Assembly: GCA_030426475.1 (NCBI GenBank)
Contig: JAUHYR010000018.1
Span: forward strand, 1-39,188
Source: Bacteroidia bacterium
GTDB lineage: Bacteria; Bacteroidota; Bacteroidia; Flavobacteriales_E; Vicingaceae
Length of the DNA: 39,188 bases
Direction: 5' to 3'
A program made the position numbers and the translations under genes. Positions 1-39,188 of the stretch are shown here, piece by piece (the first letter of the stretch is position 1; each line of letters opens with the position of its first letter). The notes under the pieces were generated by a model. It saw only the letters and a list, made by a program, of their open reading frames with translations. It had not been told where the DNA came from and searched no databases.

Positions 1-300
1 ATCCAGTCTTGATGCTTCTACTCCAATGGAGTCATAAAAGAAAATAGTAATACCATCTTTTACTTCAAGGTAAGGGTTGTTTCCATCATATCTTTCCATT
101 TTTTTTCCTTTCAGTCTAACTTTAATTATTCCAAATTCGCTATAGGTTAGGTCAACATCTGTGGCTACTTCAACAGGTAATTTGATGTGGGAAGTCATTT
201 CTTCTACTTCTTTTACATCGTTTTCGCATGCAAACAAAAATGTCCCGACTAAAAGTAAAGCCGGGACAAGTTTTATAATGTGATAGAGTTTAGCTATCAT
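1..300 (-). CDS. lptC: LPS export periplasmic protein LptC, partial (3' end off the window)
   Basis: The first 100 residues read MIAKLYHIIKLVPALLL, then a hydrophobic stretch ending in the lipobox-like LFAC, followed by ENDVKEVEEM. Next comes a beta-rich segment (VEVATDVDLTYSEFGIIKVRL, KMERYDG) that resembles the LptC/YrbK domain of Bacteroidota. LptC is the inner-membrane-anchored component of the Lpt bridge; it passes LPS from LptBFG to LptA. The frame runs off the left edge. The ATG (298-300) directly abuts the TAA of the upstream TPR gene, so the two are probably cotranscribed and translationally coupled. The family call rests on overall resemblance of the N-terminal third, because the C-terminal part cannot be seen. 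A simple lipoprotein of another family is the alternative. Confidence 0.72.
   Translation of the reverse strand, partial: MIAKLYHIIKLVPALLLVGTFLFACENDVKEVEEMTSHIKLPVEVATDVDLTYSEFGIIKVRLKGKKMERYDGNNPYLEVKDGITIFFYDSIGVEASRLD
241..268. repeat. Perfect 7-bp inverted repeat inside the lptC signal-peptide region
   Basis: TGTCCCG (241-247) is repeated in inverse as CGGGACA (262-268) around a 14-nt AT-rich loop. It lies in codons 11-20 of lptC, where it would form a GC-rich stem in an otherwise AT-rich mRNA close to the start codon. It may be a chance result of encoding the hydrophobic segment. Confidence 0.4.
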
Positions 301-1617
301 TTATTTTTTAAATCTTACTGTAGTTGAAGCGTTAATCCAACATCCTACAGTGTGTGAAGAACCTTCTTTAATTCCGACAAAGAAACAGTCTTCTTGTTTA
401 GGAAAATAAGCTGAATAAGTTGATATTAAAGAAGATGCTTTAGCTGTGACATTGGCGTCATCTGAAACTGATAATGCTTTTTGAAACATATCAACCGCCA
501 AGCAATAAACTAACCCTTGAGAACAAGCATCAGTCCCGCAAGATGATGCACTTGAAGCATACATTTCTCCGATGAAAATATATGGAGCTCCAAAACCAGA
601 CTTTAATGAAGCTGCTTTTAACGCTGAAGTTCTTGCAGCAGATTTAGAACCCTGACTTGATTGAGCATAAGCAAGACCTAAATAATAGTCAGCTTTTTGC
701 TCGGTTTGACCTTCAGCTAAATCAATAGCCTGTTGGAAATACTTTGCAGATTGACTATAATCCTTTTTTCCGAAAAACATTCGAGCTAAGTTTTCAGCAG
801 CATCAGCAGTAGGCTCTAATTCAAATAAACGTACTGAAATTTTCGCGAATTCTTCATTCTCAGTACAATCTTTTCTTTTCAATAGTTTTGCCATTCTTCT
901 TAACCAGGCTACATCGTCTTTTTTGCTCTCATATTTTTCTTTAGCAATAGGTAAAAGCGTTTCACAACCTAAATATTGAGATGAAGAAGCTATAATTCCA
1001 TCAATCGCTTTTTTATAATTTTCTTTTTTCTTTTCATCTCCATTATAAATATTGTACTCAGCTATTTCAAGTGTTTTACCAAAAGCATTTAATACGTCTT
1101 CTTTAGTCTTTTTACCTTTTTCTTCACTTTCAATGATAGATCTCATATAGAAATAAAGAACTCCAGGGTCAGCATCATTACCTTCCAAATCCATTGATTT
1201 GTCTAACACTTCAAAAGCTTTGTAAGGTTCGTTTGGGCGATATTTCATCATGTCCATTCCTTTTCTTCCTAAAACATAACCCTCTTGTCCGAAATGCACA
1301 ATTCTTTGGTCGTAAATCATTAAAATAGTATCTACAAAAGCGTTCACTAATTCTTTGTTGTCTTTATTCTTTTTGATTTCAGCTTCATAAATATCCACAC
1401 CATTTGTATAAAGACTTTTTCTTGAAGCAGGACATTTCGTATAAGCCACTCTCCAATATTTTTTTGCGGTAGGTAGGTCATTTTTTATATAATCTGAATA
1501 GATAGCTAATGCTTCAATACATTTTACACTATCCTGAGGTGTTGCACCATATTTTCCTTGTGCGTTTGTTACAAAGTAACTTCCAATTAAAAGTAATCCT
1601 AAAACTAGCTTTTTCAT
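301..1617 (-). CDS. Secreted TPR-repeat protein
   Basis: 438 residues. A clear Sec signal peptide (MKKLVLGLLLIGSYFVTNAQ, residues 1-20) is followed by an all-helical protein. TPR-like units are best seen at about 275-360 (ENLARMFFGKKDYSQSAKYF, YYLGLAYAQSSQGSKSAA). The region after the signal peptide (DSVKCIEALAIYSDYIKNDL, AKKYWRVAYTKCP) matches conserved Bacteroidota TPR proteins found near lptC. It has eight or so Cys residues, plausible for a periplasmic protein. The exact role is unknown; the position between an outer membrane protein and lptC suggests envelope assembly or scaffolding. The ATG at 1617 is chosen because it precedes the signal peptide directly. 107 bp separate it from the upstream gene, with no convincing promoter consensus. 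Confidence 0.8.
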   Translation of the reverse strand: MKKLVLGLLLIGSYFVTNAQGKYGATPQDSVKCIEALAIYSDYIKNDLPTAKKYWRVAYTKCPASRKSLYTNGVDIYEAEIKKNKDNKELVNAFVDTILMIYDQRIVHFGQEGYVLGRKGMDMMKYRPNEPYKAFEVLDKSMDLEGNDADPGVLYFYMRSIIESEEKGKKTKEDVLNAFGKTLEIAEYNIYNGDEKKKENYKKAIDGIIASSSQYLGCETLLPIAKEKYESKKDDVAWLRRMAKLLKRKDCTENEEFAKISVRLFELEPTADAAENLARMFFGKKDYSQSAKYFQQAIDLAEGQTEQKADYYLGLAYAQSSQGSKSAARTSALKAASLKSGFGAPYIFIGEMYASSASSCGTDACSQGLVYCLAVDMFQKALSVSDDANVTAKASSLISTYSAYFPKQEDCFFVGIKEGSSHTVGCWINASTTVRFKK

Positions 1618-1724
1618 TTGTTTCTTTTTTATTGTTTATTATTTGTCAAATGGAATACGCCTTAAATAATCATTACAAGTTGTTATTATGATTATCTATT
1701 ACGGCTATTTCATATCATTAAAAT

Positions 1725-3062
1725 TTAATCGTATTTTCTTTTGTTGAACCATTTATCGTTAATTGTTAATCCTAAAGTACCTTTTATATATCTTTCTTGT
1801 ATTAAGTTGTTTTCTAGTGTTCCTCTTTGTCCTAATTCAAATGCTAAGTTAAGCTTTGATAAAGTTTTTCGGAACGGTAAACCAAAACCAAAGTTTATGC
1901 CAAAGTCAGTTATGGATGTATTATTAATATTTAAAAAGCCTGTTTCATACTTTGCGCCTATTCTGTAAGTGATTAATCCTAAGTAAGATGTGCCTGCATC
2001 CGGCTTAGGAACAGGAATAATTTCGAAGCCTGCAGCAAACCTTGAGCTATTTTGAAATAAAATAGATTGGTTGAATACGGTAGCAGCCCATTGTTGAATT
2101 TGCATATCCACTCCAATTAACCAATGATTCTTTTTTTGAAAAGTAAAACCTATACCAATAGTTTGTGGAAGCTTTACTGTATCCTTTTGCTCGGAAACGT
2201 AGTGAACGGTATCTTTAAAGGCTTCAAAGTTAGTGTTGCCGGTATATGTTCTTGTAAGTTGCGTAAGCTTAGCGTTTAAGTTAGATTGAGAGCCATAATA
2301 TGCTCCAATAGCAAAAGAATAATCACTTCTTTCAATACAGTTTTTTAAAGAGTCTTTTTTAGAGCAGGCTCTAAAGTCTTTTTTATACTGAAAACCAAAA
2401 TCAAAACCAATGTCGTTCACATTTATTCTTTCAGTTTGAAGGGTGTTGTAAGCATTAGAAACATCTTTGTAAACTAATCTTTGACGATTGAATAAGTCTC
2501 CGAAAATGTAATTGAAATTAAAACCAAATGCTAGCGTATTTGTAGTGTCAATAACAAAGTTGAACCCGCTTCCTAAAAAGAATCTATTTAATCCACCTGA
2601 TCCATCAAAACTGTTTTCAATTCTGCCAATTACATCCAGACTATCTGTACTGGTAAAGTTATAGCCAATACTACTCATCGGTACTGCTCCAAAAGTTAAA
2701 CCCCATCTATTAGCTTTTAAAGGCATACCAAAAGCTAAATAACTAAATTGATTTAGGGCATTTACTTGTGTTTGTCCATCAGAGGTATTCATCTGTGTGG
2801 CTGTTCCTGTGAGTCCTGCCTCAAAATTAGTTAACCAATAATAAGAATATGTTGCTGGGTTGTTAATATTAATATTAAGTGGAGAAGTCATTCCGTAACT
2901 TAATCCACCCAATGCTTTGTTATTTGCAAAGTAGTTTTTATTTAAGTCTCCCAATCCATACCTTGAGTAAGGAGAATAAGAGTTGATTTGTGCAATAGTA
3001 TTAAAGGCTAATACTAGAAAAACGCAAACACTAAGATGTTTTATTATAGAGTAAAATTTCAT
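1725..3062 (-). CDS. Outer membrane beta-barrel protein ('YSRYGLGDL' family)
   Basis: 445 residues with a signal peptide ending around FNTIAQ (residue 25). It then has the hallmark YSPYSRYGLGDL, conserved near the N-terminus of a Bacteroidota outer-membrane protein family usually encoded next to coaX. The rest is alternating amphipathic beta-strand sequence with many aromatic-girdle and glycine residues (TFGAVPMSSIGYNF, LAFGFNFNYIFG, GINFGFGLPF), as in FadL/porin-like barrels. Function is not established; transport or structural roles are both possible. Its start overlaps the 3' end of coaX by 32 bp, which suggests translational coupling. The stop is 107 bp upstream of the TPR gene. Confidence 0.78.
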   Translation of the reverse strand: MKFYSIIKHLSVCVFLVLAFNTIAQINSYSPYSRYGLGDLNKNYFANNKALGGLSYGMTSPLNININNPATYSYYWLTNFEAGLTGTATQMNTSDGQTQVNALNQFSYLAFGMPLKANRWGLTFGAVPMSSIGYNFTSTDSLDVIGRIENSFDGSGGLNRFFLGSGFNFVIDTTNTLAFGFNFNYIFGDLFNRQRLVYKDVSNAYNTLQTERINVNDIGFDFGFQYKKDFRACSKKDSLKNCIERSDYSFAIGAYYGSQSNLNAKLTQLTRTYTGNTNFEAFKDTVHYVSEQKDTVKLPQTIGIGFTFQKKNHWLIGVDMQIQQWAATVFNQSILFQNSSRFAAGFEIIPVPKPDAGTSYLGLITYRIGAKYETGFLNINNTSITDFGINFGFGLPFRKTLSKLNLAFELGQRGTLENNLIQERYIKGTLGLTINDKWFNKRKYD

Positions 3063-3750
3063 TTAGTCCTTTCAATACCAAAAATGGGTCTGCAAAGATG
3101 TTATTTTTTAATTCTTTTTCCAATTGTATTATTTTGGCATCTCCACCGGTGATGATTATCTCTAAACTACCTAATTGGCTTTTTATTTTATATATATAAG
3201 ATGAAATTTCTCCGAGTATTCCATTAATAGTGCCCGACAACATACAATCTTCGGTTGTTTTTTCAATAAGAAAGGCGTCAATTTTTGGAGGAACGGCAGG
3301 TAATTTACCAGTAAAATGGTGCATGGCTTTTAATCTCATATTTAATCCTGGAGAGATTGCTCCACCAATATATTCTTTATTTGAAGTAACCACATCATAA
3401 GTAATACAAGACCCTGCATCAATAACTAAAATATTTTTATTTGGAAACACTGATACTCCGCCAACAGCTATAGCTATTCTGTCTTGCCCTAAAGTGGGAG
3501 AGAGGTAGTTTAACTGAATAGGAAGTGAAGTTTCTTTAGAAAGAAAAACAGTATTGAATTGTTGTAAAAACTCTTTTAATTCCTGGTTTTCCTTACCTAC
3601 ATTGGAAACAATAATACGTGATGGCGATTTTTGTGAAATGTATTTTTTTAATTGACTATTAGTGTTAAACTTTTGATGCTCAACCAATTCTGAATGATTA
3701 AACAAGCCTGTTTTTGTTGAGCTGTTTCCTATGTCTATGGATAAATTCAC
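3031..3750 (-). CDS. coaX: Type III pantothenate kinase CoaX
   Basis: 239 residues, normal for CoaX. It catalyses ATP-dependent phosphorylation of pantothenate, the first step of coenzyme A synthesis in the cytoplasm. Visible motifs of the ASKHA-fold enzyme are the phosphate loop DIGNSSTK (6-13), GQDR (88-91), the acidic DAGSCITYD (111-119), GGAISPGLNMRL (129-140) and TGGDA near the C-terminus. CoaX needs a monovalent cation and resists feedback by CoA, unlike CoaA (family knowledge). The ATG at 3750 is the only sensible start. The gene lies downstream of tRNA-Phe and its terminator, so it probably has its own promoter in 3751-3774, but only a weak TTATTTTG match is present there. Confidence 0.93.
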   Translation of the reverse strand: MNLSIDIGNSSTKTGLFNHSELVEHQKFNTNSQLKKYISQKSPSRIIVSNVGKENQELKEFLQQFNTVFLSKETSLPIQLNYLSPTLGQDRIAIAVGGVSVFPNKNILVIDAGSCITYDVVTSNKEYIGGAISPGLNMRLKAMHHFTGKLPAVPPKIDAFLIEKTTEDCMLSGTINGILGEISSYIYKIKSQLGSLEIIITGGDAKIIQLEKELKNNIFADPFLVLKGLNEILLYNKTS

Positions 3751-3774
3751 AAAATAAGTTTAGGCTAAAATAAC

Positions 3775-3799
3775 AAAAGCAACCGATAAGGTTGCTTTT
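3775..3799 (-). terminator. Intrinsic terminator after tRNA-Phe
   Basis: AAAAGCAACC (3775-3784), a GATAA loop and GGTTGCTTTT (3790-3799) form a perfect 10-bp stem. On the minus strand it is followed by T-rich sequence. It begins 4 nt beyond the 3' end of the tRNA gene, so it should end the tRNA transcript before coaX. Confidence 0.8.
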
Positions 3800-3802
3800 G
3801 AG

Positions 3803-3875
3803 TGGTGCCAGCTGGAATCGAACCAGCGACACAAGGATTTTCAGTCCTTTGCTCTACCGACTGAGCTATGGCACC
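3803..3875 (-). tRNA. tRNA-Phe (anticodon GAA)
   Basis: Read on the minus strand, this 73-nt sequence folds into a full cloverleaf. The acceptor stem is GGTGCCA/TGGCACC, the D-arm contains AGCTCAGTCGGTAGAGC, and the anticodon stem-loop AGGACTGAAAATCCT has GAA in the loop. The T-arm is CTGGTTCGATTCCAG and the discriminator base is A. CCA is not encoded (the sequence continues ACT), so it must be added after transcription. Confidence 0.97.
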
Positions 3876-3890
3876 AGCAATAATGGACGG

Positions 3891-3898
3891 CAAATTTA
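3891..3898 (-). promoter_or_regulatory. Bacteroidota -7 promoter element for tRNA-Phe
   Basis: On the minus strand this reads TAAATTTG, a perfect match to the Bacteroidota sigma-A -7 consensus TAnnTTTG, 15 nt upstream of the mature tRNA 5' end. No clear -33 TTG is seen about 19 nt further up; the region is A/T-rich. Confidence 0.65.
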
Positions 3899-3928
3899 AA
3901 AATTATTTTTATTCCACTAAATTTATTT

Positions 3929-5128
3929 TTAGTAGAGCAGCTGATGAGGATAAATGCTAAGGTGAAGTTTTTTAATTTCCTTGTACAGCAATGACTTTAG
4001 TTCTTTTATGTTTTGCTTTTTTTGAGCAGAAATAAAAATACATGGAGTTGACATTTTTGCCATCCATGAGTTTTTCCAATCTTCTAACGTATAATTCTCC
4101 TTAGTTTTTGGATTAATGTCATCTTCTTCTCTAGGAATGTATTCGTAATTATCAATTTTATTGAAAATTAGAATAGTGGGCTTGTCAATGGCACCAATTT
4201 CTTTTAAAGTGTCATTGACAACTTGGAATTGTTCTTCAAAATTTGGGTGTGAAATATCTACTACATGCAACAAAATGTCTGCTTCACGCACTTCATCTAA
4301 TGTAGATTTGAAAGACTCTACTAAATCATGCGGTAACTTTCTTATGAAACCTACTGTATCTGTCAATAAAAAAGGCAAATTATCTATAACTACTTTTCTC
4401 ATGGTAGTATCAAGTGTAGCGAATAATTTATTTTCGGCAAATACATCTGATTTACTTAAAACATTCATTAATGTTGACTTTCCAACATTGGTATAGCCAA
4501 CAAGTGCTGCTCTAATTAATTCAACTCGGTGCTTTCTTTGTGTTGCTTTTTGTTTGTCAATTTTGTCTAGTTGTTCTTTTAAAAGAGATATTTTTTGCTG
4601 AATAATTCTTCTATCGGTTTCTATTTGCGTTTCACCCGGCCCTCTCATTCCAATACCACCTTTTTGTCTTTCAAGGTGAGTCCACATTCTAGTTAGTCTA
4701 GGTAATAAATATTGGTATTGAGCTAATTCTACCTGGGTTTTAGCATGAGCTGTTCTGGCTCTACTTGCAAAAATATCCAAGATAAGATTACTTCTATCTA
4801 AAATCTTTTTTTCAAGAAATCTTTCAATGTTTCTCAGTTGAGAGGGGGAAAGTTCATCGTCAAAAATAATCAGGCTAATTTTATGCTCATCTACATAAGC
4901 TTTTATCTCTTCTATTTTTCCTTTGCCAACAAAATATTTTGAGTTAGGATGTTCAACTTTTTGCGTGAATTTTTTAACGGTAACTGCACCGGCTGTTTCG
5001 GCTAAAAATGCTAATTCATCCAAGTATTCTTCAAGTTGTTTTTCATTTTGTTGGGGCGTAACCAACCCCACCAAAATGGCTTTTTCAACTTCTTTAGCGG
5101 CTGTATATTGAAATTTTTGACTACCCAT
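3929..5128 (-). CDS. hflX: Ribosome-associated GTPase HflX
   Basis: 399 residues. HflX binds the 50S subunit, hydrolyses GTP and splits stalled or hibernating ribosomes (family knowledge). The N-terminal HflX domain has KYFVGKGKIEEI (about 64-75) and DELSPSQLRN (91-100). The linker GGIGMRGPGETQIETDRR (157-174) is diagnostic. The G domain shows G1 GYTNVGKS (211-218), G3 DTVG (257-260), G4 NKID (323-326) and a G5-like SAQ near the C-terminus. The ATG at 5128 directly abuts the stop of the upstream cytochrome-b-like gene, so the two form a coupled pair. Translation would depend on termination/reinitiation or on leaderless-like initiation. Length and motifs are normal. Confidence 0.96.
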   Translation of the reverse strand: MGSQKFQYTAAKEVEKAILVGLVTPQQNEKQLEEYLDELAFLAETAGAVTVKKFTQKVEHPNSKYFVGKGKIEEIKAYVDEHKISLIIFDDELSPSQLRNIERFLEKKILDRSNLILDIFASRARTAHAKTQVELAQYQYLLPRLTRMWTHLERQKGGIGMRGPGETQIETDRRIIQQKISLLKEQLDKIDKQKATQRKHRVELIRAALVGYTNVGKSTLMNVLSKSDVFAENKLFATLDTTMRKVVIDNLPFLLTDTVGFIRKLPHDLVESFKSTLDEVREADILLHVVDISHPNFEEQFQVVNDTLKEIGAIDKPTILIFNKIDNYEYIPREEDDINPKTKENYTLEDWKNSWMAKMSTPCIFISAQKKQNIKELKSLLYKEIKKLHLSIYPHQLLY

Positions 5129-5569
5129 TTAAAACCAACCTCTCTCTACCCAAGGAATTGCCCACAAAATAATGAGAATAGCTATTGTATAAAATATAGC
5201 AGGGAACTTATGCTTATTTACATCTAATTCTGCTTTTTTAGATTTGCTTCTACCAATGGTAATTAAAACAATAGCTATAACCATTGCAGCAATATGCTCT
5301 ACTGTCCAAAATCTTAAAGAAGGTTCTTTCATAGCTTCGGACATATTACTAATGCCATAACTTACAATACTGCTCATTGAATAAACTACAATACCAATTA
5401 ATAATTGAACGTGTGCAGCAATCATTAAGAATAGATGAATTTTTTTATCGCCAGCAGTAAATGGTTTTTTACCCAACCAACCTGCATACGCTTTTATTAA
5501 ACCAATGATTAATAACAATAATAAAACCCATCTTAAAAATGAGTGTAGATGTAATAGGCCTGTAAACAT
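5129..5569 (-). CDS. Small four-helix cytochrome-b-like membrane protein
   Basis: 146 residues with four predicted membrane segments (about 10-28, 45-65, 88-104, 121-138). Histidines lie in or near the helices (LHLHSFLRW, KIHLFLMIAAHVQLL, EHIAAM). This matches small 'cytochrome B' membrane proteins common in Flavobacteriia. The histidines could ligate haem, but this is inferred from the family pattern, and no partner is encoded nearby. It is the first gene of a unit with hflX: the stop TAA is contiguous with the hflX ATG, and a good TAnnTTTG promoter lies 21 bp upstream. Function in electron transfer is unproven. Confidence 0.75.
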   Translation of the reverse strand: MFTGLLHLHSFLRWVLLLLLIIGLIKAYAGWLGKKPFTAGDKKIHLFLMIAAHVQLLIGIVVYSMSSIVSYGISNMSEAMKEPSLRFWTVEHIAAMVIAIVLITIGRSKSKKAELDVNKHKFPAIFYTIAILIILWAIPWVERGWF

Positions 5570-5590
5570 ATTATGGGATTAAATTTTGTA

Positions 5591-5598
5591 CAAAACTA
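5591..5598 (-). promoter_or_regulatory. Promoter -7 element for the cytochrome-b-like/hflX unit
   Basis: The minus strand reads TAGTTTTG, matching TAnnTTTG, 21 bp before the ATG at 5569. A perfect 12-bp palindrome TTTTGTACAAAA (5584-5595) overlaps it and could be an operator, or just AT-rich chance. Confidence 0.55.
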
Positions 5599-5628
5599 TG
5601 AAATTTAGTGGTTAGAAAGCTGATAAAT

Positions 5629-6372
5629 CTAGAGGTATTGAAAAATCTTTCTAAGTGGCTTAAGCCATAATGTATAGAACCTAGGTTTTAGATTGTTTAT
5701 TTTCCATGCTTTTCTGTCTTCCTTATTGGCGTTTATCCTGTTTTTTAACGTTACATTACTTTGTCCGCCAACTCTCATTTTAACCGTTACTTCTTTTAGA
5801 TAGGTTAAATTAATTTTGTGTTTGTGAAAAAAGCGAAGCATTAATTCATAATCTGCTGCTGTTTTGAAATCAAGATTGAAGAATCCTAACTTGTTATAAA
5901 CTTCTTTTTTTATATAAACAGTGGGGTGTGGAGGCATCCATCCGTTTAAAAACACTCCGTATTTATACTCTCCTGATTTCCAGTTTCGAATTATTTTATT
6001 GGTATTTTTTCTATCTACATAAAATAGGTCAGCATATACAGCATCCGTATTAGTTTCTTTAAATAGCTTCACAACATTTTCTATAACATTTGAATGAGCA
6101 AAAATGTCATCCGAATGAAGAAAGCCAATAATGTCTCCTGTTGCTAAATTTATTCCTTTGTTAAGTGCGTCATAGATTCCATTATCTTCTTCTGAAACTA
6201 CTTTTGTAATCTTATCTCTTTGATTATTAACTATTTCTAATGTTTTATCAGTTGATTTTCCATCAATAATTATATACTCAATGTTTGGATAAGTTTGTGA
6301 TAACACCGATTGGATGGTATCCTCAATGGTTTTTTCACTATTAAAACAAGATGTAATTATAGAAACTTTCAC
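5629..6372 (-). CDS. Family 2 glycosyltransferase (GT-A fold)
   Basis: 247 residues. It opens with MKVSIITSCFNSEKTI, then IIIDGKSTDKT, EEDNGIYDALNKGI (61-74) and the metal-binding SDD (87-89). This is the GT2 signature seen in WcaA-like transferases that add one sugar to a polyprenyl-linked chain on the cytoplasmic face of the inner membrane. A later motif ADYELMLRFFHKH matches the usual ED/AD catalytic region. It is the last gene of the polysaccharide operon, 9 bp after the carbamoyltransferase. Donor and acceptor sugars cannot be read from sequence. Confidence 0.88.
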   Translation of the reverse strand: MKVSIITSCFNSEKTIEDTIQSVLSQTYPNIEYIIIDGKSTDKTLEIVNNQRDKITKVVSEEDNGIYDALNKGINLATGDIIGFLHSDDIFAHSNVIENVVKLFKETNTDAVYADLFYVDRKNTNKIIRNWKSGEYKYGVFLNGWMPPHPTVYIKKEVYNKLGFFNLDFKTAADYELMLRFFHKHKINLTYLKEVTVKMRVGGQSNVTLKNRINANKEDRKAWKINNLKPRFYTLWLKPLRKIFQYL

Positions 6373-6381
6373 GATAATTAT

Positions 6382-8100
6382 TTATCGGGTTACGACAATG
6401 TTTTCTAATACCAACATGTCCATTTTTGTTCGTTGAAAACAATCTAATGCTTCTTCCGGAGTATTTACAATAGGTTCATTTTCGTTAAAAGAGGTGTTTA
6501 ATAAAACCGGTACGTTGGTCTTTTTTCTAAACGTTTCAATTAAATCATAATATCTATCGCCTTTTTCAACGGTTTGTAATCTTCCTGTCCCGTCAACATG
6601 TGTTACTGCCGGAATAACTTCATGTTTTTCTTTTTTTATGGGATAAACTTTTTCCATGAAAGGAACTTTATCTGTCCTTTCAAAGTACTCTTCAACGTAT
6701 TCTGCAAGAATGGATGGTGCAAAAGGTCTGAAGCTTTCTCTTCTTTTTATTTTTTCATTTAGTAATTCTTTTGCATCTTTTCTTCTTGGGTCAACAATTA
6801 TTGAACGGTGGCCTAATGCTCTTGGACCAAACTCTGCTCTTCCCTGAAACCAACCAACTACTCCTGCATTAATTAATTGTTCTGTTACAATTTCAAATAA
6901 TTTTTCATCATCGTACTTGGTGTAATTAACTCCTTTTTCAGTTAAAATTTTTTCAATTTCTTCATTTGAAAATTTACTTCCGGTGTAAGCATGAAAAACA
7001 GGTTTAGTTCTTGGTTTATTTAAATTATGGTGATAGTGAAATAGCGCTGAGCCAATAGAAGTTCCGGCATCATGCCCTGCGGATGGAATGTAAATGTTTT
7101 TGAAAGAAGTGTTGTCCAATACTTTCCCATTAGCTACTGAGTTTTGGGCCACACCTCCGGCAATACATATATTTTCAAGTCCTGTTCTTTTTTGCAAATG
7201 GTTTAGAATATGAAAAATTAATTCTTCTGTAATTTTTTGAACTGAAGTTGCTAAATCAATATGATGCTGTTCTAGTTTATCAGATTTTTGTCTGGCAGGA
7301 CCAAATTTTTCTATCATAAAATCAGAAAATATGGGCTCAATATTTGGCTCACCATTCTCCCAACTCATGCTTACACCTTCTTTAGCATGCTTAAAGTATT
7401 TGGTATTCAATTCAAATAATCCATTGTCTTTGAAAATAAGAACATCTCTTAGTTGTTCCAAATATTTTGGTTCTCCGTATGGGGCTAAGCCCATTACTTT
7501 ATATTCATCTCCGTAATTTGGAAAGCCTAAATATTGAGTAAAAGTTGTATAAAATACACCAACAGAATGTGGATAAATAACGGAATCTAAGACTTCAATT
7601 TGGGTTCCTTTTCCAATCCCAATCATAGTTGAAGTAAAATCTCCAAATCCATCTATAGAAAGAATAGCAGCTTCTTTAAATGGCGATGGATAAAATGCAC
7701 TAGCCATGTGACTTCTATGATGCTCAATATTTTTAATTTCTCCTTTTATTGATTCAACAGAAACATTTAACGCTTTGGCTAATTCTTCTTTTGTTGAGCC
7801 TACTTTCATGCTATTAGCCAATCTATCTTTAATGGCTTTAACGCTTACTAAGTTTTTAAGAGAATGAAATATCTTTTTTTGAAGGTTGGCTGATGGGTCT
7901 CTGGAAATAGTAATAAAATCAACTTCAGATATATCTATGTTTGCTTCTTTCAAACAAAATTTAATAGCCTCAGAAGGAAATCCTGCCCAATGTTTTATTC
8001 TTCTGAACCTTTCTTCTTCAGTAGCTGCTATCAACTCTCCATCTTTATGAATACTAGCAGAAGAATCTCCATGGTATGCGTTAATTCCTAAAATGTACAT
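6382..8100 (-). CDS. NodU/CmcH-type O-carbamoyltransferase
   Basis: 572 residues, typical for the family, which uses carbamoyl phosphate and ATP (via carbamoyl-adenylate) to place a carbamoyl group on a hydroxyl, often of a sugar. The N-terminal Kae1-like domain shows GINAYHGDSSASI (5-17), ATEEERFRRIKH (26-37), the metal-binding EHHRSHMASAF (126-136) and SIDGFGD (148-154). AGGVAQNSVANGK (314-326) follows. The C-terminal domain has GWFQGRAEFGPRALGHRS (416-433) and RESFRPFAPSIL (454-465). All recognisable key residues are present, so it should be active. In this cluster the natural substrate is a sugar of the repeat unit or its nucleotide form (inference). Confidence 0.94.
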   Translation of the reverse strand: MYILGINAYHGDSSASIHKDGELIAATEEERFRRIKHWAGFPSEAIKFCLKEANIDISEVDFITISRDPSANLQKKIFHSLKNLVSVKAIKDRLANSMKVGSTKEELAKALNVSVESIKGEIKNIEHHRSHMASAFYPSPFKEAAILSIDGFGDFTSTMIGIGKGTQIEVLDSVIYPHSVGVFYTTFTQYLGFPNYGDEYKVMGLAPYGEPKYLEQLRDVLIFKDNGLFELNTKYFKHAKEGVSMSWENGEPNIEPIFSDFMIEKFGPARQKSDKLEQHHIDLATSVQKITEELIFHILNHLQKRTGLENICIAGGVAQNSVANGKVLDNTSFKNIYIPSAGHDAGTSIGSALFHYHHNLNKPRTKPVFHAYTGSKFSNEEIEKILTEKGVNYTKYDDEKLFEIVTEQLINAGVVGWFQGRAEFGPRALGHRSIIVDPRRKDAKELLNEKIKRRESFRPFAPSILAEYVEEYFERTDKVPFMEKVYPIKKEKHEVIPAVTHVDGTGRLQTVEKGDRYYDLIETFRKKTNVPVLLNTSFNENEPIVNTPEEALDCFQRTKMDMLVLENIVVTR

Positions 8101-8138
8101 TTTTTTAGTTTGACGGTAAAAATAATTAAAAGGTGCAA

Positions 8139-9275
8139 TTAGCTAAAAAGTTTATAGCTCCTATCTATAATTTCTTTAGAGTAAATGTGTTGATTAATAT
8201 ATGTTACTGCGCTTATTGATAATTCTGAATATTCTTGATTACTCATATTAATAGCATTTTCAATGACCCTAATAAAAGAGTTTTCTTTTTTTAATGAGAT
8301 ATCCCAACCAACTTTTTTTTCTTCCAAATTTATCCATGGCGTATTATTACTTATAATTGGGACACACCCTGATTGCATAGCTTCAACTATAGAGTGACCA
8401 TAATTTTCATGATAAGTTGGAAGAATGTAAAAATGATATTTTTCATGCGTTGAAAAAATTTTGGAGGGAATAATTTCTCCTTTATAAGCTATTTTATCTT
8501 GAAGTGATGTAGATTGGATAATAGATTGGCATTCATTCCAATATTTTTCATCTTCAATAGGACCGTAAATATCAAAAGCAAAGTTTAATGAAGGGTTAAT
8601 TTTAGAAAAACTACTGATGGCGAACATTAGATTTTTCTTTTCGCAAATTCTTGAGCAAAAAATAAATTTTGTTGGGTTTTTTTCAGGGTTACTTTTTAAA
8701 TCCAAATTGTGTTTGGATGGGAGATTTTCTGCAACCCTTATAGAAGTGTTTTTACCAAACAATTTTTGAATGTCGATTTCTTCTTCAACTGTGGTAGCAT
8801 GCCAAATGATATTTTTATAAATGCCTTTAGCTTTAGCTAGCATCAAAAATATTTTCTTTTTATTTGATTTAATCTTTAAAGCTCCTTTACCCAACATTCC
8901 TCTTGGTGCAACTATAATTTTAGCTAATTCTATTTTTTTGCTTATTAGTAATGGATTGATACTAAATTTTGGAGAAAAAATACCATTTATGTAAATATAG
9001 TTAGGGTTTATTTCTTGAATTAGTCTTGAAAAGTTACTTTTTGTTTGATGAGTATTATCTGCGTAATAAATTTTGTAGTCAGTCGTTTTAATCCATATGT
9101 TTAGCTTGATGTTTTTGTAGCTTTCATTGTCTCCAAAATCCCTGTCAGAGGTAATAACATAGAAATCATACTTGTCTTTTAGTAAGTCAATAAGATTTTT
9201 TATGGATTTAACAGGTCCTCCGGCTTTATATCCTGGTAAAAACCAATCAGTAAATATGACTACTTTTTTTTTCAT
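8139..9275 (-). CDS. Family 4-type glycosyltransferase (GT-B)
   Basis: 378 residues. The N-terminal Rossmann domain begins with FTDWFLPGYKAGGPVKSI (8-25), a pattern of Bacteroidota GT4 enzymes in which the GG loop approaches the acceptor. APRGMLGKGAL (123-133) marks the mid-protein. The C-terminal donor domain has FCSRICEKKNL (206-216) and the E-x7-E retaining signature HENYGHSIVEAMQSG (289-303; E290, E298). A retaining transferase acting in polysaccharide repeat-unit assembly is likely; specificity is unknown. Its start shares one base with the stop of the upstream GNAT gene (TAATG). 38 bp separate it from the carbamoyltransferase. Confidence 0.87.
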   Translation of the reverse strand: MKKKVVIFTDWFLPGYKAGGPVKSIKNLIDLLKDKYDFYVITSDRDFGDNESYKNIKLNIWIKTTDYKIYYADNTHQTKSNFSRLIQEINPNYIYINGIFSPKFSINPLLISKKIELAKIIVAPRGMLGKGALKIKSNKKKIFLMLAKAKGIYKNIIWHATTVEEEIDIQKLFGKNTSIRVAENLPSKHNLDLKSNPEKNPTKFIFCSRICEKKNLMFAISSFSKINPSLNFAFDIYGPIEDEKYWNECQSIIQSTSLQDKIAYKGEIIPSKIFSTHEKYHFYILPTYHENYGHSIVEAMQSGCVPIISNNTPWINLEEKKVGWDISLKKENSFIRVIENAINMSNQEYSELSISAVTYINQHIYSKEIIDRSYKLFS

Positions 9276-10270
9276 TAATATCTATGAAATTCAGTAGCTG
9301 TTATTATCCAGTCTTTTTTGTGGGTATAATTTTCAAATTTTTCAGTTAACGGGTATATACAAAATTTTATGGTGTGGGGCATTGATATAAAACCAGCAGA
9401 TTTTAATATATTATTTAAAGGATGTACTTCTGTTATATTAAAGGTAATTAAATCTACATCCAGCTCTGTTTTTATCTGCTCTGCTATTCTCTTAACTTCA
9501 TTTTTATTGAATGAATCAGGTGTCATCTGAAATACTTCCATTATTTGTACTTCTTTTAATTTACCTCTTTTCCCTGTTCTTGCAATAATAGCAAGCTTAT
9601 CGTTAATAACACATTTATATTTTGCAACCGGGTAGCTTATGTATCTCCATTCTAAAAACTCTTTTGTCCTGTTTGGGCAAAGTGTATTTTGAATGTTTAA
9701 TGGTTTGACTCCAGAAAACAACTCTTTCAATTTAGGTACATCAATTTCCTTTAGTGATGTATTAACGTCTACCCGAAAAGATTTTCTAATTGAAGTAATG
9801 TTTGCCGAAACTTTTAAAAACCTCATTGGTTTCATCCAGTATTTAATACTGTTTATTGGTTTCCATTTATTTTTTATAAATGGCATATAACTATTTGCAT
9901 TTGGAAAGTTAAATAAAACTTCAATACCTTGTTTTTTGCATTCGTCAATAGCTAGATTAGTTAGTTTTTTGAACACTCCTTTTCCCTGATAGTTCGGATG
10001 AACCATTGTTTGATATGAATATGCTGCGTTTACAATTTTATTGTCTAGAACGAACTCGTATCTTCCAAAAGAAATTTCCCCAATAACTTTATTTTGTTCA
10101 TTTAATGCACCGGCTACAATACAATTTCCAAAAGGGCTGCTAAAGTATTTCCATTTTAACCACTCTAAAGTATCTTTTTCTCTTTGATGGATTTCAGAAG
10201 CCGTTTCCAAAAGACTATTGTGAAACTCCTTGTCATTAGGGGTTATTATTTGATATTTGAGCTTATCCAT
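9275..10270 (-). CDS. GNAT-family acyltransferase in the polysaccharide cluster
   Basis: 331 residues. The N-terminal half carries a GNAT core: GEISFGRYEFVLDN, YQTMVHPNYQGKGVFKKL (86-103, the acetyl-CoA pyrophosphate loop Q/R-x-x-G-x-G/A form) and NFPNANSYMPFIKNKW. The C-terminal half (about 160-331) resembles a second, degenerate GNAT-like or FemX-like lobe (EFLEWRYISYPVAKY). Such two-lobe proteins occur in surface-polysaccharide loci and probably N- or O-acylate a sugar, or add an amino acid to it (inference). It overlaps the upstream GT4 gene by 8 bp and ends in a TAATG junction. Substrate is not predictable. Confidence 0.75.
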   Translation of the reverse strand: MDKLKYQIITPNDKEFHNSLLETASEIHQREKDTLEWLKWKYFSSPFGNCIVAGALNEQNKVIGEISFGRYEFVLDNKIVNAAYSYQTMVHPNYQGKGVFKKLTNLAIDECKKQGIEVLFNFPNANSYMPFIKNKWKPINSIKYWMKPMRFLKVSANITSIRKSFRVDVNTSLKEIDVPKLKELFSGVKPLNIQNTLCPNRTKEFLEWRYISYPVAKYKCVINDKLAIIARTGKRGKLKEVQIMEVFQMTPDSFNKNEVKRIAEQIKTELDVDLITFNITEVHPLNNILKSAGFISMPHTIKFCIYPLTEKFENYTHKKDWIITATEFHRY

Positions 10271-11249
10271 TATTAAAAATAATTTCTTTGTAAATATCTA
10301 AATAATCTTTGGCTATTTTTTCAGGTGTAAAAAGCGTAGCATTTTTTAGTCCATTTTCTACAAGTGTGTTTCTGTAATTTTCATCAGAAATTATTTTTTT
10401 AAATCCTTCTTCTATTTCTTTTACATTATATGGGTTAATGATGTGGGCCGAATCGGAAGCTACTTCAGGCATTGAAGTTGTGTTTGATGTAAGTATAACT
10501 CTTCCCACAACATTTGCCTCAATAATAGGTAGTCCAAACCCTTCTCTTAATGAGGCGAAGCTAACGATATCGCAATTTTTGTATTCATTGAATACTTCTT
10601 CAGTGGTAAGATTTATTTTATTTTCATAATCAACTTTAAATTTATTTAAAGTAGTTTGTTGCTTACTATTAAGTTTTCCAATAACAACCAGCTTGCATTT
10701 TATATTACTAATTGCCTCAGCAGTTTTTTCAAGATTCTTATTTGGTTTTGTCCCAATATGCAGAATTACTGGGTTTAGAGAATTAAAATCTTTTGGAAAA
10801 CATTTAAAGATAGGGGGGTAACAGTTGTATATTACATTTACTTTTTCACTTCTGATTTTAAAGTGTTTTAAAATGTTATTTTTAGTATAGTTGGATACAG
10901 TAGTTACCCTAACAACATTTTTAAAAGGAATAGAGAAATAAATTAATTTATACAAGCATTTTTTTAATCCTTTTAAATCATAAATGAGGTGGTTTAAGTC
11001 ATGAATAGTAAGGATAGTTTTGTTTTTCCTTTTTAGGAATAAAGAAATTATACCATAACCTCCGGTAATATGAATAATGTCTGCTTCAATCTTATTAATT
11101 TCTTTTGCTTCTTGAAAGATGTTTAATTCAGGGTTTTGATAATAATTAATTATTTCATGTTCTTTTGAAATTTGAGATTGAATAGATTTGAATAATTGCT
11201 CAAAACTGAAGCCAAATCCTTTTTTCCTATGAATGTATAGTATTTTCAA
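10263..11249 (-). CDS. Family 4-type glycosyltransferase (GT-B)
   Basis: 328 residues. A short N-terminal domain contains IHITGGYGIISL (59-70) and TIHDLNHLIYD (81-91). The C-terminal nucleotide-sugar domain contains LHIGTKPNKNLEK (163-175) and SLREGFGLPIIEANVVG (233-249; E236 and E244 form the E-x7-E motif). These identify a retaining GT4, probably using an NDP-hexose. It overlaps the polymerase gene upstream by 23 bp and the GNAT gene downstream by 8 bp, so it is embedded in the operon. Acceptor and linkage are unknown. Confidence 0.88.
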   Translation of the reverse strand: MKILYIHRKKGFGFSFEQLFKSIQSQISKEHEIINYYQNPELNIFQEAKEINKIEADIIHITGGYGIISLFLKRKNKTILTIHDLNHLIYDLKGLKKCLYKLIYFSIPFKNVVRVTTVSNYTKNNILKHFKIRSEKVNVIYNCYPPIFKCFPKDFNSLNPVILHIGTKPNKNLEKTAEAISNIKCKLVVIGKLNSKQQTTLNKFKVDYENKINLTTEEVFNEYKNCDIVSFASLREGFGLPIIEANVVGRVILTSNTTSMPEVASDSAHIINPYNVKEIEEGFKKIISDENYRNTLVENGLKNATLFTPEKIAKDYLDIYKEIIFNNG

Positions 11250-12579
11250 GCTTCTTTTCTATATAGTTAGAATGAATATTTTTAATGGAGAGAATTAATC
11301 CAAAACAACACCAATAGCTGAAGTTGTCAAAGTAGTTAAAAGTTAAATTATTAATAAATAAGGTTTCAGGAACTAGATATAAAACTAAAGGGGTTAAAAA
11401 CAATGCATATTTAATATTTTTTATTAAAAAAAGTAATTTTAATGAATAAACCAGGATAGTAATTCTTAAAAGTAAAATTAAAGTAGCGCCAATTACTCCT
11501 ATTTCTAGAACTACTCTTTCGCCTTCTTCTTCATACTTGATATCAGGTCTGTGTTTTGATAGATAGAAGCCAGTTCCTTGATAGGTTGTCCCTATTCCAA
11601 AACCTAACATTCCTGCTTCATCAGCATATTTATATATATCAAGTCTGTCTATTAATCTTTCTTTGGCAGTATAATCTTCATGTCCTTTTTCACCCAGCTC
11701 CTCTTGTAGTTCAGTTCTTTCCATAAAAGCTGAAGTTGAATCTTTAAAAGCCTTCACATTGCTAATTAAAAAAAGTGAAGCAATCGAAGTAGAGATGATT
11801 GTAAAAATAATAAAACTTCGGAAGTTAGGTACTACAACAAAGAGATAGCCCAAAATTAAAAGTATAAAACAAAAGCAAAGGAAAGTAGGTAGTCTTGAGC
11901 CAGTCATAATGGTATTAAGTAATCCAAGGGCTATTATAAAAATTATCAATATTGTTTTGCCTCCATAGTAAAACCTATAAAAAAGATAACTAAAAAAGAC
12001 AGGTATTATGAAGAGTAAGTATACATTATAAATTTTTACAAATGTAAAAATTGATAAAACTCGTGTATATCCAGAAACTCTGGAGATTTTTTGTTCTTCA
12101 TTAACAAGTGTGTTTAAAAAATGATCAGTTGGTAAATAATATTGTATTACCCCCAGTAACAGCAATGGAAGTGAAATGTATAATAGATTGATGATGATTT
12201 TTTCAAATTTCTCAACATCATCAATATATTTTGGAATTACAGAAATTAATGGTATAAAGAACAAGTAATTTACTATCCCCATTGTTTTAACTAAAAAGGG
12301 CGAATTTAGTGGGCTGTAAAAAAGATATGAGAATCCACACCAGGCGATTACTAGAAATAATGTCATTTGGAATGGCTTTTTAATTTTTTCAATAGGAGTT
12401 TCTGAAGTTAAATAATGAAATAAATAAGTAGTTATAAACAAAACATATTTCAAAGCAAATAGCTGGGAGCTTATACTTGGTAATAACCATTTTCTTAGAG
12501 CTCCTTCAAATATAATCCAAGCACAAGAGATTAAGAGTAATGTGCCAGTGGTTTTATATGGGTTATATGAAATTTTCAA
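11227..12579 (-). CDS. O-antigen polymerase/ligase-type membrane protein (Wzy/WaaL superfamily)
   Basis: 450 residues, with about 11-12 hydrophobic segments across the length. A large extracytoplasmic loop (about 275-345) follows the last segment of the central bundle and contains FGIGTTYQGTGFYLSKH. TGSRLPTFLCF (about 226-236) resembles the conserved Arg-containing periplasmic motif of Wzy/WaaL proteins. One such protein per locus is normal for Wzy-dependent chains: it would polymerise undecaprenyl-linked repeat units in the periplasm. Polymerase and ligase cannot be told apart reliably from sequence, but the cluster context favours Wzy. It starts 3 bp after the upstream GT2 stop. Confidence 0.82.
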   Translation of the reverse strand: MKISYNPYKTTGTLLLISCAWIIFEGALRKWLLPSISSQLFALKYVLFITTYLFHYLTSETPIEKIKKPFQMTLFLVIAWCGFSYLFYSPLNSPFLVKTMGIVNYLFFIPLISVIPKYIDDVEKFEKIIINLLYISLPLLLLGVIQYYLPTDHFLNTLVNEEQKISRVSGYTRVLSIFTFVKIYNVYLLFIIPVFFSYLFYRFYYGGKTILIIFIIALGLLNTIMTGSRLPTFLCFCFILLILGYLFVVVPNFRSFIIFTIISTSIASLFLISNVKAFKDSTSAFMERTELQEELGEKGHEDYTAKERLIDRLDIYKYADEAGMLGFGIGTTYQGTGFYLSKHRPDIKYEEEGERVVLEIGVIGATLILLLRITILVYSLKLLFLIKNIKYALFLTPLVLYLVPETLFINNLTFNYFDNFSYWCCFGLILSIKNIHSNYIEKKLENTIHS

Positions 12580-12582
12580 AAG

Positions 12583-13470
12583 TTAATTTAAGGTAAGCGG
12601 TTTTTTTAAACTAAAATACGCAGCTTCAAAGCTGGCTAAAATATATTTAAAACCTGCATAAGGAATTAAATAAAACCTGTGTAATAATTTTTTATGTAGA
12701 ATAAACCTTCTTAACATATACCATGAATATTCAAACCAGATATAAAGAGGCAAGTTTTTAAACATGAAATACCAAGAGCCAAACATATGCTGGTATGGGT
12801 GTATTATATCTTTTGAGCTTGTCCATGAACGAATTCCGCCTGTATTGTTTCCAATGTGAATAAGGTAACAGTTAGGGTCATATACCAAATCTCCGTACTT
12901 TTTAGTTAATCTTAAACAAAAGTCTGATTCTTCTCTATAGGCTCCTTTGTCAAATCTTTCATCCATCCCTCCAATATCTAGCGCAAAGCTTTTCCTTACA
13001 GATAGATTGCAAGATCTTCCATTAGGAATTTTAAATGGCTTGTTATAATTTCCTGGGAAATGCATCCATCCAATATGTTTTTTTAGTGCTTTTTTAGGTA
13101 AAATGTTGCAAAACTTACTGTCCATTGATAGAGTTGCTCCGGAAACTCCAGAATTATTTGGATTTTTATAATGATCAATATGATTTTTTAAAAAATTTTT
13201 GTTTTCTATAATTACATCATCATCAATAAATAGTACTATTTCTGCTTTTGAAGTAATCAAGCCTCTGTTTCTAGCTTTTGATGCTGACTTTTCTTTTTGT
13301 AAAATATAGTAAACCTTATCTCCCTTAATTTCCTGAGCTTTGTCCTTATCTGTTTGGTCAATAATAATAATTTCAAAGTTTTGTACACTTTGGTTGTATA
13401 AATCTTTGATTGTATTTTTAAGACAATCATATCTATTAAGGGTGGGGATGACAATGCTTATTTCACACAT
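12583..13470 (-). CDS. Family 2 glycosyltransferase
   Basis: 295 residues. The GT-A domain starts ISIVIPTLNRYDCL, with IIIIDQTDKDK, then ASKARNRGL (63-71), the metal-binding FIDDDVI (81-87; DDD 83-85) and a late EESDFCLRL, the usual catalytic ED-type motif. The C-terminal tail after about 245 contains aromatic/hydrophobic stretches that could lie on the membrane (YIWFEYSWYMLRRF). It is a cytoplasmic inverting transferase acting on a lipid-linked glycan. It overlaps the upstream gene by 8 bp. Sugar specificity is unknown. Confidence 0.89.
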   Translation of the reverse strand: MCEISIVIPTLNRYDCLKNTIKDLYNQSVQNFEIIIIDQTDKDKAQEIKGDKVYYILQKEKSASKARNRGLITSKAEIVLFIDDDVIIENKNFLKNHIDHYKNPNNSGVSGATLSMDSKFCNILPKKALKKHIGWMHFPGNYNKPFKIPNGRSCNLSVRKSFALDIGGMDERFDKGAYREESDFCLRLTKKYGDLVYDPNCYLIHIGNNTGGIRSWTSSKDIIHPYQHMFGSWYFMFKNLPLYIWFEYSWYMLRRFILHKKLLHRFYLIPYAGFKYILASFEAAYFSLKKPLTLN

Positions 13471-14590
13471 GGTTAAGTAATAAATTTGCTATTGTACTAA
13501 GGTTTTTTTTGTATGTATATATGTGTGCATATTCTATTCTATTCTTTTTTTTATCTTCTACATTGTAAGCAGATAAATTACCCGATATTTTTCTTATTAT
13601 TTTAGAAATTTCCGTATTACTTTTTACCTGAATTAGTAATTCAGGATTTTCGTACATTTTTATTTTATTAGAAACTATTGGCTTTCCTGTACTTAAATAT
13701 TCTATTATTTTATGGCTATTTGACACTTGTTTTTTAAATAAAAAAGAATCATAGCATAACCAAAACATATCAAAGTAACCTAGTATTCCAGCTAGGCGTT
13801 TACTTTCAATTTCTCCGGTTAAAGTTACATTTTTTAGTGCTTTTAGCTCATTTATTTTTTCTTGATTTTTGGATTTCCCAGATATATTTGACTTATGAAT
13901 AGGGCCAATAAAAACAAAGTTTATATCATCGTTTTCTTTAACAGTTTTTATTAAATTTTCCCAATCAACAAATGAGTTAATAAGGTTACCTACATAACCA
14001 ACATTTATTTTGTTTTCAATTATGTATGAAGGTTTATTAATTTTTTTTGGGTTTATGAATTCTTCGGATAAGCCATGCTGTATAAAATAAATCGGTTTTT
14101 TAGTTATAATATCTTCAACTATATAATCTGAAACATGAAAAATTATATCAGAGGAATTGGCTATCATACTTTTTTGAGAAGAGGGAGAGTTGGTAATATC
14201 AACAGGGTGAAATATTTTTATTTTTGCATCGAATTGCTTCAAATTTAAAAACCGAAACTGGTCAAAACTCCATACGACATCTATTTCTACGTCAATTTTT
14301 TTGAGTATTCTTTTGACAATGCTTTTTTCTAAAAAGGATACAAATATGTTTGGTAAAAACCTTCTCCCTTTGATAGTTTGTTTGTATTTAATAATTGTTA
14401 GGTTCTGAATTTCAGAATTTAAAATAACTATGCTCTCTTTGAGGTTTTTTTCACCACAAGACTCAACAAACCATACCTTGTTGTTTTTAGCTAATTCTTT
14501 AGCATAATGATGTTTAGAAATATGATTTTTTCCCCATTTTTCCGGAGACAATATGATTATATTTTTATTTTCAAATTTAAACTCTTTCAT
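13463..14590 (-). CDS. GT-B fold glycosyltransferase (family 1/4-like)
   Basis: 375 residues. The N-terminus NIIILSPEKWGKNHISKHHY (9-28) and IFHPVDITNSPSSQ resemble Bacteroidota transferases annotated as GT1/GT4 or UDP-galactofuranose-type. The C-terminal domain contains VGYVGNLINSFVDW, FVFIGP and IEYLSTGKPIVSNKI, the nucleotide-binding region, though the E-x7-E motif is less canonical than in the other two GT4 genes. It is therefore probably a GT in repeat-unit assembly, but family assignment is less certain. The start shares one base with the stop of the HisF-like gene (TAATG), and its end overlaps the GT2 gene by 8 bp. Confidence 0.75.
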   Translation of the reverse strand: MKEFKFENKNIIILSPEKWGKNHISKHHYAKELAKNNKVWFVESCGEKNLKESIVILNSEIQNLTIIKYKQTIKGRRFLPNIFVSFLEKSIVKRILKKIDVEIDVVWSFDQFRFLNLKQFDAKIKIFHPVDITNSPSSQKSMIANSSDIIFHVSDYIVEDIITKKPIYFIQHGLSEEFINPKKINKPSYIIENKINVGYVGNLINSFVDWENLIKTVKENDDINFVFIGPIHKSNISGKSKNQEKINELKALKNVTLTGEIESKRLAGILGYFDMFWLCYDSFLFKKQVSNSHKIIEYLSTGKPIVSNKIKMYENPELLIQVKSNTEISKIIRKISGNLSAYNVEDKKKNRIEYAHIYTYKKNLSTIANLLLNHV

Positions 14591-15360
14591 TATAGCTTTG
14601 AAAATAATTCACTTTTTAGCTTTTCGGGTGAAGGAAAATTGATTAATACTCCTTTTTCTTTACCATAGAAAACAAATAAGCTTCCTGCACTTACTGCCGA
14701 AGCTTTGCCTTTGCTTACTACTTCAACAAAGTCTTTTACAGAGCTAGCTCCTCCTGAAGCAATTACAGGTACTGATACACTTTCTGTAATAGATTTCATT
14801 AGTTCTATATCATAACCGGAATAGGTGTTTTCTTTATAAATAGCGGTAATAAAAAGTTCTCCGGCACCATACTGAACATATTTCTTTGCAAGTTCTATTG
14901 GGTTTTCTTTTAGTTTTTTTGTTCCGTTTAAAAGTGCTATACAATTATTTCTCAACCAATTTTTTCCGACATCTATACTACATACTACACTTTGATTTCC
15001 ATATTGAGAAGCAATTTCTTTTATTAAATTTGGGTTAGTATAAGCTCCATAATTTAGAACTACTTTTTCGACTCCAAGTTTAAATAATTTTTTTGCTTGT
15101 GACAGTGAACTAAGGCCTCCTCCGTAAGCCATTGGCATAAAACATTCACTTGCAATTTCTTCAATTAATTTATAGTTGGGTTCTTTTTTTTTTGCAGTTG
15201 CATCAATATCTAAAATGATTATTTCATCTACTTCTTTTTCGTTGAATATTTTGACTGCATTGATGGGGTCGCCAATATACTTTGGATTTTTAAACTTATG
15301 TGGTTTATATAAGCCATTGTTTTTTATTAAAAGTACTGGTATTACCCTAACTCTTTTCAT
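14590..15360 (-). CDS. HisF-like subunit of sugar amidotransferase (WbuZ/HisF2 type)
   Basis: 256 residues, a TIM barrel like imidazole-glycerol-phosphate synthase HisF. In histidine synthesis, HisF Asp11 and Asp130 are catalytic. Here position 11 is Leu (IPVLLIKNNG, 7-16) while Asp130 is kept (SIDV, 128-131). Loss of Asp11 is what the polysaccharide paralogues HisF2/WbuZ show. GDPINAVKIFNEKEVDE (30-46) and LDIDAT (50-55) are also typical of that branch. With HisH2 it should make and channel ammonia to the WbpG-type enzyme that turns an N-acetyl group into acetamidino on a sugar. It forms a TAATG junction with the HisH-like gene, so production of the two subunits is coupled. Confidence 0.9.
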   Translation of the reverse strand: MKRVRVIPVLLIKNNGLYKPHKFKNPKYIGDPINAVKIFNEKEVDEIIILDIDATAKKKEPNYKLIEEIASECFMPMAYGGGLSSLSQAKKLFKLGVEKVVLNYGAYTNPNLIKEIASQYGNQSVVCSIDVGKNWLRNNCIALLNGTKKLKENPIELAKKYVQYGAGELFITAIYKENTYSGYDIELMKSITESVSVPVIASGGASSVKDFVEVVSKGKASAVSAGSLFVFYGKEKGVLINFPSPEKLKSELFSKL

Positions 15361-15962
15361 TAGAAATTTTGACTAAAGTTTTTTAGTAATTGCATTCCAA
15401 ATTTATGGCTTTTTTCAGGGTGAAACTGAACACCCAATATATTTTCTTTTTGAAAAGCACAAGCATAATCATAGCCATAATTATTATAGGCCAGTATTTG
15501 TTCTTTGTCTTTAAAATCAAAATGATAGGAGTGAACGAAGTAAAACCTAGGTGCATCATGAAAATCTCTTAGAAGCTTATTCTCTTTAGTTATTGTAATC
15601 TCATCCCAACCCATATTCGGTATTGCAAGTTGTGTTTTAAATTTTATAGTGTCAGCGTCTACCCATCCTAATCCTTTTTTTACACCTTCTTCACTTGATT
15701 TTGTTAAAAGTTGAGCACCAAGACAAATTCCTAAAATTGGCTTTTTTTCTTTCAAAACCTCATTTTCCATAACTTCTACAAAGCCTTTTTTTTCTAGCTG
15801 TTCTATGCCATAATCAAAGGAACCTACACCGGGTAAAATCAATTTAGTTGCTTTAGAAAAATCACTAGTGTTTTGGATAAAAAAGCTATCTACCTCAATT
15901 TTTTTTAGCATATTTTTTATGCTTGCAAGATTTCCTACTTCATAATCAACAATGCCAATCAT
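15360..15962 (-). CDS. HisH-like glutaminase subunit of sugar amidotransferase
   Basis: 200 residues, a class I glutamine amidotransferase like HisH. The catalytic triad is intact: nucleophile Cys80 in GICLGAQ, and His181 and Glu183 in QFHPEKSHKFG. MIGIVDYEVGNLASI (1-15) and ILPGVGSFDYGI (42-53) are the usual HisH features. It should hydrolyse glutamine and pass ammonia through the HisF-like barrel. No other his genes are near, and it lies directly between the HisF-like and WbpG-type genes, so it belongs to sugar amidination rather than histidine synthesis. It overlaps the upstream gene by 4 bp (ATGA). Confidence 0.92.
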   Translation of the reverse strand: MIGIVDYEVGNLASIKNMLKKIEVDSFFIQNTSDFSKATKLILPGVGSFDYGIEQLEKKGFVEVMENEVLKEKKPILGICLGAQLLTKSSEEGVKKGLGWVDADTIKFKTQLAIPNMGWDEITITKENKLLRDFHDAPRFYFVHSYHFDFKDKEQILAYNNYGYDYACAFQKENILGVQFHPEKSHKFGMQLLKNFSQNF

Positions 15963-17095
15963 TTTCGTTTTATTGAGCTTAATATTGGTTTAAGAGGTTT
16001 AAGCCATTTGTATTCATCATATATAGAACCGGTTCCTACTTTAAAATCGGAATGAGGCACAGGTTCTTGTTTCATAATATCTTCAAATTTTTTTTCAGAT
16101 AGCCCTAGTTTTTTTAGTACAAATTCTTTATCTGTTTTTAGTTGTTCGAAATCATATATTGGCTCACCTAACTCTTTTAATGCTTCGTCTCTAGTAATTT
16201 GCCCGGAACAAATTAAAGTTGAAAGATGTGCTTTTCTTTTGTCTACATTAAATTTTGTTGGTAATATATATCCTTGATAGAATCTTGTGAAGATGGATTC
16301 ATAGTGCTTGCCTCCGTAGTCCCTCCAATCAAGCTCATCTTTTAAAATCTGCTGAACTTCTTTTTTGTTATAATCTATATAATTTAAAATATTTATGGTT
16401 TTAATTCCTTTAGCATTTATATACTTTTTTCTGCTGATAGAGTCAAAAAACGGGAAATTCTTTAAAGGAATAGTTCCAAATTTGTTATGAATGTCTATGA
16501 TATTTATGTGGTCTTGTTTGTTATATACCCATGCATTTGGTAAAATAGCTTCTGTAACAATGTTGTATCCACTAAGGATATATTTAATGTTGTGTTTTCC
16601 TGCAAGCTTGTATAGAGTTCCGGCAATTGCATGATCTGTAATAGCTTCAATATCTATTACTCCTGCTTTTAAATAGGCTAACTGAATATCTTTAAACTCT
16701 TCCCAATCAATTACAAAAGTTTCTAAGTCAAATTCAAGTTTAGAAAGTATATTCTCAATGTTTTTTACTGCCAATTCTGAATTCCATCCATTATCAAAGT
16801 GTACGACTAATGGTCTTAAGTCATTTTTTTTTGCCAGATATGCCATATAGGAACTATCTGTTCCACCACTAATTCCAAGAATACAATCATACTTTTTTCC
16901 TTTACCTTCTGTTTGTATTTTTGAAATTATTCTTTTGAATTCTGCTTCTCTTTGATTTAGCGGAACTAACTTTTTAGTAGCTTTTTCTTTATATTCTTTA
17001 CAATGATTACAAACTCCTTTTTCATCAAAGGAGATAAATGGATCAGATTCATCCATTACACAATTCACACATACTCTTCCTACAAAACTTGGCAT
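15959..17095 (-). CDS. N-acetyl sugar amidotransferase (WbpG/PseA-like)
   Basis: 378 residues. An N-terminal zinc-knuckle-like pair, CVNC (9-12) and CNHC (29-32), is followed by the ATP pyrophosphatase PP-loop ISGGTDSSYMA (75-85). HFDNGWNSELAVKNIE and the C-terminal DWRDYGGKHYES and GYILPTKFNVDKRKAHLS are typical of the family that adenylates the N-acetyl of a sugar and exchanges it for NH2, giving acetamidino. It is the first gene of the polysaccharide operon proper. In Pseudomonas O5 the substrate is a ManNAc3NAcA derivative, and in Campylobacter pseudaminic acid; neither pathway is present here, so the sugar is unknown. Confidence 0.92.
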   Translation of the reverse strand: MPSFVGRVCVNCVMDESDPFISFDEKGVCNHCKEYKEKATKKLVPLNQREAEFKRIISKIQTEGKGKKYDCILGISGGTDSSYMAYLAKKNDLRPLVVHFDNGWNSELAVKNIENILSKLEFDLETFVIDWEEFKDIQLAYLKAGVIDIEAITDHAIAGTLYKLAGKHNIKYILSGYNIVTEAILPNAWVYNKQDHINIIDIHNKFGTIPLKNFPFFDSISRKKYINAKGIKTINILNYIDYNKKEVQQILKDELDWRDYGGKHYESIFTRFYQGYILPTKFNVDKRKAHLSTLICSGQITRDEALKELGEPIYDFEQLKTDKEFVLKKLGLSEKKFEDIMKQEPVPHSDFKVGTGSIYDEYKWLKPLKPILSSIKRK

Positions 17096-17105
17096 AATAC
17101 AGTTG

Positions 17106-17315
17106 CTACTCCTCTTGTTTTTCTTTCTTTTTGTGTACTACTGAGAAAACAAATAATAAAACGGCTGATGCACAAAGAATTACAAAAAAGGTTTTAAGAA
17201 GTCTTAAAATGGCATCTTTAGGAAGTTCCCACAAGTCCCAAATAGCTAGTACTGTGAATATTGTGAAGACTACAATTATGGCTGCAAGAACCATTGCAAT
17301 AATGTTTCTAGTCAT
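17106..17315 (-). CDS. Small two-helix membrane protein
   Basis: 69 residues. Two hydrophobic segments (about 4-26 and 41-62) are joined by a short loop (DLWELPKDAILRLLKT), and the protein ends in a strongly basic/acidic tail (HKKKEKQEE). No enzymatic motif. It sits 10 bp upstream of the amidotransferase gene in the same direction and 31 bp downstream of the DUF4846 gene, so it could be cotranscribed with either. Similar tiny inner-membrane proteins are common in Flavobacteriia. Function is unknown; the compact fit between its neighbours supports it being real. Confidence 0.65.
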   Translation of the reverse strand: MTRNIIAMVLAAIIVVFTIFTVLAIWDLWELPKDAILRLLKTFFVILCASAVLLFVFSVVHKKKEKQEE

Positions 17316-17346
17316 GGTTTTAAATTTAATGTAAAAATAAGATTAT

Positions 17347-18240
17347 TTAATGAAAAGTCTTTAATTGATTGGGTTTAAACGTCCACTCCGGTGTGTTAAC
17401 AATTTCTTTGCAATCACTTAATTTATACCATGGGGATAAGTGTGAATTGTTGGGATTCTTTAGAATATGAATATTTTGTGCGGGCATATAACTTTGAGCT
17501 AATAAAAAAAGTTTTTCTCCTTCTTCATTTATGGCAACATCAATTACAATAACAGCGTGACCAGGGCTACCACCTTTTATAAACACATCACCTGCCTTTA
17601 AGTCAGCAAGTGGTTTTTCTTTTAACTCTTTTTCAAGAGATAGTGTTCCGGCATAATTAAAAACCATATTCATGTACTTTTTGAAATTAGCATAGCTGTC
17701 ATCCATACTAGTCCTCTTTTTCCAATTCACATTACTTCCTTTTATTGTCGGACGATAGCCTTCTTTCCATCTTTTCCAGTCACATATGTCACCACTTGTG
17801 AAATTAAAAGAGATATCATTTTCTTTATTTGTAGAGAATAGATATTCTGCTCTTAAGCGCATCACAGCATCGGCACACTGTTGTAAATCTCTATTACCCA
17901 CATCTATATCAACAACAGCATATTGAGCTGATTGATTACCTTTCTTATTTCCATTATATAGATATACTGTATTGTCGTTTTTTAGAGGCAAAAACCTAAG
18001 CCAGCTTGCAAAAGATGTTGAATCGACTTTAACTCTTTGAAAGTTAGCCGGGCTTTTAATTTTATAGGTTATAGCAGTGTGTTTATCATAATTTTTATTC
18101 CAATGATAAGCGTGTTTAACAAATGGAATATTTTCAGTTGAGTTTTGATTACTTTCAGATGCTACATAATTACATGAAAACAATACTATTGAAATAAGTA
18201 GAAGTTGAAACATTTTTATGAAACGAAAGAAAGTAAACAT
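17347..18240 (-). CDS. DUF4846 lipoprotein
   Basis: 297 residues. A signal sequence with lipobox LFSC (20-23) indicates a lipid-anchored envelope protein; M10 is a possible alternative start. The body shows the pattern I recognise as DUF4846: SFASWLRFLPLK, VYLYNGNKKGNQ, AVVDIDVGNRDLQQCADAV, RLRAEYLF, FTSGDICDWKRW and GGSPGHAVIVIDVA. The last, with conserved His and Asp, and the AQSYMPAQ near the C-terminus, hint at a hydrolase-like fold, but no function is established. It shares one base with the stop of the YkgJ-type gene (TAATG), forming an mnmD-ykgJ-DUF4846 unit. Confidence 0.82.
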   Translation of the reverse strand: MFTFFRFIKMFQLLLISIVLFSCNYVASESNQNSTENIPFVKHAYHWNKNYDKHTAITYKIKSPANFQRVKVDSTSFASWLRFLPLKNDNTVYLYNGNKKGNQSAQYAVVDIDVGNRDLQQCADAVMRLRAEYLFSTNKENDISFNFTSGDICDWKRWKEGYRPTIKGSNVNWKKRTSMDDSYANFKKYMNMVFNYAGTLSLEKELKEKPLADLKAGDVFIKGGSPGHAVIVIDVAINEEGEKLFLLAQSYMPAQNIHILKNPNNSHLSPWYKLSDCKEIVNTPEWTFKPNQLKTFH

Positions 18241-18737
18241 TATTTTAACTGGTTTTCAATCTTTTTAAGGTTTTCAATAATATTAAAAGTAGCAGGACAA
18301 ATTTCAGTGTTTTTTAAAGTCAAACTTAGTATCTGAATGAATTTTTTTCTATTGGTGTGCGGATATTCTCTACATGCTAATGGTCTGTGATCATATATTT
18401 TACAATAATTATTTTCATCTAAAAATAGACAAGGGGATTTTTTTAATACATAATCTCCTTCATTGTCTTTGTAAAGATTTGATTCAATGAAATCAATCTC
18501 TTTAACGCCTAGATGTTTTGAAATTCTTGAAATATCAATATTTCTAAAAATTGGGCTGGTAGTTTTACAACAGTTAGCGCAAGAAAGGCAGTCTGTTTTT
18601 TCGAATTCTTCTTGATGTAATTCATTCATTTTTTCATCAAGATTTTTCGGCTTTTTACGTTTAATTCTATCAAAAAACTTCTTATTTTCTGATTTTTTAC
18701 CCAATCCTCTTTCTTTTATCTCTTCTGAACTAAACAT
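18240..18737 (-). CDS. YkgJ-family cysteine-cluster protein (putative Zn/Fe chelator)
   Basis: 165 residues. Eight conserved cysteines are arranged CLSCANCC (50-57), SPCLF (C103), YCKIYDHRPLAC (C112, C122) and EICP (C147). The CxxCxxCC...RP.ACREYP pattern defines the UPF0153/YkgJ family, thought to bind a metal or Fe-S cluster; a biochemical role is not established. It overlaps mnmD by 8 bp and is coupled to the DUF4846 gene through TAATG. The basic N-terminal extension (about 1-45, many Lys/Arg) is longer than in minimal YkgJ proteins and might contact nucleic acid (inference). Confidence 0.88.
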   Translation of the reverse strand: MFSSEEIKERGLGKKSENKKFFDRIKRKKPKNLDEKMNELHQEEFEKTDCLSCANCCKTTSPIFRNIDISRISKHLGVKEIDFIESNLYKDNEGDYVLKKSPCLFLDENNYCKIYDHRPLACREYPHTNRKKFIQILSLTLKNTEICPATFNIIENLKKIENQLK

Positions 18738-19386
18738 TTTTAACTGCTTTTGTCATTTCCCTTTTTCCCGGAGGACCGGGCAGCTTTATTACCTCAAACC
18801 CGACTTCTTTTAGTGTTCTTTTTACCGCCCCTTTTGCACAATAAGTTACTAAAATCCCGCCTTTACTCAGAAGACTAAAAACCTTTTCAAAAACTTCTTT
18901 TGTCCATAATTCTGGTTGAACCCTAGGGGCAAAAGCATCAAAGTAAATAATGTCAAACTTTTCATTTGATTGGAAGTTTATAAAATCGGATTTAATTTTT
19001 TCTAAAGAAAAGTCATCTGTAATAACTGCTTTTTTATTCCAATCAACTGAGTGTATTTTTTCAAATAGAGCATGTTCTTCTTTGTTTTTAGCATAATTCA
19101 GTTGATTTAAAAGAGGAATGTCTAAAGGAAATTTTTCAACCCCAGCATATTCAATTTGTTTTTCTTTCGAATTAAGTAATGTCATTAAGGCATTTAATCC
19201 GGTGCCAAAACCAAACTCTAATATTTTTATGTTTTTCTTGTTAATGCTTTTTAGTCCATTTTCAATAAATACATGCATTGACTCCTGAATTGCTCCGTGT
19301 CTTGAATGATAGGTTTCATCAAATTCAGGTAAATACAAAGAATTTGAACCATCTTCAGTTACAAATATTTGAGCAGATTTTTCCAA
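18730..19386 (-). CDS. mnmD: tRNA 5-methylaminomethyl-2-thiouridine methyltransferase MnmD
   Basis: 218 residues, matching stand-alone MnmD (the MTase half of MnmC). It transfers methyl from SAM to nm5s2U34 in tRNAs for Lys, Glu and Gln, giving mnm5s2U. Motifs are SLYLPEFDETYHSRHGAIQE (16-35), the SAM loop LEFGFGTGLNALM (56-68), VEKFPLD (83-89), the acidic IIYFDAFAPRVQPELWT (147-162) and a C-terminal PGPPGKREM. The likely start is TTG at 19384-19386; upstream codons soon hit stops and the next ATG would remove conserved sequence. It is divergent from the beta-helix lipoprotein gene with 56 bp between them. Confidence 0.93.
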   Translation of the reverse strand: MEKSAQIFVTEDGSNSLYLPEFDETYHSRHGAIQESMHVFIENGLKSINKKNIKILEFGFGTGLNALMTLLNSKEKQIEYAGVEKFPLDIPLLNQLNYAKNKEEHALFEKIHSVDWNKKAVITDDFSLEKIKSDFINFQSNEKFDIIYFDAFAPRVQPELWTKEVFEKVFSLLSKGGILVTYCAKGAVKRTLKEVGFEVIKLPGPPGKREMTKAVKNV

Positions 19387-19442
19387 ATTATAATGCTTGA
19401 TGCTTTAAAAAAGCAATAAATAAAGTAATATTGCGTATTGTC

Positions 19443-20927
19443 ATGGCAAAGATGAGGAACTTTTTATTCTTTTCAGTCATTTTTATTTTAGTTATTTCTT
19501 CTTGTCGTAAGGAAAAGATAATAACGGAAGGTTCTGCTAATATTGAACTTTCAACAGATACCATTCTTTTCGATACGGTTTTTACTACTATCGGGTCATC
19601 TACAAAATATTTTAAGATTAAAAATCCGCATAATCAAACCATTGAAATTTCTAAAATATACTTATCCGGTGCTAATGCTAAAATGTTTCGATTAAATATT
19701 GATGGCTCACCAGGTAATTCTTTTTCAAATATTTTAATTAAAAAGAAGGATAGTTTGTTTGGATTTATAGAAGTTACTGTAGATCCTAACAATGTGAATA
19801 GTCCAATGGTGGTTGAAGCCCAAATTATTTTTGAAACTAATTCAAATATTTCTGATATTGATTTAGTAGCTTGGGGTCAAGATGCTATATACTATACTCC
19901 TAAAGTTTATTCTCAAACATTACCCCCTTACTCTTGTTTAGATGGTGATTGTAATCCTTCTTTACCACCCGTAAATATTACTTGGACTAATACAAAGCCT
20001 TATGTTGTTTATGGTTATTTAGTGATTGATTCACTTGACCAGCTCACTATTGATAAAGGAGTAAGAGTTTATTTTCATAATAATTCCGGGCTTTGGGTTT
20101 ATAAAGACGGAAGTTTGACTATAAATGGAACTCAAGCAGAGCCTGTTACCTTTCAGGGAGATAGGCTTGAGCAAAAGTATAAGGATATTCCCGGTCAATG
20201 GGATAGGGTTTGGATAAATGAAGGGGCAAACAATGTTGTTTTAAATTATCTGGAAATTAAAAATGCTTTTATAGGCATTCAAGCTGAAACTTTACCATTT
20301 TATCCAACTACTCCTATTAGTTCAAATGTGTTATTAGTAAACAATTGTAAAATAGATAACTGTTCCGGAGTTGGTTTTTTTGGTCGTAATTTTCAAGCTC
20401 AAATTAATAATACTATTATTAGTAGATGCGGTCAGTACGGAGTTGCGTTATCAGGTGGAGGAAATTATGAATTCAATCACACTACAATTGCAAACTATTG
20501 GACAGCCAGTAGCCGAGAAACTCCAACGGTATTTTTACAAAACTCTTATACTGATATAAACGGAGCTACACAAGTAAGAAGCATAGGTCAAGCAGATTTT
20601 AATAATTGTATTGTAGATGGAAGAAATGATGATAATTTTGAGTTTCAAGTTGATTTATTATCACCTGGCACTATAAATTATAAGTTTGATCATTGTATAA
20701 TGAGAACAAATGAAAATACTACAGATGGAAGTAAGTTTATAAATATCATCAAAAATCCAACTGCTATTATTTTTTCAGATTCTACAGACTTTGGCTTAGC
20801 TAGCTCTTCACCCGCAATTAATGTGGGAGATGGAAGTCATATTGCAAATAATCCAAGTATTCTTTCGTTAGATAGAAAAGGAAAAACTAGAAATACCCCT
20901 CCGGATTTAGGAGCTATAGAAAATTAG
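19443..20927 (+). CDS. Right-handed beta-helix lipoprotein
   Basis: About 494 residues from the ATG at 19443 (ATG 19452 is also possible; the TTG at 19431 is less likely). The signal peptide ends in lipobox ISSC before RKEKI, so it is an envelope lipoprotein. The N-terminal beta domain (IELSTDTILFDTVFTTIGS) resembles choice-of-anchor domains. A pectin-lyase-like beta-helix runs from about 200 (GVRVYFHNNSGLWVYKDGSL) through repeated NNCKIDNCSGVGF-type coils. It ends with SPAINVGD and PDLGAIEN, characteristic of Bacteroidota parallel beta-helix proteins. No catalytic residues can be assigned. A near-match -7 box (TAATATTG, 19426-19433) is immediately upstream. It converges on the PorP/SprF gene with a 4-bp overlap. 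Confidence 0.82.
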   Translation: MAKMRNFLFFSVIFILVISSCRKEKIITEGSANIELSTDTILFDTVFTTIGSSTKYFKIKNPHNQTIEISKIYLSGANAKMFRLNIDGSPGNSFSNILIKKKDSLFGFIEVTVDPNNVNSPMVVEAQIIFETNSNISDIDLVAWGQDAIYYTPKVYSQTLPPYSCLDGDCNPSLPPVNITWTNTKPYVVYGYLVIDSLDQLTIDKGVRVYFHNNSGLWVYKDGSLTINGTQAEPVTFQGDRLEQKYKDIPGQWDRVWINEGANNVVLNYLEIKNAFIGIQAETLPFYPTTPISSNVLLVNNCKIDNCSGVGFFGRNFQAQINNTIISRCGQYGVALSGGGNYEFNHTTIANYWTASSRETPTVFLQNSYTDINGATQVRSIGQADFNNCIVDGRNDDNFEFQVDLLSPGTINYKFDHCIMRTNENTTDGSKFINIIKNPTAIIFSDSTDFGLASSSPAINVGDGSHIANNPSILSLDRKGKTRNTPPDLGAIEN

Positions 20928-21940
20928 TAAAACTTAAGCGAAGAACCTCCACCAAAATTTCCTCTCCACATTAAAGTAAACTCCATTCCTCCTAAAGATT
21001 TATTACTATATGAAAGGTCCGACATAGTAAAGTCATAGCTAGCGCCTAATGTAAATCCGGCCATATTAAATCTAGCAACGGCATATAATGCATCTCCCAA
21101 TCTATAATATGGGCCAAGACTAAAAGAAACTTCTTCGCTAAAACCTGTGTACTTAGCTTTATGTTTAACAAAGTATTTTATTTCTGTACCTAAATTAAAA
21201 TACCTGTTTGGATCCTGAAAAGAAATTATAGCTGCTGGTAAGAATGCATAATCAGTATTCTTCTTTTCAAATTCGCCATTAAAATGAAGAGTAAACTTTC
21301 TTATTAAATTTTGAGGAGCAGCTTTTGTAAAGGACACATCCGGAGAGAGAAGGTGGGATGCTGAAATTCCTGCATTAATTATAGTCAAATCATCCGGGCG
21401 ATATAACCAATGAATACCAACACCTGCATCAGGAACACCTACCGACTGGGTTGGAAATGCTTCTTCCCCAGTAGGTAAAGCAGTATTGAATCCATTACCT
21501 GTATATTGTTCATCCCAATAAAGTGCATCATAACTGATGGATCTTTGAATATAACCTCCCTGTAATCCGGCACTTAACATATTTTTATCACCATCAATCT
21601 GCAAAATATATGACAGTGCTAAATTACCTTGAAGCATTGAAAATTTTGAGTCGCCAGCATCATCTTTATTGATGTCAAAACCTAAACCAAAATAACCATT
21701 ATCAATTTTACCTCTAAATAACTTAAAGTCGCCATAAAACCCCATAGTAGAATAAGCATCAACAATGCTTGACCATTGGTTTCTATAAACCCCTCCAAGT
21801 CTAATATCTCCAGCGTAAACACCTGAGGCCGCAGGATTAATATTTACAGGGGTCATAAAAAATTGTGAAAAATGAACATCTTCTTGCCCTAGCATTGCTA
21901 TTGAAGAAAATATTAAGCTTATAAATATTATTTTTTTCAT
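20924..21940 (-). CDS. PorP/SprF-family type IX secretion membrane protein
   Basis: 338 residues with signal peptide (to about LGQ, residue 19), then EDVHFSQFFMTPVNINPAASG, the hallmark N-terminus of PorP/SprF proteins. The rest is an outer-membrane beta-barrel, with DIRLGGVYRNQWSSI, GYFGLGFDINKDDAG, GLQGGYIQRSI and a C-terminal GGMEFTLMWRG. In T9SS, PorP/SprF proteins are needed for secretion or surface attachment of substrates with type B (CHU_C) C-terminal domains. It lies 8 bp downstream of such a substrate gene, the same layout as sprB-sprF, so the two probably work as a pair (inference). Confidence 0.93.
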   Translation of the reverse strand: MKKIIFISLIFSSIAMLGQEDVHFSQFFMTPVNINPAASGVYAGDIRLGGVYRNQWSSIVDAYSTMGFYGDFKLFRGKIDNGYFGLGFDINKDDAGDSKFSMLQGNLALSYILQIDGDKNMLSAGLQGGYIQRSISYDALYWDEQYTGNGFNTALPTGEEAFPTQSVGVPDAGVGIHWLYRPDDLTIINAGISASHLLSPDVSFTKAAPQNLIRKFTLHFNGEFEKKNTDYAFLPAAIISFQDPNRYFNLGTEIKYFVKHKAKYTGFSEEVSFSLGPYYRLGDALYAVARFNMAGFTLGASYDFTMSDLSYSNKSLGGMEFTLMWRGNFGGGSSLKFY

Positions 21941-21948
21941 AATTCCTC

Positions 21949-24420
21949 CTATCTAACTAATGTGACATTTCCTTTTAAATCTTCTGTTGTTCCATTTTTG
22001 AACGAAACGGTTAAAGTCCATACAAAAACACCAGGATTTACTTCTTTTCCATTGTGTGTTCCATCCCATCCAATAGCTTGATCGGTAGAATTAAACACTT
22101 GTTGCCCGTATCTGTTAAATATGGTAAAGTTCATAGTCTCTATTCCAAAGCCTCTTACATACAATATGTCGTTTTTACCGCTTCCGTTTGGTGAAAATGC
22201 ATTAGGAACTCCAACATTATATTTTATATCAACTAAAATGATTACTGTATCAGTTATTGAACAACCATTTAAAGTGTAGGTGACAAAATACATAGTACTA
22301 TCTTCAGGAGTTACAGTCGCATTAGGACATGTTTTACAATCAATATTGTATGGCGGTGCCCACAAATAAGTTCCACCTGTTGGTGTTCCTGTTGCGGATA
22401 TTTGTGCACTGCCTCCTGCAATAATTGTTTGGTCAGCACTTGCAACCACTGATGGAATATCACTAACTGTAATTGTTCGAGTAGTTGTATCGCTTCCGGC
22501 AGTGTTCGATGCAATTAAACGAACTGTAAATGTTCCTGTTGTATCCCAACAAACTTGCCCTGGATTTTGTGCAGAAGATGAGCTAGGAGTTCCACCTACA
22601 AAAGTCCATTGCCAGGCAGTTGCTCCTATGCTAGCGTCATTAAAAGTGATGCATTGGCCCTTACATATACCACTCGGGAAAATTTGAATACCTGATGTAG
22701 GAGGGTTGCATGCATTTACTGTAATAAAAGAAGTTTTAACAATACTGTCTTGTCCATTTGTATTTGTGGCTACTAAGGAAATGGTGTAGGTACCCGGAGT
22801 ATTAAAACAAATGTTGGTTGGGTTTTGAGAGGTTGAAGTAGCCGGTGCACCTCCATTGAAATACCATTTCCAAGAAGTAGGAGAGTTGGTGGAAAGATCA
22901 GTAAAGTTGATACAATCACCTGCACAAATAGTAGAATCAGAAGCAGAAAAGTTTGCTACAGGCGTTGGGCATGAATTAACAGTAATAAAACTGGTTTTAA
23001 CTACACTATCTTGCCCGAAGCCATTTATTGCTACTAGAGTTACATTGTAAGTTCCTGGTGTATTGTAGCAAATATTAGTTGGGTTTTGAGTATTAGAGGT
23101 TGCAGGTGTTGCGCCTTGAAAATACCAATTCCAGCTTGTCGGGCTATTACTACTTAAATCAGTGAAATTAATACAATTTCCTACACAAAAAGTAGAATCA
23201 GAAGAAGACCAGTTTGCTACTGGGGTGGGGCAATTAGCTACGGTTATAAAGCTTGATTTGACTACACTGTCTTGTCCGTTGGCATTGCTTGCTACTAAGG
23301 TGACATTGTACGTTCCCGGAGTATTGTAGCATATATTTGGTGGATTTTGCACATTGGATGTTGCAGGTGTCCCACCCTGAAAGTACCAAGTCCAACCTGT
23401 AGGAGTGTTGGTAGATAAGTCAGTAAAGCTAATACATTGCCCGGTACACAATGTAGAGTCACTAGCCGAAAAATTTGCTGTTGGCGTAGGGCAAGCTACT
23501 ACATTTATAAATGCTGTTTTAGTAATACTGTCTTGTCCATTTGCATTTATTGCAACTAAAGAAACTTGATAGGTTCCGGCAGTATTATAGCAAACATTAG
23601 TTGGGTTTTGTGTAGTTGAAGTTGTTGGAACTGCACCCGGAAAATACCATTTCCATGAAGTAGGTGTGTTAGTAGATAAATCAGTAAAACTTATACATTG
23701 CCCTACACAAAGTGTTGAATCAGATGCAGAAAAATCAGCAACGGGAGTGGGGCCTGAGGATGGTACGGTCATGGTTATATCATCAACTGCAAATGATGGG
23801 TCAGCGCCCATTCCGTCATCATTGTTTACCCACCTGAAGGCTATTTTTACATTTGCATTATTATTTGCGGAAGCAGGTAAAGCAACTGTTCTTGAGGTCC
23901 ATAAACCTTGGCCGCTACAACCTGTTAGTGTTTTTGGCATATTGTCTATCTGTGTCCAAGTTGAACCATCAAAATACCACAATGTTGCATCATCCAAAGT
24001 CCCTTGGCCACCCTCAATGTAATTAAAGTTTACAGATATGTTTGTTCTTCCTGTACAATTAATGGTAGGTGATTCAGATCTTCTATTAGCAAGTGGACAA
24101 AATAAAATTCCACAGAGTCCTCCAGCATCATAAGCGGCACCACCATTTGGATTGAATACACTTGTTACGTGTAATGTGTTGTTTCCATTGTTGGCTACTC
24201 CACAACTTCCGGGAGCTCCCAAGTTAGGTGTAATTCCTCCTCCTTCATTTGCAGATATTTTAAAAAAATTTGCATCAACGCCTTCAGCTCCTGTAGGAAC
24301 ATTTAGGGCCCACCCAGCTCCAGATGTAAAGTTTTCAGTCCAAAATACTGTCTGTGCAAAAATGTTAGTAGCTGATATAACAAAAAGAAAAAATAGGTAA
24401 CTGGCTTTTCTCATAGTCAT
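21949..24420 (-). CDS. T9SS substrate/adhesin with PKD repeats and CHU_C (type B) sorting domain
   Basis: 823 residues. A signal peptide (ends around FAQ, 23) precedes an N-terminal jelly-roll-like domain (about 24-220: TENFTSGAGW, RRSESPTINCTGRTNISVNF, SFAVDDITMTV). Five PKD-type beta domains follow at residues 225, 312, 399, 486 and 573; the first four are spaced exactly 87 residues apart, each with CISFTDLSTN-like strands and four Cys. A final domain (655-732) precedes the gliding-motility C-terminal CHU_C domain (about 737-823: GVPNAFSPNGSGKND, FNRYGQQVF, GWDGTHNGKEVNPGVFVW). It should be exported by T9SS and displayed on the surface as adhesin or matrix protein. ATG 24420 is used; M3 is an alternative. 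Confidence 0.92.
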   Translation of the reverse strand: MTMRKASYLFFLFVISATNIFAQTVFWTENFTSGAGWALNVPTGAEGVDANFFKISANEGGGITPNLGAPGSCGVANNGNNTLHVTSVFNPNGGAAYDAGGLCGILFCPLANRRSESPTINCTGRTNISVNFNYIEGGQGTLDDATLWYFDGSTWTQIDNMPKTLTGCSGQGLWTSRTVALPASANNNANVKIAFRWVNNDDGMGADPSFAVDDITMTVPSSGPTPVADFSASDSTLCVGQCISFTDLSTNTPTSWKWYFPGAVPTTSTTQNPTNVCYNTAGTYQVSLVAINANGQDSITKTAFINVVACPTPTANFSASDSTLCTGQCISFTDLSTNTPTGWTWYFQGGTPATSNVQNPPNICYNTPGTYNVTLVASNANGQDSVVKSSFITVANCPTPVANWSSSDSTFCVGNCINFTDLSSNSPTSWNWYFQGATPATSNTQNPTNICYNTPGTYNVTLVAINGFGQDSVVKTSFITVNSCPTPVANFSASDSTICAGDCINFTDLSTNSPTSWKWYFNGGAPATSTSQNPTNICFNTPGTYTISLVATNTNGQDSIVKTSFITVNACNPPTSGIQIFPSGICKGQCITFNDASIGATAWQWTFVGGTPSSSSAQNPGQVCWDTTGTFTVRLIASNTAGSDTTTRTITVSDIPSVVASADQTIIAGGSAQISATGTPTGGTYLWAPPYNIDCKTCPNATVTPEDSTMYFVTYTLNGCSITDTVIILVDIKYNVGVPNAFSPNGSGKNDILYVRGFGIETMNFTIFNRYGQQVFNSTDQAIGWDGTHNGKEVNPGVFVWTLTVSFKNGTTEDLKGNVTLVR
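22459..23748 (-). repeat. Tandem PKD-encoding repeats, period 261 bp
   Basis: Four copies, starting at 23748, 23487, 23226 and 22965, are strongly similar in DNA and protein and spaced exactly 261 bp. A fifth divergent unit starts near 22704. Each encodes PVA(N/D)(F/W)S(A/S)SDST then ..C..QC, and ends in ..(A/S/N)C(P/N). Such arrays can expand or contract by recombination. Confidence 0.9.
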
Positions 24421-24567
24421 TGAGTTTAATTTTGTTTAGTAAAGTTACTTCCAACTATTAGTAAATTAAAATATATTTGTAATTAAAATTACATTTTAAA
24501 AATTATATATTTAATTTTAAATAATTGAATATAAGCATTTTAATTAAATTAAATTTTACATATTAAT
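24421..24567. promoter_or_regulatory. AT-rich divergent intergenic region with possible promoters
   Basis: 147 bp, almost entirely A/T, separate the PKD adhesin from the divergent helical gene. On the plus strand TATATTTG (24472-24479) matches TAnnTTTG but lies 88 bp before the ATG, so it would give a long leader. TAAATTTT, near the ATG, is one mismatch away. On the minus strand TAACTTTA is a one-mismatch box about 20-30 bp from the adhesin start. No hairpin stands out. Confidence 0.35.
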
Positions 24568-26049
24568 ATGAGACATCTTCAAGAATTGATATACAAATTG
24601 TCGCCAACAGAAAAACGATATATTATATCAAGAATTAAGGAAAATAAAAAGAATAAGAAGTTGTCGGAACTTTTTGAGGTATATATAAATCAAAAAAAGA
24701 ATGGATTTGATAAAGACCTAAAGGAAAGTATTAAAGTTAGTCAAGTTGGGGTATATGAAAATAGACTATACAATTCAATATTAGATATTCTATGCGACTA
24801 TCATGAAAGTAGGATGGTAGAGACAGAGTTAAAGAAGGAGGTGGCAAAGGTGAAGGTATTGTTTAATAAAGGGATGTTTGATGCTTGTGACAAAAAACTA
24901 AGAAGCACTTACCAAAAAGCAAAAGCTGCTTTTTTAGAAAAACTTCAGTTGGAAATTTTAGAAATTAAAGCGGAACTTTTCAAAGAAAAGGGAAAGTTTC
25001 TTGATTTATCTTCACGAGAACTTGAAACTGTATATCAAGAACAACAGGAGGTTTTAGCTAGCTATTCTAATCATATCAACCTGAAATATAATACACTTAA
25101 TTTCTTATTAATATCAAGAAATAAGTTGGGAAAAGAATTTGTGCAGTTTGAAGATAAATTTGATAATTTGATAAACAGCTATGAAAATTCAAAGGAGTTT
25201 AAAATTAATATTAAACGAAAAATATTTGTAGCAAGCCTTAAAGCAATGTTTTTATATAATGTTGGGAAATTTGAAGATAGTAGAGATGAGTATTTTAAAA
25301 TTGTAAGCCTAATTGAGAGTAATAAAAAGTATGAGAATTACTTTGAAAGCGAATATTTTACTGCCTTAAATAATTTACTAATACTTAGTTCGGCTAATAA
25401 AGATGCTAAACAGATAGATGAAACGGTAAAAAAAATCGTTAAAAAGTTTGGTAACAGAGAATTATATAAAAGAGATTTCATTCAAACAACCATACTTTAT
25501 CAATTGGGCGCCTATTTTGAATTGAGAGATATTCCAAAAATTGAAAAAATGGTGCCTGAAATAGAGGAAACTGTCAAGAAGTATGAACGAGAAATAAACT
25601 GGGTGAATTATGATTTATTTTGTTTCAACCTGTCGGTGTACTATTTTATTAAGGAAAACTTAAATAAGTCAAACCAATGGATAACTAAGTTAATTAATAA
25701 TAACAGTAAAAATCAAGAAAAAATTAAGTCAAACAATTTTTATTATGCCCAGCTGTTTAAGCTTTTTATATTAATTGAATCTAAAAACGAAGAAAGTTTA
25801 GAGTGGGTTTTGCCAAGAACAAAACGAATACTAAATAAGATTAGAAAACCTGATAAATTTGATAAAATACTTATTGAACTGGCCGAAAATTATAATGAAT
25901 CAGAAGAAAAAAGTCTAATGACCAAATATTTAAAAAAGCTTAAATCAGTGAAAGATGAGGTTCCAGTGGCACAAAGTTATTTTGATTTTATTCTTTGGTT
26001 AGAAACTAAAATAGCCGGAAAGAATTTTGAAAAAAGTTATCATTTATAA
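24568..26049 (+). CDS. Conserved-looking helical (TPR/solenoid-like) protein of unknown function
   Basis: 493 residues, no signal peptide or membrane segment, almost entirely helical and very rich in Lys/Glu, so probably cytoplasmic. The N-terminus MRHLQELIYKLSPTEKRYI (1-19) resembles a family opening seen in Bacteroidota proteins of the form 'L..L...E.R.....'; helices continue in TPR-like pairs (YNVGKFEDSRDEYFKIVSLI, LYQLGAYFELRDIPKIEKMV, CFNLSVYYFIKENLNKSNQW). No catalytic motif. It sits alone, divergent from the T9SS adhesin operon and convergent (6-bp overlap) with the acyl-CoA reductase. A scaffolding or signalling role is possible, but I do not recognise the family and assign none. Confidence 0.7.
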   Translation: MRHLQELIYKLSPTEKRYIISRIKENKKNKKLSELFEVYINQKKNGFDKDLKESIKVSQVGVYENRLYNSILDILCDYHESRMVETELKKEVAKVKVLFNKGMFDACDKKLRSTYQKAKAAFLEKLQLEILEIKAELFKEKGKFLDLSSRELETVYQEQQEVLASYSNHINLKYNTLNFLLISRNKLGKEFVQFEDKFDNLINSYENSKEFKINIKRKIFVASLKAMFLYNVGKFEDSRDEYFKIVSLIESNKKYENYFESEYFTALNNLLILSSANKDAKQIDETVKKIVKKFGNRELYKRDFIQTTILYQLGAYFELRDIPKIEKMVPEIEETVKKYEREINWVNYDLFCFNLSVYYFIKENLNKSNQWITKLINNNSKNQEKIKSNNFYYAQLFKLFILIESKNEESLEWVLPRTKRILNKIRKPDKFDKILIELAENYNESEEKSLMTKYLKKLKSVKDEVPVAQSYFDFILWLETKIAGKNFEKSYHL

Positions 26050-27045
26050 CTCACTAAGAAACTTCATGGTATCAATATTGTCTGCAAAGTCGGATAAGCC
26101 TGGTTGTTGAGTTTTACCAAATGAAATTGCGTTTTGAATTGTTTTTGAAACAACACACTGAATCTCATCCTTTCTTGTTTCTAGCTCCTTTTTAACATCA
26201 TTTATGCTACCATATTCTTCGTAAAATAGTGTGGCAACGGGTGAGCTAAATGATTTGTCTTTTTTAAACAAGATAAATCCATTTTCTAATAACTCTTCTT
26301 TATTCAAAAGATAAATTGCTTTATAATAATCATAGCTTGAACCATATTTATGATGGTCTCCGACCCATTTCCACTCATATAAGGCTTTAAAAACATGGTT
26401 TAAGTCGTAATTTTTTGGAACGTAAAGCTTGCTGATACTTCTACATCCTAAACCAAAATAAAGTAAAATGTCTTCAGCAAGTCCATTTAATTCTTCTTCG
26501 CTTTCATCACCTGACAATACTGCAACTGAGTTTCTATTTTTTCTAATAATGTGTGAATATTTTCCGAAATAGTAATCAAAATAGCGCGATGTATTATTAC
26601 TTCCCGTAGCAATAACAGCATTAAAATTCTTTAATTGTTGAGTAAACTCAATTCTTTCTGATAATCTAGGTTCAAATTCTATTAATTTATCTGCTAAAAA
26701 AATAGGTAAAACGGTATCACTTTTAGAAGTTTTAATTTTTACGGAATTACCTGAAAGTAAAACACATAAAAAATCGTGAAAACCTACTAATGGAATATTT
26801 CCTGCCATCACTATAGCAATACTTTTTGGCTTTTCCTGAAAAGAATAATTTGCTGAAAATTGTTCTAGCGTTTCTTTTTTTAAGCAATTCACCCAACTGT
26901 TAATGGAGTAATTAATAAATGACTGAGTAAACCAAGGGTTTGAGGCTTCGGCTAATCTTATTTTATCGTTAAATAAACCATCCTTTTTAGCTAAGTATTC
27001 TCCCAGCTTGACAAAAGCGTTTACTATATCTTTTTGATTTAACAA
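26044..27045 (-). CDS. LuxC-like acyl-CoA reductase
   Basis: About 334 residues from a TTG at 27043-27045. The longer frame from ATG 27135 would overlap the divergent ferredoxin gene and its promoter. The start LLNQKDIVNAFVKLGEYLA matches the beginning expected for Bacteroidota acyl-CoA reductases ('...I.AFV.LG..L'). Family features include SIAIVMAGNIPLVGFHDFLCVLLSGN, SKSDTVLPIFLADKL, ATGSNNTSRYFDYYFG, RKNRNSVAVLSGDE, EDILLYFGLGCRSISKLYVP (with the Cys expected of the aldehyde-dehydrogenase-like active site) and KYGSSYDYYKAIYLLN. The family reduces fatty acyl-CoA to aldehyde with NADPH; the physiological role in Bacteroidota is not known. Ends convergently with the helical gene. Confidence 0.83.
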   Translation of the reverse strand: MLNQKDIVNAFVKLGEYLAKKDGLFNDKIRLAEASNPWFTQSFINYSINSWVNCLKKETLEQFSANYSFQEKPKSIAIVMAGNIPLVGFHDFLCVLLSGNSVKIKTSKSDTVLPIFLADKLIEFEPRLSERIEFTQQLKNFNAVIATGSNNTSRYFDYYFGKYSHIIRKNRNSVAVLSGDESEEELNGLAEDILLYFGLGCRSISKLYVPKNYDLNHVFKALYEWKWVGDHHKYGSSYDYYKAIYLLNKEELLENGFILFKKDKSFSSPVATLFYEEYGSINDVKKELETRKDEIQCVVSKTIQNAISFGKTQQPGLSDFADNIDTMKFLSEL

Positions 27046-27065
27046 GTTTTTTATTCTTAAGATGC

Positions 27066-27073
27066 TATCTTTG
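27066..27073 (+). promoter_or_regulatory. Promoter -7 element for the ferredoxin gene
   Basis: TATCTTTG matches TAnnTTTG exactly and ends 33 bp before the ferredoxin ATG (27107). It lies inside the longer acyl-CoA reductase frame, which supports the shorter TTG start for that gene. No clear -33 TTG is at the normal spacing. Confidence 0.6.
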
Positions 27074-27106
27074 TAGCGGCTTACAAAACTAAAACATTTC
27101 TTAAGA

Positions 27107-27454
27107 ATGGCGATTAAAATTACAGATGAGTGCATTAATTGTGGGGCTTGCGAACCTGAATGCCCTAATAATGCAATTTATGAGGGAGCAGCAGAGTGGA
27201 AAATATCAGATGGAACAGGAGTTAAAGGAGATTATAAGCTAATGAGTGGAATTAGTGTTGATGCTGATAATCCAAACGAGCCAATTTCTTTGGACTTTTA
27301 TTACATTTCACCGGATAAGTGCACAGAATGTAAAGGGTTTCATGAGGAACCTCAATGTGCTGCCGTGTGTCCCGTTGATTGTTGTGTTCCTGATGAAGAC
27401 ATAGTGGAAACAGAAGAACAACTGCTCGAAAAGAAAGCAAGATTACATTTATAA
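27107..27454 (+). CDS. 2[4Fe-4S] ferredoxin
   Basis: 115 residues, a short cytoplasmic electron carrier. The first cluster motif is C-x2-C-x2-C-x3-CP at residues 9, 12, 15 and 19 ([12 protein letters not shown]). The second is carried by CTEC (72-75), QC (84), VCPVDCC (88-93), with an insertion in the loop as in Chromatium/Azotobacter-type ferredoxins. It is very well conserved in Flavobacteriia, usually next to acyl-CoA reductase as here, so it may supply electrons to that or other oxidoreductases (inference). The start ATG GCG ATT is unambiguous. It follows a good -7 box and ends 40 bp before the next gene. Confidence 0.95.
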
Positions 27455-27494
27455 CAAGCATAACAAAATACACTTTCCTTCGTTTTAATTTTCA

Positions 27495-28346
27495 ATGAAA
27501 AGTTTACTGACTTTTATTTCTATTATTTGTTTTGGAATTTCTTACGGAAATACTGAAAGGATAGATTATTACAGACAAAAGGTAATTGATGCTAAGACGG
27601 ATGAATTAAGAGTGAAGTACAATGATTCTTTGGTGGAAGAAATAAATCAATATTTGGCTGATGCCAGTTCTTTTGACCAAGAATTTAATTTAAAGTCAGC
27701 TGCTGTTATAAACTCTTCCGACAAAAAAGTAAGATTAATTAACTGGAATCTTCCATTTGAAAACGGTACTCATCAGTATTTTGGGTTTGTTCAGTATAAA
27801 GATAAATCAGGCTATAAATATTTTCGGCTGACAGATATTACCGATTCAATAGCAATTTCTGAAAAAAAGACGTATACCTCAAATGCATGGCCCGGAGCGC
27901 TTTATTACGAATTAATTCCCATAAAAAAGAGGAAAAACATTTATTACGTATTGCTTGGGTGGGATGGCAATGACCGATTGACTACTAAAAAAGTAATTGA
28001 TTGCATGTATTTTTCTAAAGGAAAACTATTATTTGGTGCCGATATATTTAAATTAGAAAATGGTTTTAAGAAAAGAATGGTGTTTGAATTTAGTGCTGAA
28101 TATACCATGACTCTTCGTTATGAAAAGGATAATAAAACAATAGTTTTTGAGCATTTAGATTGCGAAGACCCTAAGTTCAAAGGGAATTATGAATATTACG
28201 GTCCTGACGGTAGTTACGATGCATTAATTATTAAGAAAGGAAAACTAAATTACGAGCCTTATTATGATGCCCGTAACGATAAGGAAAAAGTAGATAAAAT
28301 TTATCGAGACCCTAGAAATGCTCCACCTACTCCAGGAGGGAGGTAA
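27495..28346 (+). CDS. Secreted protein of unknown function, Bacteroidota type
   Basis: 283 residues with an N-terminal signal peptide (MKSLLTFISIICFGISYGN). Soluble, mixed alpha/beta, Lys- and Tyr-rich. Recognisable segments are VRLINWNLPFENGTHQYFGF (mid-protein), YYELIPIKKRKNIYYVLLGWDGND and the C-terminal MVFEFSAEYTMTLRYEKDN and DPRNAPPTPGGR. WDGND plus FEHLDCEDP are reminiscent of conserved Bacteroidota secreted proteins without assigned function. No catalytic residues can be named. It is plausibly cotranscribed with the ferredoxin 40 bp upstream. Its 3' end overlaps moxR (opposite strand) by 20 bp. Confidence 0.75.
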   Translation: MKSLLTFISIICFGISYGNTERIDYYRQKVIDAKTDELRVKYNDSLVEEINQYLADASSFDQEFNLKSAAVINSSDKKVRLINWNLPFENGTHQYFGFVQYKDKSGYKYFRLTDITDSIAISEKKTYTSNAWPGALYYELIPIKKRKNIYYVLLGWDGNDRLTTKKVIDCMYFSKGKLLFGADIFKLENGFKKRMVFEFSAEYTMTLRYEKDNKTIVFEHLDCEDPKFKGNYEYYGPDGSYDALIIKKGKLNYEPYYDARNDKEKVDKIYRDPRNAPPTPGGR

Positions 28347-29331
28347 TGATTTTTTCCAGGCTAACTTCATCAGCTTCAGCCTTGTAATTTCTAACTACCC
28401 TGTGTCTTAAAATTGGTAAGGCAACAGCGTTTACATCTTCAATATCAGGAGAAAATTTACCGTTTAATGCAGCATTGCACTTTGCGCCAATTAATAAGAA
28501 TTGTGAAGCTCTTGGACCTGCTCCCCAACTGAGATAGTCATTAACCATTTGAGTAGCCAATTCTCCTCCGGGACGAGTTTTAGAAGCTAATTTTACGGCA
28601 TATTCCACCACATTATCTGCTACAGGAATTTTTCTTATTAAGTTTTGAAAGAAAATGATTTCTTCAGCATCCAAAATTTTATTTAGTATAACATCTTTGT
28701 CTGATGTAGTGCTTTTTACAATATCTACTTCTTCTTGGTAAGAAGGATAATCTACCCAAATATTCAACATAAATCGATCTAATTGTGCTTCAGGAAGAGG
28801 ATAGGTCCCTTCTTGTTCAATTGGGTTTTGTGTAGCTAAAACAAAAAAGGGTAGAGGAAGTTTATAATTTTTTCCGCCTGTTGTTACGGCTTTTTCTTGC
28901 ATGGCTTCTAATAATGCAGCCTGCGTTTTTGGAGGTGTTCGGTTAATTTCATCTGCCAAAATAATATTCGCAAATAAAGGACCTTTTATAAACTTAAAGT
29001 GCTTGTTTTCATCCAATATTTCTGAACCTGTAATGTCAGATGGCATCAAATCAGGAGTGAATTGAATTCTATTGAAAGAAAGCCCTAATACATCTGCAAT
29101 TGTATTTACAAGCAAAGTTTTAGCTAATCCGGGAACTCCTACTAAAAGACAATGACCTCTACTAAAAATGGAAATCAATACATCTCTAACTACGGCATCT
29201 TGTCCTACAATAACTTTTTTAATCTCTTTAGTGAGAAGTCCGTATTTTTCAACAAATCCTTTTAATGCTTCGGTATCGTTACTATAGTTGGCTGGCATAA
29301 TTTCAGTTTCTATGGGTTTTGGGTTATCCAA
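28327..29331 (-). CDS. MoxR-family AAA+ ATPase
   Basis: 334 residues. The AAA+ core has Walker A GVPGLAKT (65-72), Walker B IILADEINR (123-131), sensor-1-like ATQNPIEQEGTYPLPEAQLDR and sensor 2/lid GPRASQFLL. MoxR ATPases act as chaperones that mature or activate partner proteins, often those with von Willebrand A domains, but no such partner is in the window. Two starts are possible: ATG 29331 overlaps the SurA-type gene by 22 bp; ATG 29298 (residue 12) gives a start closer to known family members and still overlaps nothing. It is the last gene of the PPIase operon. Confidence 0.93.
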   Translation of the reverse strand: MDNPKPIETEIMPANYSNDTEALKGFVEKYGLLTKEIKKVIVGQDAVVRDVLISIFSRGHCLLVGVPGLAKTLLVNTIADVLGLSFNRIQFTPDLMPSDITGSEILDENKHFKFIKGPLFANIILADEINRTPPKTQAALLEAMQEKAVTTGGKNYKLPLPFFVLATQNPIEQEGTYPLPEAQLDRFMLNIWVDYPSYQEEVDIVKSTTSDKDVILNKILDAEEIIFFQNLIRKIPVADNVVEYAVKLASKTRPGGELATQMVNDYLSWGAGPRASQFLLIGAKCNAALNGKFSPDIEDVNAVALPILRHRVVRNYKAEADEVSLEKIITSLLE

Positions 29332-30653
29332 GGATTAGTAAATGAACAGTTGGTATATTCTTCATTGAGTCGAATATAGGTATTTTTTACTTTTTTGGTA
29401 ATCCATTCATTAATGGCTTCGTTTTGCTTGTTGGTAAGTGCTGCTGTTTGAATTCTGTGATAATCGTCTTTTAAATTAGCAACGTGAGGCTCAGTTCTGG
29501 TTTTAAGCTGTATAATTCTATAGGCTTGCTTTCCTTCCATAGTGGTATAAGGAATAGGTTCTGAAATCTCTCCTGTTTCCATTTTATCTATAATGAAAAA
29601 TAGGGAAGGGTCTAGTTGGTCCATTTCAAAGCTATTATTTCCTGACTGTGGATTCATTATATTTCCGTTGCTATTTTTTGAAAATTCGTCTTGAGAAAAT
29701 TTAACCGCTGCTTCAGAAAAAGTAAGGGTATCGTTTAATATTAAGTTTTTTATTGAATCTAGTTTTGCTTTAGCCTTTAATAAGTCGGTATTGTCTGTTT
29801 TTGGTTTTATTAAAATATGGCGCACATTTACCTTTTCTCCTTTTCTGTCTATAAGTTGCATAATATGAAAGCCATATTTTGTCTCGACTATTTCTGAAAC
29901 TTTTGTGCCTTTAAGTTTAAAGGCAACTCCCGCAAATTCAGAAACTAATTCGCCTCTTCCCATATAACCAAGCTCTCCGCCTTTTTTTGATGAACCAGGG
30001 TCTTCAGAATATAAAACTGCCATAGTAGAAAAGCTTTCTCCTTTGATGATACGTTCTTTTAATTCCATAATTTTTTCTCTAGCTATTTCTCTTGCCTCAG
30101 AGCTAACAGGCGCATTTATTACAATTTGAGCAATTTCTACTTCAGAGTTTATAAATGGCAGACTATCAGTGGGAATACTGTTAAAATAATTTTTTACTTC
30201 GGCAGGAGTTACTTTAACACTTGAGGTAATTTGTGCCTGCATCTGCTGAATCATCATTTGATCTTTTATTAAATCTCTGAATTCTTCTTTAATTTCTTCT
30301 ATGCTCTTGTTGTAATAGTCCTCTAATTTTTTTTCTGAGCCTATTTGCTGTATAAAAAAGCGTAGTCTTCTGTCTAATTCCCCTTCTACTTGACTATCGG
30401 CAATATCAACACTATCTACTTCTGCCTGGTTTAATAATAAGGTCTGAAACAGTAATTCTTCAAGTATAATGCATTTGGTTTCATCATTAACAGGCGCGCC
30501 TTGTGAAATATAATTAGCGTATTGTACTTCAATATCTGACTGTAATACAATGTTTTGACCTACTACTGCAATTATTTCATCTGCAACAGTTTTTTCAGGT
30601 TGTGAAAAGGAAATAAGGGGAAGTAATAAAATTGCTAATGTAATTTTCTGCAT
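29310..30653 (-). CDS. SurA-type periplasmic peptidyl-prolyl isomerase
   Basis: 447 residues. Signal peptide (MQKITLAILLLPLISFSQ), then a SurA_N-like domain (DEIIAVVGQNIVLQSDIEVQ). Two parvulin domains follow: the first (about 170-270) with AQIVINAP, GESFSTMAVLYSEDPGSSKK and GGELGYMGRGEL; the second (about 275-380) with VNVRHILIKP and FSEAAVKFSQDEFSKNS. It should chaperone outer-membrane proteins in the periplasm. Its start forms a TAATG junction with the SET gene; its end overlaps moxR by 22 bp. Architecture and length are normal for SurA. Confidence 0.93.
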   Translation of the reverse strand: MQKITLAILLLPLISFSQPEKTVADEIIAVVGQNIVLQSDIEVQYANYISQGAPVNDETKCIILEELLFQTLLLNQAEVDSVDIADSQVEGELDRRLRFFIQQIGSEKKLEDYYNKSIEEIKEEFRDLIKDQMMIQQMQAQITSSVKVTPAEVKNYFNSIPTDSLPFINSEVEIAQIVINAPVSSEAREIAREKIMELKERIIKGESFSTMAVLYSEDPGSSKKGGELGYMGRGELVSEFAGVAFKLKGTKVSEIVETKYGFHIMQLIDRKGEKVNVRHILIKPKTDNTDLLKAKAKLDSIKNLILNDTLTFSEAAVKFSQDEFSKNSNGNIMNPQSGNNSFEMDQLDPSLFFIIDKMETGEISEPIPYTTMEGKQAYRIIQLKTRTEPHVANLKDDYHRIQTAALTNKQNEAINEWITKKVKNTYIRLNEEYTNCSFTNPWITQNP

Positions 30654-31255
30654 TATTTGTTATTAATTTTTGATTCGTCAAAATAACAATTTAAAATGGA
30701 ATCCATTTTTTCTTTGTTATTAGATATGTTAACGACCTTTTGCCACATTTCTTGCGAAAGTAATGATTTTAATGGTTGTTCAACTTTTACAATGTTTGGA
30801 AATGCTGCAGATAGCTTATTATCCCAAAGTTCATGATATTTTAAAAGGTCATCAGGATAAACCGTTTTTCTCTCATCACTTTCGTCTAGGGCATCAAAAG
30901 GTTCAGTTATATTAAGGTAACCATAGTCATCGGTTAATTCTTCTCCCGGTTGAATATCTCGAATGGCTATTTCAAAATCATAAGCTGTAGTTATACAGTT
31001 GGAGTTAAAACTGTGGTTAACGTATCTTCCATTATCCCAGCATAATACAAACCCTCCTTTATTATTTCTAAAGGTATAAGTTCCAATTATATCTTTGTAG
31101 ATGGGTTCCATTTGGTCAATTTCAAATAGAGAAAATTCTCTGTCTAATTTATCTAAAACCCAAGTGATGGTGCCTTTCGGAATTAGTTTTTTTGCAACAA
31201 CTCCGTAGCCTTTTTCGGCATTGATGTACCTAATTTCTGTATCAGGATGAATCAT
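30653..31255 (-). CDS. SET-domain protein (putative protein-lysine methyltransferase)
   Basis: 200 residues with all SET landmarks: the N-terminal GYGVVAKKLIPKGT (16-29), the signature NHSFNSNC (80-87, corresponding to eukaryotic RFINHSC.PN), and GEELTDDYGYLN (104-115, the ELx.DY tyrosine loop). A C-terminal helical extension (about 117-200) without the post-SET Cys cluster follows. The domain binds SAM and methylates a lysine; the substrate is unknown. No signal peptide, so it is cytoplasmic. It lies between two PPIase-related genes, with a TAATG junction to the SurA-type gene and 1 bp from the lipoprotein gene. Confidence 0.88.
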   Translation of the reverse strand: MIHPDTEIRYINAEKGYGVVAKKLIPKGTITWVLDKLDREFSLFEIDQMEPIYKDIIGTYTFRNNKGGFVLCWDNGRYVNHSFNSNCITTAYDFEIAIRDIQPGEELTDDYGYLNITEPFDALDESDERKTVYPDDLLKYHELWDNKLSAAFPNIVKVEQPLKSLLSQEMWQKVVNISNNKEKMDSILNCYFDESKINNK

Positions 31256-31256
31256 A

Positions 31257-32162
31257 TTATTTTTTTGTTGAAGGGTTGAATTTTTCTATTTGATTTTTGT
31301 CAAGAGCTTCATTATAAATATCCTTTTTCATGGTATTTATCAGCTCTATTTTTTTTGCGTTAATAAGGTAATTTCTGATGTTATCCTGAACAATTTCAAC
31401 AGGTGTTTGCTCTCCTTTAGACTTGTACTCATACACCGTAAAGAAATTAATAAAAGTGGAATCTTGTAATTCAATATATTTTTGGGATGTTAATAGATTT
31501 TCATTTTGGTTTCTAAGTGATTTAAATTTACCTAATAGCTGTGAGCTTGTCATCCATTTTTGATTGAATAAATTGAATTCAGTAGCAAATTGAATACAAT
31601 AATCTTGAAGTTTGTTTAAGTCTTTTTCTTTAGAAGACTTATGCCACTTTCTTGCTTTATCAAGTTCCGGAGAATTATTTCTTAGTGTAAAATAACCCAC
31701 TCTGTATAAGTTTTCTCGTAGCTTGTATTGTTCTTTGTTGTCTAGATAATAATTTTCAATTTCCTGGAAAGTAATGTTGGTGTCGAGCTGTTGGGCAACC
31801 AAGGCTTTTTCGTATTCATAAATAATTAAAGATCTCCTATAGGCTTCTATTTGTTTAGAGAAATTTTTTCTGTTTTCAGGTAAATTTTCCTCTGCCTGAA
31901 GTAAAAGCAATGTTTCTTTTACCCAACTATTGATGTAGTTTTCAATTATTTTGACACTATCTTCTCTAGACGTTTCTTTCGAAACTAAACCTTTGATATC
32001 TTCTTCGTATAAGTAAGTATTTTTTACTCTGGCAATTGCATTGCTTTCTGATTCAGAATTAGAACTGTTTTTACATCCAATTTGTATGAATGCAAATGAT
32101 ACTATAAAAAGAGGTAAAAAACCTTTATTTAACAAGGTCAAGAAGGTCTTTTTTAACCTCAT
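31257..32162 (-). CDS. SurA_N-like lipoprotein without a parvulin domain
   Basis: 301 residues. A signal sequence ends in the lipobox IGC (KNSSNSES after Cys), so it is membrane-anchored in the envelope. The rest is helical: NAIARVKNTYLYEEDIKGL, then YINSWVKETLLLLQAEENL and EYEKALVAQQLDTNITFQEIENYY, strongly like the N-terminal helical chaperone region of SurA/PpiD, but no parvulin catalytic core follows. It may be a dedicated holdase-like helper of the neighbouring PPIases (inference). It overlaps the upstream PPIase gene by 38 bp, the largest overlap in the operon, so the start is either coupled or further in; a later Met is not obvious. Confidence 0.78.
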   Translation of the reverse strand: MRLKKTFLTLLNKGFLPLFIVSFAFIQIGCKNSSNSESESNAIARVKNTYLYEEDIKGLVSKETSREDSVKIIENYINSWVKETLLLLQAEENLPENRKNFSKQIEAYRRSLIIYEYEKALVAQQLDTNITFQEIENYYLDNKEQYKLRENLYRVGYFTLRNNSPELDKARKWHKSSKEKDLNKLQDYCIQFATEFNLFNQKWMTSSQLLGKFKSLRNQNENLLTSQKYIELQDSTFINFFTVYEYKSKGEQTPVEIVQDNIRNYLINAKKIELINTMKKDIYNEALDKNQIEKFNPSTKK

Positions 32163-34086
32163 ATTTGTATTTAGATTTTAGTTCCTTAATCCACTCTTTT
32201 TCAAGGTAATTTTGATAATCCGAAGTAATTAACCCCCTGGCTTCTGAAATTTGCTTTGGCTGAGCCGGAAGTTTTTTTGTTATTTCAGCAAAGGCATATC
32301 TGTTATCTTTTCTTTTAACAATATCAGAAACTCTGACATTCCACTCTGCCATATCAACTACCTCATTTTCTCCTTTTGAATAGGTATTTTCTTCAATGGT
32401 TAAATATAACTGCGAGTCAGTATTTATAGCTTTTAGAATGTCTTCTTTTGTGTAACCTTTTTTTGCCTTTTTCTTAACCATTTTCTTTACCTGTTTGGCA
32501 ATTTTTTCATTCTCACAGTTGTAAACAATAGCTTCAACTCTTTCGGGCCACATGTAATTGGATTTATTGGCTTCATAATATTCTTTTAGGCCAACGGTAT
32601 CTTTTATGGCTTTTGACCATACTTTTTCATCTGTTAATTCAAAAAGTAAAATCCCGTCTCTATATTCTTGTAAAAGCATTCTGTATTCCGGATATTTTTC
32701 AGCAAGTTTAGATTCTTCATAAGCAATAACTTGTTCGTCTATAAAGTCTTCGTAATAGTTATCTACTAATGCTTTTAAGTCTTTATTGGCGCTTTTTACT
32801 TGTTTAGCAGATAAATATTTAGCAAAATCTTGTTGGTTAATTTCTTTATCACCAATTTTTGCCATGGTAGCATTTAGTTTTGAAGCTTTTGATAATAACC
32901 ATGCACCTTCTGCTAAGTCTTTGTCTACAACTTTATAGAAATCAGCTTTTTCTTTAGCTATTTCTTTAAAATCGTATTCTTTTTTGATTTTATTGATAAA
33001 TGATTCTTTACTTTTTGAAGAACGTGTGTCTCGCTGCACTTTGACTTTTATTTCATTGTATGTGTCTTCAAATGTACCAAGTGTTTTAAGGTTAATTCTT
33101 TTTATAAGATGCCATCCGTATGGAGTTTTAATAGGTTCAGAAACGTCTCCGTCATTTTTTAGTGCAAAGGTGGCATCTTCAAATTCTTGAACCATTTTTC
33201 CCGGCCCGAAAGGAGGCAATTCACCACCTTTAAATGAGGAACCTTTGTCATCTGAAAATTTTTGGGCAAGCGCAGCAAAATTATTTTCTTCTGAAGATTC
33301 ATCAATTTTCGAACGAATTTCTAGTAGCTTTTCCTTTGCTTTTTCTATTTCTTCTTTTGTAGAACCTTCAGGAGTTCTAATCATGATGTGTGCTGCCTTA
33401 ATTTCACCTCTGGCCGGACGTTTATCTATTACATTGATAATATGGTAACCGAACCGGGTTCTTACCGGCATAGAAACATCGCCTACTTTTGTATTATATG
33501 AGGCATTTTCGAAAGGGTAAACCATATAAAAAGCAGTGTAGTAACCCAAATCTTTATCGTAGATATACTTATCATTTTTTGTTTCTGTAAGAGATGCGCC
33601 AATGGCGTCAAAACTTTCACCGTTTTTAACTCTTTTTCTAATTTTAAGTAATTCATTATAAGCTTCAAGAGTGTCTTTTGCAGGAGCGTCAGGCGATAAT
33701 TTAATAAGGATGTGTCCTGCTCTTATTTCCTGCTTCATTCTTTCATAAGCTTCTTTAATCAATTCTTCCGAAACATCTTTATCTGTTAAGTAGGGTTGTG
33801 TAAGTTGTTTTCTATAGCCTTCTAGTTCTTCAATAAAGGCTTTGGTAGTATCCATACCTAACTTTTCTGCATCATGAACTTTTAACTTGAAATTGATAAA
33901 AAGGTCTAAATATTCTTCTAAATCCTTTCTATCAACGGTTGGATTGTTATTGTTTTTTTTATAGATGCTTTCAAACTCAGAAAGCTTAACTTCTTTATTT
34001 TCAATTTTTAAAATAGTTGGATCTTTTTGTGAAAAAGCTGCAAATCCAGCTAATAATAATCCTAATAAAATAAATTTAACCTTCAT
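32125..34086 (-). CDS. Double-parvulin periplasmic peptidyl-prolyl isomerase (PpiC/PpiD-like)
   Basis: 653 residues. Signal peptide (KFILLGLLLAGFAAFSQ), then a helical N-domain with VKLSEFESIYKKNN. Two parvulin repeats follow: IRAGHILIKLSPDAPAKD ... DLGYYTAFYMVYPFENASY ... RFGYHIINVID (about 117-222) and IKAAHIMIRTPEGS ... FSDDKGSSFKGGELPPFG ... PYGWHLIKRI (about 229-332). A long C-terminal helical region (about 340-653) completes the protein. It should assist folding of envelope and outer-membrane proteins. It starts 10 bp after guaB, so guaB read-through is probable, and is the first of four envelope genes on the operon. Confidence 0.93.
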   Translation of the reverse strand: MKVKFILLGLLLAGFAAFSQKDPTILKIENKEVKLSEFESIYKKNNNNPTVDRKDLEEYLDLFINFKLKVHDAEKLGMDTTKAFIEELEGYRKQLTQPYLTDKDVSEELIKEAYERMKQEIRAGHILIKLSPDAPAKDTLEAYNELLKIRKRVKNGESFDAIGASLTETKNDKYIYDKDLGYYTAFYMVYPFENASYNTKVGDVSMPVRTRFGYHIINVIDKRPARGEIKAAHIMIRTPEGSTKEEIEKAKEKLLEIRSKIDESSEENNFAALAQKFSDDKGSSFKGGELPPFGPGKMVQEFEDATFALKNDGDVSEPIKTPYGWHLIKRINLKTLGTFEDTYNEIKVKVQRDTRSSKSKESFINKIKKEYDFKEIAKEKADFYKVVDKDLAEGAWLLSKASKLNATMAKIGDKEINQQDFAKYLSAKQVKSANKDLKALVDNYYEDFIDEQVIAYEESKLAEKYPEYRMLLQEYRDGILLFELTDEKVWSKAIKDTVGLKEYYEANKSNYMWPERVEAIVYNCENEKIAKQVKKMVKKKAKKGYTKEDILKAINTDSQLYLTIEENTYSKGENEVVDMAEWNVRVSDIVKRKDNRYAFAEITKKLPAQPKQISEARGLITSDYQNYLEKEWIKELKSKYKYEVKKDLLDLVK

Positions 34087-34096
34087 AATTTTTAAT

Positions 34097-35569
34097 TTAT
34101 CTATAATAGTTTGGTGCTTCTCTGGTAATAGTTACATCATGTGGATGACTTTCTCTAATCCCTGACGATGTAATTTTAACAAATTTAGCTTGTTTTAAAG
34201 TTTCAATATCTTTTGCTCCGCAATAGCCCATTCCTGCCCGTAGTCCGCCCGTAAATTGATAAAATACCTCACTTAAATAGCCTTTAAATGGAACTCTTCC
34301 TGAAATTCCTTCGGGAACTAATTTTTTGATATCATCTTCTGCGTCTTGGAAGTATCTGTCTTTTGAGCCTTGTTGCATAGCTTCAATAGACCCCATTCCT
34401 CTATAAGTCTTAAATTTTCTTCCTTCATAAATAATTGTCTCTCCAGGAGATTCCTCTACTCCTGCAAACATGGATCCTAGCATTATTGTGTCTGCTCCTG
34501 CAGCAATAGCTTTTACTAAATCACCGGTATATCTTATACCACCATCGGCTATTAGTGGGATTCCAGTTTTTTTGATTGATTCATAAACGGTAAATATTGC
34601 AGAAAGTTGTGGAACTCCTACTCCCGCAATTACTCTGGTTGTGCATATTGAACCTGGTCCAATTCCAACTTTAATTGCATTAGCTCCGGCTTCTATTAGC
34701 ATTAATGCTGCTTCACCTGTTGCAACATTACCTACCACTACTTGTAGGTCAGGGTATTTTGTTTTTACTTTTTTAAGTGCTTCTACTACCCCTTTTGAAT
34801 GTCCATGGGCAGTATCTATTGTGATTGCATCAACACCTGATTTTACCAAGGCTTCAACCCTGTCCATGATATCCGGTGTAATACCTACCGCTGCTGCAAC
34901 TCTAAGCCTTCCTAGACTGTCCTTACAGGCATTAGGTTTTAGCTTTAGCTTGATAATATCTTTGTATGTAATTAATCCAATTAACTTATTATTTTCATCT
35001 ACAACAGGAAGTTTTTCTATTTTATGTTGTTGCAAAATGTCCTCAGCTTCTTTTAGACTAGTACCAACGCCTGTGGTAATAATATTTTCTTTTGTCATTA
35101 CTTCTCCTACAGGTCTTTTATAGTCTTTTTCAAATCTTAAGTCACGGTTAGTAACGATACCTGCCAATAAATTATTTTTATCAATTACAGGAATTCCTCC
35201 AATTTTATGTTCTTTCATTAAATTAAGGGCATCTCCCACATTTGCGTTATCAAGAAGTGTAACAGGGTCTTGAATCATGCCGCTTTCCGAACGTTTTACT
35301 TTTCTGACTTCATTAGCTTGTTGCTCAATAGTCATATTTTTATGTAAAACACCAATTCCACCTTCTTGAGCTATTGCAATGGCTAGGTTTGATTCAGTAA
35401 CTGTGTCCATAGCTGATGATACTATGGGAGCCTTAAGAGTTATTTCAGTAGTAAACCTAGAACTTATATCTACTTCTCTAGGAAGTATTTCTGAATAAGA
35501 AGGAACTAGTAATACATCATCATATGTAAGGCCTTCTCCAATTATTTTACTATCTGAATTAAGTATCAT
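34097..35569 (-). CDS. guaB: Inosine-5'-monophosphate dehydrogenase GuaB
   Basis: 490 residues, standard length. Converts IMP to XMP with NAD+, the committed step of GMP synthesis. Visible: [17 protein letters not shown] (14-30), the two CBS domains (about 95-210), IDTAHGHS (251-258), the catalytic loop GPGSICTTR (304-312) with nucleophile Cys309, [21 protein letters not shown], and the flap/late motif [12 protein letters not shown]. All landmark residues are intact. The promoter (TTTG, 19-bp gap, TAGATTTG) lies 23-53 bp before the ATG, preceded by a strong terminator from the opposite side. It heads the PPIase operon. Confidence 0.98.
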
Positions 35570-35572
35570 TAT

Positions 35573-35588
35573 GCAATTTTTAAATTGC
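35573..35588 (-). promoter_or_regulatory. Palindrome in the guaB leader
   Basis: GCAATTT TT AAATTGC is a 7-bp inverted repeat with a 2-bp centre, located between the -7 box and the ATG of guaB, near the expected transcription start. It could be an operator or a 5'-UTR stem; it does not resemble the guanine/xanthine riboswitch. Confidence 0.4.
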
Positions 35589-35591
35589 CTG

Positions 35592-35622
35592 CAAATCTAA
35601 GATTATTCCTAGTTAAAACAAA
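35592..35622 (-). promoter_or_regulatory. guaB promoter (-33 TTTG / -7 TAGATTTG)
   Basis: On the minus strand TTTG (35619-35622) and TAGATTTG (35592-35599) are separated by 19 bp, fitting the Bacteroidota -33/-7 consensus exactly (TTTG and TAnnTTTG). The -7 ends 22 bp before the ATG. The -33 lies in the T-rich tail of the upstream terminator. Confidence 0.75.
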
Positions 35623-35646
35623 GCAGGCTATCGTACGATAGCCTGC
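35623..35646 (-). terminator. Perfect 24-bp palindrome terminator between the CHU_C gene and guaB
   Basis: GCAGGCTATCGT/ACGATAGCCTGC is a perfect palindrome. On the minus strand it is followed by TTTGTTTT, so it should terminate transcription from the FnIII-like/CHU_C gene, 24 bp after its stop, before the guaB promoter. Confidence 0.88.
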
Positions 35647-35670
35647 AAAAGAATTAAAAATTGTTAAAAG

Positions 35671-38511
35671 TTATTTAAGAATTGTGACAGTACCTCTTTT
35701 TTCGATGTCTTTGCCGTTCGCAGTTCTAAATTTAACAAGGAAAACATAGACCCCTGTTTGAACTAACTCACCTGAATTATTGTATTTTCCGTTCCACCCT
35801 TCTGCAAGATTGTTGGTTTCAAAAATCTGATGCCCCCATCTGTCCCAGATAGAGAAGTTATATCCCTCTAGGTCAGAGAACCTAAGACTAGGCCTGAAGT
35901 CGGGAATGCCGGCATTATTATTAACCACAAAAGAGTTAGGGATGTAGAAGTATGGCTCATGCGTAACACATACTACATTAGAAACACTAACAGAAGGCTC
36001 AAGCGTAGCAAACGAAGGATTATCCTCAATGGCTACAATTTGATAACAGAATTTACCCATACCATCCAGCTCAGGAGCAAGGTAGTCGATAAGGGCGGTT
36101 TGAGCAGTATCGCCTTTAAACTTAGCCATTAACTGCATGTTGTTAGAACCATTTACACCTTTGTAAATATGATACTCCTTAACAGTTCCTGCCCAATCTT
36201 CATATTTATTCCATGTTAAAGTATTAGTAGCTTCCGCTTCATCATCTTGAACTTGCAGAAGAATAGACCTACCATTATTAGAAGTTTCTACGATTTTACC
36301 ACATGGATCAACCGCCTCTACTCTATAGAAATAGCTCTTATAACTAGTAGTAACATTATCATCTTTGAATTTGATGATAGTATCTGTACCCATTGCTTCA
36401 GAAGTAATGAGTGAATATGGTCCAGATTTAAAGTCAGATCTCATTAAGTTAAACTGACTAATTTGAGCAGCCGTATCAATGTAAGCAGAAATTTCTATCT
36501 CATTGGTATCACTTACCGTAACATATTGTAAGTAATGATAATCAGGAGTGGCAAATAAAGCGGCATCCTCCATTACCATATTAGAAGTAGAAGACCTAGG
36601 TCCTGCACCACCATTATCGAAAGCCCTAACAATATACCTGTAGTTAGACCCATTATTGATAGGAGTGTGCAGGTAATTTAAATTATTTGTGGAAGCCAAA
36701 TAGGTAAACGGTCCGTTATTCACACTAACATAAATGTTATAAGAAGCCGAAGTAGTCCAACCCTCATAAGCATTCCAATTTAAGTAAACACCAGGCAAAC
36801 AAACATCAATATCAGACTCAAGATAAATCGTTTTATGATAGTTTAAAACATAAGTAATTTCATTACCACAACTATCGTAAACAGTTACTCTGTATTGTTC
36901 CGCTTCGTTGTTGGCATTAGCACCTATGTATGTATAATTAGTTCCCGGAGCTGGCACATTCCCCACATTAACATGAGCACCCGTAGTAGGATTAAATTTA
37001 ATGATATTGTATCCGGTGACATCAGCATCAGGTCCCGGAGTCCAACCAATAATTACATTCCCTGTAAACGGATCAACAGAAATACTATCCGGTGAAATAA
37101 CTTGCGGAGGAATAGTGTCTCTGAACCTAGCTGTATCAATAGAAGAAACAGAAATACAACCCGATTGGTCACCAATTTCAATTCGATATCCAACTAATTC
37201 ATTACAAACATTTCTGGCATCATTATATGCCTCATTTCCATACGGTGTATTTCCCAAAACATTCCAATTAGTAGAAGTAAAAGGAGTTTCTCTGTAAACA
37301 TCATAACTACCCGAAGAACTAGGTAAGTTAGGATTAATAATCTGATTCCAAGTTAAGTTAGCCGTAACAGCGGTAGGCTGAGTAACATTTAACTTTATAG
37401 GAGTTAATGTGTCAGACGTACTTCTGGAAGGATCTGTTCCATAACACCCTGAATTGGTAGTAACATAATAATAATTGTTACTATTTGCACTAAACGCACC
37501 CATGTGAGTATAAGTAAGAGTGGCAGCATTATTAATAGTAGCAATAGAACTATAAGGACCACCTATATTAGTAGCATGAAACACCTCATAAGAAGCAAAG
37601 TTTCCTGTAGGGTCAAGCGGAGCTACCCAAGTGATAGTAATATCCTGCTGATTTGGTTCAACTGAAATACACCTGAGAGAAGGCGCTTGAATAATAGTAG
37701 AGTCCAGTAAATTATTAACTGTAAAACATAATTCATTAGAAGAAGAACTTCTGCCGTTACCATCAAAGGCTCTGATAATATAACAGTAATTACTACTATT
37801 AATGCCGGTATGCACAAAAGCAGTATCTAAAGTAGGACCGGATAAAGTTCCCACAAGATTGTATCCCATGGCATTTTCATTCGCCCAAATTTCATAACGC
37901 TGAACACCGGCTGCCCAATTAATATATTTATTCCAATAAATATGATTTTCAGCTTTACAATGGTCCGTTGAATCTAATCTAGCCCAAATAGTATTATGAA
38001 CTAAGCTTGTATCGCCAACAATATCACAGCTATCCATAGGAGTAACCACATAATTATATGATTGAGCTCCAGGAGTAACAGGGGTATGAGTAAAGGAGAA
38101 AGGAGCAGGTAACCCAACGGTTCCAATTAAATTGTAAGTAGCCGGAGGGATAAATTGGTACACAAAATAAGTATCAACACTAGTTGTAGTACTAGGAGAC
38201 CATGTAATAAGATTGGTGTTATTATTTACCACTGTAACACTATCAATTAAAGAAGCATTAGGAGGAGTATTAGCACCAAACCAGTTTCCTCTGACCGTAG
38301 AGTTAGAAGTACATGGTAAATCATCCTTTACCTCAATTCTATAAGAAAGCGTATCCCAACAAACAGTAACTTGATCATTATAAGAAAGTCCCATGGTAGA
38401 ATCTACTAACGTCCAAGTACCAATAGGAGCTTCTCTCCAAATATAATAATATCCTGTAGTAGAAGGAAGCAGAGGAGTAGTAAGCGCATTCCATGATAAT
38501 TGAGCAATACC
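35671..38511 (-). CDS. Large T9SS type B (CHU_C) substrate with FnIII-like repeats, 5' truncated
   Basis: The frame is open from the join at about 38,500-38,523 to the stop at 35671, at least 945 residues. The first Met at 38394 is internal: upstream in the same frame lies GIAQLSWNALTTPLLP, more of the same protein. Repeats of a beta domain with LTWNKYEDWAGTVKEYHIYK-like motifs (NHIYWNKYINWAAGVQRYEI, VYLNWNAYEGWTTSASYNIY) resemble FnIII units of about 95-100 residues with regular Cys. The C-terminal domain (YIPNSFVVNNNAGIPDF, IWDRWGHQIFET, GWNGKYNNSGELVQTGVYVF) is the CHU_C gliding-motility type B sorting signal. It would be secreted by T9SS. Start, signal peptide and full length are missing because the contig is broken there. 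Confidence 0.88.
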   Translation of the reverse strand, partial: GIAQLSWNALTTPLLPSTTGYYYIWREAPIGTWTLVDSTMGLSYNDQVTVCWDTLSYRIEVKDDLPCTSNSTVRGNWFGANTPPNASLIDSVTVVNNNTNLITWSPSTTTSVDTYFVYQFIPPATYNLIGTVGLPAPFSFTHTPVTPGAQSYNYVVTPMDSCDIVGDTSLVHNTIWARLDSTDHCKAENHIYWNKYINWAAGVQRYEIWANENAMGYNLVGTLSGPTLDTAFVHTGINSSNYCYIIRAFDGNGRSSSSNELCFTVNNLLDSTIIQAPSLRCISVEPNQQDITITWVAPLDPTGNFASYEVFHATNIGGPYSSIATINNAATLTYTHMGAFSANSNNYYYVTTNSGCYGTDPSRSTSDTLTPIKLNVTQPTAVTANLTWNQIINPNLPSSSGSYDVYRETPFTSTNWNVLGNTPYGNEAYNDARNVCNELVGYRIEIGDQSGCISVSSIDTARFRDTIPPQVISPDSISVDPFTGNVIIGWTPGPDADVTGYNIIKFNPTTGAHVNVGNVPAPGTNYTYIGANANNEAEQYRVTVYDSCGNEITYVLNYHKTIYLESDIDVCLPGVYLNWNAYEGWTTSASYNIYVSVNNGPFTYLASTNNLNYLHTPINNGSNYRYIVRAFDNGGAGPRSSTSNMVMEDAALFATPDYHYLQYVTVSDTNEIEISAYIDTAAQISQFNLMRSDFKSGPYSLITSEAMGTDTIIKFKDDNVTTSYKSYFYRVEAVDPCGKIVETSNNGRSILLQVQDDEAEATNTLTWNKYEDWAGTVKEYHIYKGVNGSNNMQLMAKFKGDTAQTALIDYLAPELDGMGKFCYQIVAIEDNPSFATLEPSVSVSNVVCVTHEPYFYIPNSFVVNNNAGIPDFRPSLRFSDLEGYNFSIWDRWGHQIFETNNLAEGWNGKYNNSGELVQTGVYVFLVKFRTANGKDIEKRGTVTILK

Positions 38512-38523
38512 GCCACCACCGCC
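38500..38523. other. Chimeric junction between two unrelated genomes (probable assembly artefact)
   Basis: The Bacteroidota CHU_C gene (minus) and a DASS transporter (plus) are both cut and meet at GAGCAATACCGCCACCACC. To the left, sequence is AT-rich and encodes beta-domain protein; from about 38,512 rightwards it is GC-rich and encodes transporter helices. Short CCACC-type microhomology at the point of change is what a mis-join would use. Confidence 0.8.
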
Positions 38524-38760
38524 ATCATCATGCCTATTCTGTTCTCAATGTCTGATGCCATTGGCGTTGACCCGATCAAAATCATGGTGCCCGCAGCCAT
38601 CAGCGCCAGCTGCGCGTTTATGCTACCCGTCGCCACCGCCCCCAACGCCATCGTTTACGGCTCTGAACAAGTACGCATCAAAAGCATGATGAAACAAGGT
38701 TTTAAACTCAATGTAATGGGTGCTTTGGTGATATCAGGTATTGCGACTTGGTGGTTGTGA
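38500..38760 (+). pseudogene. 3' fragment of a DASS/SLC13-family sodium:dicarboxylate or sulfate symporter
   Basis: About 86 residues of the C-terminus: LSNTATTAIIMPILFSM (second SNT motif that binds Na+ and substrate in this family), then ISASCAFMLPVATAPNAIVYGS, VRIKSMMKQGFKLNVMGALV and the end ISGIATWWL. The conserved order of helices 10-11 is clear, so this is a DASS carboxylate/sulfate transporter. The TTG at 38500 is not a start: the family has several hundred residues before SNT, which are lost at the join. GC content and codon choice (GCC, ATC, CCC) differ from everything to the left. Marked as a fragment because of the join, not because of mutation. Confidence 0.85.
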
Positions 38761-38767
38761 AGTACAG

Positions 38768-38788
38768 GTAGGGTGGGCTCCGCCCACC
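38768..38788 (+). repeat. REP-like unit, copy 1
   Basis: GTAGGGTGGGCTCCGCCCACC folds as GGTGGGC-TCC-GCCCACC with a 5' GTAG head. This shape (GTAG tetranucleotide plus palindrome) is that of REP elements mobilised by RAYT transposases in proteobacteria. Confidence 0.7.
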
Positions 38789-38819
38789 AAATTAAACGAA
38801 ACAAACTTCAAAACTTCTT

Positions 38820-38840
38820 GATGGGCAAAGCCCATCCTAC
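38820..38840 (-). repeat. REP-like unit, copy 2 (inverted)
   Basis: On the minus strand reads GTAGGATGGGCTTTGCCCATC, the same head and palindrome as copy 1 with compensating changes in the stem and loop. The pair is inverted with 31 bp between, as in a BIME. Confidence 0.7.
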
Positions 38841-38944
38841 AATACTATCTATAAGATGGCTTAGAGAAAATAACATGACTCCAAGATAAAACGTCATTCT
38901 GACCGAGCAAAGCGAGTGGAAGAATCTTCATGGGTTAGGAATCA

Positions 38945-39000
38945 GGCACACCTTCTGAAATAGTTCCTCAATATTCGCTCGGTGAATAAGAAGGTATGCC
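38945..39000. repeat. Nested inverted repeat
   Basis: GGCACACCTTCT (38945-38956) pairs with AGAAGGTATGCC (38989-39000) with one non-canonical or mismatched position. Inside, TATTC (38972-38976) pairs with GAATA (38984-38988). The whole 56 bp could fold as a branched hairpin. It may be a small mobile repeat or an RNA element of the foreign genome. Confidence 0.45.
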
Positions 39001-39089
39001 CTTTGTGAACTTTTATTGTTTAAATTTCAACAATTTCACCCCAGCTTTCTCAACAAATACCTAATTGCCCTTTTACGGTTTAGATATTT

Positions 39090-39188
39090 TTATGCAGTAC
39101 CACGTATAATATCGAGTCTATTCTCAGGTGCATTTGGGGACATAAAGTCAGGAATAGTTTTTTCTGTACGGCGTGGCCGAGTTAAGAA
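39090..39188 (-). CDS. C-terminal end of an unidentified protein, partial
   Basis: A 32-residue open end runs from the window edge (FLTRPRRTEKTIPDF, then MSPNAPENRLDIIRGTA) to TAA at 39090-39092. The codon mix and absence of stops across the edge make it a plausible protein terminus of the foreign genome, but it is too short to identify. Confidence 0.3.
   Translation of the reverse strand, partial: FLTRPRRTEKTIPDFMSPNAPENRLDIIRGTA

Follow-up and report, generated by a model that had tools for sequence, protein, structure and literature searches.

Contig C20 is very probably a chimera (probability about 0.96, as judged from its sequence), in which a Bacteroidota segment is followed by 686 bases of Marinicella-like DNA, and the junction would be an artefact and not the trace of a horizontal gene transfer. 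The window analysed is this whole contig, 39,188 bases long, of the Bacteroidota assembly G000 (139 contigs with a total of 2.87 Mb; completeness 97.7%, contamination 1.0%). The join lies 0.7 kb from the end of the contig, and contig ends are a frequent site of assembly errors. The GC content is 32.3% to the left of the join and 43.9% to its right. A chimeric contig had already been proposed in a sequence-only reading of this DNA, and the proposal is borne out, with the missing 5' half of the left gene traced to contig C6 of the same assembly and the right half of the contig to Marinicella-type DNA. The features concerned are:

34,097 to 35,569, minus strand: guaB (IMP dehydrogenase), a native neighbour that serves as anchor for orthologues of the broken gene (73-76% identity in relatives)
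35,671 to 38,502, minus strand: native fn3/CHU_C gene (T9SS-sorted), 3' part, with the 5' part on C6
38,503 to 38,511, no strand: the join, where AGCAATACC is compatible with GIAQLSW of the left partner and with SNTATT of the right one
38,503 to 38,760, plus strand: foreign, the last 85 codons and the stop codon of a symporter gene (DASS, PF00939) from a Marinicella-like gammaproteobacterium, assigned by protein and DNA identity
38,761 to 39,188, no strand: foreign intergenic DNA with dispersed Marinicella-type repeats up to the contig end, assigned by repeat matches and trinucleotide composition

Two genes broken at the join

The join was placed at 38,503, with an ambiguity to about 38,511, which is within the interval of 38,490-38,540 given earlier. 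In agreement with the sequence-only reading, two unrelated genes on opposite strands are cut at this one point, a CHU_C frame on the minus strand and a DASS frame on the plus strand, and neither has a start there. Followed upward from its stop at 35,671, the CHU_C frame arrives at ...GIAQLSWNA at about 38,500, next to which comes a run of glycines; beyond this run, and without passing any start codon, it meets a stop that lies six codons above 38,526. The DASS frame opens with SNTATTAIIMPI at 38,503, just downstream of an in-frame TAA at 38,497-38,499, and ends at 38,760. What is missing at the join amounts to about 600 codons of the 5' part of the CHU_C gene and about 385 codons of the DASS gene.

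The sequence of C20 is unbroken across the join and contains no N run, a continuity that is in favour of a recent horizontal transfer, in which a Marinicella-derived segment truly inserted into the fn3/CHU_C gene and the contig ends inside the insert. That Gammaproteobacteria and Bacteroidota share habitats also counts for such an insertion. However, a search at the join for an integrase, an insertion sequence, repeats or a target duplication found none; the lack of integrase, insertion sequence and target duplication speaks against insertion, as does the mid-gene start that the insert would have. A scan for RNA families and tRNAs likewise gave nothing at the join.

Affiliation of the right arm

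To the right of the join, the coding sequence matches PF00939 (Na_sulph_symp, 3.4e-16) at profile positions 380-466 of 472, and thus represents the C-terminal part of the DASS/SLC13 symporter profile, with the SNTA motif present in what is only a fragment. Its closest proteins are from Marinicella (Gammaproteobacteria), with 84% identity in M. litoralis and 71-81% in other members, in line with the earlier description of this side as the C-terminus of a proteobacterial-like DASS symporter. At the DNA level, homology to Marinicella extends from exactly 38,503 to the end of the gene, with 71-78% identity. At seven Marinicella loci the gene is an open frame of 467-473 codons, of which the part in the window begins about 382-388 codons in. 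No part of G000 contains the symporter's first ~385 codons. None of the 18 Marinicella genomes searched with the right arm is the exact donor (best DNA identity 78%).

The intergenic DNA downstream of the symporter shows the same affiliation. Repeats were found at three places (38,768-38,789, 38,820-38,841 and about 38,890-38,930), which together with the GC content confirms that the right side is GC-rich with REP-like repeats. The repeat-bearing segments 38,755-38,852 and 38,885-38,986 have matches at many sites in most of the 18 Marinicella genomes, and 17 of the 18 show some match to the right arm, either to the symporter or to the repeats. The intergenic repeats of 38,768-38,841 are of a GTGGGC-hairpin type, with many dispersed copies in Marinicella genomes. 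A short minus-strand frame is open at the contig end (39,090-39,188, FLTRPRRTEKTIPDFMSPNAPENRLDIIRGTA); it gave no significant match among the loci compared and is presumably the next Marinicella gene.

The composition of the right arm differs from that of its surroundings. GC3 of the DASS fragment is 0.62, as against 0.25 +/- 0.08 (maximum 0.52) for 91 pieces of the same size from left-arm genes. The trinucleotide score of the right arm, +0.19 per base, falls within the range of held-out Marinicella pieces (0.35 +/- 0.15) and exceeds all held-out pieces of the own genome (maximum -0.02) as well as those of the left arm (maximum 0.10).

Among the 20 Bacteroidota relatives no match to the right arm was found (a single short match falls in the left arm), and there was none in the rest of G000. 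These results bear on the idea that the right arm is native, a Bacteroidota gene that resembles Marinicella by chance. G000 does possess a separate and complete DASS gene of its own on C82, which might lend this idea some plausibility. However, the frame is preceded directly by a stop and has no space for its first ~385 codons, the repeats beside it are of the Marinicella type, the composition is foreign and the 20 relatives have nothing that matches, so that a native origin appears the least probable of all the readings considered, with hardly any weight left to it.

The left arm and its continuation on C6

The left-arm frame comprises about 945-950 codons and contains fn3 and CHU_C (T9SS signal) domains (PF13585 CHU_C, 2.2e-10, plus fn3); these matches and the GC content uphold the view of the left side as a T9SS CHU_C gene in AT-rich DNA. 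Eight relatives have a homologue of guaB (73-76% identical) and one of the broken gene in the same stretch, and in seven of these eight guaB-linked relatives the latter is an open frame of 1,333-1,659 codons, some of the frames being clipped where the stretch or contig ends. The left side hence originates from a Bacteroidota gene beside guaB with orthologues in relatives of the family. The region of 29,310-35,569 of the window carries guaB, a PpiC-like protein of 653 aa, a protein of 301 aa and a second PpiC-like protein, in an order that is conserved in relatives of the family.

When the N-terminal part of an orthologue was compared with G000, one strong match was obtained, at positions 45,787-47,283 of C6. 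The matching frame (C6:45,691-47,415) has 578 codons and is still open at base 47,415, where C6 ends. When aligned to L128, a 1631-aa orthologue beside guaB, the half on C6 spans residues 2-595 and the half on C20 residues 667-1631, and between the two halves the alignment leaves about 20-26 residues, corresponding to 60-80 bp. A search for sequence shared by the end of C6 and C20 gave no overlap, as would be the case with a small gap between them. In G000 no further orphan half of the fn3/CHU_C kind was found, whether N-terminal or C-terminal. On C6 the N-half is preceded by glyA; the stretches compared around the orthologues showed no glyA, so that the adjacency of C6 and C20 rests on the two complementary gene halves. 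The true continuation of the native side is thus present elsewhere in the assembly, as the complementary half on C6. In the organism the fn3/CHU_C gene is probably whole, its apparent division over two contigs being caused by a small gap, and the right end of C6 and the right end of C20 (reversed) are probably native neighbours, which could be linked in a scaffold across some 60-80 missing bp.

The insertion described above fits poorly with this arrangement. C6 halts some 60-80 bp before it would reach that site and never enters foreign DNA, and G000 contains no other donor DNA, neither the 5' end of the symporter nor the repeats. We therefore regard a recent horizontal transfer as very improbable, and give equally little credence to its more specific form, in which a very recent Marinicella-like transfer into the surface-protein gene has become fixed in the population and left the gene disrupted.

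Shared bases at the join

Comparison with the Marinicella genomes fixes the right side from the AGC at 38,503 onwards. The codon before it is ACC in the seven Marinicella loci, as against TTG (38,500-38,502) in the window, so that the TTG belongs to the left side. On the minus strand, AGCAATACC (38,503-38,511) reads GGT ATT GCT, or G-I-A, which is compatible with the left protein. As AGCAATACC fits both the left and the right partner, the breakpoint is ambiguous within it.

The sequence-only reading had proposed a microhomology at the join, in the form of the string CCGCCACCACC. This string is present at 38,510-38,520, and its minus-strand reading is part of the glycine run. The proteins of the left arm contain no run of more than three glycines, the orthologues of the CHU_C gene have no glycine run at the corresponding place, and GGC accounts for only 14% of the Gly codons. 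Read in the frame of the symporter, CCGCCACCACC probably represents ordinary codons (A-T-T) and not shared bases. The existence of a short shared stretch is thus retained, with a probable length of about 9 bases and with AGCAATACC rather than CCGCCACCACC as the likely shared part.

Origin of the join and consequences

The sequence shows the two origins, the single point at which both genes are cut and the native continuation on C6. The Bacteroidota segment breaks off inside the fn3/CHU_C gene, at an assembly gap of about 60-80 bp before C6, and to the broken end are attached 686 bases from another, unrelated organism, a Marinicella-like gammaproteobacterium that presumably occurred in the same community. 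How the assembler came to extend past the poorly covered gap is a matter of inference: the cause could be a chimeric molecule or read, or else a false overlap within the shared stretch of ~9 bp. Since typical k-mer overlaps are longer than nine bases, the balance would tilt towards a chimeric library molecule that bridged the low-coverage gap and away from an assembler error.

Chimeric contigs that derive from misassembly are described as relatively rare in metagenome-assembled genomes and are set apart from mis-binning (GUNC, PMC8201837). Like those contigs, C20 combines fragments of two source genomes; unlike them, its foreign part is confined to 0.7 kb at one end of the contig and holds just one gene fragment. 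An amount of foreign coding sequence this small would be expected to leave scores of completeness, contamination or chimerism almost unchanged. Chimeric reads from library preparation that are joined at microhomology, for example in formalin-fixed samples, are treated in PMC8674242. As in those cases, two unrelated molecules appear to meet at a short shared stretch; the chimeras there are reads from formalin-fixed samples, whereas here the join is known from the assembled sequence alone.

The earlier advice that the right 0.7 kb should not be used to infer horizontal transfer is supported. G000 has no other trace of Marinicella-type DNA. The right arm should be trimmed and the contig cut at 38,502. 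The importance of the finding is one of hygiene only: left untrimmed, the right 0.7 kb would credit the species with a gene transfer and a symporter that are both false, and the surface-protein gene beside guaB would be miscalled as truncated if the chimera were kept. Linking C6 with C20 gives a corrected view of how the native genes are ordered.
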